This document shows, one piece after another, positions 1-64,000 of a DNA stretch of 64,000 bases. Below the pieces are notes generated by a model. The model did not search any database. It was not told the DNA's origin and saw only the letters and a list, made by a program, of their open reading frames with translations. The DNA comes from Nitrospira sp. (GTDB lineage Bacteria; Nitrospirota; Nitrospiria; Nitrospirales; Nitrospiraceae). Both the position numbers and the translations under genes were made by a program. The stretch is taken from NCBI GenBank assembly GCA_018242725.1, contig JAFEBI010000010.1, forward strand, positions 65,892-129,891. Reading direction: 5' to 3'. Within the stretch, counting starts at the first letter, position 1. Every line of letters begins with the position of its first letter.

Positions 1-88
1 CGGCCGCCTGGCTGAATGAGGCCAAAAAGAAGGGTGTGAAAACAAACAGCACGGCAAGGAACAGTGCTCGAACAGCAGAAATAACCAT
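1..88 (-). CDS. N-terminus of a secreted protein (runs off the window)
   Basis: Reading leftwards from an ATG at 88-86, an open frame runs to the window edge. It encodes 29 residues beginning MVISAVRALFLAVLFVF and ending near SFSQAA, a typical signal peptide with a positive residue, a long hydrophobic core and a small-residue cleavage region. An AGGAG ribosome binding site sits about 6 bases upstream of the ATG. The mature part lies outside the window, so the function cannot be told. It is too short for standard gene calls but has both a good ribosome site and a good export signal. Confidence 0.7.
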   Translation of the reverse strand, partial: MVISAVRALFLAVLFVFTPFFLASFSQAA

Positions 89-173
89 GGTGTCTCCTGT
101 TATGTGGTACCCAAAACGAGGAAGCGTCGGCAGAATAACCGTGGATGAATTGGTCTGTCAAGCGAATGACCGG

Positions 174-584
174 TTACCAGGAATCAAAACTGATGGGTTC
201 CTCGCGAATCCAGATTTCGATTCCGTGTTGCCATTTCAATCGCCGTGAGACTGCGTTCAGCGCTCGTGCATCCGCGTGATTGGGATCGAACGGATCACGA
301 ACTTTCTGCAGTTTTTCTTTTTTGAGAGGGGGCTTATACCCAAGGTCCTTCATCGCGAGGGCCACCAGGTTCAATTGAAAGAAGCGCGGTGTTTGATTCA
401 GATCAACCAACGCCGCTTCCTCTGTTCCCTCTGCAGCGCGATGAGCGCGGTACAGCTCAATGACACGGCCTTTGAGGTGGGTCCGTTGCGACTCGGTGAA
501 TTCGAGCAAGGCCAGCTCTACGAGGAGCGCGTTTGTCGCGCCATTGAATGACGGCATATCGAGAAGTTTGCTGAGAAATCCCAT
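174..584 (-). CDS. Hypothetical protein, 136 aa
   Basis: Probably soluble, with no signal peptide or membrane segment. The N-terminal half is leucine-rich and helical (MGFLSKLLDMPSFNGATN, then LLVELALLEF). The C-terminal half is basic, with the stretch PPLKKEKLQKVRDPFDP, and ends in EEPISFDSW. A GAGGA ribosome site lies about 6 bases before the ATG, which supports this start. I do not recognise the family. It is transcribed in the same direction as the secreted-protein gene at the left edge, about 85 bases upstream of it, so the two may be co-transcribed. Confidence 0.7.
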   Translation of the reverse strand: MGFLSKLLDMPSFNGATNALLVELALLEFTESQRTHLKGRVIELYRAHRAAEGTEEAALVDLNQTPRFFQLNLVALAMKDLGYKPPLKKEKLQKVRDPFDPNHADARALNAVSRRLKWQHGIEIWIREEPISFDSW

Positions 585-1115
585 TGAAATCCTCGCGGTA
601 AGATCGTGAAGTCTTAATGCGGCAGCCTGTTCCTTTCAGGAAACGCGTGAAGGTTACGCGAGAGTGTACTGAAACAGGTGGTGTTTTTCTAGACGGCAAA
701 AAGAGGGGGATGGCGAGCGGAAGCTTGCTGAAATCGAATCACACGATCAGTTATTTAACGAAGCTCTTCATGGTCTTCGTAACAGTCTCTACCCCTTTCC
801 GTATGGTCCTGCCGAGGGTATCCATACCATGTGAGGCTATGGAAGTCCCAACCTGATGGATCGCGGATCTCAAGAACTTGCTGTGCTACCTCGGTAGCGG
901 TGGAGCCATTCGACGGTTTACCGATGTTTTGCAGCATGGAGGTCGGTGAGTGGTATTGAGAACGCATCACCATTGAGGAAGTCTGCACGTATGCGGACGG
1001 TGCCGTCTTTGATGCACAGGTGTTCGATGATCAGTTTCTTGCTTGATTCTGGGCTCTGACCGGTCTTTCCGGCGCCTCGCGCTCTTCAACACAGCTCTCC
1101 TAGTCCTTGCCTTCC
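585..1115. other. Gene-poor stretch without a convincing gene
   Basis: Short open frames exist on both strands (617-856 plus, 755-988 minus). None has a clear ribosome site, a recognisable domain or a believable start. On the minus strand near 770-850 one frame reads GMDTLGRTIRKGVETVTK and then ends. It looks protein-like but has an upstream stop and no good start, so it may be the tail of a decayed gene. I see no RNA gene here. Confidence 0.5.
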
Positions 1116-1145
1116 TTGACCTTCCTGTCAGGCGGCACCTATAAT
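1116..1145 (+). promoter_or_regulatory. Sigma-70 type promoter for the moa operon
   Basis: TTGACC at 1116-1121 and TATAAT at 1140-1145 are separated by 18 bases and lie about 45 bases upstream of moaC. This is a near-consensus vegetative promoter. It would drive moaC, the moaD-moaE fusion and moaA, which follow on the same strand with short gaps. Confidence 0.7.
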
Positions 1146-1187
1146 CTCACTGTTTCTTGGCTATAACGTGCTGATTCAACGAGGAAA

Positions 1188-1682
1188 ATGGCTGAATTCA
1201 CCCACTTCAATGAATCGGGTCGGGCCCGGATGGTCGATATTAGTGCCAAGGAGCAGACTGAACGGTTAGCTACTGCTCAAGCGAAAATCTTTTTACTTCC
1301 CGAAACCCTTGAAAAGATTCAACGAGGTAAGATCGCCAAGGGCGATGTCTTGGCCGTTGCGCAAGTCGCTGGTGTGATGGGTGCGAAGAAGACGCCGGAT
1401 CTGATTCCCATGTGTCATCCGATTCTACTCACCAGTGTCGATATCACATTCAAAGAAGAATCGCAGCCGGATCCAACAGGCCGCTGTTCCGTTACCATTA
1501 CGGCTACTGCTAAGACGACAGGGCCGACGGGAGTGGAAATGGAAGCCATGACGGCCGCGACGGTCGCGGCGTTGACTATCTATGACATGTGCAAGGCGGT
1601 CGATCGAGGAATGAGTTTTAGTGAGGTCTGTCTCCTGTCGAAGTCAGGCGGGAAGTCGGGGACCTATACCAAGAACGGTTGA
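1188..1682 (+). CDS. moaC: Cyclic pyranopterin monophosphate synthase MoaC
   Basis: MoaC acts with MoaA in the first step of molybdenum cofactor synthesis, converting 3',8-cyclo-GTP to cyclic pyranopterin monophosphate in the cytoplasm. The 164-residue length is normal for the family. The signature regions are present: LIPMCHPILLTSVDI in the middle, then GVEMEAMTAATVAALTIYDM followed by CKAVDRGM, and the end LLSKSGGKSGTY. It starts an operon with the MoaD-MoaE fusion and MoaA. The downstream start (GTG 1714) lies 31 bases after this stop. Confidence 0.97.
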   Translation: MAEFTHFNESGRARMVDISAKEQTERLATAQAKIFLLPETLEKIQRGKIAKGDVLAVAQVAGVMGAKKTPDLIPMCHPILLTSVDITFKEESQPDPTGRCSVTITATAKTTGPTGVEMEAMTAATVAALTIYDMCKAVDRGMSFSEVCLLSKSGGKSGTYTKNG

Positions 1683-1713
1683 AGCTCGGGCTGACGGGGA
1701 GGGTGAGGGAGCA

Positions 1714-2412
1714 GTGATCACGGTTAAACTTTTTGGACTGACAAAGTCGCTCGCGGGAAACCAAGAGTCTCTTTCTTTGATGTTGGAGAATGGACGGCAC
1801 GTGAAAGATCTGGTTGCTCAGATCAGCGCCACCCATCCGCAAATTGGAGAATTGATTACCAAGAAGAAAGTTCTTGTGTCTGTCAATCAAGAGATCGCTC
1901 ACGGAGAGACGGCTCTTCACGACACCGACGAGGTGGCGTTGTTGCCTCCTTTTGCCGGAGGGAGTTCCATGAATAGTGAATCGGATGACAGCCAATTCGT
2001 CCGTGTGCAGCAGGAGAATTTTTCCATCGATCAGGAGCTTGATCGGGTACGAAGCCGATCAAAACGGATCGGCGGGATTGCCACGTTCTTGGGTATCGCG
2101 CGTGATCGATCCCGCGGGCGAGATGTCGATGGGATTACGTTTGAGCACTATGAAGGGATGGCACAGAAGACGCTGCGCGAGATTCGTGAGCAAGCCCTCA
2201 AAGAATTCGATATTCTCGAGTTGCTGATCATTCATCGGTATGGAGCAATCACGGTCGGGGAGAATATTGTGCTCATCATCGCCGGGGCGGAGCACCGTGC
2301 CGAGGCCTTCACCGCTTGTCGGTGGGCCATCGACGAACTGAAGCAAATCACGCCTATCTGGAAGCTGGAACATACGCCGCAAGGGGAAGTTTGGGTCGAG
2401 GAACATCCTTAG
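1714..2412 (+). CDS. moaD-moaE: MoaD-MoaE fusion, molybdopterin synthase
   Basis: One 232-residue frame contains both subunits of molybdopterin synthase, which puts the dithiolene sulfurs into cyclic pyranopterin monophosphate. Residues 1-83 are a MoaD ubiquitin-like domain ending in the diagnostic Gly82-Gly83 (VALLPPFAGG). After the short link SSMNSES the rest is MoaE. It has both expected active-site lysines seven residues apart (LKQITPIWK) and the EHTPQGEVW end. The GTG start at 1714 follows a GAGGGA ribosome site. MoaD normally needs a free C-terminal GG for thiocarboxylation, so the fusion probably has to be cleaved after Gly83, as reported for mycobacterial MoaX. There is no stop or frameshift between the two parts. 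Confidence 0.93.
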   Translation: MITVKLFGLTKSLAGNQESLSLMLENGRHVKDLVAQISATHPQIGELITKKKVLVSVNQEIAHGETALHDTDEVALLPPFAGGSSMNSESDDSQFVRVQQENFSIDQELDRVRSRSKRIGGIATFLGIARDRSRGRDVDGITFEHYEGMAQKTLREIREQALKEFDILELLIIHRYGAITVGENIVLIIAGAEHRAEAFTACRWAIDELKQITPIWKLEHTPQGEVWVEEHP

Positions 2413-2452
2413 AGATGGGAAGGCGTGAGGGGAGAGGAGTGAACGGGAAAGG

Positions 2453-3541
2453 GTGTTTGGCAGGAAGAGGAAGCTTGTGAATCTGGAACCGATCAGTGCC
2501 GATCTTCCATCTGTAGCGGATGCGTATGGTCGGCCTCTTGGCAGCCTACGGTTGTCCGTGACGGATCGCTGTAATCTCCGCTGCAGTTACTGTATGCCGG
2601 AGCCGGAGTATGTCTGGCTGCCGCGAGAGGATATCCTGAGCCTTGAAGAAATGGCGACGCTGGTCGGCTATTTCACCGACTTAGGTGTCGACAAGGTTCG
2701 GTTGACAGGTGGGGAACCTCTGTTGCGAAGAGACCTTGCGCGATTGGTTCGGCTACTGCGACAGAATCGTCGAATCACCGAAGTCGCCTTGACGACGAAT
2801 GGCATTCTCTTGGCAGAGCAGGCTCAAGGACTCTACGAAGCGGGGCTTGATCGGGTCACTGTGAGTCTTGATACCCTTCGACCAGAGCGATTTCGCCAAT
2901 TGACCAGACGTGATGAATTTTCACGTGTTGTCGAGGGAATTGAATCGGTTGGGCAGGTGGGATTTTCAAATCTGAAACTCGATACGGTGGCGATTCGCGG
3001 ATTCAATGACGACGAGCTGATCCCTTTGATCGAGTTTGCCAAGCATTATCAGGCCGAGGTGCGGTTTATTGAATACATGGATGTCGGTGGGGCGAATGAG
3101 TGGAATCCCAATAAGGTTTTGTCCCAGGATCGCATGCTTGACCTGTTAGGTCGACGGTATGGCCAGATCATCCCTGTTCCTGAGCGTGGCACAGCTCCAG
3201 CGCAACGATTTCGCTTGCCGGATGGGACAATCTTTGGGATTATTCCCTCGACGACTCAGCCCTTCTGCGCCCATTGCGACCGTAGTCGTGTGACCGCCGA
3301 TGGGATTTGGTATTTGTGCTTATATGCTGCGTCGGGTGTGGATCTACGGAAACCGCTTCGACTGGGTGCCAGTTCCGCAGAGATGCGAGAGCTAGTTCGA
3401 TCAGTATGGACGGCTCGTCATGATCGTGGGGCTGAGGAGCGGAAGGCGTTGGAGCGGCTCGGGCTGCGATCCAGAGGGCTGATCGGTATTGACCAGCTTC
3501 GCGAAGATCCACATTTGGAAATGCATGCTCGAGGCGGATGA
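2453..3541 (+). CDS. moaA: GTP 3',8-cyclase MoaA
   Basis: Radical-SAM enzyme that rearranges GTP to 3',8-cyclo-GTP, the first committed step of molybdenum cofactor synthesis. The SAM-binding cluster motif CNLRCSYC is at residues 40-47. The C-terminal cluster cysteines are C272, C275 and C289. The protein ends in the conserved Gly-Gly tail (ARGG). The GTG start gives 362 residues, somewhat longer than usual because about 20 extra residues precede the core (GRPLGSLRLSVTDRC). It is the last gene of the moaC-moaDE-moaA unit. Confidence 0.97.
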   Translation: MFGRKRKLVNLEPISADLPSVADAYGRPLGSLRLSVTDRCNLRCSYCMPEPEYVWLPREDILSLEEMATLVGYFTDLGVDKVRLTGGEPLLRRDLARLVRLLRQNRRITEVALTTNGILLAEQAQGLYEAGLDRVTVSLDTLRPERFRQLTRRDEFSRVVEGIESVGQVGFSNLKLDTVAIRGFNDDELIPLIEFAKHYQAEVRFIEYMDVGGANEWNPNKVLSQDRMLDLLGRRYGQIIPVPERGTAPAQRFRLPDGTIFGIIPSTTQPFCAHCDRSRVTADGIWYLCLYAASGVDLRKPLRLGASSAEMRELVRSVWTARHDRGAEERKALERLGLRSRGLIGIDQLREDPHLEMHARGG

Positions 3542-3555
3542 GATTCTATCCAACG

Positions 3556-3568
3556 GATTTGCTACAAT
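3556..3568 (+). promoter_or_regulatory. Extended -10 promoter upstream of accD
   Basis: TACAAT at 3563-3568 is preceded by TG at the extended -10 position (TGC-TACAAT). No good -35 box is seen 17 bases further up, which is typical of extended -10 promoters. It would start a transcript near 3575 with a leader of about 350 bases before accD. Confidence 0.4.
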
Positions 3569-3571
3569 GCG

Positions 3572-3780
3572 CCCCATTCTCAGTGGGGTGACGGCAGTCC
3601 ATCGTTCAACAGTCGATCATCTCATGAGTCGAGTGCTCCATGTATGACTTCAGAGACGGAGTGGATATTTCTACGAGGCGCTGAGTTTTTGGGGACTGCA
3701 TCATGACGGCTCTGGTTTCTTGTCTTGAGAGCTGTGGCTCTCTCGTAAGGCCTCGGTGAGAAGCCTCATGCGATGAGGCC
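3572..3780 (+). promoter_or_regulatory. Structured 5' leader of accD with competing hairpins
   Basis: The 386-base gap between moaA and accD holds no convincing gene but several clean hairpins. CCCCATT/AGTGGGG is at 3572-3588 (one G-U pair). GAGAGC/GCTCTC at 3727-3742 has a 4-base loop. GCCTCAT/ATGAGGC at 3763-3779 has a 3-base loop. The 3' arm of the last can instead pair with an upstream GGCCTC (3749-3754 with 3775-3780), so two mutually exclusive structures are possible. That is what an attenuator or a ligand-sensing leader would look like. I match it to no known riboswitch class. Confidence 0.35.
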
Positions 3781-3927
3781 GAACGGGTCTTTATCTCGCT
3801 GCATGGTGTCGGCTCGATCGTTCCGATGATGTGGAGCGGGCTGACGGTGTGATGGGAACAGATTTCTGGCTAGGGCGTGGTCTTACATGGGTTTCTCCCC
3901 GTACCGGTTTGGATAGGAGAGGGTACG

Positions 3928-4764
3928 ATGGTCTGGTTTAAAAAAGATAAGCCCAACGATTCCGTTCCTCCTCCGCGCTCAAAAGGCAGTGAGGGAATGT
4001 GGCTCAAGTGCAACCATTGTCGCGAGATCGTCTATCGGAAGGAAGTCGACCGCAACAACAAAGTCTGCCCGAAGTGTGAGTATCATTTTCCGATTTCTGT
4101 CACGGAGCGGATCGGGTTGCTCATCGATCTCGGTACGTTCAAAGAATGGGACGCGGGATTGGAAGCACAGGATCCCTTGGTCTTCCAGGATACCAAACCC
4201 TATCGTGATCGTGTGAAGGCTCACCAGGAGAAGACCGGGCGCAAGGATGCCCTGGTGATCGGAGAAGGGTTGGTGAATGGGAGCCGTGTGGTGTTGTGTG
4301 TATTCGACTTTAGTTTCATGGGTGGGAGTATGGGGTCGGTCGTCGGTGAGAAGCTCTGTCGCGCGGTCGATCGTGCGTTGGAGTTGAAATTGCCAGTAAT
4401 CTTAGTGACCGCATCCGGTGGGGCTCGGATGCAGGAAGGCATTCTCTCGTTGATGCAGATGGCCAAGACGTCGACGGCCGTGGCGAAACTCGGTGAAGCC
4501 AAGCTGCCGTTCATCTCCATTCTTTCCGATCCCACATTTGGCGGCGTCACGGCCAGTGTGGCAATGTTAGGTGATGTCATCATTGCGGAACCCAAAGCCT
4601 TGATTGGATTTGCAGGCCCTCGCGTGATCGAGCAAACGATCAAGCAGCAATTACCCGACCAGTTTCAGCGCGCCGAATTTCTGCTCGAACACGGCATGAT
4701 CGACATGATCGTTGAACGTCGGCGTTTGAAGGAGACGGTCGGCACCCTCGTGAATCATTTTTAG
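3928..4764 (+). CDS. accD: Acetyl-CoA carboxylase carboxyltransferase beta subunit
   Basis: AccD with AccA transfers the carboxyl group from carboxybiotin to acetyl-CoA, making malonyl-CoA for fatty acid synthesis. The N-terminal zinc ribbon has C28, C31, C47 and C50 (CNHC and CPKC). The crotonase-fold core carries VTASGGARMQEGILSLMQMA and PTFGGVTASVAMLGD. I chose the ATG at 3928 because AGGAGAGGG lies directly upstream and the product then begins MVWFKKDK, as in other AccD. The frame is open 51 bases further up. accB and accC lie 43 kb away in this window; accA is not seen. Confidence 0.97.
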   Translation: MVWFKKDKPNDSVPPPRSKGSEGMWLKCNHCREIVYRKEVDRNNKVCPKCEYHFPISVTERIGLLIDLGTFKEWDAGLEAQDPLVFQDTKPYRDRVKAHQEKTGRKDALVIGEGLVNGSRVVLCVFDFSFMGGSMGSVVGEKLCRAVDRALELKLPVILVTASGGARMQEGILSLMQMAKTSTAVAKLGEAKLPFISILSDPTFGGVTASVAMLGDVIIAEPKALIGFAGPRVIEQTIKQQLPDQFQRAEFLLEHGMIDMIVERRRLKETVGTLVNHF

Positions 4765-4789
4765 ATTCCTGTATCCCTCCGGCGTATTG

Positions 4790-6088
4790 ATGAGCTATTC
4801 CTCAGTGATTGAATATCTCTATGGTCTCCAGAAACACGGCATCAAGCTGGGTTTGGAGACGATGCGTATTTTGTTGGATCGAGTGGGCCATCCGGAGGCG
4901 TCGCTTCAGGTCCTCCATGTCGGAGGCACGAATGGAAAAGGATCCACGGCTTCGATGGCGGCGGCGATCCTGCGCTGTGCCGGTCGACGTGTCGGATTGT
5001 ATACGTCCCCTCACCTTGTCGACTTTCGGGAACGGATTCGCGTTAACGATCAGATGATTCCGGAGGATCGAGTGGAGGCACTGCTCACACGATTACGGAC
5101 GGTGCTGACGGATGATCTGCATCCGACGTTTTTTGAGATGACCACGGCTCTAGCCTTTCTGCATTTTACGGAATCAGCGGTGGATGTTGCCGTCCTTGAG
5201 GTTGGGCTGGGGGGACGGTTTGACGCGACGAATGTGGTTGAGCAGCCGCTTGCCTGTGCGATTACAACGATCGGCATGGACCATCAAGAGTATTTGGGAA
5301 TGACGGAAGGGGCCATTGCTTTTGAAAAAGGTGGGATCATTAAGCCCGGCGTGCCGGTTGTGATCGGCAGGATGGGGCCGGAGGCAGAACAGGTCTTGTC
5401 CGACATTGCCAAGGATCGCTCCGCGCCACTTTGGCGTCTTGGTCGAGAATTCTGTCTTGATCAGGATCGGGACGGACGACTGGTGTACCGAGGGGGCACG
5501 CATGTGATCGAGGGGGTGGAGTGTGGCTTGGTCGGTCGCCACCAATGGGACAATGCCGCCTGCGCGTTGGCGCTTCTGGAGGCAGCCGATCAACGTGGAC
5601 TTGCCGTGGACAGGGAGGAGGTCCTGGAAGGTGTGCGGACGGTCTCATGGGAAGGGCGATTAGAAACGATCGATGAAGACCCCGTTGTGGTGCTCGATGG
5701 AGCGCATAACCCGGCTGCGGCGGATGTGCTCGCTCGGTATCTGACTGACTACGCCATTCAGCACCCAGCTTCTCGGATTATCCTTGTCTGGGGCATGATG
5801 CGGGACAAAGATCATCGGGGGTTCATCACTCCGCTCTTGCAGGTGGTCTCAGAGGTCGTTTTGACTCAAGCGGCCCTTGCGCGATCCGCTACAGTCCACG
5901 AGCTCCGTGCGGTGCTGCATGAATGGTCGGGGCCTGTGCAGGAGGCGATGCTTCCGATGGACGCGTTGGCTCTTGCCAGAGGTCGGGCGAGGCCACAGGA
6001 TCTTATCTGTATCACCGGCTCGCTCATGCTCCTGGGGGATATCAAAGCGGCAATACGTGGCTGTGATCTGTCTCCGATTCGCGGCTAA
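4790..6088 (+). CDS. folC: Dihydrofolate synthase / folylpolyglutamate synthase
   Basis: Mur-ligase-family enzyme that adds glutamate to dihydropteroate and to tetrahydrofolates. It has the FolC P-loop (HVGGTNGKGSTASM, about residues 44-57), the TSPHLVDFRERIRVN segment, FFEMTTALAF, and the C-terminal ligase part with LDGAHNPAAA. Length is 432 residues, normal for the family. The ATG at 4790 is preferred over the TTG just before it. It sits 25 bases after accD, and the lptD start follows its stop almost at once, so accD-folC-lptD probably form one transcript. Confidence 0.95.
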   Translation: MSYSSVIEYLYGLQKHGIKLGLETMRILLDRVGHPEASLQVLHVGGTNGKGSTASMAAAILRCAGRRVGLYTSPHLVDFRERIRVNDQMIPEDRVEALLTRLRTVLTDDLHPTFFEMTTALAFLHFTESAVDVAVLEVGLGGRFDATNVVEQPLACAITTIGMDHQEYLGMTEGAIAFEKGGIIKPGVPVVIGRMGPEAEQVLSDIAKDRSAPLWRLGREFCLDQDRDGRLVYRGGTHVIEGVECGLVGRHQWDNAACALALLEAADQRGLAVDREEVLEGVRTVSWEGRLETIDEDPVVVLDGAHNPAAADVLARYLTDYAIQHPASRIILVWGMMRDKDHRGFITPLLQVVSEVVLTQAALARSATVHELRAVLHEWSGPVQEAMLPMDALALARGRARPQDLICITGSLMLLGDIKAAIRGCDLSPIRG

Positions 6089-6089
6089 C

Positions 6090-8558
6090 ATGGAGGATCC
6101 TCTCGCGTGGCTTCGCCAAGGGGGTCTGCTTACCGTTCTCACGCTTCTGCTTTCCCCGCTTTCTGTTTCCGCAGCTGATCACCAGGGAGGAAGTGCCGGA
6201 TCTTCTTCGGCTTCTACTCCTCTGGATATCACGGCGGAGCGGATCGACTATCAACAAGAACAGGAAATCTACGAGGCGAATGGAGCCGTGATCATTCGCC
6301 AGGGAGGGATTACGCTGACGGCGGATCACGCGACCATTCAAGCTCTACCCGGGATTCTTACCGCCGTCGGGCATGTTCATCTAACCGATGTACAGGCTGA
6401 TGTGACCGCCGAACGATTGGAATTAAACGTCAATACCGAGTCGGGTATTGCGACGCATGGGGAGCTCTTCATTCCTTCCCGTAATGCGCTCGTAGCGGGT
6501 CGATACTTACAGCGGTTGTCCGAATACCACTATCGTGTGAAAGACGGCAGCTTTACCAACTGCGATGCCCAAGAAGGAGAAGTGCCGGCTTGGCGGTTCC
6601 GCTTCAAGGACGTGGACATGACGATCGGCGATATGTTGGCCTTCAAGGGAGGATGGTTCTGCATCCTAGACGTGCCCACGATTCCTCTTCCGACCTTCTC
6701 CTATCCAATGACGAGACGACAAACCGGGTTCCTGATTCCTACTCCTAAGTACAACAGTCGTTTTGGGTTCGGCGCGCAGGCCCACTTTTTCTGGGCGATC
6801 AGTCCAAGTCAAGATGTGACGATCTCACCGTCCTACTACAATCGATTGGGATACGGGTCAGATTTTGAGTATCGCTACATATTGGATCGTCGATCGCGGG
6901 GAAAATGGTTCGTGAGTTACCTGCAGCAGACCCAGCTCCCGGATGGTACCGGTGCAAGCGACGGAGGTGAGAATGGTAAGCAAGCCCGTGCAACAGTGAC
7001 CGGGACCCATACGCAATATCTCACGAATACCTTGTTGTTGCGGGCCAATGCCAACTTGGTCACCGACCCGAACTTTTATCAGCAGCTGAGCAACTCAGGC
7101 GTCCTCAGAGCCTTGCCGAGTGCCGAATCGAATCTTTTACTCTCCCAACGGCTTCCCTACGGCAATCTCTATCTCTTAGGTTTGTATTTGCAGCCGTTAC
7201 AGGCCGGCGGGAAGGATACCTTCCAGCGCCTTCCTGAAGCCGGATATAATTTGCCCTATGTGTCCCTATTCAATTCACCTGTTCAATATGGCATGGAAGG
7301 GAACTACGTCAACTTTTACCGAGAGGACGGGTTTTCCATCAACCGATTCAATCTTGTTCCTGGCATTGCCACGGAACTGATTCAGCTCGGACATATTTTA
7401 GGTATTCGACCTCAGGCAAAGTTTCGGGAGGCCTATTACACGAGAGGCGCGCAGTCGGACGGCGCTCAACATCGAGAGACGTTTTGGCTGGGGGTCGATG
7501 CGACATCGAAGCTCACACGCCGCTTTTCATTGGCTGATGGCAGCAGTCTCTTGCATACGATGGAACCGACGGTGACCTATGAATATGTACCCGACACCAG
7601 ACAATCGGCATTGGCACAAATCGATCAAGCCGATGATCTGCCCAAGAAGAATCTCGTGACCTACATGCTCCGGAGTCGTGTGCTGGAATCTGGTTCCCGG
7701 ACGGCCTTCAACTGGCTGGATCTCACTGTCGCTCAGAGCTACCATGTCGGAGGCGTGCAGACGTTGGCGCGAGAGTTTACGCCTGGCGTTGCCCCTTTTC
7801 TCGGCTCGTTCACTCAGCCGATCCAGCCGGCGACGGTCCCCATTCAAGGCAAAAAGTTCTCTGACATCTGGATGCGAGCCGTGATCGGGAATAATCTCCC
7901 TCCGTTGAGCGGTATGTCACAGCTGGACACTCCGATCTTTGGTCAGGCAGCTCAAGCCTGGGCGCTTCGGCCTCCCATCAATCGGTATGTAACCATGGAC
8001 GCGTTTTTTGATCCGTATCAGCTGACCATCAGCCAATTCAATGCTGATCTCCGCTTTCAGGAAGGAACCAATTGGTATCTTGAAGTTGGGCAACGCTATA
8101 CGAAGGATGGCAATCGGGTGCGGCGAGGGGATATTTGGAATCCCATCTCCTTCAATGAAGTGTTTGCTCCCACAAAAGAGATTCAATTCGTAACGGTGGG
8201 GGGCGGGGTACGCACCCCCTGGGGATGGACATTCGGGGCCAAGACCTATTATGACGTGAAGCATGGGAGAAGTCCTGAACTGGACGTTGTCGCCTTGTAT
8301 CAGAATCCATGCAAATGTTGGTCATTGGGGCTCCATTACATTAAATTCCCCGATCGTGAGCAGTACGGCTTTATGCTGAATTTTACGGGTGTCGGCGCTG
8401 TGGGCAATGCGGAGGCTGTTCTCATGCGGACGTTGTTGAATCCGCTGGTATACGGAGAACGCGGCCTGCCCTGGCCGGCTCCTGGGGGACCCTATGGATT
8501 GCCACCACAGGTTTCCGAGGCCACCGGGACTCAACCGGGTGTTCAAGCCGGGCGCTGA
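6090..8558 (+). CDS. lptD: LPS-assembly protein LptD (OstA)
   Basis: Outer-membrane beta-barrel that inserts lipopolysaccharide into the outer leaflet with LptE. Residues 1-28 are a signal peptide ending SPLSVSA. An OstA/LptA-like jellyroll follows (PLDITAERIDYQQEQ, then YEANGAVIIRQGG). The rest is the long barrel with many aromatic alternating strands. The ATG at 6090 gives 822 residues, within the family range. The open frame extends upstream into folC, but the signal peptide fixes the likely start. Its presence shows a Gram-negative envelope. Confidence 0.93.
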   Translation: MEDPLAWLRQGGLLTVLTLLLSPLSVSAADHQGGSAGSSSASTPLDITAERIDYQQEQEIYEANGAVIIRQGGITLTADHATIQALPGILTAVGHVHLTDVQADVTAERLELNVNTESGIATHGELFIPSRNALVAGRYLQRLSEYHYRVKDGSFTNCDAQEGEVPAWRFRFKDVDMTIGDMLAFKGGWFCILDVPTIPLPTFSYPMTRRQTGFLIPTPKYNSRFGFGAQAHFFWAISPSQDVTISPSYYNRLGYGSDFEYRYILDRRSRGKWFVSYLQQTQLPDGTGASDGGENGKQARATVTGTHTQYLTNTLLLRANANLVTDPNFYQQLSNSGVLRALPSAESNLLLSQRLPYGNLYLLGLYLQPLQAGGKDTFQRLPEAGYNLPYVSLFNSPVQYGMEGNYVNFYREDGFSINRFNLVPGIATELIQLGHILGIRPQAKFREAYYTRGAQSDGAQHRETFWLGVDATSKLTRRFSLADGSSLLHTMEPTVTYEYVPDTRQSALAQIDQADDLPKKNLVTYMLRSRVLESGSRTAFNWLDLTVAQSYHVGGVQTLAREFTPGVAPFLGSFTQPIQPATVPIQGKKFSDIWMRAVIGNNLPPLSGMSQLDTPIFGQAAQAWALRPPINRYVTMDAFFDPYQLTISQFNADLRFQEGTNWYLEVGQRYTKDGNRVRRGDIWNPISFNEVFAPTKEIQFVTVGGGVRTPWGWTFGAKTYYDVKHGRSPELDVVALYQNPCKCWSLGLHYIKFPDREQYGFMLNFTGVGAVGNAEAVLMRTLLNPLVYGERGLPWPAPGGPYGLPPQVSEATGTQPGVQAGR

Positions 8559-8565
8559 TCCGTAT

Positions 8566-8595
8566 TTGACTCTAAAATCAGTGGTAGGGTACGAT
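8566..8595 (+). promoter_or_regulatory. Sigma-70 type promoter for trxA
   Basis: TTGACT at 8566-8571 and TACGAT at 8590-8595 are separated by 18 bases, just after lptD and 50 bases before the trxA start. Confidence 0.5.
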
Positions 8596-8645
8596 AATGA
8601 CGTCGTGCTATGTGTGTGATGGTAACTCTGTAAGGAGGGAAAGAC

Positions 8646-8993
8646 GTGGCTGGTGATGCCTTGAAAGTAGAAGATTCGACATGGGATGCAGAAGTCATGA
8701 AGGCTTCTGAGCTTGTGATGGTCGATTTTTGGGCCGTCTGGTGCGGACCTTGCCAAATGGTTGCTCCAATCGTCGATGAATTGGCGAAAGAATACGCCGG
8801 GAAATTGAAAGTTCGGAAGTTGAACACCGATGAGAATCCTGAGGTCGCTGGTCGGTACCAGGTGATGAGCATTCCGACCATTCTGTTCTTTAAGAACGGT
8901 CAGCCGGTTGAGAAGTTGGTTGGAGCCAGGCCAAAACGTCAATTCAAGGAAATGATTGATTCACTCCTTGCTCAACATGCTGGGACTGCCTAA
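8646..8993 (+). CDS. trxA: Thioredoxin
   Basis: Small cytoplasmic disulfide reductase. The redox motif W32-C33-G-P-C36 is intact, and the cis-proline loop SIPTILFFKNG and overall length (115 residues) match TrxA. The GTG start is supported by AAGGAGGGA about 7 bases upstream. It has its own promoter and is followed 17 bases later by recN. A Bcp peroxiredoxin, a possible client, lies at 20352. Confidence 0.97.
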   Translation: MAGDALKVEDSTWDAEVMKASELVMVDFWAVWCGPCQMVAPIVDELAKEYAGKLKVRKLNTDENPEVAGRYQVMSIPTILFFKNGQPVEKLVGARPKRQFKEMIDSLLAQHAGTA

Positions 8994-9010
8994 GGCGTCT
9001 CGTCGCAGCC

Positions 9011-10690
9011 ATGCTCACTGAGCTGCGCATTACGAATTTTGCCGTCATTGAGCGACTGAGTCTGGAAATCGACTCAGGGTTTACCGTATTGACCGGAGAG
9101 ACCGGGACAGGGAAGTCCCTGTTGATCGATGCGGTTGCGCTTCTTGTTGGTGGGCGCGTCTCAAGTGAGCAAGTCCGCTTTGGTGAGGATGAAGCGCAGC
9201 TCGAAGCGGTCTTCGAGATACCACCCACCCATCCCATCCTTCCTCGTCTTCGGGCCCAAGGGCTTCTTGGTCCGAACGATTTTGAACTGATCATCCGACG
9301 TACGATCGCTCGATCCGGGAGAAACCGCGTGTATCTGAACGGCGTGCTCAGCCCGGCGCACACGTTGGAAGAGTTTGCCGGCACTCTCATTGATATCCAT
9401 GGCCAACATGATCAGCAGTCGTTGCTCTCCAGCTCCGCTCAGCTGGAGGTATTGGATGCATTTGGCCGTCTGCAAGATCTACGGAGTCACTATCGCTCAA
9501 GTCATCAAGAGTGGACTAGGGCCCGTCACGCACGTGCTGAATTGGCTGCCGCGAACGACCAGCGGATGCAGCAGCACGATGTGCTGAGCTTTCAGCAACA
9601 AGAATTAGATCAAGCGGCCTGTCGTCTTGGAGAGGAAGAAGCGCTCCAAGCTGAGCGGCAACGGTTAGCCTCGTCTCGTCGTCTGACGGAATTGGCATCG
9701 GAGGCGCAGGCACAACTGCAGGCGGATGGGCAGGGGATTTTAGCCGGTGTGGCATTGGTCGAGCGAGCGGTAGGAGAACTGGCTCAGCTCGATCCGGAGA
9801 TGAAAGGCACTGCAGGACTTGTCTCAGAGTCCAGAGTCCTTTTGAAGGAAGTCGCGGATGGTCTTCGTGGGTATGTCGAAGGGCTGGATGCCGACCCATC
9901 ACGGTTAACGACGATCGAGGATCGTTTAGCGGTCATCCACAGAATGAAGAAGAAATATGGAGGGACGATTGAAGCCGTGCTCGCGACGCAGAGCCGGGTG
10001 AAGGAAGAGTTGGAGCGACTCAGCCGCTCAGGCAGCGAGCTTGAGCAGTATGATTGTCTGATCCAGGAACAACAGAGGTCCGTTGCCAAGCTGGCGCGCC
10101 AGCTTTCGGAAAAGCGGACCGAGGCTGCGACCTTGTTGACGAAACTGGTCGGAAAAGATCTCGAGGCGTTAAAGATGGGACCAGTGAGATTTCTTGTTCA
10201 GTTGGAGCCAACAGGGTCAGGCGACGAGTATGGTCCTGATGGGGTTGATCGGGTTGAGTTCCTGTTGTCGACGAATAGCGGTGAGCCCCTCAAACCCATG
10301 GCTCGTGTGGCCTCCGGAGGGGAGCTCTCTCGGGTCATGTTGGCGCTGAAGTCTGTCCTTGCGGACGTGGATCATGTGCCGGTGCTTATTTTCGACGAGA
10401 TTGATACCGGGGTCGGAGGAGCCGTCGCCGCCACGATCGGTAAGCGTTTGCGAGCCTTGGGACACTATCATCAGGTGTTGTGCATCACTCATCTTCCACA
10501 AGTTGCCTCGCAGGCCGAGCATCATTTCTGCGTTGAAAAGTCAGAGGTCAAGGGACGGACGGTGGCCAAGGTGCGGGTCTTGGCAGGGGCCAGTCGAGAG
10601 AGCGAAATCGCGCGCATGCTCGGCGGTGAGCGAGTGACTCAAAAGACGCGGGCAACGGCTGCAGAATTGATCGCTGGAGCACAGGAGTAG
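9011..10690 (+). CDS. recN: DNA repair protein RecN
   Basis: SMC-like ATPase that acts at double-strand breaks in recombinational repair. Walker A is GETGTGKS at residues 29-36. The middle of about 300 residues is a helical coiled-coil hinge region. The ABC-type signature (RVASGGELSRVMLALK) and Walker B (PVLIFDEIDTGVGG) are in the C-terminal part. Length of 559 residues is normal. It follows trxA on the same strand and meets the convergent response-regulator gene 1 base after its stop. Confidence 0.97.
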   Translation: MLTELRITNFAVIERLSLEIDSGFTVLTGETGTGKSLLIDAVALLVGGRVSSEQVRFGEDEAQLEAVFEIPPTHPILPRLRAQGLLGPNDFELIIRRTIARSGRNRVYLNGVLSPAHTLEEFAGTLIDIHGQHDQQSLLSSSAQLEVLDAFGRLQDLRSHYRSSHQEWTRARHARAELAAANDQRMQQHDVLSFQQQELDQAACRLGEEEALQAERQRLASSRRLTELASEAQAQLQADGQGILAGVALVERAVGELAQLDPEMKGTAGLVSESRVLLKEVADGLRGYVEGLDADPSRLTTIEDRLAVIHRMKKKYGGTIEAVLATQSRVKEELERLSRSGSELEQYDCLIQEQQRSVAKLARQLSEKRTEAATLLTKLVGKDLEALKMGPVRFLVQLEPTGSGDEYGPDGVDRVEFLLSTNSGEPLKPMARVASGGELSRVMLALKSVLADVDHVPVLIFDEIDTGVGGAVAATIGKRLRALGHYHQVLCITHLPQVASQAEHHFCVEKSEVKGRTVAKVRVLAGASRESEIARMLGGERVTQKTRATAAELIAGAQE

Positions 10691-10691
10691 C

Positions 10692-11819
10692 TTAGGCAGC
10701 TGGAGCGGCATTCAAAGTCGAGATTGAGGCGGTCGATTCCTTGACGACATCGATGAACAGGTCCAGAAGCTGTGGATCGAACTGCATCAGCGATGGGTTG
10801 GTGATCTGTTGAATGGCTTGTTCAACGGAAAGGGGAGAGCGTCCTGGAGCATCTGCAGTCAAATGGTCAAACAGCTGAGCCATACCCACAATGCGAGCCA
10901 AAAGCGGAGTCTCCGTACCGTGAAGTCCAAGGGGGTATCCTTGTCCATCCCATCGCTCATGGTGTGCGGCGATAATCTGTCCCACCTCAGCCGGTAGCCC
11001 TAAGTGTGCGATCATCCGAGCCCCGTTGCCGGGATGTTCTCGGCACAAAACAGGTTCCCGTGACGGCAGAACTTGATCGTCAGAAAACCGATAGTGAGGC
11101 AGGCTCGTTTTGCCGATGTCATGGAGAAAGGCTCCCACAGCCAAGGCCTTTTGGTCCGTGAGCGAAAGATTGAGTCGAGCAGCCATTAATGTGGCATAGA
11201 AACTCACACGACTCGAATGATTCAATAACGAACGATCAGTCGCCTCAAGGATGTCGGAAAACAGCGGAAGCGGTGTCATATCGTCTTGCAAGGGTATCGC
11301 TGCCGCAGGCTCATCGCTTGGAGACAGCGAAAAGTATTTGGTTTGGAGGGTTTGCCACGCATGGGTGCCCCGTTCCGGAGATCCCCAAAGATCCGGTGAG
11401 TTGTGGAGGTATCGCCGAAGAAAATCTAGTCGACGTTTTTTTTCAATTGTCTGTTGAATGAGCGTGGTCAGTTCGTGCGTATTGAACGGTTTAAGTAGAT
11501 AACCTGCCGCGCCGTGACGAATGCCCTCCATGGCGGATTTGAGGCTTCCATATCCCGTGACAACCACAACTTCTATGTCGGGGTATTTGAGCTTGATTTC
11601 TTGGAGGAGTTCTAGGCCTGGGCGATCCGGAAGTTTCTGATCGAGGGTAATAAGGTCAATCGGCTTCGTTCCGAGAAGCTTAAGTGCCATCCTGGCATTC
11701 TCGGCACAGTGGATGGTGCAAAACGGATCAAGCACAACTTTCAATGCGTCTCGTGGGCCTACTTCATCATCAATAATGAGAACAGTGGGTCTTGCGGGAG
11801 GTTGGATAAAAGTCGTCAT
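10692..11819 (-). CDS. Response regulator with HD-GYP domain (RpfG-like)
   Basis: A receiver domain at about residues 8-130 (phosphoacceptor D60 in LITLDQKLPDRPG, TGYGSLKSAMEG, LLKPF) is joined by a linker to an HD-GYP domain with LHDIGK and HHERWDGQGYP. Such proteins hydrolyse c-di-GMP under control of a histidine kinase, and all key residues are present. The frame can also start at a TTG at 11858 with AAGGA upstream; I chose the ATG at 11819. It lies downstream of a kinase and an NtrC-type regulator on the same strand but after a 200-base AT-rich gap, so it may have its own promoter. Confidence 0.92.
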   Translation of the reverse strand: MTTFIQPPARPTVLIIDDEVGPRDALKVVLDPFCTIHCAENARMALKLLGTKPIDLITLDQKLPDRPGLELLQEIKLKYPDIEVVVVTGYGSLKSAMEGIRHGAAGYLLKPFNTHELTTLIQQTIEKKRRLDFLRRYLHNSPDLWGSPERGTHAWQTLQTKYFSLSPSDEPAAAIPLQDDMTPLPLFSDILEATDRSLLNHSSRVSFYATLMAARLNLSLTDQKALAVGAFLHDIGKTSLPHYRFSDDQVLPSREPVLCREHPGNGARMIAHLGLPAEVGQIIAAHHERWDGQGYPLGLHGTETPLLARIVGMAQLFDHLTADAPGRSPLSVEQAIQQITNPSLMQFDPQLLDLFIDVVKESTASISTLNAAPAA

Positions 11820-11981
11820 TCGATCAATACTAGAGGATGCGAAATGAATTTTAAGCAAAATCCATTCCTTATCAACATCTTATAGTAAATGTACATATAT
11901 GGTATCAGGATTTATTTTAAATGCTACATATATGAACGTGAGATAAGTCTATGAAATATTGTTTATGTATCAATGATGGTA

Positions 11982-12018
11982 ACACGTGCAGAGACGTGGC
12001 ATTCTTGTAGGCACGTGT
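11982..12018. repeat. Inverted repeat downstream of the NtrC-type gene
   Basis: ACACGTGC (11982-11989) and GCACGTGT (12011-12018) form a perfect 8-base inverted repeat with a 21-base loop just past the stop of the minus-strand regulator. Each arm contains the palindrome CACGTG. A direct repeat CATTCTTG (12000-12007 and 12021-12028) overlaps it. There is no T-run, so it is not a classic terminator. It could be a binding site or an RNA 3' end. Confidence 0.35.
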
Positions 12019-12019
12019 G

Positions 12020-13450
12020 TCATTCTTGCATAGTATGTTCGGAATCCTGAGTAGTTGAGTTGTCCGGTCGCCCGATACCGAGTGTATCCATCCGATACTT
12101 GAGCATTCGACGACTGATCCCCAGTAAGTTCGCCGCATGGGTCTGGACATAATTAGTCCGCTTCAAGGCATTGAGAATGATTTCCCGCTCAAATTCCATC
12201 ACGGCTTTCTCGAGCGACATTCGACCAGCGAGGGTGTCATCGCGGAGCGATGGCGAACGCGAGCTGCTCTTCATCGATGTCGGTAAATGCTCCGGGGTAA
12301 TTTCCGTTGCATGTTGAGACCAAATGAATGCCTGCTCAATAACGTTTTCAAGTTCACGCACATTCCCCGGCCAGGGATAACGGGTCAGGAGTTCCAGCGC
12401 CTCTTTCCCAAATTCGATAGGGGGACGCTGTGCTTCCTCCAACCGTTTCTCCAAAAAATGATTGGCGATGAGGGAGATATCTTCGGTTCGTTCACGAAGA
12501 GGAGGCAGATAGAGTGAGATCACATTGATGCGATAGTAGAGATCTTCTCGGAACAGCCCTTTTCGGACAAGGTCATCGAGGTTTTTGTTGGTTGCCGCGA
12601 CGATGCGGACATCGACCTTAATCGGCTGCACTCCGCCGATTCTTGTAAACACTCGTTCTTGAATGACGCGCAACAGCTTGGCTTGCGTAATCGGACTGAG
12701 ATCGCCGACTTCATCGAGGAATAAAGTGCCTGTATTCGCCAGTTCGAACTGCCCGACACGTCTGGCAGTGGCGTCCGTAAAGGCTCCCTTTTCGTGGCCA
12801 AACAGTTCGCTTTCAATCAGAGTTTCTGGCAGCGCAGCGCAGTTGAGTGCGACAAACGGACGTTCTCGGCGGGAACTGTTGTAATGTAAGGCTTTGGCGA
12901 CCAACTCTTTGCCGGTCCCACTTTCTCCGGTGATGACCACCGTGGTTGTGCTGTCGGCAACTTGTTCAATTTTTGCGTAGATCTCCTGCATCCCCTGGCT
13001 TTTTCCGATCAGATTGTGAAACGCGTATCGTTTGACGACTTGTGCTCGTAATTGGGTGATTTCTTGTTCCAACCCCGAGGAGTTCAAGGCGCGGTCGATT
13101 ACGATTCGAAGTTCGTCGACGTCGAAGGGTTTCGAGAGATAGTCGGCCGCCCCCAACTTCATCGCGTCCACGGCAGTTTTCACGGATTTGGTGCCGGTGA
13201 GCATGATTACCGGAGTGGATTTTCGCTCAGTTCTGAGCATCTGAAGCACGGCGAGACCGTCGGTGCCAGGCAGGGCGATGTCGAGCAGAACCAGGTCCGG
13301 GGCTTCCTTGCGGAAGATATCGAGGCCTTCAGGACCGTCACTCGCTTGGGCGATATCGTACAGAGGCTCCAGCACCATTTTCAGCGAGGCACGGACCCTG
13401 GCCTCGTCATCAATCAATAATAGTCGTTTTTTTGCAATGACGCTTTCCAC
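12020..13450 (-). CDS. Sigma-54-dependent response regulator (NtrC family)
   Basis: Three domains in order. The first is a receiver (acidic pair D14/D15, phosphoacceptor D57 in VLLDIALPG, K107). The second is an AAA+ domain with Walker A GESGTGKE at 175-182 and the sigma-54-contacting GAFTDA at 222-227. The third is a C-terminal Fis-type helix-turn-helix (HAANLLGISRRMLKYRM). It activates sigma-54 promoters when phosphorylated. It starts 16 bases after the histidine kinase at 13467-14774, its probable partner. Targets cannot be told from the window. Confidence 0.95.
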   Translation of the reverse strand: MESVIAKKRLLLIDDEARVRASLKMVLEPLYDIAQASDGPEGLDIFRKEAPDLVLLDIALPGTDGLAVLQMLRTERKSTPVIMLTGTKSVKTAVDAMKLGAADYLSKPFDVDELRIVIDRALNSSGLEQEITQLRAQVVKRYAFHNLIGKSQGMQEIYAKIEQVADSTTTVVITGESGTGKELVAKALHYNSSRRERPFVALNCAALPETLIESELFGHEKGAFTDATARRVGQFELANTGTLFLDEVGDLSPITQAKLLRVIQERVFTRIGGVQPIKVDVRIVAATNKNLDDLVRKGLFREDLYYRINVISLYLPPLRERTEDISLIANHFLEKRLEEAQRPPIEFGKEALELLTRYPWPGNVRELENVIEQAFIWSQHATEITPEHLPTSMKSSSRSPSLRDDTLAGRMSLEKAVMEFEREIILNALKRTNYVQTHAANLLGISRRMLKYRMDTLGIGRPDNSTTQDSEHTMQE

Positions 13451-13466
13451 AAGAGCTCCTTGGGTA

Positions 13467-14774
13467 CTACTGATGTAGCGCAGGAAGAGTAATGCGGAAG
13501 GTCGTTCCTTGACCGACCATACTAGTTACGTGAATGTTGCCGTGATGTTCTTGAATGATCTGGTGTGCGATGGTTAATCCGAGCCCGGTTCCCGCGTTCA
13601 TCGTGCTTGAATGTTTCGTTGTGAAAAATGGATCAAAGATGTGCTCAAGATTCTCCGGCTCGATTCCATTTCCGGTGTCTTCAATGTCGATCTGCATGAA
13701 GAGGGCACCCTCTGGCTCCTGAAATTGATGTGTCCGCACCCGGAGGATCCCAGGTCCCTCACCCATAGCATCGAGGGCGTTTAAGAGGAGATTCAAAAGC
13801 ACCTGTTTGATTTGCTGCCGATCCAGCATGCCACGAGGAAGCTCAGGCGCCAACTGTTTTTCAATCTTGATCCCTCGCCTGTCCGCTTTAACTTGGACGA
13901 AATACACACAGGATGCGACGATATCATTTAGGTCCTCGTCGGTCACCTGCGGTTCCATGTAGCGGGCGTAGTCAAGAATCTCTTGAACCAATCGCTCAAT
14001 CCGATTGACGTCCTCAAGGACGATGCGGCTGAACTCCCCAATAAATTGACTGTCGTCTTTCCGTTCGGGGGCTAGTTGAATAAAGGTCTTAATGGAGGTT
14101 AACGGGTTGCGGATTTCATGGGCAAACCCACCGGCAATGATTTCCAGTGAGCGCAATCGGTCGGTTCGGCGCATGAGAGATTGGGATTGACAGAGATCCT
14201 CATAAATCAGGATCGAATCGAGTGCATTGGCGGCGCCCTGGGCCATCGCTGTCAGGAGTTCCATGGTAACGGATGAGAGCGATGCGTGTGTGGTCGGAGA
14301 CCGGAGTAATGCGAATGCGATCAGGGTTCCATGTGTGATAAGTGGAACGGCCAGAGTGTAGGAGCCTGGCAGGGTACTCGCTCTGTTCTCTGAAAGCTCG
14401 GAGTGTGGGGTAAGAGTTGCGTCCAGCCTGTCGAAAATGTGTTGGTCTGCAAGGAGAGCCAGGACCAGAGGATGGTCAACCTTCATGACCGAAGGTGCCA
14501 CAAAGGTCTTGATCGGTCCGAACATATGTATTTGACGGTAGTGACGATGTTCTCGTTCGAACAGGAACAGTGTGCCCTGTGGATAGCGAGAGATTTCAGA
14601 GAGGTTCAAAAGAATGTGGTTGGCAAGATGCGTCAGACTGGTTGGGTGTCCGATCGCTTGCAGAAACCGTGTCAGTGTCTGAATCGACTTATGACTGGCT
14701 GAAGATAAATCAGCTTGAGAAGATCTGGCGGCTATCATCACTGAGCAATGTTGAGGTAAATGGCTATCTGGCAT
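13467..14774 (-). CDS. GAF-domain sensor histidine kinase
   Basis: A cytoplasmic kinase of 435 residues without membrane segments. Residues about 35-195 resemble a GAF sensor domain. HisKA carries the phosphoacceptor H219 in FAHEIRNPLTSIK. The ATPase part has the N-box LLLNALDAMGEG, DTGNGIEPENL and GTGLGLTIAHQIIQ. It probably phosphorylates the sigma-54 activator encoded 16 bases downstream and perhaps the REC-HD-GYP protein after that. The signal is unknown. An alternative internal ATG is at residue 13. Confidence 0.93.
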   Translation of the reverse strand: MPDSHLPQHCSVMIAARSSQADLSSASHKSIQTLTRFLQAIGHPTSLTHLANHILLNLSEISRYPQGTLFLFEREHRHYRQIHMFGPIKTFVAPSVMKVDHPLVLALLADQHIFDRLDATLTPHSELSENRASTLPGSYTLAVPLITHGTLIAFALLRSPTTHASLSSVTMELLTAMAQGAANALDSILIYEDLCQSQSLMRRTDRLRSLEIIAGGFAHEIRNPLTSIKTFIQLAPERKDDSQFIGEFSRIVLEDVNRIERLVQEILDYARYMEPQVTDEDLNDIVASCVYFVQVKADRRGIKIEKQLAPELPRGMLDRQQIKQVLLNLLLNALDAMGEGPGILRVRTHQFQEPEGALFMQIDIEDTGNGIEPENLEHIFDPFFTTKHSSTMNAGTGLGLTIAHQIIQEHHGNIHVTSMVGQGTTFRITLPALHQ

Positions 14775-14880
14775 GTTGGGTGAAATATAGTACGTACGAA
14801 ACCTAGGTTCTGTCAGTATACAATCCAGGTGCTGGTTCTACCAATGGATTTGGATATTTAACAGCGGTTCAGTTGAGGGC

Positions 14881-15057
14881 ATGCAAGACAGAGATGCTCT
14901 AATCCAGCGGGAGGTTCCTGCCTGTAAAGGCTGGGGAATCTATATCGAAAAGGGAATAGAGACGAAACGAGTGGGCGTGGACTTAGAGAGCGGAAAACCG
15001 GACCAGCCGTCTACGATGAGCAGACTGGCCCGGGTGCATAATCGCGCTACTGAGTGA
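14881..15057 (+). CDS. Possible small protein, 58 aa (uncertain)
   Basis: An open frame from ATG 14881 to TGA 15057 in the 272-base gap between the kinase gene and the next minus-strand gene. It encodes a charged peptide starting MQDRDALIQREVPACKG. GAGGG precedes the ATG by only one base, a poor spacing. It overlaps the 3' end of the convergent gene by 11 bases. I do not recognise it; it may be chance. Confidence 0.2.
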   Translation: MQDRDALIQREVPACKGWGIYIEKGIETKRVGVDLESGKPDQPSTMSRLARVHNRATE

Positions 15058-16048
15058 CGGAAGCACTCTTTGCCGGACAAGAGCCTGGCGTCATGTACAG
15101 CAAGTAGTTCCCCATCCCATGCTGGAACTCAGTTTTCTGAAGAGGATGATGATGGACCATCACCATTTCATAATCATCATCCTTACTGATCGGAAATCCT
15201 TGGGGATCTCGATAGACCTGATGGGGGAGGAATTCGCGGAGTGTTCCGTCCCCTTCTACATCCGGTACCGTCCGAAGAAGTGTTTGTTTCTTGGTCTTAT
15301 TCTCCAGCGCGATCATCAGCAGCTCATCGTGACCGTGCGGATAGGCGAACTTGACACATCCGCTTGTTGAAAACTTCAGCGGTGCCGTATGAACTTGAAC
15401 GCCATGCCGAATCTCAATTCCCTCGTCAGTCTGATCGGATGGGCGATCACCAAACTTGGTGAAGCACACGATGTTGACCCCGACTTGATAGATGTTCATT
15501 GCCTGGACAGGTTTGGCCTTGGGAGCAAAATACATGGTGAAGGTGGCAATGACGTTCTTGGTTGGTGGAGCACCATGATAGAAGGCCACGACCGTCATAA
15601 GTTTGTCGTTCTTCTCAAGTTTGACTCCGTATCCATCGGGGAATTGAGTTTCGGCCATCTCCAAACCAGCTCCGCCGAAGAAGAGCGGTTCTCCGGGGCA
15701 GGAGATGCTGGGTTGGCTGTTGTTGATCATCAAGATGTGATGCAGATAATTTCTCGGCAATTCTTTTCCATCGACCGTGGACAAGGCGGACTTAAAGCCG
15801 ATCAAGTACTTGTCCTCAGGCAACTGGAAGTTAAACCGAGGCATGGAATCGCCCATGTCGCCTTCGGTATGCCCGGCTGGAAGATCAATGGGTCCGAAGG
15901 TGAGAGTCGCTGTGTTCTCGCCATAGACGATCTTTGAACCGACCTGTTTTTTCAGTGTGGGAATGGCATGGTGGTCATGCCCCCCATCTGCATAGGCTGA
16001 TGAGATCATGAAAAAAGTTACTAGAAACAGAATGAGGGATCTGTGCAT
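15047..16048 (-). CDS. Secreted PHM-like copper monooxygenase family protein
   Basis: A 333-residue exported protein. Residues 1-20 are a signal peptide ending SSAYA, followed by a His-rich GGHDHH. The frame is open further up, but GGGAGG 5 bases before ATG 16048 fixes the start. The layout resembles the type 2 copper monooxygenase fold of peptidylglycine hydroxylating monooxygenase and the plant SURNod19 family. His-His is at 103-104 (LHHILMINN), FYHG at 156-159, His-x-His at 238-240 (YPHGHDELL), and a Met at 312 in GMGNYLLYM. These are the positions expected of the two copper sites. Substrate and activity are unknown; the family assignment is inference from motif order. It lies 80 bases after the SnoaL-like gene on the same strand. 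Confidence 0.7.
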   Translation of the reverse strand: MHRSLILFLVTFFMISSAYADGGHDHHAIPTLKKQVGSKIVYGENTATLTFGPIDLPAGHTEGDMGDSMPRFNFQLPEDKYLIGFKSALSTVDGKELPRNYLHHILMINNSQPSISCPGEPLFFGGAGLEMAETQFPDGYGVKLEKNDKLMTVVAFYHGAPPTKNVIATFTMYFAPKAKPVQAMNIYQVGVNIVCFTKFGDRPSDQTDEGIEIRHGVQVHTAPLKFSTSGCVKFAYPHGHDELLMIALENKTKKQTLLRTVPDVEGDGTLREFLPHQVYRDPQGFPISKDDDYEMVMVHHHPLQKTEFQHGMGNYLLYMTPGSCPAKSASVTQ

Positions 16049-16128
16049 AAGACCTCCCAGAGGCAGTGAAGCGATGATGTTGAACCGGACTCCGATTTGT
16101 CGATATACCTTAGAGGAAGCGGGTTGAC

Positions 16129-17004
16129 TCATTGGTTACTGGCCGGTGATGGTGCCACCTTTTTCCAGTGATAGGTGCCGCCGTGTTCTTTCGGCGGGAT
16201 ATTTTTTCTTGTATCGACTCGGGTGTACCACCAGATCCCCTTGGCTTCTTTCCCGTCTTCCGAGAGGAGCACCTCGAAACCACCTTCCCGATCATTGCCG
16301 GGCTGATGCCATGTGCCTTGCCAGAGGCGGTTCTCAATCTTGGTCGTGACGAATCGGCCGCCTTGTTGTGTGTAGGGGCCGTTCCCACTTTTATCTATGG
16401 TGGCTTTATAGCGTTTTTCATCCTCAACTTCGAGAATGTCCCACTCCCCGCTGACATCCGGCATGGAAACGGGAGCGGTACTGACGAGCTTTTGCGATCC
16501 AGCTGCCGCTGATGGCGACGCAAGCGGGCCACCGAGTTGAGCGGATCGAAAGGATTCATGCCATGATAACAGTTGCCAGCGTCCAGCGCGACGCTCGAGA
16601 ATGCCGGTTTCTCGTAACGGAAGCACCGTTCGTTTGACGGCCGATCCCTCAGCGACATAACGGATGTAGTCGACTTCCATCGCGAACCAAGCCAGATCGC
16701 CCTTGGTCCAGACCTTAAGCTCGGTGATCGGGATTTCGATTTTCTGAGCGTTGACAAATTCCTCACGCATCTCCCGCTCAAAGTCCGGCCAGCCAACATA
16801 TTTGCGACCACCGACGGTATAGCTGACAATGTCGGCATCGTGCGCCATGAGGCGTGACAGTGCAGGGAGGTCTTTATCGGCATTTGCGCGTATCATCAGC
16901 CGAATAGCCGTCTCGGGATCGGAGGGATCGGCAGCCCAGGAACTCGTGGTGACGAAGAGGAGCAAGGCAAGACTTCCAAGAATAAACGACGCCCGTTGGC
17001 GCAT
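16129..17004 (-). CDS. Exported SnoaL/NTF2-like protein with a C-terminal beta domain
   Basis: Residues 1-24 are a signal peptide (LGSLALLLFVTTSSWA). Then comes a SnoaL/DUF4440-type cone-shaped domain (IRLMIRANADKDLPALSRLM, then HDADIVSYTVGGRKYVGW). The second half (about 175-291) is a separate beta-rich domain beginning DVSGEWDILEVEDEKRY, with WQGTWHQPGNDREGGFEVLL. I chose the ATG at 17004 because GGGAG lies 8 bases upstream; the frame opens 15 bases earlier. No enzymatic residues can be assigned. It is followed by the secreted copper-type protein, and the two may act together in the periplasm. Confidence 0.75.
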   Translation of the reverse strand: MRQRASFILGSLALLLFVTTSSWAADPSDPETAIRLMIRANADKDLPALSRLMAHDADIVSYTVGGRKYVGWPDFEREMREEFVNAQKIEIPITELKVWTKGDLAWFAMEVDYIRYVAEGSAVKRTVLPLRETGILERRAGRWQLLSWHESFRSAQLGGPLASPSAAAGSQKLVSTAPVSMPDVSGEWDILEVEDEKRYKATIDKSGNGPYTQQGGRFVTTKIENRLWQGTWHQPGNDREGGFEVLLSEDGKEAKGIWWYTRVDTRKNIPPKEHGGTYHWKKVAPSPASNQ

Positions 17005-17102
17005 GTTAGAGACTCCCATTAGTATGACGGATTTGCCTTAGGTGATGAGGGAACGTACACGCCCTCGTGGGTCTTGTCAACTATTATGACGTCGACAGCA
17101 GC

Positions 17103-17852
17103 CTATCGATAGGCGACGACGACGACCGTGACGTTGTCTTCGCCGCCACGATCGAGTGCGGCGGTGATCAGGCGGTCACAGGCGCTGGCAGGGTTGAGAT
17201 CGCCAGCGCAAAGAACCTGGTGAATATCCTGATCCTCCAACATCTTTGTCAAGCCGTCCGAGCAGAGTATGACCAGATCGTCTTCCTGCATCGCACAGCC
17301 GGTGATCGTGGGGGTTGCTGTCGACGAGACGCCAAGGGCACGAGTCAGAACATGTCGCTCGGGATGAGTTTTAGCTGTTTCCGGAGTGAGAATACCGCGT
17401 TCGAGATATTTTTCGATCAATGAGTGATCTCTGGTGAGGGGAGTCAGCGCCCCGGCTCGAAACCGGTAGGCACGACTGTCACCGATGTGTGCGACGTAGG
17501 CCATGGAGGTTTGATCAGGGATGATGGTCAGCAGCACGAGGGTGGTCCCCATCCCCTTAAGCTTCGGTTGGAAGCGGGCCTGCGCCAGAATGGCGTCATG
17601 CGCGCGGCTGATCAGCGCGGTCAACACATCGATCGGTGAGGCGGATCCGCTACGAAGCTGATCTTGTGAGGGCGCAGCGTGGGCCTGCACCGACGAGATA
17701 GCCGTCTGGGCTGCGACCGCGCCGCCCACGTGACCGCCCATCCCGTCCGCGACGGCCCACATTCCTGTGGCGTCCATCACGGTAAAGGCATCCTGGTTTG
17801 CTGTCCTCACCAGACCGGTTTCGCTTCGGCCGATGCCGATCCATGTACTCAT
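17103..17852 (-). CDS. PP2C-family serine/threonine phosphatase
   Basis: Metal-dependent protein phosphatase (Stp1/PrpC type), 249 residues. Metal-binding motifs are seen: RTANQDAF, AVADGMGGHVGG, HIGDSRAYRF, LCSDGLTKML and the final GGEDNVTVVVV. No membrane segment is seen, so it is cytoplasmic. Its ATG overlaps the stop of the upstream nuclease-like gene by 4 bases (ATGA), so the two are translationally coupled. No partner Ser/Thr kinase is encoded in the window. Confidence 0.93.
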   Translation of the reverse strand: MSTWIGIGRSETGLVRTANQDAFTVMDATGMWAVADGMGGHVGGAVAAQTAISSVQAHAAPSQDQLRSGSASPIDVLTALISRAHDAILAQARFQPKLKGMGTTLVLLTIIPDQTSMAYVAHIGDSRAYRFRAGALTPLTRDHSLIEKYLERGILTPETAKTHPERHVLTRALGVSSTATPTITGCAMQEDDLVILCSDGLTKMLEDQDIHQVLCAGDLNPASACDRLITAALDRGGEDNVTVVVVAYR

Positions 17853-18646
17853 CGGGTGTAGTAGGATGGGTGAAAGATGGACGATACGACCGAAGACGGC
17901 CCTAATTGAGTCATCAAATCCTCCGCGAATCGATCGGCCAGGAGCACGAGATGTTCAGTGTCTGCTCGGTTGTAGGCCAAGAGCTGGTCACGAGCGACCA
18001 CGTTCCCATGGCTCCACTGAGACCAGAGGCGAACCGCATCCCATCCATCTAGCCCTCGGATGGACTCGCTCCGCTCGATACCCAGCGCTTGTTCAATGTG
18101 CTTGAGTCCGCCCTGTAATGCAAGTCGGCGGGCGGCAAAACACAGATCAAACTGCCATGGAGGCAGCCGAAGCCCGGGAAACTTGGCACAGAGATAGGGA
18201 ATATCAAACCGGGACCCAAAAAATGTCACGAGGAGATCGCAGCGATCGAGTTCGGCCTGTAATCGTTCCGCCGTGAGGGTTTCCCCTCGCACCAGACTCA
18301 GTGTGTGGCCGTGGTGATGGAGGCCCACGACCGTGACGTCGCCTTCTTCCGGTGAGGTGCCGGTGGTCTCGATGTCCAGGTAGCCTGCGCAGGAACGGCA
18401 CGTGTCGTAGAGCCGCCAATGTTCGCGTCGCGGGAAGCGCGAGGCTAATTGATGAAACTGACCCTGTTCCGCAGACGACTGCGCCGATCGGAGTTCCTCG
18501 TCATACCAACGTTTCCGAGCCGTCGAGAGTCCGGGAATTGCCGGGTGAGCGAGGAACTGGTTCCAGTTCAACACACCGTCCTGCCACCAGCGGCGTTCCG
18601 TGACAGGACCGACGCCAGGCAAGAAGATAAAACTGGAGGTGAGCAT
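17849..18646 (-). CDS. RNase H-fold exonuclease-like protein (YprB family)
   Basis: A 265-residue protein. An N-terminal segment (LPGVGPVTERRWWQDGVLNW) resembles a helix-hairpin-helix-like lead-in. The DEDD-type nuclease domain that follows has YLDIETTGTSP, TFFGSRFDIPYL and YNRADTEHLVLL. YprB-type proteins are predicted 3'-5' exonucleases; the substrate is unknown. It is the first gene of a two-gene unit with the PP2C phosphatase and faces the cyclophilin-like gene across a 94-base divergent gap. Confidence 0.85.
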   Translation of the reverse strand: MLTSSFIFLPGVGPVTERRWWQDGVLNWNQFLAHPAIPGLSTARKRWYDEELRSAQSSAEQGQFHQLASRFPRREHWRLYDTCRSCAGYLDIETTGTSPEEGDVTVVGLHHHGHTLSLVRGETLTAERLQAELDRCDLLVTFFGSRFDIPYLCAKFPGLRLPPWQFDLCFAARRLALQGGLKHIEQALGIERSESIRGLDGWDAVRLWSQWSHGNVVARDQLLAYNRADTEHLVLLADRFAEDLMTQLGPSSVVSSIFHPSYYTR

Positions 18647-18740
18647 TGCAGAGGATTGTAGCCTTGATTTCGCGTAGGAGACAAGCTAGAGTTCGCGTCA
18701 TCTATCACAACTGTAGAGTACGGCTAGGAACTGTTTGCCG

Positions 18741-19133
18741 ATGGGTGCCATGACTGTGCTGGCAAAACGAATTCGCATTACCGTCGGCGGCGTTCGGCTT
18801 GAAGCAGAACTCCGAAAGACCAAGACGGCGGATGAGGTGTACGCGGCGCTTCCCGTGACGGTGCCGGTTCATACATGGGGAGAGGAGTTTTATTTTCCCC
18901 TTTCCGGGGTTCGTGACCATCGAGAAACGGCAACCACACAAGTCAAAGTGGGTGATGTGGCGTTCTGGGGAGCGGGACAAGTCCTCGCCATTTTTTTTGG
19001 ACGGACACCGATGAGTACGGGAGCTGACCCGGTTCCGGCCGATCGAGTGAATATTGTCGGGAAGATCCTCGGCGATGCCACACAGCTCCGGCAAGTCATG
19101 CACGCGCCCTCCATCGTACTCGAACAGGGGTAA
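18741..19133 (+). CDS. Cyclophilin-like fold protein
   Basis: About 130 residues matching the bacterial 'cyclophilin-like' family (TM1367 type): IRITVGGVRLEAELRKTKTA, HTWGEEFYFPL, VGDVAFWGAGQVLAIFFGRT. The fold resembles peptidyl-prolyl isomerases but activity has not been established for the family. AGGAA lies about 10 bases before ATG 18741; a second ATG follows three codons later. It is the first of a run of small plus-strand genes. Confidence 0.8.
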   Translation: MGAMTVLAKRIRITVGGVRLEAELRKTKTADEVYAALPVTVPVHTWGEEFYFPLSGVRDHRETATTQVKVGDVAFWGAGQVLAIFFGRTPMSTGADPVPADRVNIVGKILGDATQLRQVMHAPSIVLEQG

Positions 19134-19138
19134 GCACG

Positions 19139-19420
19139 ATGCGGCTTTCGAAAGAACGGGTGCGTCATCTTGCGGAAAGTCTGACGGGGCATCTGCACCG
19201 GCACGATGCTCTTGAATTGGTTGGAGACCGTAAGGTCTTGGTCGAGGCACTGGATCATGCCATTACACAAGAGCTTTCAGCCGAAGATCGTCTGAATACC
19301 GAGGTGCGTCAGCTCCTGAAAGCGTATGAGCAGCAGATTGAACAGGGGCAAGTGGATTACCAAAAAATGTTTCAGATGGTGAAGCAAAAATTAGTTCGCG
19401 AACGAGGGATCATTCTCTAA
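19139..19420 (+). CDS. DUF507 family protein (copy 1)
   Basis: A 93-residue helical protein of the DUF507 family: MRLSKERVRHLAESLTG, then EALDHAITQELSAEDRLNTE and a C-terminal amphipathic helix ending KQKLVRERGIIL. The function is unknown. It starts 5 bases after the cyclophilin-like gene and is followed by a second DUF507 gene 160 bases later. Confidence 0.85.
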   Translation: MRLSKERVRHLAESLTGHLHRHDALELVGDRKVLVEALDHAITQELSAEDRLNTEVRQLLKAYEQQIEQGQVDYQKMFQMVKQKLVRERGIIL

Positions 19421-19580
19421 GGAAGTTCTGATTTACTCCGAATCTCGATCACGGGCTAGTCGAATATCAGACGTTTTGAGAGTTCGTTGGTAGAAAGCCG
19501 AATTAATCAGACCTGCCCTAAGCGTGAAGGATGAAGCGTTTGCGAACGACGAGATACGAGCGACGCATGACGCGTGTAAT

Positions 19581-19856
19581 ATGTTGACGGAAGACAAGGT
19601 CAGCCATTTATCGCATGTGATTCTCACGGCCATGAAGCACGCTCCCGGTGTTCGGCTCAAGCGCAGTGATGAGCAGGTCTTGAAGGAAATCAAGAAGGTG
19701 TTGGCGGATGAACTGGCTCAGGAGCAACGTATTGATCGGACGGTGAGGACGAAGTTAGCCTCGTATTCGCGAGGTCTTGTTGAAGGGAGTGCCGAGTGGG
19801 ATGTGTTGTATCGAAAGACTTTCGAAGAAGAGACCCGCAAGCAGGTGAAGCTCTGA
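19581..19856 (+). CDS. DUF507 family protein (copy 2)
   Basis: A paralogue of the preceding gene with the same pattern: MLTEDKVSHLSHVILTAMK, then VLKEIKKVLADELAQEQRID and a basic C-terminus. The ATG at 19581 gives 91 residues, matching the family. The frame extends 57 bases further to a GTG at 19524 without family similarity. The two copies are only moderately alike, so the duplication is not recent. Confidence 0.82.
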   Translation: MLTEDKVSHLSHVILTAMKHAPGVRLKRSDEQVLKEIKKVLADELAQEQRIDRTVRTKLASYSRGLVEGSAEWDVLYRKTFEEETRKQVKL

Positions 19857-19875
19857 ACAACGAGGTTCTGTGACC

Positions 19876-20331
19876 ATGACACGTCTTATCTCGCGCATAA
19901 CGGTTCTCGGCCTCATGGTCTTGCTTCTCGTCAGTACCGGCTGTTTCCAGAAGCGGAAGCCGCTGGTGCCGCTTGCCCTGGATGGAGAAGCCCGGCCGCA
20001 GGCCATGGCATTGACGGAGCAAGGTACGCAGGCCTATCAAGCCCAACAGTTCGAGGATGCGAAGCGATATTTTGAACAAGCTGTCACCGAAGCGCCCGGC
20101 TCAGGCCCGGCCCACTACAACTATGCGCTGGCTCTGAATGCACTCGGCGATGCAGAAGTCGCGAGGAAGCATTTTCTGGAAGCCGCGGATCTCTCCCCTG
20201 GAGACAAGGTCATTTGGGACTCACCGGCACTCTCGCCATACGGTAATCCTGAGAACAAGAATAAGAAAATGCCGGGACCCTATACGCCTCGTCGGTCATC
20301 GTTCGGTAGCGGTATGCCTGGTGGGTATTAA
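19876..20331 (+). CDS. TPR-containing lipoprotein
   Basis: A lipoprotein signal peptide ends at LLVSTGC (lipidated Cys about residue 23). Two tetratricopeptide-like repeats follow (ALTEQGTQAYQAQQFEDAKR; AHYNYALALNALGDAEVARK). The C-terminal tail is proline- and glycine-rich (MPGPYTPRRSSFGSGMPGGY). It probably anchors in the inner or outer membrane and serves as a protein-interaction adaptor. The ATG at 19876 or the GTG at 19870 could start it. Confidence 0.8.
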   Translation: MTRLISRITVLGLMVLLLVSTGCFQKRKPLVPLALDGEARPQAMALTEQGTQAYQAQQFEDAKRYFEQAVTEAPGSGPAHYNYALALNALGDAEVARKHFLEAADLSPGDKVIWDSPALSPYGNPENKNKKMPGPYTPRRSSFGSGMPGGY

Positions 20332-20351
20332 TTCAGACGAAGGATGGAACC

Positions 20352-20819
20352 ATGAGCAAAGAATTGGCGGTTGGAGACAAGGCACCGGAGCTGGGCATTC
20401 CAGATCAGCATGGAAAATCCGTGATGCTCAAGAGTTTTAAGGGAAAACAGGTTGTCCTCTACTTCTATCCCAAAGACGATACGCCTGGATGTACGAAAGA
20501 GTCCTGTGATTTTCGCGATGTGGAGTCGCAGATTCTTCGGGCCGGAGGGGCGATCGTCGGGGTGAGCCTGGATGGAAAAGAATCCCATCAGAAGTTCATC
20601 AAGAAATTCGGACTTCCGTTTCCGCTGCTCAGTGATGAGGATGCCGCCATCTCCAAGGCCTATGGTGTCTACAAAGAGAAGAATATGTACGGCAAGAAGT
20701 ACTGGGGCATCGAGCGCAGCACGTTTGTCATCGACCTTGAAGGAACTGTCAAGGCGGTCTTTCGGAAAGTGAAAGTCGACGGTCACGCGGATGAAGTGCT
20801 CAAAGCGCTGAAAGCGTAG
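20352..20819 (+). CDS. bcp: Thioredoxin-dependent peroxiredoxin Bcp/PrxQ
   Basis: Reduces hydrogen and organic peroxides using thioredoxin. The peroxidatic Cys47 is in DDTPGCTKESCDFRD, with a second Cys at 52, the atypical 2-Cys PrxQ arrangement. Length (155 residues) and the GIERSTFVIDLEGTV segment match the family. The start follows GAAGGA. It lies 20 bases downstream of the TPR lipoprotein gene. Confidence 0.96.
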   Translation: MSKELAVGDKAPELGIPDQHGKSVMLKSFKGKQVVLYFYPKDDTPGCTKESCDFRDVESQILRAGGAIVGVSLDGKESHQKFIKKFGLPFPLLSDEDAAISKAYGVYKEKNMYGKKYWGIERSTFVIDLEGTVKAVFRKVKVDGHADEVLKALKA

Positions 20820-20875
20820 TCTCGCGTCAGCGAACTTGTGCGGTGTTCCCCAATTATCAGAAGGCTGTGCGGCTT

Positions 20876-21733
20876 ATGATGCGCTCAATCCGCATGGCCT
20901 GTCTCGCGTTCATCCTGCTCAGCATCGGAGCTCCGAATTTGCTGTTTGCAGCGGAGAAGAGCTCTGCCGTCATTTTCGTGAAAGATGCGCTGACCGCTCC
21001 CGGCCAGACGGCCACCATCGAAGCCAAACTCGTTTCGAAACATCTGATGCTCATTGCCGCACTTGGGGGAGAACCGCTTGAACTCGTGGCAGATGAGAAG
21101 GTGGTCGCCAAGGCCTTGACCGGCGGGGATGGACGAGCCTTTTTGATCTATACCCCAAAGACACAAGGTCTCGCATCAGTCCAAGTCCGCGTCGGAAATA
21201 GTCCACGAGTCGACCAGGCAGAAGGGCACGCCAATCTCGCTGTTTGGGAAAAGCGTCAGCCTATACTCATGATCGAACTATCTTCGCTGTTCGAAGAGCG
21301 GACACCGAGCCGAGTCCCTCCCATTGGAGTCGCGTTTGAATCTGAACGAAAACCAATGCCTGGTGCTGCTGATGAACTCGGGAAGCTCACGCAGTTTTAT
21401 TACAAGGTCATCTATGTGGTGACCTCAAACACAAAGATGGATGGGTTTCAGGTTGGTGCAGAAGCCAGAGATTGGCTCAAGCGACACAAGTTTCCGACGG
21501 GCACTGTGTTGACACTGCCAGCCGACGCAAATGCCCTCGGGGTGAAAATTGACGAATTCCATGAAGCGGGTTGGAGGACAGTAAAGATCGGGATCGGCCG
21601 ATCCAAAGCGTTTGCAGAGGCATTTATTCAACGCCGTCTTGAGGCGATCCTCGTGCCGGAACCAGTGAAAGGCGATGTGCCACGCAAAGCGAAGGTCGCG
21701 AAGGATTGGAAGGAAGTGAGGAAGAAGTTGTAG
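20876..21733 (+). CDS. Secreted protein with LNS2/lipin-like HAD region
   Basis: Residues 1-25 are a signal peptide ending NLLFA. About residues 30-110 look like a beta-sandwich (DALTAPGQTATIEAKLV, GDGRAFLIYTPKTQGLASVQ). The C-terminal half, with YKVIYVVTSNTK, ARDWLKRHKFPTGTVLTLP and TVKIGIGRSKAFAEAFIQRR, resembles the LNS2/lipin-type phosphatase region. The N-terminal DxDxT nucleophile motif of active HAD enzymes is not evident, so it may not be catalytic. The frame also opens at a GTG at 20843. The assignment is an inference. Confidence 0.7.
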   Translation: MMRSIRMACLAFILLSIGAPNLLFAAEKSSAVIFVKDALTAPGQTATIEAKLVSKHLMLIAALGGEPLELVADEKVVAKALTGGDGRAFLIYTPKTQGLASVQVRVGNSPRVDQAEGHANLAVWEKRQPILMIELSSLFEERTPSRVPPIGVAFESERKPMPGAADELGKLTQFYYKVIYVVTSNTKMDGFQVGAEARDWLKRHKFPTGTVLTLPADANALGVKIDEFHEAGWRTVKIGIGRSKAFAEAFIQRRLEAILVPEPVKGDVPRKAKVAKDWKEVRKKL

Positions 21734-22212
21734 GGTGTGACTTGTACGCCATCAGGGATGTGCTTCCGGACCAAAATCAGTCCTGCCTTTTGGGCGGAGG
21801 CTTCACAGGCGGTACAGCGGCTTGAACGCATCAGTTGCTTATACCGAGCCTTTTCCCATAGTTATCGGAGCGATAGAAGGCCTGAATCTCTTCGTTAGCT
21901 CGGCCATTTCTTGATGAAACGCCTACACTGTTTGACACGTCTGTCAGGTTTGAGCGCCAGATTGAACATTTCAGAAATCATGGCGGGACGGTATAGATCG
22001 AAAGGCGTTATGCCAATGGTTTTGTGGACAGCGCACACCGGAGGTTCTTCATATCCCCACACCGGACCGCTCGGTTTTTCTTGTCGGAGGCGACCAAGTC
22101 TCTCGTATACAAGACATGCTATCGTACGGGAATGAAACAAATGAGTCGGGAGTCTTTATGATGCTGTGACGAGAAGGCTAAGGTGAGTGACAATAGATGA
22201 ACGGCACTATAT
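21734..22212. other. Degenerate stretch without a supported gene
   Basis: Several short overlapping frames exist on both strands (for example 21895-22140 minus and 21911-22135 plus). None has a ribosome site or recognisable family. Fragments such as QAFYRSDNYGK on the minus strand look protein-like but are cut by stops, suggesting decayed genes. This leads into the HD-GYP stub and array. Confidence 0.45.
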
Positions 22213-22216
22213 TTAA

Positions 22217-22331
22217 TGATTCACTCGCGATAGGGTAGATGATAATAGAGCATCATTTGTCGATAAACCATTTACTGGTAATAGTGGCGCATGATGGTTC
22301 ACCTCCTTGACATCCTCGACGTCGCCGATAT
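22217..22331 (-). pseudogene. C-terminal remnant of a third HD-GYP protein
   Basis: On the minus strand this stretch reads DVKEVNHHAPLLPVNG and then NDALLSS before a stop. The two intact HD-GYP proteins just downstream end with IVKEIHHHAPLAPV...NALFSNP and VVKRINHNAPLAPV...NTLLSHP. The match covers the same C-terminal subdomain, and most DNA differences fall at codon third positions. Nothing upstream in this frame resembles the HD-GYP core. It is best read as the stub of an additional tandem copy whose body has been lost. It also contains a perfect Shine-Dalgarno sequence (see findings). Confidence 0.5.
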
Positions 22332-22427
22332 TCAATCCACGCCTGACCAGCGTGAATAAGAGCTGTGGAGTTGGGGAAAACCTCGGCAGGGATCCTCGCA
22401 GCTTACCGTGACCGCCATTGGGCCCCA

Positions 22428-22450
22428 GCGGGCTCGGAGTGCGAGCCCGC
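22428..22450. repeat. Perfect 9-base hairpin
   Basis: GCGGGCTCG (22428-22436) and CGAGCCCGC (22442-22450) enclose a 5-base loop. It lies 17 bases past the stop of the minus-strand zinc-ribbon gene. It could end that transcript or be a REP-like element, although no T-run follows on either strand. Confidence 0.5.
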
Positions 22451-22466
22451 ATTGGTCAGGATGTCC

Positions 22467-22640
22467 TTAGTATGTGCCGACGGTCTGGGATTCGCTGGCT
22501 GCCAGACTCTTTCTGCGATTCTCGGCGATGGTGCGGTCGATAATGGCGCCGCAGTTGAAACATTTCCACGCATAGAATACGAGAAAGAAATCCGAGAACC
22601 GCTCCAACATCATCGTCCCTTTACACTTCGGACATTCCAT
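22467..22640 (-). CDS. Small zinc-ribbon protein, 57 aa
   Basis: ATG at 22640-22638, stop at 22469-22467. The sequence begins MECPKCKGTMMLERFSDFF and has a second pair in WKCFNCGAIID, so two CxxC knuckles (CPKC and CFNC) can bind one zinc ion. An aromatic stretch (FSDFFLVFYAW) lies between the knuckles, and a basic tail follows (TIAENRRKSL). GGAGGGATCG just before the ATG is a strong ribosome site. I take it as a real gene missed by length cut-offs. The role is unknown; a nucleic-acid or protein-binding role is likely for such ribbons. Confidence 0.82.
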   Translation of the reverse strand: MECPKCKGTMMLERFSDFFLVFYAWKCFNCGAIIDRTIAENRRKSLAASESQTVGTY

Positions 22641-22931
22641 CGATCCCTCCTCAGGTGATTACGTGAACATCTGTTGACGAAGGGAAGCAAGAGCCGCGCC
22701 AAATCGGTGCCGCTCAATTCTTCAATGATTGGTACATTACGTAGTTAAACGTGCGTCATAAATTCAAAATCTTGACGCGCCTACGAGATCGCTGCGTCAA
22801 TCTTGTGACGGGCTATAAGTACAATATAAAATGTAGTTATAATAAAGTAATTAATATATTGTTTATGAGGTTGAGAAGCTGCGGTGGTCGCTGTGTGGAT
22901 CAAGTAAGGAATGTGCTGTTGAGCTGCGGAT
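22641..22931. other. AT-rich intergenic region upstream of the zinc-ribbon gene
   Basis: No gene is seen. It holds three GCGTCA-type half sites in alternating orientation (22753-22758, 22773-22778, 22794-22799), about 21 bases apart. The last two lie in the inverted repeat TTGACGC/GCGTCAA. An AT-rich run (about 22810-22865) follows. It may be the control region for the minus-strand zinc-ribbon gene. Confidence 0.35.
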
Positions 22932-24155
22932 CTATGCCGCTTTCTTGTCGAGATAGTCGGTCGGGTCGATTCCTGCTTGTTTCGGATCGAGGATGGCGCT
23001 GATCTTTCTGTGTGGTGTTTCGATCTGTGCCACGAGATCGAGCTTACGGGGATTCGAGAAGAGGGCATTGCCCGAGCTTTTCACCAGGAGCACCACCGGT
23101 GCCAACGGCGCATGGTGGTGGATTTCTTTGACGATCCCGGTCTCGCCCGTATCCAACTCCACAACTGATCCAACGGGATAGAGGCCGACGACGTGGATGA
23201 ATTGCTGCACCAAGGCAGCATCCAGATGGCCCTCAAGTGACAGGCGATAGAGAAATTGGAGTGCTTCGTGGGCGGCCTGCCCCTTGTGATAGCAGCGGTC
23301 ACTGGTCATCGCGTCGTAAATGTCAACCACGGCGGCCATCATGCCGACCTGACTCAGTTCACTTCGGACTCGCCGGTAGGGATAGCCGGTCCCGTCAACC
23401 CGTTCATGATGCTCCAGTGCGGGACGGAGGTAAGAGTCTCCGAGTCCGGTCGTGGTCGAGAGGATTTCCACGCCGCGGAGGACGTGTTGCTTCATGATCT
23501 CCATCTCATCTGGTTTAAATCGCCCCGGCTTGTTTAGGATCTCTGGTGGAATCTTCGTCTTTCCGATGTCATGCAACAGGCTGCCCACCCCGACTTGATG
23601 TAAGGTCGTTCGATCAAACTCAAGATGGCGTCCCAGAGACATGGCGAGGATTGACGTATTCACCGAGTGATAAAAGGTGTATTCATCAAATTTCTTGAGC
23701 CGCGTCAGACTGGTGAGAGCATCGGGATTTCGCAAGATGCTATCCGACATATCCGAGACCACCCGATTAACTTCGTCCATATTGATGGCTCGGCCGAGTC
23801 TCGTATCGTGCATAGCGTTCTGCACGATCGTTTTGGCGGCGTGATAAGTCTGCCTAGCGGAGGGCAGCTCATCTTCGAGTCCGATAGCGGGTGGTACTGA
23901 TACCGTTTCATCCGGTATCGTGAAGACAGGATCACTGGTGATGTCGGGTGCGGTTTTCACGACTTCAGTGGTTGTGTGTTCTTTCTCGATATTCACCACC
24001 AGCGTGCGGATCCCACAGGCCCTTAACTGGGCGATCTGATCGGTTGAGGTGATCGTCATCTTGTGGCGAAAAAACGGCGTGTCCAGCCAGGACCGGTCCA
24101 GCTGTTCCACCAGCATTCCCGGCTTTAATTCCTCGATTCCAATTCGTTTTTTCAT
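22932..24155 (-). CDS. DUF3391/HD-GYP c-di-GMP phosphodiesterase (copy A)
   Basis: An N-terminal DUF3391 domain (residues 1-60, IGIEELKPGMLVEQLDRSWL) is followed by a variable linker and an HD-GYP domain. HD is at 195-196 (LLHDIGKTKIPPEIL) and HHERVDGTGYP at 249-259. The C-terminal small beta domain has DTGETGIVKEIHHHAP. All catalytic residues expected for c-di-GMP hydrolysis are present. There is no receiver domain or membrane segment, so control is probably by interaction. The ATG at 24155 fits the paralogue's start; the frame runs 57 bases further. It is a tandem duplicate of the next gene, 135 bases away. Confidence 0.93.
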   Translation of the reverse strand: MKKRIGIEELKPGMLVEQLDRSWLDTPFFRHKMTITSTDQIAQLRACGIRTLVVNIEKEHTTTEVVKTAPDITSDPVFTIPDETVSVPPAIGLEDELPSARQTYHAAKTIVQNAMHDTRLGRAINMDEVNRVVSDMSDSILRNPDALTSLTRLKKFDEYTFYHSVNTSILAMSLGRHLEFDRTTLHQVGVGSLLHDIGKTKIPPEILNKPGRFKPDEMEIMKQHVLRGVEILSTTTGLGDSYLRPALEHHERVDGTGYPYRRVRSELSQVGMMAAVVDIYDAMTSDRCYHKGQAAHEALQFLYRLSLEGHLDAALVQQFIHVVGLYPVGSVVELDTGETGIVKEIHHHAPLAPVVLLVKSSGNALFSNPRKLDLVAQIETPHRKISAILDPKQAGIDPTDYLDKKAA

Positions 24156-24290
24156 AGCAATGGGGCGGTCAATCGGATCCTTCGCTACGTGATATCGGAC
24201 CACTATTCGCAAATCTTGAGGTGCAATGAGCTGTGGCGGGTCCGGTGTCGTGGTGATACGCGAAAGAGATCCAGGATCTTATGCTCAGGG

Positions 24291-25523
24291 CTAGGCGGCT
24301 TTCTGATCGAGATAGACAGTTGGATCGATACCGGTCTGGTGGGGGTGGAGGACAGTCTTAATGCTCCGAGGGGGTGTCGATGTCTGCTGGGAGAGATCCT
24401 CTTCCTGCGGATGTGAGAGGAGCGTGTTTCCGGAGGTTTTTACGAACAGCACCACCGGCGCAAGCGGCGCATTGTGGTTGATCCGCTTGACAACGCCGGT
24501 TTCGCCGGTAGTCAGCTCTACCACTGATCCGACCGGATAGACTCCGACGACCTGGATAAATCGTTGCACGAGTGTGGGGTCGAGGTGACCTTCGAGCGAG
24601 AGCCGATACAGCAATTGGAGGACTTCATGGGCCGGTTTGCCCTTATGGTAGACCCGGTCGCTGGTCATGGCGTCATAGATATCGACAATCGCCGTGATGA
24701 GGCCGACCTGACTGATGTCTTGATGAGCGCGTCGATGCGGATAGCCGTCGCCGTTGACTCGCTCATGATGTTCTAGTGCCGGCTTGATGTACGTGTCGCC
24801 CAGACCGGTCGTGCTGGAAAGGACTTCGACACCCCTGAGGACATGTTGTTTCACGATCTCCATTTCATGAGGTTCGAAGCGACCGGGTTTGTTCAGAATT
24901 TCAAGAGGGACCTTCATCTTTCCAATGTCGTGTAAGAGTGTGCCGACGCCGGCTCGATGGATCATCGACCGATCGAAGCCAAGGCTCCGTCCCAGGGACA
25001 TCGCAAGCAGGGCGGTGTTCACGGAATGGTAAAAGGTGTATTCGTCAAAGCGCTTGAGCCGGGACAAGCTAGGGAGGGCGTCCGGATTGCGAAAGACACT
25101 CTCGGTCATATCAGCGATGACGGTTTGCACGGCATCGACATTGAGCGCCCGTCCCAGCCGTACGTCTTGCATCGCGTTTTGCACGATCGTCTTGGCTGCC
25201 TGATAGACCTGCTTGGCAGCCGGTAACTCTTCCTCGAACGGGACATATGTCGGAGTGGGGGATGGGCCGGGATCCGGCAATTCGTTTGTCGAGTCGATGG
25301 GGTTGTCTTCAGAAGTCGATGGTGTCGGTGCTTCTTCGCAGATCTCTTCGCCCTCCACGCGGACGGTCAGAGTCTGGACGCCACAGGCTTTTAACTGCGC
25401 GATCTGCTTGGTGGAGGTGATCGTCATCTTGTGGCAAAAAAACGGTGTGCTCAACCAGGATCGGTCGAGCTTTTCGACTACCATGCCCAACGTCAATTCA
25501 TTGATTCGGATGTGCTTGTGCAT
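24291..25523 (-). CDS. DUF3391/HD-GYP c-di-GMP phosphodiesterase (copy B)
   Basis: Same architecture as copy A and closely similar throughout except the linker (about residues 60-100), which here is acidic and proline-rich (PDPGPSPTPTYVPFEEE). HD is at 198-199 (LLHDIGKMKVPLEIL), and the second motif is HHERVNGDGYP, with Asn where Asp is commonest, a variant seen in active family members. The DUF3391 part begins MHKHIRINELTLGMVVEKLD. It is the upstream member of the tandem pair and divergent from radA. Confidence 0.93.
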   Translation of the reverse strand: MHKHIRINELTLGMVVEKLDRSWLSTPFFCHKMTITSTKQIAQLKACGVQTLTVRVEGEEICEEAPTPSTSEDNPIDSTNELPDPGPSPTPTYVPFEEELPAAKQVYQAAKTIVQNAMQDVRLGRALNVDAVQTVIADMTESVFRNPDALPSLSRLKRFDEYTFYHSVNTALLAMSLGRSLGFDRSMIHRAGVGTLLHDIGKMKVPLEILNKPGRFEPHEMEIVKQHVLRGVEVLSSTTGLGDTYIKPALEHHERVNGDGYPHRRAHQDISQVGLITAIVDIYDAMTSDRVYHKGKPAHEVLQLLYRLSLEGHLDPTLVQRFIQVVGVYPVGSVVELTTGETGVVKRINHNAPLAPVVLFVKTSGNTLLSHPQEEDLSQQTSTPPRSIKTVLHPHQTGIDPTVYLDQKAA

Positions 25524-25647
25524 AGGCTGTTGTAGGATGGGACTGAGCGATATCGGACAGGTTGTCGCAAATCTTGAGATGTTTCGATCGACTGTGTGAT
25601 GGCATCATGCCGGTTGATCCTTTCCTTCCCACTCTCTATCCATTAAG

Positions 25648-27048
25648 ATGGCCGATAGGCCGAGTATTCTCTGTGGGGATCTGTCGTTGAAATCAAAGGT
25701 GATCTTTTCCTGCCAGGCTTGTGGCCACCAATCGCCACGGTGGCTTGGCCGCTGTCCCGACTGCGGCGGTTGGAATACGATGAAAGAAGAGCGGCAAGCA
25801 GCGACCGGCAAGGGCCGGCCTGCCGACTTGAAAACGGCTCAGGCCAAGGCCACACCCATCGCAGAAATCGAGGTGGTGGGTGAGGACCGTCGGTTGACCC
25901 ATATCGGCGAGTTTGATCGAGTCTTGGGCGGTGGAGTGATTCCCGGCGCGGTGATCTTGATCGGTGGCGACCCCGGCATCGGGAAGACCACATTGTTACT
26001 CCAGGCCTTGCCACGATTGGCGACGAAGGACGCTCCGGTTCTCTATGTCTCAGGAGAAGAATCGCCTCGGCAGATCAAGATGCGGGGGCAGCGGTTGGGG
26101 ATCGAACACCCACATTTGTTGATTTTGGCTGAAACATCGCTTGAACTGATTCTGAAGTCAGTTCAGGAAGTGCGACCGGTTGCGGTGGTCGTCGACTCCA
26201 TTCAGACGGTGTATACGGACCAGATCACGTCGGCTCCCGGCAGCATCAGTCAAGTGCAAGAGGTGGCGGGACAACTGATGTGGCTTGCGAAGCGCGCCGG
26301 CGTTCCGGTTTTCATCATCGGCCATGTCACGAAGGAAGGGGCGATCGCCGGGCCGCGGTTGTTGGAGCACATCGTCGATACCGTGTTGTACTTCGAAGGT
26401 GACAAGGGCCACAGTTATCGGATTCTCCGTGCCGTGAAGAATCGATTCGGATCGACGAACGAAATCGGTGTCTTTGAGATGAAAGACGCCGGGCTCGAAG
26501 AGGTGAGTAACCCATCTGAATTGTTCTTGGCCGAACGTTCCCAGCGAAGTGCGGGATCGGTGGTCGTGTCGAGTCTCGAAGGGACAAGACCGATCCTCGT
26601 TGAGCTGCAGGCGTTGGTGTCATCGACGAGCTATGCCATGCCCAAGCGGATGGCGAATGGGGTGGAATTGAACCGCGTTTCCCTGTTGCTTGCGGTGATG
26701 GAAAAGCGGTTGGGCGTGCATCTCTCCGGACAAGATGTCTATGTGAATGTCGTGGGCGGTATGCACATCGACGAGCCGGCGATTGATGTAGGGATTGTGG
26801 CGGCGGTCGCATCGAGCCTGCGGGATATCCCTGTCGAGCCGGGGTTTTTGATGTTGGGCGAGATCGGCTTAGGCGGAGAGGTCCGCGCGGTCAGTCAGGC
26901 TGAGGCACGCATTCGTGAGGCGGCAAAGATGGGATTCAAGCGCTGCCTCTTACCTGAGCGAAACTTGACGAAGTTGGATCCAATCGAGGGGATGGAGTTG
27001 ATCGGGATTCAAGAGGTCCGAGAAGCGCTCGAGGTAGTCTTGGTGTAG
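25648..27048 (+). CDS. radA: DNA repair protein RadA
   Basis: RecA-family helicase acting on recombination intermediates. N-terminal zinc finger C22, C25, C36, C39 (CQACG and CPDCGG). Walker A is GGDPGIGKTTLLLQ. The RadA-specific KNRFGSTNEIGVFEM motif is present, followed by a Lon-protease-like domain (YVNVVGGMHIDEPAIDVGIV). The ATG at 25648 gives 466 residues. Most RadA begin nearer the zinc finger, so the TTG at 25687 is an alternative. Confidence 0.96.
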   Translation: MADRPSILCGDLSLKSKVIFSCQACGHQSPRWLGRCPDCGGWNTMKEERQAATGKGRPADLKTAQAKATPIAEIEVVGEDRRLTHIGEFDRVLGGGVIPGAVILIGGDPGIGKTTLLLQALPRLATKDAPVLYVSGEESPRQIKMRGQRLGIEHPHLLILAETSLELILKSVQEVRPVAVVVDSIQTVYTDQITSAPGSISQVQEVAGQLMWLAKRAGVPVFIIGHVTKEGAIAGPRLLEHIVDTVLYFEGDKGHSYRILRAVKNRFGSTNEIGVFEMKDAGLEEVSNPSELFLAERSQRSAGSVVVSSLEGTRPILVELQALVSSTSYAMPKRMANGVELNRVSLLLAVMEKRLGVHLSGQDVYVNVVGGMHIDEPAIDVGIVAAVASSLRDIPVEPGFLMLGEIGLGGEVRAVSQAEARIREAAKMGFKRCLLPERNLTKLDPIEGMELIGIQEVREALEVVLV

Positions 27049-27061
27049 CGTATTGGTTGAG

Positions 27062-27916
27062 ATGGAGAGCTCCCTACGGATGATCATCGCGCGGCTGTTC
27101 TTTGTCGTTCTCCTTGGGCCGCTCGTCTTCTCTGCAGGCTGCGCACTGTTTGGTCCCAAGGAAGAGTTGCCGCTCAAACGAGTCACAGTTGAGGACTTAA
27201 CCATCTTGTTGCGTCAACGTGACGCTGCGGTCTATTCCATGAAAGGATTGTTCAGCGCCAAGGTACGGGGGGGGCTGATTCCGATACTCTCCCGAGTCGA
27301 AGGTACGGTCTACTATCGACGGCCGAATGCCATGAGGCTGAAAGGCTTCACTCCGTTCGGAGGTGAGCTGTTTGAATTCGTGCAGGCTGATGAGTGGTAT
27401 CGGCTCCGGCTCCCGATGGAGGGGAAAGTGTATACCGGTTCGCAAGCCGACTTAAAAGACCAGGGGAATCTTGCTCGCTTCTCTCAGCTGAGTGCATGGG
27501 CCATCGGAGGTCTGTTGGGAACGAACGCGCTTGCCAGAGACGAAACCGCCAAGCTTGTGCTGGAGCAGAGTCGGTATCGTCTTGATGTCTATGGTATGCC
27601 ACGTGGTGGGGTGGGCCATTCGTCGCGGACACTCATCCGCCGTCTCTGGTTTGATCATCGGTTACTGGTGGTGCAGGAGGATCGGCTTGGGGGGGATGGG
27701 GAGATCGAGGCCACGATTCACTACGATGATTTTAGGAGCCTTGATGAGAAAGGTGCCGTGTCGTCGCAGGCCATCGTCGATGCAGAAACTCGGTTGCTGC
27801 GCCCATTCAAAATTTCTCTTGAGGCTGGACGGGGGCAGGGAGTCGTGCAGGTCACCTTCCATGAACTGCACCAGAATCAGATGATTACAGCGGAAGACTT
27901 GGGACAGACCTTGTAA
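27062..27916 (+). CDS. Outer-membrane-type lipoprotein (LolB/DUF4292-like)
   Basis: Lipoprotein signal with lipobox FSAGC (Cys about residue 27). The body resembles LolB/DUF4292 beta-barrel halves: YSMKGLFSAKVRG, GTVYYRRPNAMRLKGFTPFG, FEFVQADEWYRLRLPMEGKV. This fold binds lipidated proteins or hydrophobic ligands at the outer membrane. The ATG at 27062 was chosen; a second is at 27080. It lies between radA and tsaB with very short gaps. Confidence 0.78.
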   Translation: MESSLRMIIARLFFVVLLGPLVFSAGCALFGPKEELPLKRVTVEDLTILLRQRDAAVYSMKGLFSAKVRGGLIPILSRVEGTVYYRRPNAMRLKGFTPFGGELFEFVQADEWYRLRLPMEGKVYTGSQADLKDQGNLARFSQLSAWAIGGLLGTNALARDETAKLVLEQSRYRLDVYGMPRGGVGHSSRTLIRRLWFDHRLLVVQEDRLGGDGEIEATIHYDDFRSLDEKGAVSSQAIVDAETRLLRPFKISLEAGRGQGVVQVTFHELHQNQMITAEDLGQTL

Positions 27917-27921
27917 CCACG

Positions 27922-28701
27922 ATGAAGATCCTTGCGATTGAAACGGCCACCATGTGGCAGAGTGTGGCGATTCTCGATGAAAACGACATCCTTGCCCAGC
28001 ATGGGCAGGAGGCCGATGGGGCCCATGGCACAGTGCTGTTGCCGACCATCGATCGCCTGCTGACGCAATCGCAGGTAAAACTGCATGAACTGAGCGGGCT
28101 GGTCTGTTCAGCTGGGCCTGGTTCGTTTACAGGGATTCGAGTCGGTCTCGCGACAGGACTCGGTCTTAGGGCCGCAACCGGACTTCCCCTAGTTCTTGTC
28201 CCGACACTGGAGGCCATGGCCTGGAACGTGGACAGCACATTACCGATTTGTCCCCTGTTATCCAGCCGTCGGGGAGAAGTGTATTGGGCGATCTTTCGCC
28301 GAGGCATGGATAGGCGTGTCGAGCGTGTGGTTGGTGAGCAGGTTGGGACGGAACAGGCGTTCGTTCAGAGTCTTCATGAGCCGACATTGGTATTTGGAGC
28401 GGGATGGGCGACGATGGCACCCGAGACTCACGACCGCCTGGCAAAGGCGGGGATGGTGACGGTCGGACCCGACCACCTTTGTACGCCGTCGGCCGTCTCA
28501 GTTGCTCGTGTTGGGATGAGTCGGCTTCAACTGGGGGAGGTTGCGGGGGAGGTCGTGACGCCACTCTATCTCCAACGGGCTGAGGCCGATATCCAATATG
28601 AACGATCGGGAGGGCTTTCACCGGTCGCGAGGCGTCAAAGCCGGGTTGAACGGAAGACGGCAGAGCGATTGGTGCGAGGCCGGAATCGGTCGAGAGTGTG
28701 A
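27922..28701 (+). CDS. tsaB: tRNA t6A modification protein TsaB
   Basis: ASKHA-fold partner of TsaD and TsaE in N6-threonylcarbamoyladenosine synthesis. It begins MKILAIETATMWQSVAILD and has the signature SAGPGSFTGIRVGLATGLGL. Its 259 residues slightly exceed the family norm because of a basic tail. It overlaps the start region of rimI, a common pairing. tsaD is at 39318 in this window. Confidence 0.95.
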   Translation: MKILAIETATMWQSVAILDENDILAQHGQEADGAHGTVLLPTIDRLLTQSQVKLHELSGLVCSAGPGSFTGIRVGLATGLGLRAATGLPLVLVPTLEAMAWNVDSTLPICPLLSSRRGEVYWAIFRRGMDRRVERVVGEQVGTEQAFVQSLHEPTLVFGAGWATMAPETHDRLAKAGMVTVGPDHLCTPSAVSVARVGMSRLQLGEVAGEVVTPLYLQRAEADIQYERSGGLSPVARRQSRVERKTAERLVRGRNRSRV

Positions 28702-28724
28702 ACCATCTGTGCGGTGAGAGAGCG

Positions 28725-29270
28725 ATGTTGGATCTGCACATTCTTCCAGCGACAGCGGAAATGTTGCCGGAGATTGTTTCGCTCGAAGAGGCTTGCTTCT
28801 CGGCGCCTTGGACGCGCAAAATGCTGGAAGCTGAGTTGACGGGGAATCCCTTCGCGCATTTTCTTGTCGCGTCGCGCCAAGATTGGTCGAAGGGAGAAGC
28901 GAACGCGGTGATTCTCGGCTATCATTGCTTCTGGATTGTTTTTGAAGAGCTGCGGCTGATGAATTTGGCGGTCCAAGGGACGATGCGCAGGCAGGGAGTG
29001 GGACGGGCGTTGGTGATGGAGGCCTGCCGTCTAGGGGTTGAACAGGCCGCCACTCGCGCGACCCTCGAAGTCAGAGCATCGAACGATGCAGCACGGTCGT
29101 TGTACACGCAGATGGGGTTTATTCAGGTCGGCAAGCGTCCGCAGTATTACACCCATCCCACCGAAGACGCGCTTTTAATGGAAATGAATCCACTTGTGCT
29201 GCCAGGTGAGCGGCAGCGAGATCGAACATGCCGCTTGGGAGGTGATGCACTGTTGTCAGATTCACTCTAA
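28725..29270 (+). CDS. rimI: Ribosomal-protein-alanine N-acetyltransferase RimI
   Basis: GNAT acetyltransferase that acetylates ribosomal protein S18. It has EEACFSAPWTRKMLEAEL near the start, the acetyl-CoA loop RRQGVGRALVMEA and SNDAARSLYTQMGFIQVGKR. The ATG at 28725 follows GGTGAGAG; a GTG at 28698 overlapping the tsaB stop is also possible. The C-terminal 25 residues are not part of the domain. Confidence 0.92.
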   Translation: MLDLHILPATAEMLPEIVSLEEACFSAPWTRKMLEAELTGNPFAHFLVASRQDWSKGEANAVILGYHCFWIVFEELRLMNLAVQGTMRRQGVGRALVMEACRLGVEQAATRATLEVRASNDAARSLYTQMGFIQVGKRPQYYTHPTEDALLMEMNPLVLPGERQRDRTCRLGGDALLSDSL

Positions 29271-29286
29271 CCAGGGGAGGTGTCGT

Positions 29287-29526
29287 ATGTTGACGGAAGA
29301 TGCGATTATGGAACAGCTTCGCCACACCAACACCGAATTTCGAGAGTTGGAAGAGTCCCACCAACGTCTGGACTTTGAACTCAATGAGTTGCAAAGACGT
29401 CATGTGCTGACGCCAAACGAAGAAATCGAGAAAAAGCGGATTCAAAAAGAGAAATTGGTCAAGAAAGACAAGCTAGCAGAATTCATTCGTCTGTATCGGG
29501 ACCAACAATTGGAGCCAGCACGGTAA
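29287..29526 (+). CDS. DUF465 (YdcH-like) protein
   Basis: A 79-residue, highly charged helical protein: MLTEDAIMEQLRHTNTEFRE, then HQRLDFELNELQRRHVLTP and a Lys-rich second helix (KKRIQKEKLVKKDKLAEF). It matches the DUF465/YdcH pattern of two helices forming a hairpin; the function is unknown. GGGGAGGTGTCGT before the ATG at 29287 is a good ribosome site, so the longer upstream frame is rejected. Confidence 0.88.
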   Translation: MLTEDAIMEQLRHTNTEFRELEESHQRLDFELNELQRRHVLTPNEEIEKKRIQKEKLVKKDKLAEFIRLYRDQQLEPAR

Positions 29527-29568
29527 TCAGCCTCTTGCCATTCAGACTTAGGACCCTTGGCCGGTTTT

Positions 29569-30345
29569 ATGCAGCACGTCGTTCATCCGTTTGCCCTTCA
29601 CATTCAAGCTGTCAAGCGTCGATTGCTCATCATCGGAGCGACGGTGGTGAGCGCACTGGTGCTCACGTTTACGTTTTCGTCGGAGCTGGTGGCCTGGCTG
29701 AATCGCCCCTTCCCGAACCAGCTGGCATTTTATGGGCCGACGGAGGCGCTCTTCGCTTCGATCAAGGTTTCATTGTTGGCGGCGGTGATCCTGAGCCTGC
29801 CGGTCATTTTCTACCAATGTTGGAAGTTCATTGAGCCAGCGTTGTTGCCGACCGAACAACGCTGGGCCATCCCGCTGTTTATGATTGCCGGTGGGTTGTT
29901 CGCATTAGGACTCGTGTTTTGTAATGTGGTGATTCTGCCGCTTGTGATCGAATGGTTTGTGAGTTTTGGGATGGACCGCGATATTACCCCACAACTCAGC
30001 GTGGGGACCTACATTGATTTCAATGTGAAGTTCTTGCTGATCTTTGGGTGCGCGTTTGAATTGCCGTTGGCCATGACCCTTGCGGCGATGACGGGATTCG
30101 TTTCCGCGCGCAAGTTCGCCCAATATCGTAAACATGCCATCTTGCTCTGTCTCATCGTCTCGGCGGTCGTCACGCCCGACGCGACGCTATTTACAATGCT
30201 GCTCATGGCCGTTCCCCTGATGGCGCTGTACGAGGTCGGGATTCTTGGCGCGCGTGTGTTTGGACGAAATACGACTCCCAGCGACGTCGATTTGCCGCTT
30301 GATCCGGATCTGCCGATCAATACTGCGGGAACGAGGATGCGATGA
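29569..30345 (+). CDS. tatC: Twin-arginine translocase subunit TatC
   Basis: Integral membrane receptor of the Tat export pathway. Six hydrophobic segments are seen. The cytoplasmic start includes HIQAVKRRLLIIGATV. Family blocks are FYQCWKFIEPALLPTEQR, FGCAFELPLAMTLAAMTG and FRKHA-like QYRKHAILLCL. An ATG (29569) or a TTG (29557) may start it. No tatA/tatB is encoded in the window. The C-terminal tail after the last helix is long and acidic. Confidence 0.94.
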   Translation: MQHVVHPFALHIQAVKRRLLIIGATVVSALVLTFTFSSELVAWLNRPFPNQLAFYGPTEALFASIKVSLLAAVILSLPVIFYQCWKFIEPALLPTEQRWAIPLFMIAGGLFALGLVFCNVVILPLVIEWFVSFGMDRDITPQLSVGTYIDFNVKFLLIFGCAFELPLAMTLAAMTGFVSARKFAQYRKHAILLCLIVSAVVTPDATLFTMLLMAVPLMALYEVGILGARVFGRNTTPSDVDLPLDPDLPINTAGTRMR

Positions 30346-31436
30346 GGGCTCGGCTCGTAAAGGTTTGTCGGATCGCTCTTCTCTCGGTGACGGTGTTCGT
30401 GGGAGCCGGTTTTCAGTATTCGGTAGAAGGTGAGAGCTTTCAGGCGCATCTCGTGTCGTCTCCGATGCCGACGCTCGTGGCAGATCCTTCACCATCGCCT
30501 GACCCCTTTGAACAATCCGTCGCGAGCGTGCAAGCGCTTGTCATAGACGGCCACGGGACGATTTATGCCGGGTCATTTGGACATGGCATCTTTCGTAGCG
30601 TTGATCGCGGTTCAACGTGGGTTCGAGTGGGAGGGGGAGTGACCGATCCGTTTATTTTGAGCCTGTCCTCCACCAAGGATGGTGCGGTCTATGCCGGTAC
30701 GTTTCGTGGGGGGGTGTTTCGCTCGCGTGACGACGGCCGCTCGTGGCAACCGGTCAGTACCGGGCTCAAACAACTGGAGGTGAAGGCCCTCCTGGCAGTT
30801 GATCAGGAACTCTTTGCCGGAACAGGGGATGGTGTCTATCGCCTGCGGCACTCGGACGATCATTGGATTCCCGTCACGACCGGATTGGACGATATTTTGG
30901 TTCATGCGCTGGCTCGCTCGGTTGATGGGACGTTATTCGCCGGAACATCGGGGAAAGGTCTCTTTCGCTACAGTCCTCGTTCATCAGGGTGGGTGCGGTT
31001 ACATCATGGTTTGAAGGACCATGAAGGGATGATTGAAAACTTCATCCGCGTCCTCGTCATTGATTACGACCAGAACATTGTCGCCGGAACGTTTGACGGC
31101 GGAGTATTCCGCAGTGCCGATGGTGGACTGACCTGGCGACCGATCAGTCGGGCATTGCCCAATGATTCCATCCGGGGTATTGTGTCGAGCGATCGGACAT
31201 TGGTTGTGGCGACGGGACACGGAATTTTTAAGACCGTGGATCAGGGGAAGCATTGGACTCCGGTGAATATGGGACTGACGAACCAGGCTATCCAAGTGTT
31301 GATCGGATCCAAAGAGACCGGATTCTATGCAGGAACAAGTTCCGGAGTGTTTCGGAGCGACGACGGGAGTTCATGGATTGCCGTGAATGAGGGGCTGGAG
31401 GCCGGAGTTGCGCCACCGCCGTTTCTCTTTCGATAA
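30342..31436 (+). CDS. Exported beta-propeller protein (BNR/Ycf48-like repeats)
   Basis: An N-terminal hydrophobic segment (IALLSVTVFVGAGF) acts as a signal. At least six repeats of about 45 residues follow, each with a core such as YAGTFRGGVFRSRDDGRSW, FAGTSGKGLFRYS or VAGTFDGGVFRSADGGLTW. These BNR-type Asp boxes build a beta-propeller as in sialidases and photosystem assembly factor Ycf48. The active-site residues of sialidases are not evident. It overlaps tatC by 4 bases and precedes a cyclophilin, suggesting a role in the folding or assembly of exported proteins. Confidence 0.82.
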   Translation: MRARLVKVCRIALLSVTVFVGAGFQYSVEGESFQAHLVSSPMPTLVADPSPSPDPFEQSVASVQALVIDGHGTIYAGSFGHGIFRSVDRGSTWVRVGGGVTDPFILSLSSTKDGAVYAGTFRGGVFRSRDDGRSWQPVSTGLKQLEVKALLAVDQELFAGTGDGVYRLRHSDDHWIPVTTGLDDILVHALARSVDGTLFAGTSGKGLFRYSPRSSGWVRLHHGLKDHEGMIENFIRVLVIDYDQNIVAGTFDGGVFRSADGGLTWRPISRALPNDSIRGIVSSDRTLVVATGHGIFKTVDQGKHWTPVNMGLTNQAIQVLIGSKETGFYAGTSSGVFRSDDGSSWIAVNEGLEAGVAPPPFLFR

Positions 31437-31456
31437 TGTGAGAAAGGATACATCGA

Positions 31457-31969
31457 ATGGCTGAGAAAAATGACAAAGTCCAAGCGACGATTGCTGTGAC
31501 GAGCAAGGGACAACCGATCGGCGACATTGTGCTCAAGTTTTTTTCCGATGTGGCGTCCGGTCATGTTACGAACTTTATCAAGCTGTCCAAAGAGGGATTT
31601 TACGATGGGACAACGTTCCACCGAGTGATCCCTGGATTCATGATTCAGGGAGGGGACCCGAATAGTAAGAGCCCAGATCGTTCCTCACATGGCATGGGTG
31701 GGCCTGGGTACAAAGTGAAGGCGGAGTTCAACAGCACTCCCCATAAGCGAGGGATCGTTTCAATGGCTCGATCCAATGATCCGGATAGCGCCGGGTCGCA
31801 GTTCTTTATCTGTGTCGCCGACGCAAACTTCCTCGATTGGCAATATACCGTCTTCGGAGAGGTGGTGAGCGGTATGGACGTCGTCGACAAGATTGTCGGT
31901 ATGAAACGTGATGGCAGGGACAATCCATTGGAGCGTGCCGAGATGACCGTCACGATCAGCGAGGGGTGA
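31457..31969 (+). CDS. Peptidyl-prolyl cis-trans isomerase (cyclophilin)
   Basis: A single-domain cyclophilin of 170 residues without a signal peptide, so cytoplasmic. Active-site stretches are present: TTFHRVIPGFMIQGGDP, MARSNDPDSAGSQFFICV, FLDWQYTVFGEVVSGMDVV. It catalyses proline isomerisation during folding. The start follows GAAAGGA. Confidence 0.96.
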   Translation: MAEKNDKVQATIAVTSKGQPIGDIVLKFFSDVASGHVTNFIKLSKEGFYDGTTFHRVIPGFMIQGGDPNSKSPDRSSHGMGGPGYKVKAEFNSTPHKRGIVSMARSNDPDSAGSQFFICVADANFLDWQYTVFGEVVSGMDVVDKIVGMKRDGRDNPLERAEMTVTISEG

Positions 31970-32745
31970 AAGACGGAGTGAAATATCGGAGGAGGCAAGA
32001 TCGAAAGCTGAACACGATGATGTGGATTGCCATCATGCTTTTGACACTTTCTCCCGTATTGTTGGTCGGTTGCGCGTTGCCACATATTCCCTCACGGATC
32101 GTGTACGAAGATCCTGTGAACTATGTGCGGCTCGAAGAAGATGCCGATGTGCTCGCTGAATGGCTACCCACTCACCATACCCATCCATTTCTCATAGAAC
32201 CTGGCACTATACGTACCATTTTGACGGGAATGAAAGTGCAGGAACACCGGACCGCACTGCAACGGTGGTTTCTTGGGGAGTCTCCATTGGTTCAGGCTTT
32301 CACGGATGAGGAGATGACGCTCTTGTCGGCTCAACTGGCAGAAGCATTGGCAGAAGCCACCTATCACGAGCGTGTCACGTTTTATCTCAGCCAACCACAA
32401 ACATTTGCCCGGCGCATTATTACGACGGGTGGATTGTATATCCATGGCACGGAGTTGCACTTTTTGCTGGGCAATTGGCGGATTATTTACGGCATTCCAG
32501 CCTATGGCATGATCTATGACCGCCGCTATCCTATGAGGCCGACCGCAGCTAAGGGTTTTGACCTGCTCTTTCAGCCGGCTGAAGCGGTTATCCCCCTACG
32601 AAACAGCCTGATTGATGGGATCTTTGCTAACGCCAAAGATGAGCTCGTTGTTGATTTAACCAAACTCGAGTCCTCTGAGCCGGTCACGTTGCTCAGGGGA
32701 CTCTGTATGAATAGCCAGGCGTTCTGTTCACGGGAGCCTAGCTGA
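31966..32745 (+). CDS. Hypothetical lipoprotein
   Basis: Lipobox LLVGC follows a hydrophobic stretch (IAIMLLTLSPV). With the GTG start overlapping the cyclophilin stop (GTGA) the signal has a long basic n-region (KYRRRQDRK). An ATG at 32017 would give a more usual one. The mature part is about 220 residues, with YVRLEEDADVLAEWLPTHHT and FYLSQPQTFARRIITTGGLY. I do not recognise the family. It is probably co-transcribed with the beta-propeller and cyclophilin genes. Confidence 0.72.
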   Translation: MKDGVKYRRRQDRKLNTMMWIAIMLLTLSPVLLVGCALPHIPSRIVYEDPVNYVRLEEDADVLAEWLPTHHTHPFLIEPGTIRTILTGMKVQEHRTALQRWFLGESPLVQAFTDEEMTLLSAQLAEALAEATYHERVTFYLSQPQTFARRIITTGGLYIHGTELHFLLGNWRIIYGIPAYGMIYDRRYPMRPTAAKGFDLLFQPAEAVIPLRNSLIDGIFANAKDELVVDLTKLESSEPVTLLRGLCMNSQAFCSREPS

Positions 32746-32812
32746 TCTTTTCTCGGGAGTTTGTGGAAGGAGACGAGCAAGCATGCGGACAAGTCCGGAG
32801 AGGAAAGAGGCC

Positions 32813-33808
32813 TTATCGACCAGTTGATCGTCGTAAATACATCTTCGGCACTTCCATTAGCCCCTCGATGATCGATGGCCACCCAAGCTTGCTCTGACCC
32901 AAGACACGGTCGCTAAATCGAATAGGGAGTTCGTTCACCGTCGCTCCAAGCTGCACGGCTCGCCAGGCTAACTCAACTTGAAAAATGTATCCTTTGGTTT
33001 GCACGGTCGATAAGGCCATTTTCTCTAGCAGTCCACGGCGATAACACCGAAAGCCTCCGGTCCAGTCCTTGATGATCGAACCCAGAAAGAGGCTCACGTA
33101 GCTATTGCCGCATCGGGACACAAGTCGTCGGCGGGCGTTCCAGTTTTCCGTCCCACCGCCGGGAACATAGCGACTGCCAATGACCAAGTCGGCCGTGTGG
33201 CTGCGGTGAACCAAGCGGGGAAGATCCCAGGGGGCATGGCTGAAGTCACAATCCATCTCGATGATTCGATCATAGGGGCGCTGGAGGGCCCACTGAAAGC
33301 CCGCGAGGTAGGCAGGCCCGAGCCCCTCCTTTTTAGGCCGATGGAGTACATGGACATGAGGGTAGCGGGTGCTTAGCTGATCAGCCAGTTCACCGGTCCC
33401 ATCCGGTGAATTGTCATCCACAATCACAATATCCGTTACGAGATATTGGCCGATTGCCGTAACCATTGCTTCAAGATTGGCACGTTCATTATAGGTCGGA
33501 AGGACCACCACGATGGATTCGCCAAATGTGAACGGTGAGGCAGGCACGAGCTGTAGTTCTCCAGCCACTTGAGAGTATCCTGAATCATGATCGTTCGCTG
33601 AGGCTCTATCGCGAATTGCTACGCGAGCGCTGTTGACTCCTTGAGCAATGAGTGCTTCGGCTTGGTCAAAATCCTGTACAAGGTACGCTTCGTCTGGGCG
33701 CAATCGTTTGAGAGAGACAGGCTGACCATCTCTGAAAACCGGATGGACGTGAACCGATGTGGGTTGGGGGCCAGTGTCTGATGGGACAATCGCCTGATGT
33801 GAGGACAT
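32813..33808 (-). CDS. Polyprenyl-phosphate mannosyltransferase-like GT2 enzyme
   Basis: A GT2 domain begins near residue 95 with VVLPTYNERANLEAMV and has VDDNSPDGTGELAD, IEMDCDFSHAPWDLP and DWTGGFRCYRRGLL. It matches dolichol/polyprenol-phosphate mannose synthases, which load a sugar on a lipid carrier at the membrane. No C-terminal membrane helices are seen, so it is the short DPM1 type. The first 90 residues are a separate unrecognised segment. AAGG lies 6 bases before the ATG. Confidence 0.9.
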   Translation of the reverse strand: MSSHQAIVPSDTGPQPTSVHVHPVFRDGQPVSLKRLRPDEAYLVQDFDQAEALIAQGVNSARVAIRDRASANDHDSGYSQVAGELQLVPASPFTFGESIVVVLPTYNERANLEAMVTAIGQYLVTDIVIVDDNSPDGTGELADQLSTRYPHVHVLHRPKKEGLGPAYLAGFQWALQRPYDRIIEMDCDFSHAPWDLPRLVHRSHTADLVIGSRYVPGGGTENWNARRRLVSRCGNSYVSLFLGSIIKDWTGGFRCYRRGLLEKMALSTVQTKGYIFQVELAWRAVQLGATVNELPIRFSDRVLGQSKLGWPSIIEGLMEVPKMYLRRSTGR

Positions 33809-34029
33809 GAAGAACCTTGCCGAGTCTCACTGGTTATGATGGACCTGCCTACCCAGAACAAGATAGGCATCAGAGATCTTGGACATGTAGGAAGCAAGAC
33901 CAAAACAGATATTGCGTGTGATTTGCCTAGCCTTCCATGGAAACGTGTGGATTGTAGACGACAGGCGAGAACTGTGCAAGTAGAGGCCATGGGCGGCCTT
34001 TTCTTTTAGTGACCAATGCTCTGTCCATT
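33809..34029. other. Intergenic region between divergent genes
   Basis: No gene is seen between the glycosyltransferase start and the next promoter. A terminator-like hairpin on the plus strand is the only feature (separate entry). Confidence 0.5.
33984..34007 (+). terminator. Terminator-like hairpin without an upstream gene
   Basis: AGGCC (33984-33988) and GGCCT (33995-33999) enclose 6 bases and are followed by TTTCTTTT. No plus-strand gene ends here; the gene to the left starts on the other strand. It may end a short unannotated RNA or protect the next promoter from read-through. Confidence 0.4.
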
Positions 34030-34059
34030 TTGACAGTGCGGGAATCGCTATGCTACAGT
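34030..34059 (+). promoter_or_regulatory. Sigma-70 type promoter for the flavoprotein gene
   Basis: A perfect TTGACA (34030-34035) and TACAGT (34054-34059) with an 18-base spacer lie about 55 bases upstream of ATG 34116. Confidence 0.6.
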
Positions 34060-34115
34060 CCGCCGATCGTTGATAATCAAGGCTTTTCTACGTACATCCT
34101 GAAGGACGATTGAAT

Positions 34116-35456
34116 ATGAGTGGATTGCAGAGACATGTCGTGATTGTGGCAGGAGCAGGGCCGGCTGGTATGGCAGTGGCGGCTGCTCTCTCAAAAGTCG
34201 GGCATGAGGTGATTATTCTTAACCGTGACATAAAGTTTGGTGGGTTAGCAGAATATGGGATCTTCCCATCCAAGTTGAAACTTCGCGGTGGTCTTAAAAA
34301 ACAGTACTGGGATCTCCTTCAACAGAAGAACGTCCACTATTTGGGGAATGTCACGATTGGGAATGGAAAGGACCTCACAGTTGAAGAGGTGTGTGGGCTA
34401 GGGGCGAGCGCGGTTGTCTTTACGATCGGTGCTCAGGGAACCAAAGCCATTGGTGTGGAAGGGGATTCTGCACAAGGCGTGTTTCACGCAAAGGACGTCG
34501 TCTATCACTTCAACCGACTCCCTGGTTTTGGAGATCGCCCGTTTGACATGGGAAAACATGTTGCGGTGATCGGGGCTGGTGATGTGATGGTGGATATCGC
34601 TCACTGGTTGACCCGCTATAAACAGGTCGAACGGGTTACGGCGATCGTGAGACGTGGGCCGGTCGAACGAAAATACAATCCCAAGGAGATTCGCAGCATC
34701 TGTGCCAATATGGACCTTGAGGGGATCAACGCAGAGTTTGCCCGCATCAAGGATCGTCTTGCCAAGGTCGGCCAAAAGCCTGATGAAGTCCTGAAGGCAT
34801 TGACCGACGAGTTCACCAAGTGCGAACCAAAGGTGTCTGAGACAAAGATGGGCTTTCGTTTTCTTGCTTCTCCGAAACGGATTCTTGTTGATTCTAACAA
34901 TCGCGTTCGCGGACTCGAAATGGAAGACAATCGGCTCGATCCCAAGGGAGAGGATACGGTCGCGGTCGGTCTAAAAGCATACTATGAGTTTCCTTGCGAT
35001 TCGGTGGTATTTGCTGTCGGCGATAGGGTCGATGAGACAGTCGGTCTTCCCTATAGGAATGGAGTGTTTACCACCAATCCCAACAAGACGGGGAATGATC
35101 CTGATGATGCCCTGTTTCAGGCTTATGATGAATCGACGGGCAAGGTGATGGAGGGGGTGTTTTTAGCGGGTTGGGCTCGAAAAGCCAGTGAAGGCCTCGT
35201 TGGTGTTGCAAAACGCGATGGAGATTGGTGCGCAGAGGTGGTCGAGCGGTATTTGGGCGCTAAGACCGGCGGGGGAGGCGTGAACACTGTGCTGGACCGT
35301 TTGCACACGAGGTTCAAGCAACGACAGAGTCGTCCGGTTGATGTGAAGGGGTTGCGGGCTCTAGACGCGGCCGAACGTTCATTCTCCGAGAAGACCGACT
35401 GCATCGGTGAGTTCAAGTTTTCGACGAATCAAGACATGCTGAAGTATGTAGAATAG
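34116..35456 (+). CDS. Ferredoxin-NADP reductase-like flavoprotein (GltD/adrenodoxin reductase fold)
   Basis: A 446-residue FAD/NAD(P)-binding enzyme. The FAD motif is VVIVAGAGPAGMAVAAAL near the N-terminus, with FGGLAEYGIFPSKLKLRGG after it, as in glutamate synthase small subunits and adrenodoxin reductases. A second Rossmann motif is VAVIGAGDVMVDIAHW. FLAGWARKASEGLVGVAKRD closes the FAD site. It probably moves electrons between NADPH and a ferredoxin; the partner is not in the window. The ATG at 34116 has GAAGGA upstream. Confidence 0.85.
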   Translation: MSGLQRHVVIVAGAGPAGMAVAAALSKVGHEVIILNRDIKFGGLAEYGIFPSKLKLRGGLKKQYWDLLQQKNVHYLGNVTIGNGKDLTVEEVCGLGASAVVFTIGAQGTKAIGVEGDSAQGVFHAKDVVYHFNRLPGFGDRPFDMGKHVAVIGAGDVMVDIAHWLTRYKQVERVTAIVRRGPVERKYNPKEIRSICANMDLEGINAEFARIKDRLAKVGQKPDEVLKALTDEFTKCEPKVSETKMGFRFLASPKRILVDSNNRVRGLEMEDNRLDPKGEDTVAVGLKAYYEFPCDSVVFAVGDRVDETVGLPYRNGVFTTNPNKTGNDPDDALFQAYDESTGKVMEGVFLAGWARKASEGLVGVAKRDGDWCAEVVERYLGAKTGGGGVNTVLDRLHTRFKQRQSRPVDVKGLRALDAAERSFSEKTDCIGEFKFSTNQDMLKYVE

Positions 35457-35493
35457 ACGAGAACTTGAAGTCTGGTAGTCCGCTACCTCGTCC

Positions 35494-36354
35494 TTAACTA
35501 TGCCCCCACTTTAACTTTTCCCGTAACACTTCATAATAGTGGCTTTCTGGAAACCTGATGAGCCGAGTCCGGCTCTCTGAAGCTTGGATGACGGCCGTAT
35601 CGCCCTGTGTCATGGCCACGCCGACTTGCCCATCTAACGTCGCCATCGATCCATCATCTTTACTTGTCAGAGTGACTTCAATGGCGGCATTGTTGGGCAC
35701 GATCAAGGGTCGATGAGTCAAGGTGTGTGGACAGATTGGTGTCAGGATGAGCGCTTGGAGGCCTGGATTCATGATTGGGCCTCCGGCGGAGAGCGAGTAC
35801 GCGGTAGAGCCTGTGGGTGTTCCGATAATGAGGCCATCTCCACGAAGATTCGTTACGAATTGGCCTCCAATTGCAACGTGTAGTTCAATCATGCGAGCCA
35901 AGGTGCCTTTGCTGATCACCACATCGTTGAGCACGACACCTTGCGCGACGGTCTCTCCATGCCGGTGGATATGCGTGGTAAGCATCAGCCGTTCATCAAG
36001 GGCGAAATCGTTGGCGAAGACTCGTTCAAGAGATGGATAGAGGTTGTCGAGTCTGACCTCCGTCAGGAATCCAAGCCCTCCCATGTTGACTCCCAGAATC
36101 GGAATGCTTCGTTCAGCTGAAAGTCGCGCCGCGCTGAGGATGGTTCCGTCACCTCCCAATACCAGAAGAACATCGGCCTTTTGAGCGAGTTGAGTTTTAG
36201 GGATTCCTCCTTGTTCGTTCAACAACAATGCGGAGGTCGTGTCGAGTAAGACCTCAATGTGATGCTCACGGAGCCAGGCCACCACGCCGAGCAGCGTGGT
36301 TCTTACTTCGGGGAACTTTGGCTTCGTCAAGATCCCAATACTTTTACTTTTCAT
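35494..36354 (-). CDS. nadK: NAD kinase
   Basis: Phosphorylates NAD to NADP. The signature GGDGTILSAAR, the segment NMGGLGFLTEVRLD, NDVVISKGTLARM, and TGSTAYSLSAGGPI are all present. The ATG at 36354 gives 286 residues starting MKSKSIGILTKPKF, the usual family start. The frame stays open 180 bases upstream without family similarity. It converges on the flavoprotein gene, which uses its product. Confidence 0.95.
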   Translation of the reverse strand: MKSKSIGILTKPKFPEVRTTLLGVVAWLREHHIEVLLDTTSALLLNEQGGIPKTQLAQKADVLLVLGGDGTILSAARLSAERSIPILGVNMGGLGFLTEVRLDNLYPSLERVFANDFALDERLMLTTHIHRHGETVAQGVVLNDVVISKGTLARMIELHVAIGGQFVTNLRGDGLIIGTPTGSTAYSLSAGGPIMNPGLQALILTPICPHTLTHRPLIVPNNAAIEVTLTSKDDGSMATLDGQVGVAMTQGDTAVIQASESRTRLIRFPESHYYEVLREKLKWGHS

Positions 36355-36587
36355 GAATGCCAAGCATGTCGGATGGGCGATTCGGGATGGTGATTGTATC
36401 GGGATGCGTAATTTTGTGTCAACGGAAAGGCTGCTGAGCTTTCCCTGTTGTCTATTGAGGAGTGCTTCTTCATCTGCCAGCGTACATTTCGCACCGACCG
36501 AATAGACCATAGAATGACAGGAAGAGATACTCATTTTGAAGTTATGCCTGTAGGTTCATCGAGCTCTCTTGCAGTGTGCTGATACCG

Positions 36588-36630
36588 GAGACTGAGGAAT
36601 TCATCAGTCAGAACCTTGTTCCTCAGTCTC
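36588..36630. promoter_or_regulatory. Large inverted repeat upstream of clpC (operator candidate)
   Basis: GAGACTGAGGAA (36588-36599) and TTCCTCAGTCTC (36619-36630) are a perfect 12-base inverted repeat around a 19-base spacer. It ends 15 bases before the clpC -35 box, in a gap between divergent genes where no transcript is expected to end. No T-run follows. It fits an operator for a dimeric regulator better than a terminator. It matches neither CtsR nor HrcA/CIRCE sites that I know. Confidence 0.55.
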
Positions 36631-36645
36631 GTTCTCTACTCAATC

Positions 36646-36674
36646 TTGACTCTCAAACATACTGTGGTTAGAAT
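36646..36674 (+). promoter_or_regulatory. Sigma-70 type promoter for clpC
   Basis: TTGACT (36646-36651), a 17-base spacer and TAGAAT (36669-36674), about 60 bases before the clpC ribosome site. Confidence 0.75.
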
Positions 36675-36741
36675 CAGAACAAGGTTTTTCAAGGGTTTGC
36701 TTGAATGCGGCCAGGGTCCCACTCACCGAGAAGGAGGCAGG

Positions 36742-39168
36742 ATGTTCGAACGATTTACGGATAAGGGTCGGAAGATCATCATCCTTGCGCGTGAGGAGGC
36801 TGAGCGACACCAGAACGACTATCTGGGTACCGAACATCTGGTCTTGGCGATCCTTCGTGAGTCCGACGGGATTGCCCTCATGATCCTGAAAAAGATGGGA
36901 TTGTCGACTGAGCAGATCCGACTGGAAATTGAACGAAACTTGCCCGGTGGGGGGACGACGATGACGTTTGGGGAGATCCCCTTTAGCCCACGGGTCAAGA
37001 AGGTCATTGAATATGGGGTTGAGGAGGCTCGGTTACTGGGCCACAACCACATTGGGAGTGAGCATCTTCTCCTCGGGCTGTTGCGTGAAGAGGAAGGAAT
37101 CGGTGGAAAAATCCTTCGAAGCTTGGGGGCAAACTTATTGACCGCGCGTCAGCTCACCGTGACATTTTTGCGGAAATCTGCTCCTCGTGAGCGTGATCGG
37201 AAGAGCAATACTCCGGCGTTGGATGAGTTCGGCCGAGATCTGACCCAATTGGCGCAGGAAGGTCAATTGGATCCCGTGATTGGTCGGGCGGACGAAATCG
37301 AGCGGGTCTTGCAGATCCTCAGTCGGCGAAGCAAAAACAATCCGGTGCTCATTGGGGAGTCGGGTGTCGGGAAAACAGCCATAGTCGAAGGGCTTGCCCA
37401 AAGAATCATCCAGTCTGAGGTGCCGGACAATCTGCTCTCGCGCCGGGTCATTGCGCTGGATCTAGGGTCTCTTGTCGCAGGGACGAAATATCGTGGGCAG
37501 TTTGAAGAGCGTCTCAAGGTTGTGATGAAGGAAATTGTTCAGGCCGGCAACATCATTATATTTATCGATGAACTTCATACACTGGTGGGTGCTGGAGCGG
37601 CAGAGGGATCCATTGATGCATCGAATATGCTGAAACCTGCGCTTTCTCGAGGAGAAATTCAGTGTATCGGAGCGACAACGTTAGATGAGTACCGGAAGCA
37701 TATCGAAAAAGATGGGGCGTTGAAGCGGAGATTCCAACCGATTTATGTCCAGCCACCGAACATGGATGAAACCGTCCGTATTATTCAAGGGCTTCGAGAT
37801 CGCTATGAAGAACACCATGGAGTGGAGATTACGGAGGATGCGATCGTGGAAGCCGTCAAGTTGTCCGATCGGTACATCACCGATCGGTTCTTGCCTGACA
37901 AGGCGATCGACCTGATCGATGAAACCGGATCACGCGCGAAACTGCAGACCTATGCGCTTCCGTCCGAATTGAAGGCCATGGAGCAAGAACTGAAGAAAGT
38001 TGCCCGCGAGAAAGAGCTCTCAATTTCCACCCAGAATTTTGAGGAGGCGGTTCGGCACCGTGAAGAAGAAGAGCGGTTGCGCAAGCTCCTTGATGAATCT
38101 AAGCGAGAGTGGAAAAAGAACCAAGAAAAAAACAAGCCCGTGATTGGGAAGGAAGATGTCGCCTACGTTGTTTCAAAAATGACGGGTATTCCACTCTTCA
38201 AGCTGGAAGAGGAAGAATCCAATAAGCTCCTGAGAATGGAAGAATTTCTCCATAAAAGGGTGGTTGGCCAAAATGAGGCGATCTCAGCCGTTGCCCGAGC
38301 CATTCGCCGTTCTCGAGCCGGTTTGAAAGAAACGAAGAAACCAATTGGCTCCTTCATTTTCCTTGGGCCGACAGGAGTCGGCAAGACAGAGCTTGCCAGA
38401 ACTCTGGCTGAATTTCTGTTCAACAGCGAAGATGCATTGATTCGTGTTGATATGTCAGAATATCAGGAGAAATTCACCAGTTCTCGACTTTTCGGTGCTC
38501 CTCCTGGCTACGTAGGGTATGAGGAGGGAGGCCAGCTGACGGAAAAGGTTCGTCGTCGGCCTTACTCTGTTGTTCTGTTTGATGAAATCGAGAAAGCGCA
38601 TCCCGACGTGTTTAATGTGCTGCTCCAGGTCTTAGATGACGGGGTTTTGACGGACAGCCTCGGCCGAAAAGTTGATTTTAAGAATACTGTGGTCATTATG
38701 ACGTCCAATATCGGGACAAAGATGATCCAGAAGGGTGTGTCGCTAGGGTTCCAGAGTACGGAAGGCGAAGCCGCACGTCGGAAAAAGGAAGAGGTGCTCG
38801 GAGAGCTTCGCAAGTCATTCAGCCCAGAGTTTTTGAACCGAATTGATGAAATCGTTATTTTCCATCAGCTTGAGAAGGAACAGCTCTACAATATTTTGGA
38901 CATCCTTCTCCATGAGTTGAATCTGAGACTGGTTGATAAAGGGATTGAGATCGAGGTTGATGATGAAGTCAAGCAGTGGCTCATTAAAGAGGGATACGAA
39001 CCGCTCTATGGGGCGCGACCTATGCGGAGGGCCATCCAACGTGCCATCGGTGATCCTCTTTCTGATGAACTGATCAGGGGACGTTTTAAGGAAAGCCGAA
39101 AGGTGAAGGTGGTCTTGCGAGATGGGGCTCCGGCCTTTATCGAGCAGGAGGCGATGGCCGGGGTGTAG
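36742..39168 (+). CDS. clpC: ATP-dependent protease ATPase ClpC
   Basis: HSP100 unfoldase that feeds proteins to ClpP. Domain order: two N-terminal Clp repeats ([19 protein letters not shown] onwards), AAA-1 with Walker A GESGVGKT, a middle region with a UVR-like motif ([19 protein letters not shown]), AAA-2 with [12 protein letters not shown] and the C-terminal D2 domain ([18 protein letters not shown]). The ATG at 36742 follows AAGGAGG and gives 808 residues. The longer open frame upstream crosses the promoter and is rejected. clpP is not in the window. Confidence 0.97.
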
Positions 39169-39209
39169 TACCCTTCTGTGGTCGTTCAGCAATTCAATAC
39201 GATGGACAT

Positions 39210-39247
39210 GGCCTCTGTAGCATCTGGCTACAGAGGCCGTTTTGTTT
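39210..39247 (+). terminator. Rho-independent terminator after clpC
   Basis: GGCCTCTGTAGC (39210-39221) pairs perfectly with GCTACAGAGGCC (39227-39238) around a 5-base loop, followed by GTTTTGTTT. This is a strong intrinsic terminator 41 bases after the clpC stop. Confidence 0.9.
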
Positions 39248-39317
39248 CAAGGCGGCTTGGTGGCCTCGCCAGCACATGATGGTTGTCGGGATTTGAGCAC
39301 AGGAAGATCCTAGCTAG

Positions 39318-40400
39318 ATGGTCTGGAAATCGGGGCCGATCCTCGGTATCGAATCTTCGTGTGATGAAACCGCCGCTGCGGTCCTTGGTTCCAATGGAGC
39401 GGTGCTTTCCAATGTTGTGGCGTCGCAGCACTCCGTCCATGAAAAATTCGGTGGAGTGGTCCCTGAATTAGCAGCACGGGCTCATCTTGGAAAGATTGAT
39501 CTGGTGGTGGTGCGCGCGCTGGAACAAGCTCAGGTTGAGAAACGTCATCTTCAGGCTCTGGCAGTCACTCAAGGACCGGGATTAGCCGGGGCATTGCTTG
39601 TCGGCGTGAACTATGCCAAAGCCTTGAGTTACGGACTAGGCATTCCTCTTATCGGGGTCAATCATTTGCAGGGCCATATTGCTTCTGCCTGGTTAGCCGA
39701 CCCGATCTTTCCCCTTCCTTGCATTGTTCTGGTTGTATCCGGAGGACATACGCATCTCTATCGTCGTGAGGCGAATGGCGAGTGTATTCTGCTTGGGCGC
39801 ACTCGTGACGATGCAGCCGGCGAGGCTTTTGATAAGGGAGCTCAAATGCTCGGTCTCGGCTATCCGGGAGGCCCGGCCATTGACCAAATTGCCCGGGCTG
39901 GAGATCGACAGGCCATTCCATTTCCTCGGTATCATGGTGTACGGGGTAGTCTTGAATTTAGCTTCAGTGGTCTCAAGACCTCGTTACTCTATAAGTTACG
40001 CGGAAGGGCCGTTCCGCTCAGGCCTGAGCAGATCGCCGATCTTGCGGCTGGTTATCAAGAGGCCATCGTACAGGTTTTGGTGGCGAAGTCTTTGACGGCT
40101 TTGAAACAGTCGAAACTATCTGCGCTTGCGGTGGTCGGCGGCGTGTCAGCGAACTCGCGACTACGTGCGCTATTGAACGAACGCGCGGAGCATGGGCAGT
40201 TTCAACTTTCGCTTCCTCCAATGGAGTTCTGTACGGACAATGCAGCCATGATCGCATCGGCGGGGCGTCAACGGTTGATGCGGGGGGAGCCCTGTTCTTC
40301 AGATCTGGATATTTTCCCGATGGAGAGTTCAATGACTTTGAGGGAGACCAGCTTCGTCACGACGGGCTTTCCAAGGCAGAAGGAGAGGAACCATCTCTAG
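39318..40400 (+). CDS. tsaD: tRNA N6-adenosine threonylcarbamoyltransferase TsaD
   Basis: Catalytic subunit for the t6A modification at position 37 of ANN-decoding tRNAs. It begins ILGIESSCDETAAAVL, has the metal-binding NHLQGHIAS (HxxxH), VSGGHTHLYRR, FSFSGLKTSLLYKLRG and VVGGVSANSRLRALL. Its 360 residues are normal. It sits after the clpC terminator, and its stop lies within the 5' coding part of hflX. Confidence 0.97.
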   Translation: MVWKSGPILGIESSCDETAAAVLGSNGAVLSNVVASQHSVHEKFGGVVPELAARAHLGKIDLVVVRALEQAQVEKRHLQALAVTQGPGLAGALLVGVNYAKALSYGLGIPLIGVNHLQGHIASAWLADPIFPLPCIVLVVSGGHTHLYRREANGECILLGRTRDDAAGEAFDKGAQMLGLGYPGGPAIDQIARAGDRQAIPFPRYHGVRGSLEFSFSGLKTSLLYKLRGRAVPLRPEQIADLAAGYQEAIVQVLVAKSLTALKQSKLSALAVVGGVSANSRLRALLNERAEHGQFQLSLPPMEFCTDNAAMIASAGRQRLMRGEPCSSDLDIFPMESSMTLRETSFVTTGFPRQKERNHL

Positions 40401-42087
40401 TATTCGTGGTCATATTGCGGGGCTTCGCGCGAGCCAGCTCGTCGCGCTCGAACGACTGTATCGTCGTCGCGTGACGAGTGACATGATCATGTCGCCGGAT
40501 CTGGCCAAAGTGATGGGCCAACTCACGCTTGAACTCCGCCGACCAATCGGTGTGCTGCTGACCAGGCGAGGACAGGTTCAGGAAGTCATCGTGGGAACGG
40601 AGTTGACGCTCTCTTCTGCGACGCTCACCTTGTTCCGTGCCGGCAGTCGGGCGCTTCGTGGGTTACGATTTATTCGAACGCAATTGCATGATCAACCGCT
40701 AAACCAGGAAGTGCTCACCGACCTTGCGTTCTTGCGACTTGATCTTATCGGCGTCCTCAGTGTCGCCGCTGATGGTCAGCTGGGGCATGTGTATATGGCG
40801 AGTTTGCTGCCTCCGAACGCCGCAGGCCAGTTGTTCAAAGTGTGGCAGTCGATTCCCTTTCATAGCATCAGGGTTGCGTTCGACGAGTTTATTCAGAGTC
40901 TTGAAACTGAACTTCAGCGAGCGTGTGCGCAGTACTCGGTTGCACATGGAAAGGAGTCAGCCATCCTTGTGAGCGCGTCCATGAAAAGCCGAGCGGAACA
41001 GGAGGAACGCTTAACTGAATTGGCGGAATTGGCGGTTTCGTCTGATGTGACGGTTATCGATCGCATGGCCCAACGAACATCGGATGGACATCAGCGCTAT
41101 CTGCTGGGGAGCGGTAAAATGAAAGACGTCTTGATTCAGACTCTTCACCGTGGGGCCGACATGGTCATCTTCGACCAGACGCTCTCGCCGGCCCAGCTAC
41201 GGGCCATTTCGGAAATGACGGATATCAAGGTCATTGATCGTACGCAACTAATTCTGGATATTTTTGCTCGGCGTGCACACAGCCGTGAGGGGAAAATTCA
41301 GGTCGAATTGGCACAACTCCGCTACCTGTTGCCGCGATTGTCGGGGCGCGGCACTCAGTTGTCGCGCTTGGGTGGAGGCATTGGGACGCGGGGGCCTGGC
41401 GAATCGAAACTCGAGACGGATCGACGACGAGTTCGCGAGCGGATCACGCATTTGGAGAGGGAATTGGCGCGGTTTGCGCGGCATCAAGACCGACGACGGT
41501 CTCGACGAGGGCGATTTGGGCTTCCAGTGATTTCGCTGGTGGGGTATACCAATGCCGGGAAGTCTACGCTCCTCAATGTCTTGACCAAGAGTCATGTTTC
41601 AGCTCAAGACCGGCTGTTTGAAACGCTTGATACCACAAGTCGGCGGTTGCGATTTCCCGAAGACCGTGAAGTTATTATTACGGACACCGTGGGCTTTATT
41701 CGCGATCTTCCGCAAGAGTTGGTCGGCGCGTTTCGGACGACACTTGAGGAGCTTCGCGAAGCGGATCTCCTGCTCCACGTTGTCGATATCAGCGCCGTCG
41801 ATATTGACGTGCAGGTCACCGCTGTGGAAACCATCTTGACCGAGCTCCAGCTGACGACGATTCCCAGAGTGCTGGTATTTAATAAATGTGACCAGGTTTC
41901 CCCGCAGCAGGCTGAACGGCTCTGCCGACGGTACGACGCCGTCGGGATCTCTGCGCTCCAGCCGACCACACTGGGTCTTCTGCTTGCTCGACTGGAGTCG
42001 CACGTGAAAGCATTATTGCCTGTCGATGATCAAATGGCCCAGACGCCTCATGGGAATGGTGCGGCTGCTCTTGCAACTTACGAGTAA
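40393..42087 (+). CDS. hflX: GTPase HflX (probable non-AUG start)
   Basis: Ribosome-associated GTPase that splits stalled ribosomes. The HflX N-domain, the glycine-rich SRLGGGIGTRGPGESKLE, and the G domain with GYTNAGKSTLLNVL, DTVGFIRDLP and NKCD are present. The first in-frame ATG/GTG/TTG is GTG 40471, but the conserved family N-terminus (GHIAGLRASQLVALERLY, then RRRVTSDM) lies upstream of it in the same frame. The only start options there are ATC 40393 (seven bases after AGGAG at 40381-40385) or ATT 40402. I place the start at ATC 40393 as the best-spaced, giving 564 residues. It overlaps the tsaD end by 8 bases. Confidence 0.93.
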   Translation: MSSIRGHIAGLRASQLVALERLYRRRVTSDMIMSPDLAKVMGQLTLELRRPIGVLLTRRGQVQEVIVGTELTLSSATLTLFRAGSRALRGLRFIRTQLHDQPLNQEVLTDLAFLRLDLIGVLSVAADGQLGHVYMASLLPPNAAGQLFKVWQSIPFHSIRVAFDEFIQSLETELQRACAQYSVAHGKESAILVSASMKSRAEQEERLTELAELAVSSDVTVIDRMAQRTSDGHQRYLLGSGKMKDVLIQTLHRGADMVIFDQTLSPAQLRAISEMTDIKVIDRTQLILDIFARRAHSREGKIQVELAQLRYLLPRLSGRGTQLSRLGGGIGTRGPGESKLETDRRRVRERITHLERELARFARHQDRRRSRRGRFGLPVISLVGYTNAGKSTLLNVLTKSHVSAQDRLFETLDTTSRRLRFPEDREVIITDTVGFIRDLPQELVGAFRTTLEELREADLLLHVVDISAVDIDVQVTAVETILTELQLTTIPRVLVFNKCDQVSPQQAERLCRRYDAVGISALQPTTLGLLLARLESHVKALLPVDDQMAQTPHGNGAAALATYE

Positions 42088-42108
42088 GCGCTGCACAATC
42101 GGGCGTCT

Positions 42109-42774
42109 ATGATACCGACCAATCGCAGAAAGGCCGACTCTCAGTCTGGTCGTGCAAAAAAAATCGCATTACAACTACGTCAAGCTATGCCGGATGTGCG
42201 AATAGAATTAACGCACCGGTCTCCCTGGGAACTTTTGGTTGCCACAATTCTGTCCGCACAATGCACGGACCAGCGGGTGAATCAAGTGACACCAGCATTA
42301 TTTCACCAATATCCAACTCCACAGTCGATGGCGATATCGGAGAAGGCCGATCTGGAGGCGCTGATCAAACCGACGGGTTTCTACAAGAGCAAGGCAAAGA
42401 ACTTGGTCGGTTGTGCGCAGGCTGTGTCGAACCGATTTGGGGGTGACGTGCCGAATACGATGGACGAGCTGACGTCAATCCCCGGTGTCGGGAGAAAGAC
42501 TGCGAACGTGATTCTGGGGGGAGTATTTGGAAAACCCGGAGTCGTTGTGGATACCCATGTAAAGCGCATGGCGAACCGCTTAGCCTTGAGCTGCTCGCAA
42601 AATCCTGAACAGATCGAGCGTGATCTTCAGGCTATCTACCCACAAGCTGAGTGGACAGCTGTTTCACAGCGCCTGTTGCTTCACGGACGATATGTGTGTC
42701 TGGCACGGAAGCCCCGTTGTCGTGCTTGTTCTCTCTCTGATGTTTGCGAGTGGGAAGGGAAACTGATGAAATGA
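42109..42774 (+). CDS. nth: Endonuclease III
   Basis: Base-excision repair glycosylase/AP lyase for oxidised pyrimidines. It has LSAQCTDQRVNQVTPALF, the helix-hairpin-helix with catalytic K130 (IPGVGRKTANVI), D148 in VVDTHVKR, and the [4Fe-4S] cysteines C197, C204, C207 and C213 in the C-terminal loop. Its 221 residues are normal. The stop overlaps the yicC start (ATGA). Confidence 0.97.
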   Translation: MIPTNRRKADSQSGRAKKIALQLRQAMPDVRIELTHRSPWELLVATILSAQCTDQRVNQVTPALFHQYPTPQSMAISEKADLEALIKPTGFYKSKAKNLVGCAQAVSNRFGGDVPNTMDELTSIPGVGRKTANVILGGVFGKPGVVVDTHVKRMANRLALSCSQNPEQIERDLQAIYPQAEWTAVSQRLLLHGRYVCLARKPRCRACSLSDVCEWEGKLMK

Positions 42775-43649
42775 TCACGAGTATGACCGGTTTTGGTCGA
42801 CGCCAGGGAACCTCCGGAGAAGCGACCGTCACGATCGAGGTGCGATCAGTCAACCATCGGTTTTTGGAAACATCTATTCGTCTGCCAAAATCAATGGGAG
42901 GGCTGGAGGACATACTGAAGAAGACCGTTCAGCAGCATTGTGCCCGTGGACGCGTTGATCTGACGGTCATAATCCAGGGAGCGCGGGGGAATGGGCGAGT
43001 ACCTCAACTTGACGAGAACTTAGCAAAGCACTACCATCAAGCCCTTCGAGCCCTCCAACGCACGTTGAAGCTCAAAGGATCGATTGACATTGCTATGATG
43101 GCTGGGTTTCGTGATGTCATTGTGCTTTCTGAGCAGTCAGCGGATGATCCAAAGCTCTTCAAGCTTGTCGAACAGTTGGGAGCAAAGGCGGTGCGAGACA
43201 TGGTCGCTATGCGCAAGAAAGAGGGGGGGCTGCTTGCGAAGGACATTCTTTGCCGACTGGCTTGCATAAGGACCTGTAGGACAGTGGTTTCCAGCCGTGC
43301 GTCATTCGTGACACAGGACGCATTTGATCGGATGAAGCTGCGCGTAGAAAAACTGCTCGGAGATGCCATTCCGGATCTCCCGCGACTCAACCTGGAACTG
43401 GCCATCTATGCCGATCGGTGTGACATTACGGAAGAATTGGTCAGACTGGATGCGCATATGATACAGTTTGAACAGGTTGTTCAGCAGAGCGAGCCTGTGG
43501 GGAAGACGTTGGACTTTCTGCTGCAGGAGATGGGGCGGGAAGTGAATACCATTGGCTCGAAGGCGAATGATTCTGCGATTGCCGCAGAGGTAGTTCGAAT
43601 GAAATCAGAATTGGAACGTTTGCGTGAACAGGTACAGAACGTTGAATGA
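42771..43649 (+). CDS. yicC: YicC/YloC family endoribonuclease
   Basis: Starts ITSMTGFGRRQGTSGEATVT, as in YicC, with VEVRSVNHR-like IEVRSVNHRFLETSIRLP and a C-terminal DUF1732 region (QEMGREVNTIGSKANDSAI). Family members have been reported as endoribonucleases. The ATG at 42771 overlaps the nth stop and gives 292 residues. The order yicC-gmk-rpoZ-coaBC is a conserved bacterial gene order. Confidence 0.93.
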   Translation: MITSMTGFGRRQGTSGEATVTIEVRSVNHRFLETSIRLPKSMGGLEDILKKTVQQHCARGRVDLTVIIQGARGNGRVPQLDENLAKHYHQALRALQRTLKLKGSIDIAMMAGFRDVIVLSEQSADDPKLFKLVEQLGAKAVRDMVAMRKKEGGLLAKDILCRLACIRTCRTVVSSRASFVTQDAFDRMKLRVEKLLGDAIPDLPRLNLELAIYADRCDITEELVRLDAHMIQFEQVVQQSEPVGKTLDFLLQEMGREVNTIGSKANDSAIAAEVVRMKSELERLREQVQNVE

Positions 43650-44341
43650 GTAGTCCAGCGACCACACGCCATCTGCCTTCGGGGCTAGCTGAGGGGCAAC
43701 CTGCTCCCGGACGTCAGGGAATCCTGTTTATTGTTTCAGCCCCTTCAGGGGCTGGAAAGACGACGTTGTGCAAACAGATTGTGGCTTCGGTATCAGGGGT
43801 GTGGCATTCCGTATCCGCGACTACGAGAAAACCGCGTTCAGGAGAAGCGCATGAACGAGAGTATTTTTTCATTGAGGAACAACTGTTTCACGACATGGTG
43901 AGGCGTGACGAATTTTTAGAATATGCCCATGTCTACAACCACTGGTATGGAACTCCTCGGGGCCCTCTGATGGACAAGATTCAGCAGGGCGTTGACGTCT
44001 TGCTTGAAATTGATGTTCAGGGCGCACTGCAGATCAAGAAGCGATTTGTCGATACGGTTTCCATCTTTATCCTACCACCATCCATGGATATTCTCCGTGC
44101 CAGACTTCAGAGTCGAGCTTCGGACTCTCAGGAGGAAATCTTGCGCCGACTCCGCAAGGTGAAGGAGGAAGTCTGGTGTGTTCGTGAATATTCCTATATC
44201 GTTCGAAATGATGATCTTGAGCAGTCTCTTCGCGAGTTGCAGAGCATTTTTCAGGCTGAACGACTGAAGACCCAGCGGATGGACCTGCAGTGGCTTGAGC
44301 AGAGCTTTACCGATGAGTCGAACACAGTGCCGGAAGATTGA
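43646..44341 (+). CDS. gmk: Guanylate kinase
   Basis: Converts GMP to GDP. P-loop SAPSGAGKTTLCKQI, substrate-binding SATTRKPRSGEAHEREYFF, EYAHVYNHWYGTPRGPL, and LLEIDVQGALQIKKRF. About 25 extra residues precede the core. The ATG overlaps the yicC stop by 4 bases. Confidence 0.97.
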   Translation: MSSPATTRHLPSGLAEGQPAPGRQGILFIVSAPSGAGKTTLCKQIVASVSGVWHSVSATTRKPRSGEAHEREYFFIEEQLFHDMVRRDEFLEYAHVYNHWYGTPRGPLMDKIQQGVDVLLEIDVQGALQIKKRFVDTVSIFILPPSMDILRARLQSRASDSQEEILRRLRKVKEEVWCVREYSYIVRNDDLEQSLRELQSIFQAERLKTQRMDLQWLEQSFTDESNTVPED

Positions 44342-44383
44342 GAGTCTTTACTTACATTTATCGTATAGGGAGAGAGTCATATT

Positions 44384-44743
44384 ATGATCGATATGCTGAA
44401 TTTGTTGCCGCAGTATACGTCCAATGAATTCGACTCCAGGCACCGATTGGTGATTGTCGCCTCGCAGAGAGCCAAACATTTGACCCAAGGCGCCAGGCAT
44501 GGCGGACCTTCTCGGTTTACGAAGGAAACGACCGTCGCGCTTGATGAGGTTTTGAAAGGGCAAGTGAAGTATCTGATCGGTAAAGAAGCGCGTGATGCGA
44601 TGAAAGAAGCGAAGCGTGGGAAAGAAGGTGAGACCGAGCGTATTGCGATGATGACCGGAGAAGACGCCCGAGAGATCAAAAAAGAGCTCAGCGTGTATGT
44701 AGATGATACGGTTCAGCCGACGGTCGTCCAAACCGAGGAGTAG
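44384..44743 (+). CDS. rpoZ: RNA polymerase omega subunit
   Basis: Small RNA polymerase subunit. Its core resembles omega: DSRHRLVIVASQRAKHLTQG, FTKETTVALDEVLKGQVKYL. Its 119 residues make it longer than most, with an extra charged region (EAKRGKEGETER) and an acidic tail. It lies in the conserved place between gmk and coaBC. GGGAGAGAG precedes the start. Confidence 0.92.
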   Translation: MIDMLNLLPQYTSNEFDSRHRLVIVASQRAKHLTQGARHGGPSRFTKETTVALDEVLKGQVKYLIGKEARDAMKEAKRGKEGETERIAMMTGEDAREIKKELSVYVDDTVQPTVVQTEE

Positions 44744-44746
44744 CTG

Positions 44747-45979
44747 ATGGACGAAGCGAGGTCCACCACGACTCTTAGTGGTAAACACCTCGTGCTGGGG
44801 GTGACAGGGAGTATTGCCGCTTATAAGGCCGTCGGCGTGCTTCGTGCGCTGAGAGCTCAAGGAGCGTCCGTATCGGTTGTCATGACACGGGGGGCGACAA
44901 AGTTTATAACGCCTCTGACATTTGAAGTGCTTTCAGGTCATCGTGTCATCACTGATCTCTTTGAGGCTCATGAAACCATGCCGCATCTGACCATGGCCGA
45001 GGGTGCCGATGTGGTTCTTGTGGCTCCAGCGACAGCGAATTTTTTGGCGAAGGCCGCGCTTGGCCTTGCGGATGATGTCTTAACTACGATGTTACTGAAT
45101 GTTCGATGTCCTGTCATTGTTGCTCCTGCCATGGACGGCGAGATGTGGACGCATCCCACAGTTGCTCAACATGTGGATGCGCTCCGAGCGCGTGGCGTGG
45201 TCGTGCTTGACCCTGAGGTAGGCCCACTTGCATCAGGCCGAGTCGCACAGGGACGGCTCCCTGCAGAGGCAACTATTCTGGATACGGTTCATGCTGCGGT
45301 CCTTCCTCATGGCGATTGGCGAGGCCAGAGAGTATTGGTATCCGCCGGGCCAACGCAAGAGCCTCTCGATCCAGTACGGTTTCTTTCCAACCGTTCGTCA
45401 GGAAAAATGGGGTATGCCATTGCCGAAGCGGTACGTACTCGTGGAGGGGAGGTGGTCTTGGTCACGGGGCCTTCCGCATTGACGCCTCCTTCGGGGGTCA
45501 CCACGGTTCACGTGAATACTGCGAGTGAGATGGCTGATGCCTTGTCTCGGCACTTTTCTTCCTGCACAGTCCTGATCATGGCGGCCGCCGTTGCCGATTT
45601 TCGTCCACGGGTGACAGCTTCAGAGAAACTGAAAAAACAGGGGAAATCTGCGATCGAACTTGGACTCGAAGCAACTCCGGACATTCTTGCGATGCTCTCC
45701 GCAAGGCGTACATCACAGGTTATCGTCGGGTTTGCAGCAGAAACGGAACAGGTGTTCGCTCATGCCAAGGACAAGCTGAAAGGAAAGGGATTGGATCTGA
45801 TTGTCGCCAATGACGTGACGCAAGCAGGCGGCGGGTTTGGCAGTGATGACAATGCAGCGGTCATTCTATCAGCTACAGGAGAGCAGAGAGTATTCAGTCT
45901 GATGCCCAAGCGGCGGTTGGCAGATGAGATTCTGAATGCGGTGCGTGATTTGTGTCTGATGGCACCGCGCGGTGCGTGA
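44747..45979 (+). CDS. coaBC: Phosphopantothenoylcysteine decarboxylase/synthetase CoaBC
   Basis: Bifunctional coenzyme A enzyme. The CoaC flavoprotein half has LGVTGSIAAYKAVGVLRALR and VAPAMDGEMWTHPTV. The CoaB half has VSAGPTQEPLDPVRFLSNRS followed by SGKMGYAIAE, and VGFAAETE. Its 410 residues are normal. It follows rpoZ by 3 bases. Confidence 0.96.
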   Translation: MDEARSTTTLSGKHLVLGVTGSIAAYKAVGVLRALRAQGASVSVVMTRGATKFITPLTFEVLSGHRVITDLFEAHETMPHLTMAEGADVVLVAPATANFLAKAALGLADDVLTTMLLNVRCPVIVAPAMDGEMWTHPTVAQHVDALRARGVVVLDPEVGPLASGRVAQGRLPAEATILDTVHAAVLPHGDWRGQRVLVSAGPTQEPLDPVRFLSNRSSGKMGYAIAEAVRTRGGEVVLVTGPSALTPPSGVTTVHVNTASEMADALSRHFSSCTVLIMAAAVADFRPRVTASEKLKKQGKSAIELGLEATPDILAMLSARRTSQVIVGFAAETEQVFAHAKDKLKGKGLDLIVANDVTQAGGGFGSDDNAAVILSATGEQRVFSLMPKRRLADEILNAVRDLCLMAPRGA

Positions 45980-45999
45980 CTCGTGGAGTGATCCTGTTT

Positions 46000-46746
46000 A
46001 TGGCTTCTGGTTCCAAGAAGACGGACAACTCTGCCGAGATCGATCGATTGGCCCTGGCGCTCGCCAAAGAGCCAGGATCAAAAGTCTTTATCTCCCTGGC
46101 TGAAGAGTATGGGAAGGCTGGTCGATGGGAAGAAGCCGTCGTTGTACTGGAGGATGGCCTGAAGACCTATCCTGGTTTCATTACGGCCATGGTGGCGTTA
46201 GGGCGTGCGTATGAGCAGGTGAACCAGCCGGTTAAGGCCAAAGTCATTCTTGAAGAGGCTATAAAAGTAAGCCCCGATAATCTGCGTGCACATCGAACAC
46301 TGGCCAAACTCTATGCGACTCAAGGAGCCAAGGATGCCGCCATCCGTTCTTGTAACGCCATTTTGGCGGTGAACTCACAGGATCAAGAAGCGTTGGCTCT
46401 TCGGGCAAGTCTTGACCACGCGGTGACGAAGGAACATGTTTCGGCTCCTAACCAGCCAACAGTGGATTCTGAGAAGCCGCAGGCTGATTGTCCTGGTGGA
46501 GTATCCATGTCCTCGGTTGTGGGAGGGACGGCTCAGGTAATAGAGAATGATGGTGATGATCATTTGGCTCCGATCCGACAAGGTTTCGCCGAATGTGCTG
46601 AGCCTGTAGCTGCCGCTCTGTCACTGGGCACTCAGGAAACGAGCAAGACGGTCGTCGCACGACTTGAGCAGTGGCTGCATTTGATTCAAGCGCGTCGCCG
46701 TGATGTTTCTGGTCTACCGCAACCTGTCCAGAAGACTTCTGTGTGA
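46000..46746 (+). CDS. TPR-repeat protein
   Basis: A cytoplasmic protein of 248 residues with about three tetratricopeptide repeats (residues 10-130: FISLAEEYGKAGRWEEAVVV, ALGRAYEQVNQPVKAKVIL, HRTLAKLYATQGAKDAAI). A less ordered region follows, then a C-terminal helix (TVVARLEQWLHLIQARRRD). It is an interaction scaffold of unknown partner. The ATG at 46000 with GGAG upstream is preferred to the frame overlapping coaBC. Confidence 0.8.
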   Translation: MASGSKKTDNSAEIDRLALALAKEPGSKVFISLAEEYGKAGRWEEAVVVLEDGLKTYPGFITAMVALGRAYEQVNQPVKAKVILEEAIKVSPDNLRAHRTLAKLYATQGAKDAAIRSCNAILAVNSQDQEALALRASLDHAVTKEHVSAPNQPTVDSEKPQADCPGGVSMSSVVGGTAQVIENDGDDHLAPIRQGFAECAEPVAAALSLGTQETSKTVVARLEQWLHLIQARRRDVSGLPQPVQKTSV

Positions 46747-46756
46747 CATCAACGGT

Positions 46757-46785
46757 TTGACCCCCTGAAAGCAGACTGCTAGAAT
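46757..46785 (+). promoter_or_regulatory. Sigma-70 type promoter for aroQ-efp-accB-accC
   Basis: TTGACC (46757-46762), a 17-base spacer and TAGAAT (46780-46785), 55 bases before the aroQ start. Confidence 0.72.
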
Positions 46786-46840
46786 GCCGCCTTCAGTAGG
46801 TAGGTGGTCTTCATTTCGTGTGGAAGGGGGCATACACGCC

Positions 46841-47341
46841 ATGCTCCGTGTCTTGGTTTTGCATGGTCCCAATTTGAACCTGCTTGGTAATCGTGAACAG
46901 GCGATTTATGGGACAACGTCTCTTGAAACGATTGACTCGTCCCTCCGCAAGTTGGGAGACGAACTTGGAGCAGAGCTTGTTATTCGGCAATCCAATCATG
47001 AGGGAGAGTTGGTGACTTGGATTCAGGAAGCCCGCCGAGATTGTCAGGGGATCCTCATCAATCCGGCAGCCTATACGCACACCAGCATCGCGATACGCGA
47101 TGCATTGGCGGCGGTCGATCTTCCGGCGGTCGAGGTGCATCTGTCAAATATTTATCGGCGGGAAAATTTTCGGCAACAGTCCTATGTGTCTGGAGTTGCC
47201 GTCGCGCAGGTTTCCGGGTTTGGTCCTTCCGGCTATTTGTTGGCCCTGCGCGGACTATGTGAGTTTGTTACTAAATCCTTGCCGACAGGTTCCAAACCAG
47301 CGGTCTCGTCCGCAGAGAGAGGCCGGACTGGCCTGATATGA
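46841..47341 (+). CDS. aroQ: 3-dehydroquinate dehydratase, type II
   Basis: Third step of the shikimate pathway. It begins [19 protein letters not shown], contains the active-site Tyr in [39 protein letters not shown] and the family end. The ATG at 46841 follows GGAAGGGGG and gives 166 residues; the open frame upstream overlaps the promoter. The order aroQ-efp-accB-accC is widely conserved. Confidence 0.97.
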
Positions 47342-47389
47342 GCCTGGTTATAGGCGAGGAGTGTTTCTTCTCATCGAAGGGGGTTTAGA

Positions 47390-47950
47390 GTGATTTCCAC
47401 GGTTGATTTTCGTGGCGGTGTCCGTTTGATGGTTGAAGGGGAACCTTTCTATATTGTTGAATTTCAGCATGTCAAGCCTGGCAAAGGTGGTGCATTTGTC
47501 CGTACCAAGTTGAAGAGCTACCTTTCAGGGAATGTGCTGGATCGTACATTTCGATCTGGGGAGCGATTTGAAGAGCCTGATCTTGAAGAGCGTGATATGC
47601 AGTTCCTCTATGCGGCCAGCGAGGCCTATACGCTCATGGATACGGAGAGCTATGAGCAGCTCACGTTTGAGAAACGTCAATTGGGGGAGAATGCCGACCT
47701 GTTGAAAGAAAACATGGTCGTCAAGATCCTCATCTATGAGCATCGTCCGATCGCAGTGGAACTGCCGAACTTTATCGAACTCAAGGTCGTCGATGGAGAG
47801 CCGGGTGTGCGGGGGGACACAGCATCCGGAGGAACAAAACCGGTCATCGTGGAAACAGGAGCTACAATCAAGGTGCCGCTGTACCTGGAGGTTGGCACGG
47901 TGATTCGAATCGATACTCGTACGCGATCCTATGTGGAGCGTGTTCGGTGA
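47390..47950 (+). CDS. efp: Elongation factor P
   Basis: Rescues ribosomes stalled on polyproline. Three beta-barrel domains: the KOW-like N-domain with the loop VKPGKGGAF, whose Lys32 is the usual site of modification, the OB domain (FMDTESYEQ-like [14 protein letters not shown]) and the C-domain ending [15 protein letters not shown]. The GTG start follows GAAGGGGG. No epmA/epmB or earP gene is in the window, so the modification cannot be told. Confidence 0.97.
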
Positions 47951-48501
47951 GAGGTCGTCGGCCAAAGCCCAAAGCGCGTCGTATTGTGTTACCGGAGAAG
48001 CCGGGCCCGTCGCTTGGTGATGCCATACTTACTCTTGGTTCAAGCAGATATCTCCAGGAACTTATCGATCTTCTTCGGCGTAATAACCTGACCGAGCTGG
48101 AGCTTGAGCACCAGGGTGTTCGGATACGGCTGAGGCACGAGTCTATGGCAAAGACTCCTGTGGCGGTTCATCAGGAGTCGGCTCCGACTGTTGCTCAGCA
48201 ACCGTCGCATGCTGTCTCCTCTACGACGCCGGTGATGGAAGGGACTGCCGGGTTTGTGACGGTAACCTCACCGATTGTCGGGACGTTTTATCGCTCTCCT
48301 TCTCCGGATGCGGACTCTTACGTCGATGAAGGCGATTTTGTCAAGAAGGGCCAAGTTCTCTGCATCGTTGAGGCGATGAAGCTTATGAATGAGATCGAAT
48401 CTGAAATAGATGGCCGGATTGTGAAGATCGTAGTGGAGAATACAAAGTCCGTTGAATATGGTCAAGCCTTGTTCCTCATCGATCCTAAAGCCACCCCGTA
48501 G
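47947..48501 (+). CDS. accB: Biotin carboxyl carrier protein
   Basis: Carries biotin between AccC and AccA/AccD. The C-terminal biotinyl domain has the attachment Lys145 in [12 protein letters not shown], preceded by [16 protein letters not shown] Pro/Ala/Thr-rich linker (about 70-100) joins it to an N-terminal helix ([19 protein letters not shown]). The GTG overlaps the efp stop (GTGA). The first 30 or so residues are basic and unusual, so the true start may be a little downstream. Confidence 0.95.
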
Positions 48502-48544
48502 GTTATTCTCACGGTGATTCTCTCCATTGTGTCGGAGCCAAGAC

Positions 48545-49885
48545 GTGTTTAAAAAAGTTCTGATTGCCAATCGTGGAGAAATTGCGCTGCGAGTGATTCG
48601 CGCTTGCAAGGAGCTCGGCATTCAGACCGTCGCGATTCATTCCGAGGCTGATGCGCTTGCGATGCATGTACGGGCGGCTGATGAAAAAGTCTGTGTCGGA
48701 CCGGCTGATTCTGCGCTCAGTTATCGGAACATTCCCAATGTCTTGAGTGCAGCGGAAATTACCGGAGTGGATGCGATTCATCCCGGGTACGGGTTTCTTT
48801 CCGAGAACGCCCATTTTGCTGAGGTGTGTGAATCGATCGGGATCAAGTTCATCGGACCCAGCTCCGAAAATATCGCCATGATGGGGGACAAAGCGAAAGC
48901 GCGAGAGATCGTTGCCAAACGAGGTCTTCCCGTCACTCCAGGGAGCCCCGGTGAAGTGCGGAGTGAGGAAGACGCGTTACAGGCTGCACAGAAGATCGGG
49001 TTTCCGGTTATCATCAAGGCAACGGCCGGCGGAGGAGGCCGTGGGATGCGCGTCGTCAATCGAGCCGAGGACTTAGGGCGAGCCTTTCAAGCCGCCCAAG
49101 CTGAAGCCAAATCGACATTTGGGAACGACGGAGTGTACCTTGAGCGCTATTTCTTAGAGCCGCGTCATATCGAAGTGCAGGTCTTGGCTGATCAGCAGGG
49201 CCGCGTGATTCATCTTGGAGAGCGTGATTGCTCTATTCAGCGGCGGCATCAGAAGCTGGTCGAGGAAACTCCATCTCCTGTCGTCGACGACAAGCTTCGT
49301 CGAGAGATCGGACGAGTGGCCGTGGAAGCCGTCAAGGCCGCGCACTATCGCAATGTCGGGACAGTGGAGTTTCTCCTTGATAAAGAACGAAACTTTTATT
49401 TCATGGAAGTCAATACCCGTATTCAAGTGGAGCATCCGATCACTGAAATGGTGACGGGTGTCGATTTGATCAAGGAGCAGATTCGGCTTGCAGCGGGACA
49501 TCCTCTCTCGCTACGCCAACAGGATGTGGTGTTGGTCGGCCACAGTCTGGAGTGCCGCATCAACGCCGAGGATCCTGAGAAGTTTACCCCGTCCCCCGGA
49601 ACCATTACCAAATACAGTCCACCGGGAGGATTCGGTGTACGAGTGGATTCTGCGATGGAGTCGGGCTCGATCGTTGTGCCGCATTACGATTCGATGATTG
49701 CGAAGCTGATTACGCATGGTCGTGATCGACACGAGTCGATGGCACGGATGAGGCGAGCCCTGGGTGAATTCGTGATCGAGGGGATCAAGACGACGATACC
49801 GCTTCATCGCCGGATTCTTGATGACCCTGATTTTCAAAAGGGCCATGTCTCGACCACATTCTTGGAGCATTTCTTGGCAAGGTAG
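48545..49885 (+). CDS. accC: Biotin carboxylase
   Basis: ATP-grasp subunit that carboxylates the biotin of Acc[21 protein letters not shown] starts the protein, with [18 protein letters not shown], the Gly-rich [14 protein letters not shown], and [18 protein letters not shown]. The GTG at 48545 (GGAG 8 bases upstream) gives 446 residues and the standard N-terminus. It is the last gene of the aroQ operon. Confidence 0.97.
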
Positions 49886-50090
49886 CGTGTGATCGTTCCT
49901 TCTTGAGTCTTCCGTGTTCGGATTTCCCTCTGGTCGTGCGCTCATTCTCTTGGCCTCTTACTGCCCTCATGCTCACCGTGTTGAATGAGTGTGCCGGAAA
50001 GATTGCCTGTCTCGGGAAATGAGGAAACGTGATTCTTGGCGGTCTTCCTGATAGGATAAAAAGATATCTTCGTGCGAGCGCGTGTGATGT

Positions 50091-51344
50091 ATGCGACGAA
50101 TTGGATTGATGCTTAGCATCTTAGCAGTCGGCCTCGGTATCGGAGGCTATGTGTTTTTCAACGGGGAGCGGAAGACCCCTGTTCGATACCGAACGGCACC
50201 GGTTGAGCGTGGGCAGGTTATTTCCGTCGTCAGCGCAACCGGGACGATCAATCCCGTGGTATCCGTCCAAGTGGGGACGCAAGTATCGGGCATGATCAAG
50301 AGCCTTCACGCCGATTTCAATTCGCGCGTCAAGGTTGGGGATATTGTGGCGGTCATTGACCCGGAGCCGTTTAAGGCTCGTCGGGAACAGGCCGCGAGCA
50401 ACTTGGACATGGCGCGGGCGAGCGTCGCGCGGGCGAGAGCCGAATTAGCCCAACGAAAGCGAGAGCTCAGCCGTGTGGAAGTGCTGTTGCCGGAGCAGTT
50501 TGTGTCGCAAAATGATGCTGATGTTGCCACGACGAACTACCAAAATGCCGAGGCGCAGCTCCGAGTCACTGAGGCACAGGTCAAGCAAGCAGAGGCGGCG
50601 GTGAATGCCGCAGATCTCGAGCTGAAATATACGGTGATTCGTTCACCTGTTGAAGGGATCGTGGTCGCCCGCAATATCGAGGTCGGACAGACGGTTGCGT
50701 CCAGCTTCGCCACGCCAAACCTCTTTCTCATCGCGCTGGATTTGACCAAGATGCAAGTCGACACCAATGTCAGCGAATCGGATATCGGGGGGATGTCGGA
50801 AGGAAAAGAAGCGGTTTTTACCGTCGATGCCTACCCCGGGATCTCGTTTACGGGCATCGTGAAGCAGGTTCGTCTCGCGCCGATCAGTGTACAGAATGTT
50901 GTGACGTACAATGTCGTGGTCGGTGTGGATAACGCCGACTTGCAGCTCAAGCCGGGCATGACCGCGAATGTCTCGATTGTAGTCGCGCAGAAAGACCAAG
51001 TCATCAAGGTTCCCAATGCTGCTCTCAGATTTGTGCCTCCAAAAAGTGAAGGAAGTCCGCCAGACGTTGGTGGACGATCGTCGAAAGGAGACCATGTTCG
51101 TCCGGTCTCGCTCGACGGGAGAACGATGGTGATGAGAACCGTGTGGAAGCAGGCAGAAAACGGAGATCTTGTTCCGCTGCCCGTTCAGACCGGTATCTCG
51201 GACGGTTCTTCAACGGAGATCATGTCTGGGAGTCTGGCGGAAGGTGATGTGATTGTGATCGGGATTGACCAATCGTTGGGGGAGAGAAGAGGCAACGAGC
51301 TCCCCCCAGGATTCGGTAGTCCACAACGCCCTCGCAATCGTTAA
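50091..51344 (+). CDS. MacA-like periplasmic adaptor (RND/HlyD type)
   Basis: An N-terminal membrane anchor (IGLMLSILAVGLGIGGYVFF) is followed by a lipoyl/beta-barrel core: VERGQVISVVSATGTINPVV, SVQVGTQVSGMIKSLHADFN, a coiled-coil hairpin at about 95-175 rich in Ala/Arg/Glu, and LKPGMTANVSIVVAQKDQV. It bridges an inner-membrane ABC transporter to an outer-membrane channel. The next two genes encode the matching ATPase and permease. The substrate is unknown, and no TolC is encoded here. Confidence 0.92.
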   Translation: MRRIGLMLSILAVGLGIGGYVFFNGERKTPVRYRTAPVERGQVISVVSATGTINPVVSVQVGTQVSGMIKSLHADFNSRVKVGDIVAVIDPEPFKARREQAASNLDMARASVARARAELAQRKRELSRVEVLLPEQFVSQNDADVATTNYQNAEAQLRVTEAQVKQAEAAVNAADLELKYTVIRSPVEGIVVARNIEVGQTVASSFATPNLFLIALDLTKMQVDTNVSESDIGGMSEGKEAVFTVDAYPGISFTGIVKQVRLAPISVQNVVTYNVVVGVDNADLQLKPGMTANVSIVVAQKDQVIKVPNAALRFVPPKSEGSPPDVGGRSSKGDHVRPVSLDGRTMVMRTVWKQAENGDLVPLPVQTGISDGSSTEIMSGSLAEGDVIVIGIDQSLGERRGNELPPGFGSPQRPRNR

Positions 51345-51477
51345 GATTTTTTCTTGATGTCAGACGATGGTAACGAGGAATCCTGTTTGCTAGGTGGAAG
51401 GCAAGAGATGTCGGCGCACCGAGCGGCGTTCCGTCTTCCGCCATGCCACCGAGATTGTCATTGAGTTGTGTCGGGAT

Positions 51478-52179
51478 ATGGCCCCACTCATCGTCTGCGA
51501 AGATCTCTGGAAGGTATACCGAGTCGGCGATGTTGAGGTGCAAGCATTGCGTGGCCTCAGTGTGACGATCAATGAGGGTGAGTTTGTCGCCATTATGGGG
51601 ACAAGCGGTTCAGGAAAGTCGACATTAATGAATATCCTTGGCTGCCTCGATCAACCGAGCAAGGGACGCTATCAGCTGGGCGGTGTAGAGGTGGAGCGGT
51701 TGCTACCGGATCAGTTGGCGGAGATCAGGAATCAGCGGCTTGGTTTTGTCTTTCAAAGTTTCAACCTCATTCCAAGAACCAGTGCACTGGAAAATACTCA
51801 ATTGCCGCTCATGTATCGAGGGCTGTCGTTAAAAGAACAACGAGCCCTTGCCTCGGCCGCACTCGAACGGGTCGGGCTGAAGGGCCGTGAGCATCATACT
51901 CCGACACAATTGTCAGGTGGTCAACAACAACGGGTGGCGATTGCTCGGGCATTGGTCACCTCTCCCTCCTTGCTGCTTGCCGACGAACCAACCGGAAATC
52001 TTGACACGCGGTCAAGTGATGAAATCATGGCGATCCTTGAAGGGCTGAATCATGATGGGATCACCGTCATTCTTGTCACTCATGAAATCGATATTGCTGC
52101 TCATGCTGCACGAGAAATTGTGATCAAGGACGGGCACGTCTTGAGTGATCGTACGGTCCACGATCGAGCTCATTCGTAG
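51478..52179 (+). CDS. MacB-type ABC transporter ATPase
   Basis: A 233-residue ATPase of the LolD/MacB group. Walker A MGTSGSGKSTLMNILG, Q-loop FVFQSFNLIPR, signature [16 protein letters not shown], Walker [13 protein letters not shown]. The ATG at 51478 is preferred to the longer frame. In E. coli MacB this domain is fused to the permease; here it is separate. The permease gene follows 10 bases later from GTG 52190. Confidence 0.94.
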   Translation: MAPLIVCEDLWKVYRVGDVEVQALRGLSVTINEGEFVAIMGTSGSGKSTLMNILGCLDQPSKGRYQLGGVEVERLLPDQLAEIRNQRLGFVFQSFNLIPRTSALENTQLPLMYRGLSLKEQRALASAALERVGLKGREHHTPTQLSGGQQQRVAIARALVTSPSLLLADEPTGNLDTRSSDEIMAILEGLNHDGITVILVTHEIDIAAHAAREIVIKDGHVLSDRTVHDRAHS

Positions 52180-52189
52180 GGGGTGGCCG

Positions 52190-53425
52190 GTGCCGACGTT
52201 TGTGTGGTTGACGGTGGTGACTGCCCTACGAATCTTGCAGCGAAATCGCCTGCGTGCCGGATTGACGATGTTAGGAATCATCATTGGAGTCGGTGCGGTG
52301 ATTGCCATGGTGAGCATTGGAGAGGGGGCAAAGCTGGCTGTGCAGAAACAAATCGCCTCCATGGGCGCGAATAGTATCCTCATTTGGCCCAATTATACGG
52401 TAGTCAGTGGTGTCCGAGGGTCGCAGGGTGTCGTCATTACGCTGACTGTGGCCGATGCGATTGACTTGAAAAAGAAGATTCCTCTTTTGACCGAAACGGG
52501 CTGGTCTCGATCAGGCTCGATGCAGGTGATGAGTGGAGGCCGTAATTGGAGTACGACGGTCATAGGGGCATCGCCGAGTGTGCTGAGCATCAGGGACTGG
52601 GCCTACAGCAGCGGAGGTCCCTTTACACAAACGGATATGGATACCGCCGCAGGTGTGGCGCTGATTGGCCAAACGGTGGTGGACAATCTTTTTGAGCCGG
52701 GAGAGGAACCAGTCGGAGCGGTCATTCGTCTGAAAAATGTTCCGATCCGGGTGATCGGAGTCTTGAGCCCGAAAGGGCAGAGCCCTTCAGGTAGTGATCA
52801 AGATGATGTGGTGATGATTCCCTTCAGCACTGCCGAAAGAAAGGTGTTGGGAACATCCTTCCTTGGATCCGTTGGTGGGGTGTTTGCATCCACAGATCGG
52901 ACGGAAGATGTGTTCGATGCGGTTGAACAAATACGAGAGGTGTTGAGATCACGCCATCGGTTGCAAGGCAACCGACCAGATGACTTTAATATTCGTACCC
53001 AGATTGATGTGGCAAAGATTCAAGAGGGGACTAGTGAGACATTGACGGGCATGTTGCTCGCCATTGCATCCGTCTCGCTCCTTGTCGGAGGAATCGGCAT
53101 TATGAATATCTTGCTCGTGTCGGTGACCGAACGCACGAGAGAGATCGGGATCCGTATGGCAGTCGGTGCCAAACGGCTCCACATCATGTTGCAGTTTCTG
53201 ATTGAGGCCATGACGCTCAGTATGGTTGGCGGAGGGATCGGCGTGCTCTTCGGAGTGACCGCAGCGAAACTGACGTCCATTATTGCTGGCTGGCCGACCA
53301 TTATCTCAGGAAAGACGATCATGACTGCATTCGGCTTTTCTCTCGTGATCGGTCTGTTTTTTGGACTCTATCCTGCCAACAAAGCAGCGCGGCTCAACCC
53401 GATCGAAGCCTTGCGTTACGAATAG
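52190..53425 (+). CDS. MacB-type ABC transporter permease (FtsX fold)
   Basis: Four membrane helices: one at the start (AGLTMLGIIIGVGAVIAMVS) and three at the end (LLAIASVSLLVGGIGIMNIL, then further segments). In between is a large periplasmic MacB-PCD domain (about 45-270). The signature VTERTREIGIRMAVGAKR is present. The GTG at 52190 has AGGGGG directly upstream; an alternative longer start overlaps the ATPase gene by 35 bases. It forms the third part of the adaptor-ATPase-permease set. Confidence 0.93.
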   Translation: MPTFVWLTVVTALRILQRNRLRAGLTMLGIIIGVGAVIAMVSIGEGAKLAVQKQIASMGANSILIWPNYTVVSGVRGSQGVVITLTVADAIDLKKKIPLLTETGWSRSGSMQVMSGGRNWSTTVIGASPSVLSIRDWAYSSGGPFTQTDMDTAAGVALIGQTVVDNLFEPGEEPVGAVIRLKNVPIRVIGVLSPKGQSPSGSDQDDVVMIPFSTAERKVLGTSFLGSVGGVFASTDRTEDVFDAVEQIREVLRSRHRLQGNRPDDFNIRTQIDVAKIQEGTSETLTGMLLAIASVSLLVGGIGIMNILLVSVTERTREIGIRMAVGAKRLHIMLQFLIEAMTLSMVGGGIGVLFGVTAAKLTSIIAGWPTIISGKTIMTAFGFSLVIGLFFGLYPANKAARLNPIEALRYE

Positions 53426-53460
53426 GTGTACTGGTTGGTCGCGCACGCTGCTTTTCAGCT

Positions 53461-54657
53461 TCATGTAGTGATGACCGCTTCAATGGCGCGGGTCTGCGGA
53501 TCATTGGATTGATCCGCCAGATTGATGGTAAACGGATCTGGGTAAGTCGTGCCTTCTGGCTGGTGAGTGATGGTGATGATCGGCTGGTGCAGGGTCTCTT
53601 GATTCAATGTCGTCACCACACCTCGCTCCTTCGTATTCAGCCGCACCTGGCTATGCACCGGATAAATGCCCACTAATCCGATGAATGACGACAGAAGCTG
53701 TTGGTCGAGCTTATTCTGTCGAGCTTCTTGGTAGAGCCGCTGAAACGTCCGGTGTGACGGCAGTGGGGTGACTCCGCCAAAACCGCTCAGTAATTCATCA
53801 TACCGATCGACGATCATGAGGATCCTGGTTCGGTCCGAGGTAAATTCTCCTCGTGCTTCCTTCGGATACCCGCTGTCATCGAGATAGGCATGATGGTTGG
53901 CAATGAGATGGAGGACGGTCGTCTCGCTGCCGCCTGCTTGTTGCAATGTTCGAACGCCGAGACGTGGATGAGCTTCAAACTCTCGCTGTTGAGCCGGGGA
54001 AAGGCATTGGTCGGCATGCGCATGCCGAAGGAGTGAGGGGGCTATCTGTAACAGTCCGATGTCGTGCAGGAGCGCGGCCGTCGCCAGTTCTTGCAACTCC
54101 AATGGGTTGAACTGAAAGGTCTGTCCGAGGATCAGCGCCAAGGTACAGGTTGTGAGGGCATGTTGGCTCAGCATTGGATCGCCGGCTCGATTCTGGCTCA
54201 AGGCCATGAAGACGGATGAATGCGTGAGCGTTCTGGTCACAATTGTGATCTCATGGACGGCATCGGCAGCTTGTTGAGGATTGACTGTTCCAGTCTGGGC
54301 AATCCTGGTGAAGACAGACTGGACAGACTGAGTCAGTTGCTGCTTTGCCAGTGTGGCTTGAGCATATTCTTCGTTAAGTTGGGCGAGTGTTTTGATCGGT
54401 CTTTTATCCTGAATCGACGGTGTGTGGAGTGTGGAAGGTTGTCGGTCAGCTGGTTGTTGATCCGGGTGAGGGCTGATTCCTCGGTCAAGATCGATATCGA
54501 CCGTCTTTACTCCGGCGCGGAGCAACTTCTCGATTTGTTCGCGGCGTTCAACCTTGAAGGAATGACGAAGGAAGGGAGAGCGGAACCATGGAAGGTCGAG
54601 GGCTGCAACGTACATTCCACTCCGAAGTTGACTGATGGGAATGCGCATGGTCGGCAT
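53461..54657 (-). CDS. DUF3391/HD-GYP protein with degenerate active site (copy C)
   Basis: Same layout as the pair at 22932-25523 but much diverged. DUF3391 start MRIPISQLRSGMYVAALDLP, HD at 198-199 (LLHDIGLLQIAPSLL) and a second motif HHAYLDDSGYP at 255-265. Compared with the canonical HHExxDGxGYP, the Glu is Ala and the Gly is Ser/shifted, and the usual Lys after HDIG is Leu. It keeps the C-terminal beta domain (TKERGVVTTLNQE). It may bind rather than hydrolyse c-di-GMP. It is convergent with the MacB-like permease. Confidence 0.88.
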   Translation of the reverse strand: MPTMRIPISQLRSGMYVAALDLPWFRSPFLRHSFKVERREQIEKLLRAGVKTVDIDLDRGISPHPDQQPADRQPSTLHTPSIQDKRPIKTLAQLNEEYAQATLAKQQLTQSVQSVFTRIAQTGTVNPQQAADAVHEITIVTRTLTHSSVFMALSQNRAGDPMLSQHALTTCTLALILGQTFQFNPLELQELATAALLHDIGLLQIAPSLLRHAHADQCLSPAQQREFEAHPRLGVRTLQQAGGSETTVLHLIANHHAYLDDSGYPKEARGEFTSDRTRILMIVDRYDELLSGFGGVTPLPSHRTFQRLYQEARQNKLDQQLLSSFIGLVGIYPVHSQVRLNTKERGVVTTLNQETLHQPIITITHQPEGTTYPDPFTINLADQSNDPQTRAIEAVITT

Positions 54658-54753
54658 AGAGACAATGACTTGAAAAAACCGAGGTGGATGGCTTCTTGCC
54701 GTATCGGCAGAAGGTGAACGGAACTGTAGCTGAGGGAACGAGAACGTTCGTTG

Positions 54754-55350
54754 TCAGGACTCATGCTGTGAGGGTGACAGGCAAGAAAGGGACAGTTCAA
54801 TCCGGGGGTTGGTCTTATCGACGTGCTTGTAGAGATGAGTTTCGATGATTCGATTGTCATTGACGTCGAGACCTTCACAGATTGCGTCCTGAGCGATCTT
54901 CAGTCCTCCGTCGAGATCGCGCCTCAATGATGTGGCAAAAAAGAACCGGATTGAGAGGGCGAGTGGGCCTGATCGGAGGCGGTCGCGAAGGGATGGCGCA
55001 TTAGGTGACTGAGCCAAGGTCACCCACACCTGCTGACCGACTTGCACTTTGTATGCGCGGCCGGTCGACGAGAGCAGCCGACGTCCATTCACTGTAGCAT
55101 ATTGATGGTTGATGCTGGGAGGTACCGGCAGTGTAATGGCCAAGCTGTCTGACGTGACTAGTCCTGGGTGGGAAGGAGCATGACCGTTGAAGTTGGTGCT
55201 TGATGGAATAGTCCTTGGGGAATTGGCGGAGGCCTTCACGGAAGCTGAAGCGATAGATCGTGGCCGAAGCAGCGCCTTCCGAAGTTGGATTGTTTTTGCG
55301 AGAGGGGTGCCGGAAGAGAACGCGATGCCTCGTCGATGGCGTAATGGCAT
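54754..55350 (-). CDS. RusA-family Holliday junction resolvase-like protein
   Basis: The core (about residues 70-190) starts SLAITLPVPPSINHQY and has the RusA acidic signature RRDLDGGLKIAQDAI, then EGLDVNDNRIIETHLYKHVD. The aspartates that bind magnesium in RusA are kept. The first 65 residues are basic, Ser-rich and unrelated, so the real start may be internal. It begins 9 bases after mraZ. RusA proteins are usually prophage-encoded, but no other phage genes are seen. Confidence 0.8.
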   Translation of the reverse strand: MPLRHRRGIAFSSGTPLAKTIQLRKALLRPRSIASASVKASANSPRTIPSSTNFNGHAPSHPGLVTSDSLAITLPVPPSINHQYATVNGRRLLSSTGRAYKVQVGQQVWVTLAQSPNAPSLRDRLRSGPLALSIRFFFATSLRRDLDGGLKIAQDAICEGLDVNDNRIIETHLYKHVDKTNPRIELSLSCLSPSQHES

Positions 55351-55359
55351 GGGGCCGAC

Positions 55360-55800
55360 TTAGAGCAAATTGACGATCTTAGCCATGTTCTGTTCATACC
55401 GATCTTCGGTACGGGCAATATAACGACGCCAGTCGCTTGGATTCCACAGTTCCATGCGGTGATAGAGGCCAACCAGTATGATTTCCTGCTCCTCATCCAC
55501 CGGGACCAGCTTGCGTAAACGGCCGGGGATCAGGATCCGTCCGGTCTTATCGATGTCCGACGAACCGGCCTCCGAAACGACAAAGTGCATGAACAGCCGA
55601 CTTTGGTCTTCATCCAAGGACGACTTCGTTCGGTCCAGAACCTTCTCCCATTCCTTCAACGAATAGATCAGCAGTGACTGTTCCGGGCCTTTCAGGAACA
55701 TCACGGCTTGGCCGTCGGCTTCAATCTGTTCGCGGATCGGAGAAGGGACGATAAATCGCCCTTTTTCATCCACTTTGCAAAGATATTCACCGGCGAACAT
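55360..55800 (-). CDS. mraZ: Transcriptional regulator MraZ (orphan)
   Basis: AbrB-like DNA-binding protein of 146 residues with the two SpoVT/AbrB repeats: FAGEYLCKVDEKGRFIVPSP in the first, SEAGSSDIDKTGRILIPGRL in the second. MraZ normally heads the division and cell-wall cluster and represses it. Here no rsmH, fts or mur gene follows. Instead a RusA-like gene lies downstream and a broken helix-turn-helix gene upstream. The start ATG is firm, as FAGEY is the conserved N-terminus. Confidence 0.93.
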   Translation of the reverse strand: MFAGEYLCKVDEKGRFIVPSPIREQIEADGQAVMFLKGPEQSLLIYSLKEWEKVLDRTKSSLDEDQSRLFMHFVVSEAGSSDIDKTGRILIPGRLRKLVPVDEEQEIILVGLYHRMELWNPSDWRRYIARTEDRYEQNMAKIVNLL

Positions 55801-55990
55801 CTCTATATGCCTTCGTTGAGGAATTGACCGAATATCTGGGTTGATCGTCTCGGATCCACTGTTCGAGATCCGAACGGACGAATCGTCACTCGTTGCCGAG
55901 TTTGAACGCGGGGATGTATCGGCGTTGAAGATACCGAATGAGTGTGCACTGTGGAATCTTGAGGAAGCGGCAGGTTTCCGTGCCCGTCAT
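55787..55990 (-). pseudogene. Excisionase-type helix-turn-helix gene broken by TGA
   Basis: From ATG 55990 the minus strand encodes MTGTETCRFLKIPQCTLIRY, continuing LQRRYIPAFKLGNE. A TGA (55888-55886) then stands where this family has Trp (consensus KxGxxWRF). The frame continues RFVRSDLEQWIRDDQ and stays open to 55787, overlapping the mraZ start by 14 bases. With TGG at that place it would be a complete 67-residue MerR/excisionase-family (HTH_17) protein. It is either a recent nonsense mutation or a base error. It is preceded by its own promoter. Confidence 0.75.
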
Positions 55991-56015
55991 CCCATCTCGT
56001 CCTAGAGCTCACAGG

Positions 56016-56030
56016 CCGCATACCACCCCA
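56016..56030 (-). promoter_or_regulatory. Possible MraZ box
   Basis: On the minus strand TGGGG-TGGTA-TGCGG lies just downstream of the -10 box of the mraZ promoter. E. coli MraZ binds TGGGN units with 5-base spacers. Here one perfect and one near-perfect unit have that spacing. This suggests autoregulation but is weak evidence. Confidence 0.35.
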
Positions 56031-56040
56031 CTATGGAGGT

Positions 56041-56068
56041 ATTCTAGAGGTCGGTGTCATAAAGTCAA
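56041..56068 (-). promoter_or_regulatory. Sigma-70 type promoter for the mraZ-rusA unit
   Basis: Reading leftwards, TTGACT (56068-56063), a 16-base spacer and TAGAAT (56046-56041), about 50 bases upstream of the broken helix-turn-helix gene. Confidence 0.7.
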
Positions 56069-56097
56069 GTGAAAATATGTGTATGTGATGGAACCTA

Positions 56098-56439
56098 TCA
56101 GAGACCATTGGCGTGGTCGATGCCTGAGTCGTCTCCACCGGGTTCGTCCAGCATGGCTTCGACGTCACTGACGTCTTCACCCAACTCCTGTCCCATTTTC
56201 TTCATGAGTCGAGCAACGCTCCGGGGATCCGACTCATCGAGTCCGTCAAGGGTGGCGGGATCGGCAAGTGACTCGAGCCTGGCCTCCTCAGATTTGGGAG
56301 CGGAAAATCGTGAGAGGAGACGGTTCATCCTCGAGCTTCCGCAGTGGCGGCATTGAGCCGGATCCTGTCGATGGGGGTTCAATGACAGGATCGCATTACG
56401 TTTCGCGCAGTCTTGGCATAGGTACTCATAGATGGGCAT
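56098..56439 (-). CDS. FmdB-family zinc-ribbon protein
   Basis: A 113-residue protein starting MPIYEYLCQDCAKRNAILS with a second pair QCRHCG, so one zinc ribbon at residues 1-45. The remainder is acidic (DPRSVARLMKKMGQELGEDV). FmdB proteins are putative regulators. It follows comF by 12 bases on the same strand. Confidence 0.9.
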   Translation of the reverse strand: MPIYEYLCQDCAKRNAILSLNPHRQDPAQCRHCGSSRMNRLLSRFSAPKSEEARLESLADPATLDGLDESDPRSVARLMKKMGQELGEDVSDVEAMLDEPGGDDSGIDHANGL

Positions 56440-56451
56440 GAAGGTCGCCTT

Positions 56452-57255
56452 TCAATGACTTAAAAATGGATAGGGAGCTGGAGTGTGCGTGCGATCCGGA
56501 ATCAGATGCTGATCGATGGTTCGTGCCAAGGTGAGGACGAAGACATCGGCTGAGCCGGATCGGCGCAAAGTCTTGGCGCATTCGTTGACAGTCGTGCCGG
56601 TTGTGAAGACATCGTCAATCAATAAGATACGCTTGTTCTTGAGCTGAGCAGGGCGCCGTACTGCAAATGCATGACGAAGATTTTTGAGCCGGCTTTTGCG
56701 GGAGAGGGAGGTCTGAGGTGAGGTGGAAGTGGTACGGACCAGATTGGTGTAGGCAATGGAAATGTTCAGATGTCGCCCGATCCGATCCGCCAGCAGCAGT
56801 GCCTGGTTGAACTCTCGCTGGCAGAGCCGTTCGTGGTGCAACGGAACCGGTATGATCAGATCGATGGTATCCAGCCGTGGAAGTGTGGCGAGCATCAAAT
56901 CGGAGAGCGGCGCCACGAGGGAAACCTTGTTCTGGTATTTCAATAGGCGGATCGCATCTTGGAGCGGAGGAGTATACGGGTACAGCGTCCAGGCTCGTGT
57001 ATAGGAAGGTGGACGTTCAACGCAGGAATAACACAGATGCCGAGAGTTATAAACGGTCGCCACTGAAGAAGTAAACGGTCGATCACAGCGCGCGCAGCGA
57101 GCTGGGGGCATCAGCCGAAGCGCGCTCCAGCAGCCGGTACAAAAATGAGGAATGAGGTCATCCGCCAAGGGTGCACCACATACCACACACTGAATTGGAA
57201 AGAAAAACCGTGTGGCACGACGTAGGAGTGTAGTAAGCAGAGGAAAGGCGGCCAT
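56452..57255 (-). CDS. ComF-family phosphoribosyltransferase-like protein
   Basis: An N-terminal zinc region with cysteine pairs (CVVCGAPL, CARC, CYSC) is followed by a PRTase domain with the PRPP loop RILLIDDVFTTGTTVNECAK. Family members (ComF, GntX) take part in DNA uptake or nucleotide salvage; no other competence genes are seen. An N-terminal hydrophobic stretch is absent. It is 267 residues, slightly longer than usual. Confidence 0.92.
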   Translation of the reverse strand: MAAFPLLTTLLRRATRFFFPIQCVVCGAPLADDLIPHFCTGCWSALRLMPPARCARCDRPFTSSVATVYNSRHLCYSCVERPPSYTRAWTLYPYTPPLQDAIRLLKYQNKVSLVAPLSDLMLATLPRLDTIDLIIPVPLHHERLCQREFNQALLLADRIGRHLNISIAYTNLVRTTSTSPQTSLSRKSRLKNLRHAFAVRRPAQLKNKRILLIDDVFTTGTTVNECAKTLRRSGSADVFVLTLARTIDQHLIPDRTHTPAPYPFLSH

Positions 57256-57399
57256 GGCAGATAGAAATGAACCTTTGGGCTAGTTCCATTATGGCGAAGC
57301 GGCAGCCTCTGTCAAGGTTGTCCTGCTCCGAAGGGTTGTGCTATAGGAGTACGCGTTTTAGAGAATTCAGGACAGAGACTTCAGGAGCGTGAGGAGTCG

Positions 57400-58101
57400 G
57401 TGGTCACGATCAGACAGCTTTCAAAGACATACTCCCGTGGTGACGCCATGGTGACGGCCTTGCACGATGTCGATCTTGAAGTTCGGCAGGGCGAATTCTG
57501 TGCCTTCGTCGGTCCGAGTGGATGCGGGAAGAGCACGCTCCTCAATCTTGTCGCTGGGCTCGATTACCCGACTTCGGGGGAAGTTGTGATTGATGGACGG
57601 TCCACTCGCACACTGAATAGTCAGGACTGGACGACGATGCGGCGTGAAACAATCGGGATCGTGTTTCAGGCCTTTCATCTTGTTCATGGATTGACGGCTG
57701 AAGAGAACATCGCACTCCCGCTGATGTTGCGGGGGGAACAGGGACGTGATATTGAAGCACGAGTCGACGATTTGTTGCATCGGGTTGGTATGCGTCATCG
57801 GCGGCGTCATCGTCCGGGTGAGCTCTCAGGTGGAGAACAACAGCGAGTGGCGATTGCGCGGGCATTAGTCCACCAACCACGGCTTCTGCTGGCTGATGAG
57901 CCGACCGGCAATGTGGATTCTCATCAAGGTGCGGAGATTATGGCGCTGATTCGGGGGCTCGCCCAGTCTGGGGGACAGACGGTGTTGTTGGTGACCCATA
58001 GCGCCCAGGCTGCGTTGACGGCTGACTATACATGGGTGATGCGCGACGGCAGACTGGTTTCACGCACTACTCCTTCTGCTCAATCGGTTTGTCCATCATG
58101 A
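57400..58101 (+). CDS. LolD-type ABC transporter ATPase
   Basis: Walker [18 protein letters not shown]-loop [12 protein letters not shown], signature [16 protein letters not shown], Walker [14 protein letters not shown]; 233 residues. The GTG start is close to GAGGAG. The likely partner is the large FtsX-type permease at 59469, but a dihydroorotate dehydrogenase and a regulator lie between. Such ATPase-permease pairs move lipoproteins or other hydrophobic substrates out of the inner membrane. Confidence 0.93.
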
Positions 58102-59024
58102 ACCTCTCTACGACGATCGCGGGAGTGATGTTCCCCAGCTGTTTTATGAACGCAGCCGGTGCGCTCTGTGTCACACGAGAAGAACTGGAGGCCCTAGGAG
58201 GGTCTGCTGCAGGGGCGATCGTCACAAAGTCGATGACGATTGAGGCGCGTCAGGGGAATCCAGAGCCGAGGTATGTTGGGTTTCCTGGAGGCTCCATCAA
58301 CTCAATGGGACTGCCGAATCTGGGTTATCGGGCGTATGCCGAATTGATTCCGCAGCTCAAACGATTTGGCAAGCCCGTCATTGCCAGTGTCGCCGGACTG
58401 ACGGAGGACGACTTTCCGACGATTGCTGAAATGATCAATGCCGCACAGCCGGATCTGATTGAGGTGAATTTATCCTGTCCCAACATCCCTGGGAAGCCTC
58501 AAATTGGGTATGACCCGGATGCCTCTGAGCGGGTACTCAAAAAGGTTCGTCCGAAGATCACGGTTCCCATGGGGGTCAAGCTGCCGCCCTATTTTGATCC
58601 GGCGCATCATCATGTGATGGGGACCATGCTCGGGCGATGTGGGGTCGATTTTCTGAACCTGATCAATTCAGTCGGCAACGGACTCGTGGTTGATTCGGAG
58701 CGGGAAACGGTCGTGATCAAGCCGAAAGGTGGATTCGGTGGATTAGGCGGACGCCTGATCAAGCCCGTGGCTTTAGCGAACGTCCGTGCCTTTTATAAGT
58801 TCTTTGGAGAAAAGATGCCCATTATTGGCACGGGTGGAGTGATGGATGGCGGTGATGCGTTTGAACATATTCTCTGCGGGGCATCGGCGGTGCAGGTCGG
58901 GACAGTATTGGTGGAGGAGGGGCTGGACGCCTTCCGTCGTTTAGAGACAGAACTTGGGGCGGTATTAACCCGAAAGGGATATCGATCGATTCAGGATTGC
59001 CGCGGACGGCTCAAGGAACTCTAG
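58098..59024 (+). CDS. Dihydroorotate dehydrogenase, class 1A-like
   Basis: FMN enzyme of pyrimidine synthesis oxidising dihydroorotate to orotate. Features follow class 1A (lactococcal PyrDA type): NAAGALCVTREELEALG, GSINSMGLPNLGY, NLSCPNIPGKPQIGYD with the catalytic Cys127, LINSVGNGLVVD, GFGGLGG and IIGTGGVMDGGDAFEHIL. Class 1A enzymes are soluble and use fumarate. The ATG overlaps the ABC ATPase stop (ATGA), so it is co-translated with a transporter subunit. It may be the only such enzyme or a second one. Confidence 0.9.
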   Translation: MNLSTTIAGVMFPSCFMNAAGALCVTREELEALGGSAAGAIVTKSMTIEARQGNPEPRYVGFPGGSINSMGLPNLGYRAYAELIPQLKRFGKPVIASVAGLTEDDFPTIAEMINAAQPDLIEVNLSCPNIPGKPQIGYDPDASERVLKKVRPKITVPMGVKLPPYFDPAHHHVMGTMLGRCGVDFLNLINSVGNGLVVDSERETVVIKPKGGFGGLGGRLIKPVALANVRAFYKFFGEKMPIIGTGGVMDGGDAFEHILCGASAVQVGTVLVEEGLDAFRRLETELGAVLTRKGYRSIQDCRGRLKEL

Positions 59025-59026
59025 GT

Positions 59027-59314
59027 TCACTTGGTGCCGAAGTTGCGCGGCAAGAGATTTTGCTGTAAGGCTTGGCGTAGCAATTGGGCCACGTTGCGAA
59101 CATTCAGCCGACGCATCAAGTTGAAACGGTGGACTTCAACCGTCCTGACGCTGATTCCCAACGATCCCGCGATTTCGCGGTTGGTATGGCCAAGCGCGAC
59201 GAGTCGCAAAATTTCACGTTGTCTGGGGGTGATGGACACCGAGGACTTCGTGTGGCGGGTGGTTCGCGCGAGATGTTTGGTCGCTTTTTTTGCCCTGGTA
59301 GAGTGTCTTGCCAT
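59027..59314 (-). CDS. Stand-alone LuxR-type helix-turn-helix protein
   Basis: A 95-residue protein: a basic N-terminus (KKATKHLARTTRHTK) and a GerE/LuxR DNA-binding domain (SITPRQREILRLVALGHTNR, LGISVRTVEVHRFNLMRRL). There is no receiver or ligand domain, so regulation would be by level or partner. It lies on the opposite strand between the dehydrogenase and the permease, with its stop 2 bases from the dehydrogenase stop. Confidence 0.87.
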   Translation of the reverse strand: MARHSTRAKKATKHLARTTRHTKSSVSITPRQREILRLVALGHTNREIAGSLGISVRTVEVHRFNLMRRLNVRNVAQLLRQALQQNLLPRNFGTK

Positions 59315-59468
59315 TGGTGCTCCTTCTGTATAAGTACGCGTCAGTCTAGCAAACGGTCCTTATCATGTAAACGAAACTCACAGAATTTGCAGAAACAGGT
59401 TGGGACTGTCAACCTCGGTTGACTGGTCTCCGGTGCATGTTCCCCGCAGTTCCGCTTTTTCTACCTCC

Positions 59469-62084
59469 ATGCTGTCATTTATTAACGTCGTTCTTCTGAT
59501 CCTTTTTTCCCATCTGCGACAATGGCCATTGCGGACCGTATTGACGATCGGCGGTGTGGCTCTTGGAGTTTCAGCCTCTGTGGCCGTGCGTACGGCCAAT
59601 GTGGATGTGTTGAGTTCATTTGAGCAAGCCGTGCTGACTGTGGCCGGTCCGACCACTTTAGAGGTGGCAGGAGGCGAGGCGGGTCTTGATGAGCAACTCA
59701 TCACGCGTCTGCGTGCCGTGCCCGGCGTGACCTCGGTATCCCCCGTGATCCTTCAAACAGCCGTTCAAATGAGAAGAGATCAACCTGAACAGGCGATTCA
59801 AGTGCTTGGTCTTGATCTCTTGGCTGAATTCAATACTCGGGGATTTCGCGTGGATCAGCCGACCAGCGAACGCCAGATGATCGACATGATTCATCCACAC
59901 TCGGTGTTTGTCGGGGAAAAGCTGGCGACCGAGTGGAATCTGTCGGTAGGGGACGAGGTTCATCTTCTCATCGGGACCGGCAGCTGTCATTGCCGAGTCA
60001 CGGGAATTCTTCACGGCGAATCAGATCAACGTTCGTCCTGGGAACGTCTGGCGGTCATGGATATTGCCGCCGCTCAGGTGACTTTTGGCATGATTGGTCT
60101 GGTCGATCGGATTGATCTCGTGACCGCTCCAAACTTATCTGTCGATGAGGTGGCAGGCAAGGTACGAACGGTTTTGCCTCCACATGTGACGGTCGAGCGG
60201 CCGATGAACCGGACGAGTCAGGTTGAACAAATGATCAGTGCGTTCCGTCTGAATCTTACGGTACTCAGCTGGGTCGGCCTGTTGGTGGGGATGTTTTTGA
60301 TTTACAACACTATGGCGTTCGCCGTTGCGCAGAGACGACGAGAAATCGGTATCTATCGAGCGGTGGGGATGACTCAAGGGCGAGTGGCTCTGTTGTTCCT
60401 CATTGAGGCTGGACTGTTCGGTATCTTGGGAGGTGTGGTCGGAAGTGTCGCGGGCATGCTGTTAGCGCAACAGTTGATCGCGCTCCTGAGTCGAACCATC
60501 TCGGATCTCTACGTTCCGGTGAGTGCTGGTGGAGCAGAATCATTGTGGGCGGGGCCATGGTTCACGATGGGGATGGAAGGCGTGCTTATCGGCTGTGCGG
60601 TGTCCATGATCGGAGCAATCGGCCCCAGTGTGGATGCCGGCCGGACGGCGACGGTTCGCGCTCTTGCTCCGGGAGATTATGAAGCGAGTCAGCAGTTGCG
60701 AGTGGGCCGTCTCGCTCTCATGGGATGTGCACTGCTCGGCCTGGCAGGACTCCTGAGTTGGCCGGGGCCGATTCAGGGGATTCCGGTCTTGGGCTACATG
60801 GCCACGCTCTGTCTCTTAGCTGGGTTGGCGTGTCTGGCTCCACTCGGTGTCACGAGAGGAAGCGGCCATCACCGATCGATCGGCCCAACAACCGGATTGT
60901 CTGGGGTGATGAGAACGATCGCGGTGGAGCACGCGTCCAGAAATCCAGGTCGAAACGGTGTCACGGTTTCAGCCTTCATGGTGGGGTTGGCGATTATGAT
61001 CGGGGTGTTGGTCATGGTTCGCAGCTTTCGGCATACCGTGGAAGTCTGGGTTGCCGATACGGTTCTGGCCGATGTAGTTGTGGCGCCGTCACTTTGGTTG
61101 CGCGGCACGGAGATCGGGACCGTCGGGCGGAGTCTGCCGCAGGCCTGGACGACCATGCTGTCCTCGATTCCTGAGGTCGCGGCGGTGGATACCTACCGCG
61201 ATGTACGGATGACGGTGAACGGCCATCGCGTGGCCGTTGTTTCAAGGGATTTGCGCTTACATGCCCGGTGGAGCCAGTATCTGGTCCGAAGCGGTAATTC
61301 GTCGGAACAGCTCAATCGAGCGGCTGAGATCGGTGGCCTCCTCGTGTCCGAAGTGTTAGCCGATCGTTTGGGTGTGCGTGAAGGGTCCTCCCTTGACATC
61401 ATGACGCCAAGTGGGGTGCGACAGTTTCCCATTGTCGCAGTGTTTTATGACTATTCAACGGACGGGGGTAAGCTCCTCATGGATCGAGCACTCTATCAGT
61501 CCCTGTGGCATGACGAGTTCGTGACCGTCTTCCCGGTATATCTTCGGGAGCGAGCCAGCCTGGATCGTGTGCGAGCTCGGATTACTGAACAATTAAGTGT
61601 CGCGACCAAGGGAGGACTTCCCCCATTAGTCATCAGTAATACCGAGCTGCGAAAAGAAATCCTTGAGATTTTTGATCGGACCTTTCTCCTGACCTATGTC
61701 CTAGAGGCCATCGCCGTCGTCATTGCCATGCTGGGGATCATCAACACGCTTATTACCTCCGTGCTTGAACGACGTCGGGAGTTCGCCACCCTCCGGGCCA
61801 TCGGCGGCAGCTCGGGGCAAATTCAACAGCTGGTACTCTGGGAGGCCATCTACCTGGGTGCGATAGGGATTGTGCTGGGACTTATTGGCGGAGGTCTACT
61901 GTCGCTGCTGCTGATTAAGGTGATCAATAAACAGTCGTTCGGATGGACGATTCAAATGATTATTCCAATCGGCTCGCTTCTCCAGGCCGTGACACTTGCG
62001 GTATTGGCAACAGTGGTGGCAGGCTACTTTCCGGCCCGATGGGCCTCGCGGCAACCGGTCGTGGAGGGACTGAGGGACGAGTAG
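59469..62084 (+). CDS. Large FtsX-fold ABC permease (two modules)
   Basis: An 871-residue inner-membrane protein with two FtsX modules. The first ends in RRREIGIYRAVGMTQGRVAL, the second in LERRREFATLRAIGGSSGQI, each with its membrane helices and a periplasmic domain (AVPGVTSVSPVILQTAVQMR in the first, PEVAAVDTYRDVRMTVNGHR in the second). This layout matches LolC/E-like and DevC-type exporters. The ATG at 59469 is chosen; the frame is open to 59400. It probably pairs with the ATPase at 57400. Confidence 0.9.
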   Translation: MLSFINVVLLILFSHLRQWPLRTVLTIGGVALGVSASVAVRTANVDVLSSFEQAVLTVAGPTTLEVAGGEAGLDEQLITRLRAVPGVTSVSPVILQTAVQMRRDQPEQAIQVLGLDLLAEFNTRGFRVDQPTSERQMIDMIHPHSVFVGEKLATEWNLSVGDEVHLLIGTGSCHCRVTGILHGESDQRSSWERLAVMDIAAAQVTFGMIGLVDRIDLVTAPNLSVDEVAGKVRTVLPPHVTVERPMNRTSQVEQMISAFRLNLTVLSWVGLLVGMFLIYNTMAFAVAQRRREIGIYRAVGMTQGRVALLFLIEAGLFGILGGVVGSVAGMLLAQQLIALLSRTISDLYVPVSAGGAESLWAGPWFTMGMEGVLIGCAVSMIGAIGPSVDAGRTATVRALAPGDYEASQQLRVGRLALMGCALLGLAGLLSWPGPIQGIPVLGYMATLCLLAGLACLAPLGVTRGSGHHRSIGPTTGLSGVMRTIAVEHASRNPGRNGVTVSAFMVGLAIMIGVLVMVRSFRHTVEVWVADTVLADVVVAPSLWLRGTEIGTVGRSLPQAWTTMLSSIPEVAAVDTYRDVRMTVNGHRVAVVSRDLRLHARWSQYLVRSGNSSEQLNRAAEIGGLLVSEVLADRLGVREGSSLDIMTPSGVRQFPIVAVFYDYSTDGGKLLMDRALYQSLWHDEFVTVFPVYLRERASLDRVRARITEQLSVATKGGLPPLVISNTELRKEILEIFDRTFLLTYVLEAIAVVIAMLGIINTLITSVLERRREFATLRAIGGSSGQIQQLVLWEAIYLGAIGIVLGLIGGGLLSLLLIKVINKQSFGWTIQMIIPIGSLLQAVTLAVLATVVAGYFPARWASRQPVVEGLRDE

Positions 62085-62147
62085 CACGTGGGATAGATTG
62101 GGCATGACCGGCAAATAAGTGAAATCTTTACATGATGTATCTCAAAG

Positions 62148-62510
62148 TCATTTTTCCCTGGCTTTGCGTCCGTATCGATCAAGTAATACTTGAAGTTCTT
62201 GCGGGATAGGCATTGACCTAAACGGAGGCACTCGAGCACCACCGGTATTGCCGATTGGGACCCAAATTCTCGAGAAGAGCAACGCTCCCAGGATCCGTGG
62301 AATCTGGCCAATAATTTCTACGACATCTCGATTTCTCAACCCAACTTTTAACATCCACCAGTGGGTTCTCGCATGGGCAATCGAAAACGATTGTCCTAAG
62401 ATGTGTGCTCGCTCAAGGTGGGCAAATGCGAGTTGGAGCTCACCGGCATCATACAGTCTGGCTGCTGTTGTCATTTCTGCATTGTAGGCTCGTTGAAGCT
62501 TAGGGTGCAT
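62148..62510 (-). CDS. DUF3703 family protein
   Basis: 120 residues: MHPKLQRAYNAEMTTAARLY, then AFAHLERAHILGQSFSIAHA and HWWMLKVGLRNRDVVEIIGQ, ending PIPQELQVLLDRYGRKAR. The pattern matches DUF3703, a helical protein of unknown role. It is convergent with the large permease gene. Confidence 0.82.
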   Translation of the reverse strand: MHPKLQRAYNAEMTTAARLYDAGELQLAFAHLERAHILGQSFSIAHARTHWWMLKVGLRNRDVVEIIGQIPRILGALLFSRIWVPIGNTGGARVPPFRSMPIPQELQVLLDRYGRKAREK

Positions 62511-62797
62511 GGGTGATCTTCCGGTGGAGGTGTCTTCATACCCTACGAGATGCGAAGGTCAGAAGCTAGACCGGCATCGAAGTGATAGGGCAGCCTGAAG
62601 GTCAGTAGTCAGTAGAGGAAAAGCGGAATCGGTGTGCCCGATAGTCAAGTTTGCGTTAAATCGACAATGAGTGATTGGCGCAAGCGAGCGTGGTGTGGTG
62701 GCGGTGACCTGCGGCTTCTCAGGACTATTCAGAGTGACCTTCCATTGATTTCACAGGCGTCTCCATAAGTGGGAGAATGAGGAAATCGGAGGGCAGG
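62511..62797. other. Intergenic region, mobile-element flank
   Basis: No gene is supported. The right part, just before an IS3-type orfA start, is probably the leader of an insertion sequence. Confidence 0.4.
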
Positions 62798-62869
62798 ATG
62801 AGTACGAAGACACGACGGTCGTATACGGTGTCAAGGCCGACGTTGGTTGTCCTCCAATCACCGATCTGA
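62798..62869 (+). pseudogene. IS3-family orfA remnant
   Basis: ATG 62798 follows GGAGGGCAGG and encodes MSTKTRRSYT, the usual start of IS3-type OrfA transposases (basic, then REFKLEAV). Here it runs into an unrelated short tail and stops at 62869. The adjoining IS21 end starts at about 62872, so the IS3 copy was truncated at or near that insertion. Confidence 0.5.
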
Positions 62870-62910
62870 GATGTTCACGTTTCACCGATGAAATTGCCCA
62901 CTCCGGCGGG

Positions 62911-63335
<425 letters not shown>

Positions 63336-63411
63336 TTGTCCATCCTCCGTCGTGATGAGTGGTGAAGGGACATTGTGACTCGGTGTTTAGAGGACTTCTC
63401 AGTTCGGTGTT

Positions 63412-63912
63412 GTGGTGACTTCTACCATCGGCGCTGACACAGCGTGGAGTCAAGAACTGGCTCAAGCCAAGGGAGAAGTGATTCCTCCTGAAGGCGAGCA
63501 CCCCTTACCTGACACGCTAACTGTGCCGGACTTGGCTTCAGTGGAAGCCTCGTTTGAACGGAGTCAGCTCTTGCTGTCCTCTGGTCCCAATGTTGCCGCG
63601 ATGGGCTTGGACGCATCCGACACGATCGAAGCCCGAAACAGTTTGGAAAAGATGCTGGCGCATCAGTTGGCAGCGACGCACGCCGTGATCATGGAGCAGG
63701 TAGGGCAGGTGCACAGTCGAGAAGAAGGACACGCCAGTGCGAAACGGCTGACGGCCATCGCTCGCTGCTTAAAGGCGTATCAAGATGGACTCCTCACCTT
63801 AAAGCGGCTGCGACAGACCTGGAATCAGCGGATCACGGTGCAATACGTCAATGTCAGCCATGGGAGTCAAGCCGTTGTGGACGATGTAATCAAAGCCTCT
63901 GGTCAGGAATAA
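63412..63912 (+). CDS. Conserved hypothetical protein, possibly 5'-truncated
   Basis: A 166-residue frame: EVIPPEGEHPLPDTLTVPDL, then ARNSLEKMLAHQLAATHAVI, a helical middle, and a C-terminal block RITVQYVNVSHGSQAVVDDV. That block resembles conserved proteins I recall ending 'VTVEHVHVxxGGQAVVG', often near mobile DNA. The frame opens immediately after the IS21 remnant, with GTG codons and no ribosome site, so the original 5' end may have been removed by the insertion. Confidence 0.55.
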   Translation: MVTSTIGADTAWSQELAQAKGEVIPPEGEHPLPDTLTVPDLASVEASFERSQLLLSSGPNVAAMGLDASDTIEARNSLEKMLAHQLAATHAVIMEQVGQVHSREEGHASAKRLTAIARCLKAYQDGLLTLKRLRQTWNQRITVQYVNVSHGSQAVVDDVIKASGQE

Positions 63913-64000
63913 ATCGTGTGGCCTCATCCAGGGCTTGCTCATCTCGTGCGACAGAAATCATACATGTGGGCTGACAGGAAAACGTGAGCACCGCCTGTAC
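63913..64000. other. Right edge of the window, nothing supported
   Basis: No start, hairpin or recognisable coding segment is visible in these last bases. Confidence 0.4.

Follow-up and report, generated by a model that had tools for sequence, protein, structure and literature searches.

The locus described here raises the question of whether an exported protein of Nitrospira, encoded in a window of 64,000 nucleotides (the whole stretch of DNA that was analysed), carries the two copper sites of peptidylglycine hydroxylating monooxygenase (PHM). PHM and dopamine beta-hydroxylase (DBH) are animal enzymes making peptide hormones and noradrenaline. The ligands of their CuH and CuM sites and their two-site mechanism have been described (PMC6123673, PMC4846438), and in the open-licence literature this class of dicopper hydroxylases is described as eukaryotic. 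A first-pass annotation, made from the DNA alone, had read the order of His and Met residues in the Nitrospira protein as that of the two PHM copper sites, likened the protein to plant SURNod19 and pointed to an exported SnoaL-like neighbour. Below, we describe the gene, the predicted fold and ligand register of its product, its neighbourhood and distribution, and weigh the functions that it may have.

The gene and its product

The gene (Table 1) belongs to a Nitrospira genome of 4.0 Mb, and the best named relative of its product, among the matches listed, is found in Nitrospira sp. UW-LDO-01 (98% identity). An alternative in-frame ATG upstream, at 16132, would give a product of 361 amino acids; the start at 16048 is preferred because homologues align from there. 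The signal peptide proposed by the first-pass annotation is seen in the translation as a Sec-type signal (MHRSLILFLVTFFMISSAYA, followed by DGG), and the mature protein, after A20, begins with the His-rich stretch DGGHDHH. The numbers given earlier for the six candidate ligands, H103, H104, H158, H238, H240 and M312 (within HGMGNYLLYM), are likewise all correct in the translation.

Table 1. Features of the PHM-like gene and its upstream partner, with window coordinates
Feature	Position	Strand	Basis or counterpart
CDS of PHM-like exported protein (333 aa, P0001)	15047..16048	minus	translation, homologues, fold
Putative ribosome-binding site GGGAGG, 4 bases before ATG at 16048	16053..16058	minus	read from sequence
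Signal peptide, residues 1-20 (predicted cleavage between AYA and DGG)	15989..16048	minus	sequence; hydrophobic stretch common to homologues
Codons of H103 and H104, CuH-type His-His	15737..15742	minus	PHM H107/H108, DBH H262/H263
Codon of H158, third CuH-type His	15575..15577	minus	PHM H172, DBH H333
Codons of H238 to H240, CuM-type His-x-His	15329..15337	minus	PHM H242/H244, DBH H412/H414
Codon of M312, CuM-type Met	15113..15115	minus	PHM M314, DBH M487
Upstream partner: exported NTF2/SnoaL-like domain and C-terminal all-beta domain	16129..17019	minus	PF13474, NTF2 fold, synteny
Partner's C-terminal beta domain	16132..16467	minus	part retained in L050, L066

Sequence searches

The PHM-like protein has no match in Pfam, NCBIfam, PHROGs or the PDB sequences, the last also when searched with the family profile, and would therefore be annotated as hypothetical. 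When 36 members of the family were compared with Pfam-A by hmmscan at E values up to 10, the lone hit was DUF6488 (E 0.075, in one member), and no member matched the PHM families PF01082/PF03712. PF07712, the SURNod19 family, likewise matched none of these 36 members within the E limit of 10, which leaves the proposed SURNod19 resemblance unsupported; what the two have in common is export. Over 148 Nitrospirota genomes, neither Pfam Cu2_monoox_C nor PF07712 gave a match, in searches in which the control was silent too. A search of plasmids for the PHM-like gene found none, and a PHM query of plasmids, seeking bridging bacterial PHM sequences, gave no match either. Global and semi-global profile alignments against PHM and DBH gave no signal, with scores at or below those of shuffled columns, and anchored alignments against either enzyme scored no better than shuffles. 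Because alignment scores do not exceed shuffles, sequence relatedness to PHM is unproven; the kinship that we propose would lie in the predicted fold and the ligand register, with sequence similarity below significance.

Predicted fold

The AlphaFold2 model, built template-free from an alignment of moderate depth (38 sequences, 67-99% identity), is almost all beta and forms a double jelly roll (pLDDT 80, pTM 0.79). Foldseek against the PDB placed PHM chains at ranks 1-28 (E 1.1e-9 to 1.2e-7), followed by DBH (E 8.5e-7) and, below DBH, by PNGase F-type enzymes (E 1.6e-4 and weaker). The same order was obtained with VIA, in which the match to PHM (6ala_C, Z 17.3, rmsd 3.0, 234 aligned) and to DBH (4zel_A, Z 17.0, rmsd 3.1, 240 aligned, 10% identity) spans nearly the full length of the model, and capsid jelly rolls, at Z about 6, mark the general jelly-roll background. 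A viral structure library gave weak matches only, several of them capsid proteins. The first-pass annotation had suggested AlphaFold with Foldseek as a check, and the fold so predicted is that of PHM and DBH and not an unrelated one; on this model, a PHM-like fold is highly probable. Together with the conserved ligands described below, it supports the earlier PHM interpretation.

PNGase F, a glycan amidase, lacks the copper ligands. It belongs to the same Pfam clan, with the same double jelly-roll fold, as PHM (PMC8812541), and its family provides the next match to the model, at Z 9 (1pgs, 1png; family maximum 9.1). A hydrolase of the PNGase F/PHM clan or a glycan-binding protein, in which the His and Met residues have a structural role or ligate some other metal, has thus to be weighed; with PHM and DBH at Z 17, about 8 Z units above the PNGase family, and with all six copper-ligand positions conserved, we regard it as quite improbable, and PNGase F was set aside as the closest fold.

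The three best VIA matches, 6ala_C, 4zel_A and 5wja_D, superpose at rmsd 3.0-3.6, and most other PHM entries at 4.5-5.7. Two of the three, 6ala_C and 5wja_D, are PHM copper-site mutants with citrate, and 4zel_A is DBH chain A; the H108A-citrate structure of PHM and chain A of DBH have been described as closed forms, in which the domains have moved toward each other (PMC6123673, PMC4846438). The model therefore also seems to be in a closed state, with both predicted ligand sets turned toward one cleft.

Register of the ligands against PHM and DBH

The VIA match ends with model residue 302 on PHM 324 and with residue 301 on DBH 496, and if the last strand (289-301) is gapless, M292 of the mature protein (M312 of the precursor) lands on the CuM methionine of each enzyme, M314 in PHM and M487 in DBH. 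The PHM and DBH structures thus yield, independently of each other, an identical register for M312. For the first domain, hhalign found one local segment only, of 43 columns (E 0.048, not significant alone), which without constraint placed LHH on VHH and FPDGYGVKL on LPKGVGFRV and whose gapless extension brings H158 onto PHM H172. The spacing P-x3-G-x16-H is identical in the three proteins, that from H158 to M312 (154 residues) is the same as from DBH H333 to M487, and that from HxH to Met is 72 residues here, 70 in PHM and 73 in DBH.

When alignments were anchored at H158 and M312, H238/H240 fell on DBH H412/H414 under 5 of 6 gap settings, a result that shuffles gave once in 60; anchored to PHM, they met its HxH in 2 of 6 settings only. 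In a local window scan, the HH site alone stood out, ranking first against PHM. The H158 window matched best at PHM 143 (NAPPT), a placement that was set aside because it breaks collinearity with the anchors at HH and PxxxG. Taken together, fold, order, spacing and invariance point to a ligand assignment that is positional, not geometric, and it is in this form that the agreement first noticed between the ligand order and the two PHM copper sites holds.

Convergence or an AlphaFold artefact, by which an unrelated beta protein would carry HH...H...HxH...M by coincidence, could draw on the lack of significant sequence similarity to PHM/DBH and on an alignment of only moderate depth. Set against it are a fairly confident model made without templates, in which PHM and DBH come top over nearly the whole length and well apart from the jelly-roll background, and the M312 register shared by two structures; we consider it very improbable.

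Conservation of the ligand residues

Among 144 distinct homologues, H103, H104, H238, H240 and M312 are invariant, and H158 is His in 142, with one Asp and one Gln. H300, C117, C195 and C231 are likewise invariant in this set, and nearly every member also has Q277 and N314, which lie close to the sites. The six ligand positions persist down to 38-45% identity, save for the one Asp at H158, and in an alignment of 36 rows reaching down to 38% identity, M312 is the sole invariant Met. Poor conservation had been named at the outset as a sign against PHM; the six positions are kept in close and distant homologues alike, and, judged from these alignments, the six-residue pattern is more than chance would give.

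The Asp at H158 occurs in the second, fast-evolving copy of genome G281 (L047 4998-5954, minus strand), and the Gln in one Nitrospira copy (L135, ORF from 5869). These two proteins amount to a natural experiment on the CuH site.

Comparison with PHM and DBH

PHM holds the carboxylate of its peptide substrate via R240, N316 and Y318. Like PHM (PF01082/PF03712; 1phm, 6ala), the Nitrospira protein is exported and has the jelly rolls in the same order, with HH and H in the first and HxH and M in the second, similar ligand spacing and a PxxxG...H motif. An Asn follows two residues past the CuM-type Met (N316 in PHM, N314 here), and the invariant Q277 may, by manual comparison, be the counterpart of PHM Q272, a pairing that the anchored alignments did not recover. 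By position, however, R240 is replaced by Y236 and Y318 by L316, so that only the Asn of the carboxylate-binding residues is kept. The protein also differs from PHM in being bacterial, in having four invariant Cys where PHM has five disulfides, and in being without the lyase (PAL) domain. From DBH (4zel, closed chain A), it differs in having neither a DOMON nor a dimerisation domain. No PAL-like lyase is found among the neighbouring genes, and as R240 and Y318 are not kept either, a peptide-amidating enzyme proper is unlikely; with the carboxylate-binding Arg and Tyr absent, the substrate is most likely not a glycine-extended peptide.

The SnoaL-like partner and the gene neighbourhood

The gene upstream encodes a protein with its own signal peptide and a SnoaL_3 domain (PF13474, E 5e-14), the model of which matches an NTF2-like putative dehydratase at Z 18.3, and thus bears out the earlier description of an exported SnoaL-like neighbour. 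Its C-terminal beta domain has no Pfam match. In most loci, among them those of relatives in families f3 and f8 (L049, L050), the partner gene adjoins the PHM-like one. In two loci (L050 5975-6577, minus strand; L066 4417-4884, plus strand), the partner ORF as called mechanically lacks the SnoaL domain and consists of the C-terminal domain only, which suggests that the latter is the constant part. The SnoaL domain has invariant H60-D61-x-D63 and H154-E155-S156, which might form a metal-binding or a catalytic site.

Around the pair lie genes for a PP2C phosphatase, an RNase H-like protein, a histidine kinase and two response regulators, an arrangement kept across Nitrospira. Those directly downstream (10692-14774, minus strand) encode the histidine kinase, an NtrC-type sigma-54 activator and an HD-domain response regulator, are syntenic across Nitrospira and possibly regulate the pair.

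No copper gene lies beside the window copy, and the main copies sit outside copper-homeostasis operons. Each of the three copies of the second, more divergent type (see below) for which the context is known has multicopper-oxidase genes at a distance of up to about 5 kb; in L054 (2968-4914) and L056 (6021-7936), the copy is preceded by two adjacent FGE-sulfatase (formylglycine-generating-like) genes and a gene for a 607-aa multicopper-oxidase-like protein. A cupredoxin gene (PF13473) divergently adjoins two of the four copies in family f2 (L048 4492-4917, minus strand; L058 3550-3945, plus strand), and this small cupredoxin is a possible electron donor. As far as gene content tells, a copper-redox setting is a property of the second-type and f2 copies, not of the window copy.

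Distribution and divergent copies

Bacteria of the Nitrospira family are nitrite and ammonia oxidisers. By profile search, the PHM-like gene was detected in 111 of 395 Nitrospirota genomes, of which 105 are among the 110 genomes of its own family, Nitrospiraceae, and 6 are scattered over other families (counted manually from the profile-search listing). Records with the gene include, among the matches listed, those of N. moscoviensis (a nitrite oxidiser), a N. lenta MAG and several CG24 MAGs. The best 80 of 159 contig-scan matches are from Nitrospira or Nitrospirota, save one titled uncultured Nitrosospira. A tie to nitrite oxidation as such was considered and rejected: family f3 genomes with a Nitrospiraceae-type narH-like gene are mostly without the PHM-like gene, which is therefore not simply tracking the narH-like gene.

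Some genomes contribute a second copy to the tree, which is the more divergent one (L054, L055, L056). Several genomes also contain pieces of the gene that are short or broken by stops (G311:C1:45408-45652, G326:C43:1210-2050 and G279:C31:139037-139183) and that look like decaying second copies.

Proposed function

We propose, with a probability of roughly 0.6 and on the strength of the predicted fold and ligand register, that the PHM-like protein is a periplasmic CuH/CuM dicopper, O2-dependent oxygenase. In the mechanism that we infer, including copper binding, O2 chemistry, the electron donor and the role of the partner, H103, H104 and H158, in the first jelly roll, would be the ligands of CuH, and H238, H240 and M312, in the second, those of CuM, with the two sites facing each other over the interdomain cleft. 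As in PHM and DBH, CuM(I) would bind O2, an external reductant would feed electrons via CuH, and a substrate C-H bond near CuM would be hydroxylated. In the bacterial periplasm, the donor would probably be a cupredoxin or c-type cytochrome, not ascorbate, and the NTF2/SnoaL-plus-beta protein encoded upstream is a probable partner, which may deliver the substrate or convert the hydroxylated product.

The protein could instead be a non-catalytic periplasmic copper protein, in which the PHM-like fold and sites serve to buffer or sense copper or to hand it on, for instance to multicopper oxidases. Such a role would suit the further conserved His residues H24, H60 and H300 and the His-rich mature N-terminus, the multicopper-oxidase and cupredoxin genes near the divergent copies, and the absence of the PHM carboxylate-binding Arg and Tyr. 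The exact 3-His and 2-His/Met sites, kept together with Q277 and N314, nevertheless exceed what a copper store needs, and the location of the main copies outside copper-homeostasis operons argues in the same direction, so that we consider this role unlikely.

Implications

The dicopper oxygenase that we propose would be a new, highly divergent bacterial variant of this enzyme class. We do not claim it as the first from a bacterium, because the literature considered was the open-licence part. The fuller picture, of a bacterial branch of dicopper hydroxylases that has a periplasmic cupredoxin or cytochrome in place of ascorbate and acts as a system of two proteins, the other being the exported NTF2-fold partner, forming a near-universal core trait of the Nitrospiraceae nitrifiers, is put forward tentatively and is itself rather doubtful. 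If true, the proposal would place PHM copper chemistry in one of the main groups of nitrifiers, would offer a bacterial system in which to study the disputed open/closed mechanism of dicopper enzymes and would point to an oxygenase step in the periplasmic metabolism of these nitrifiers.
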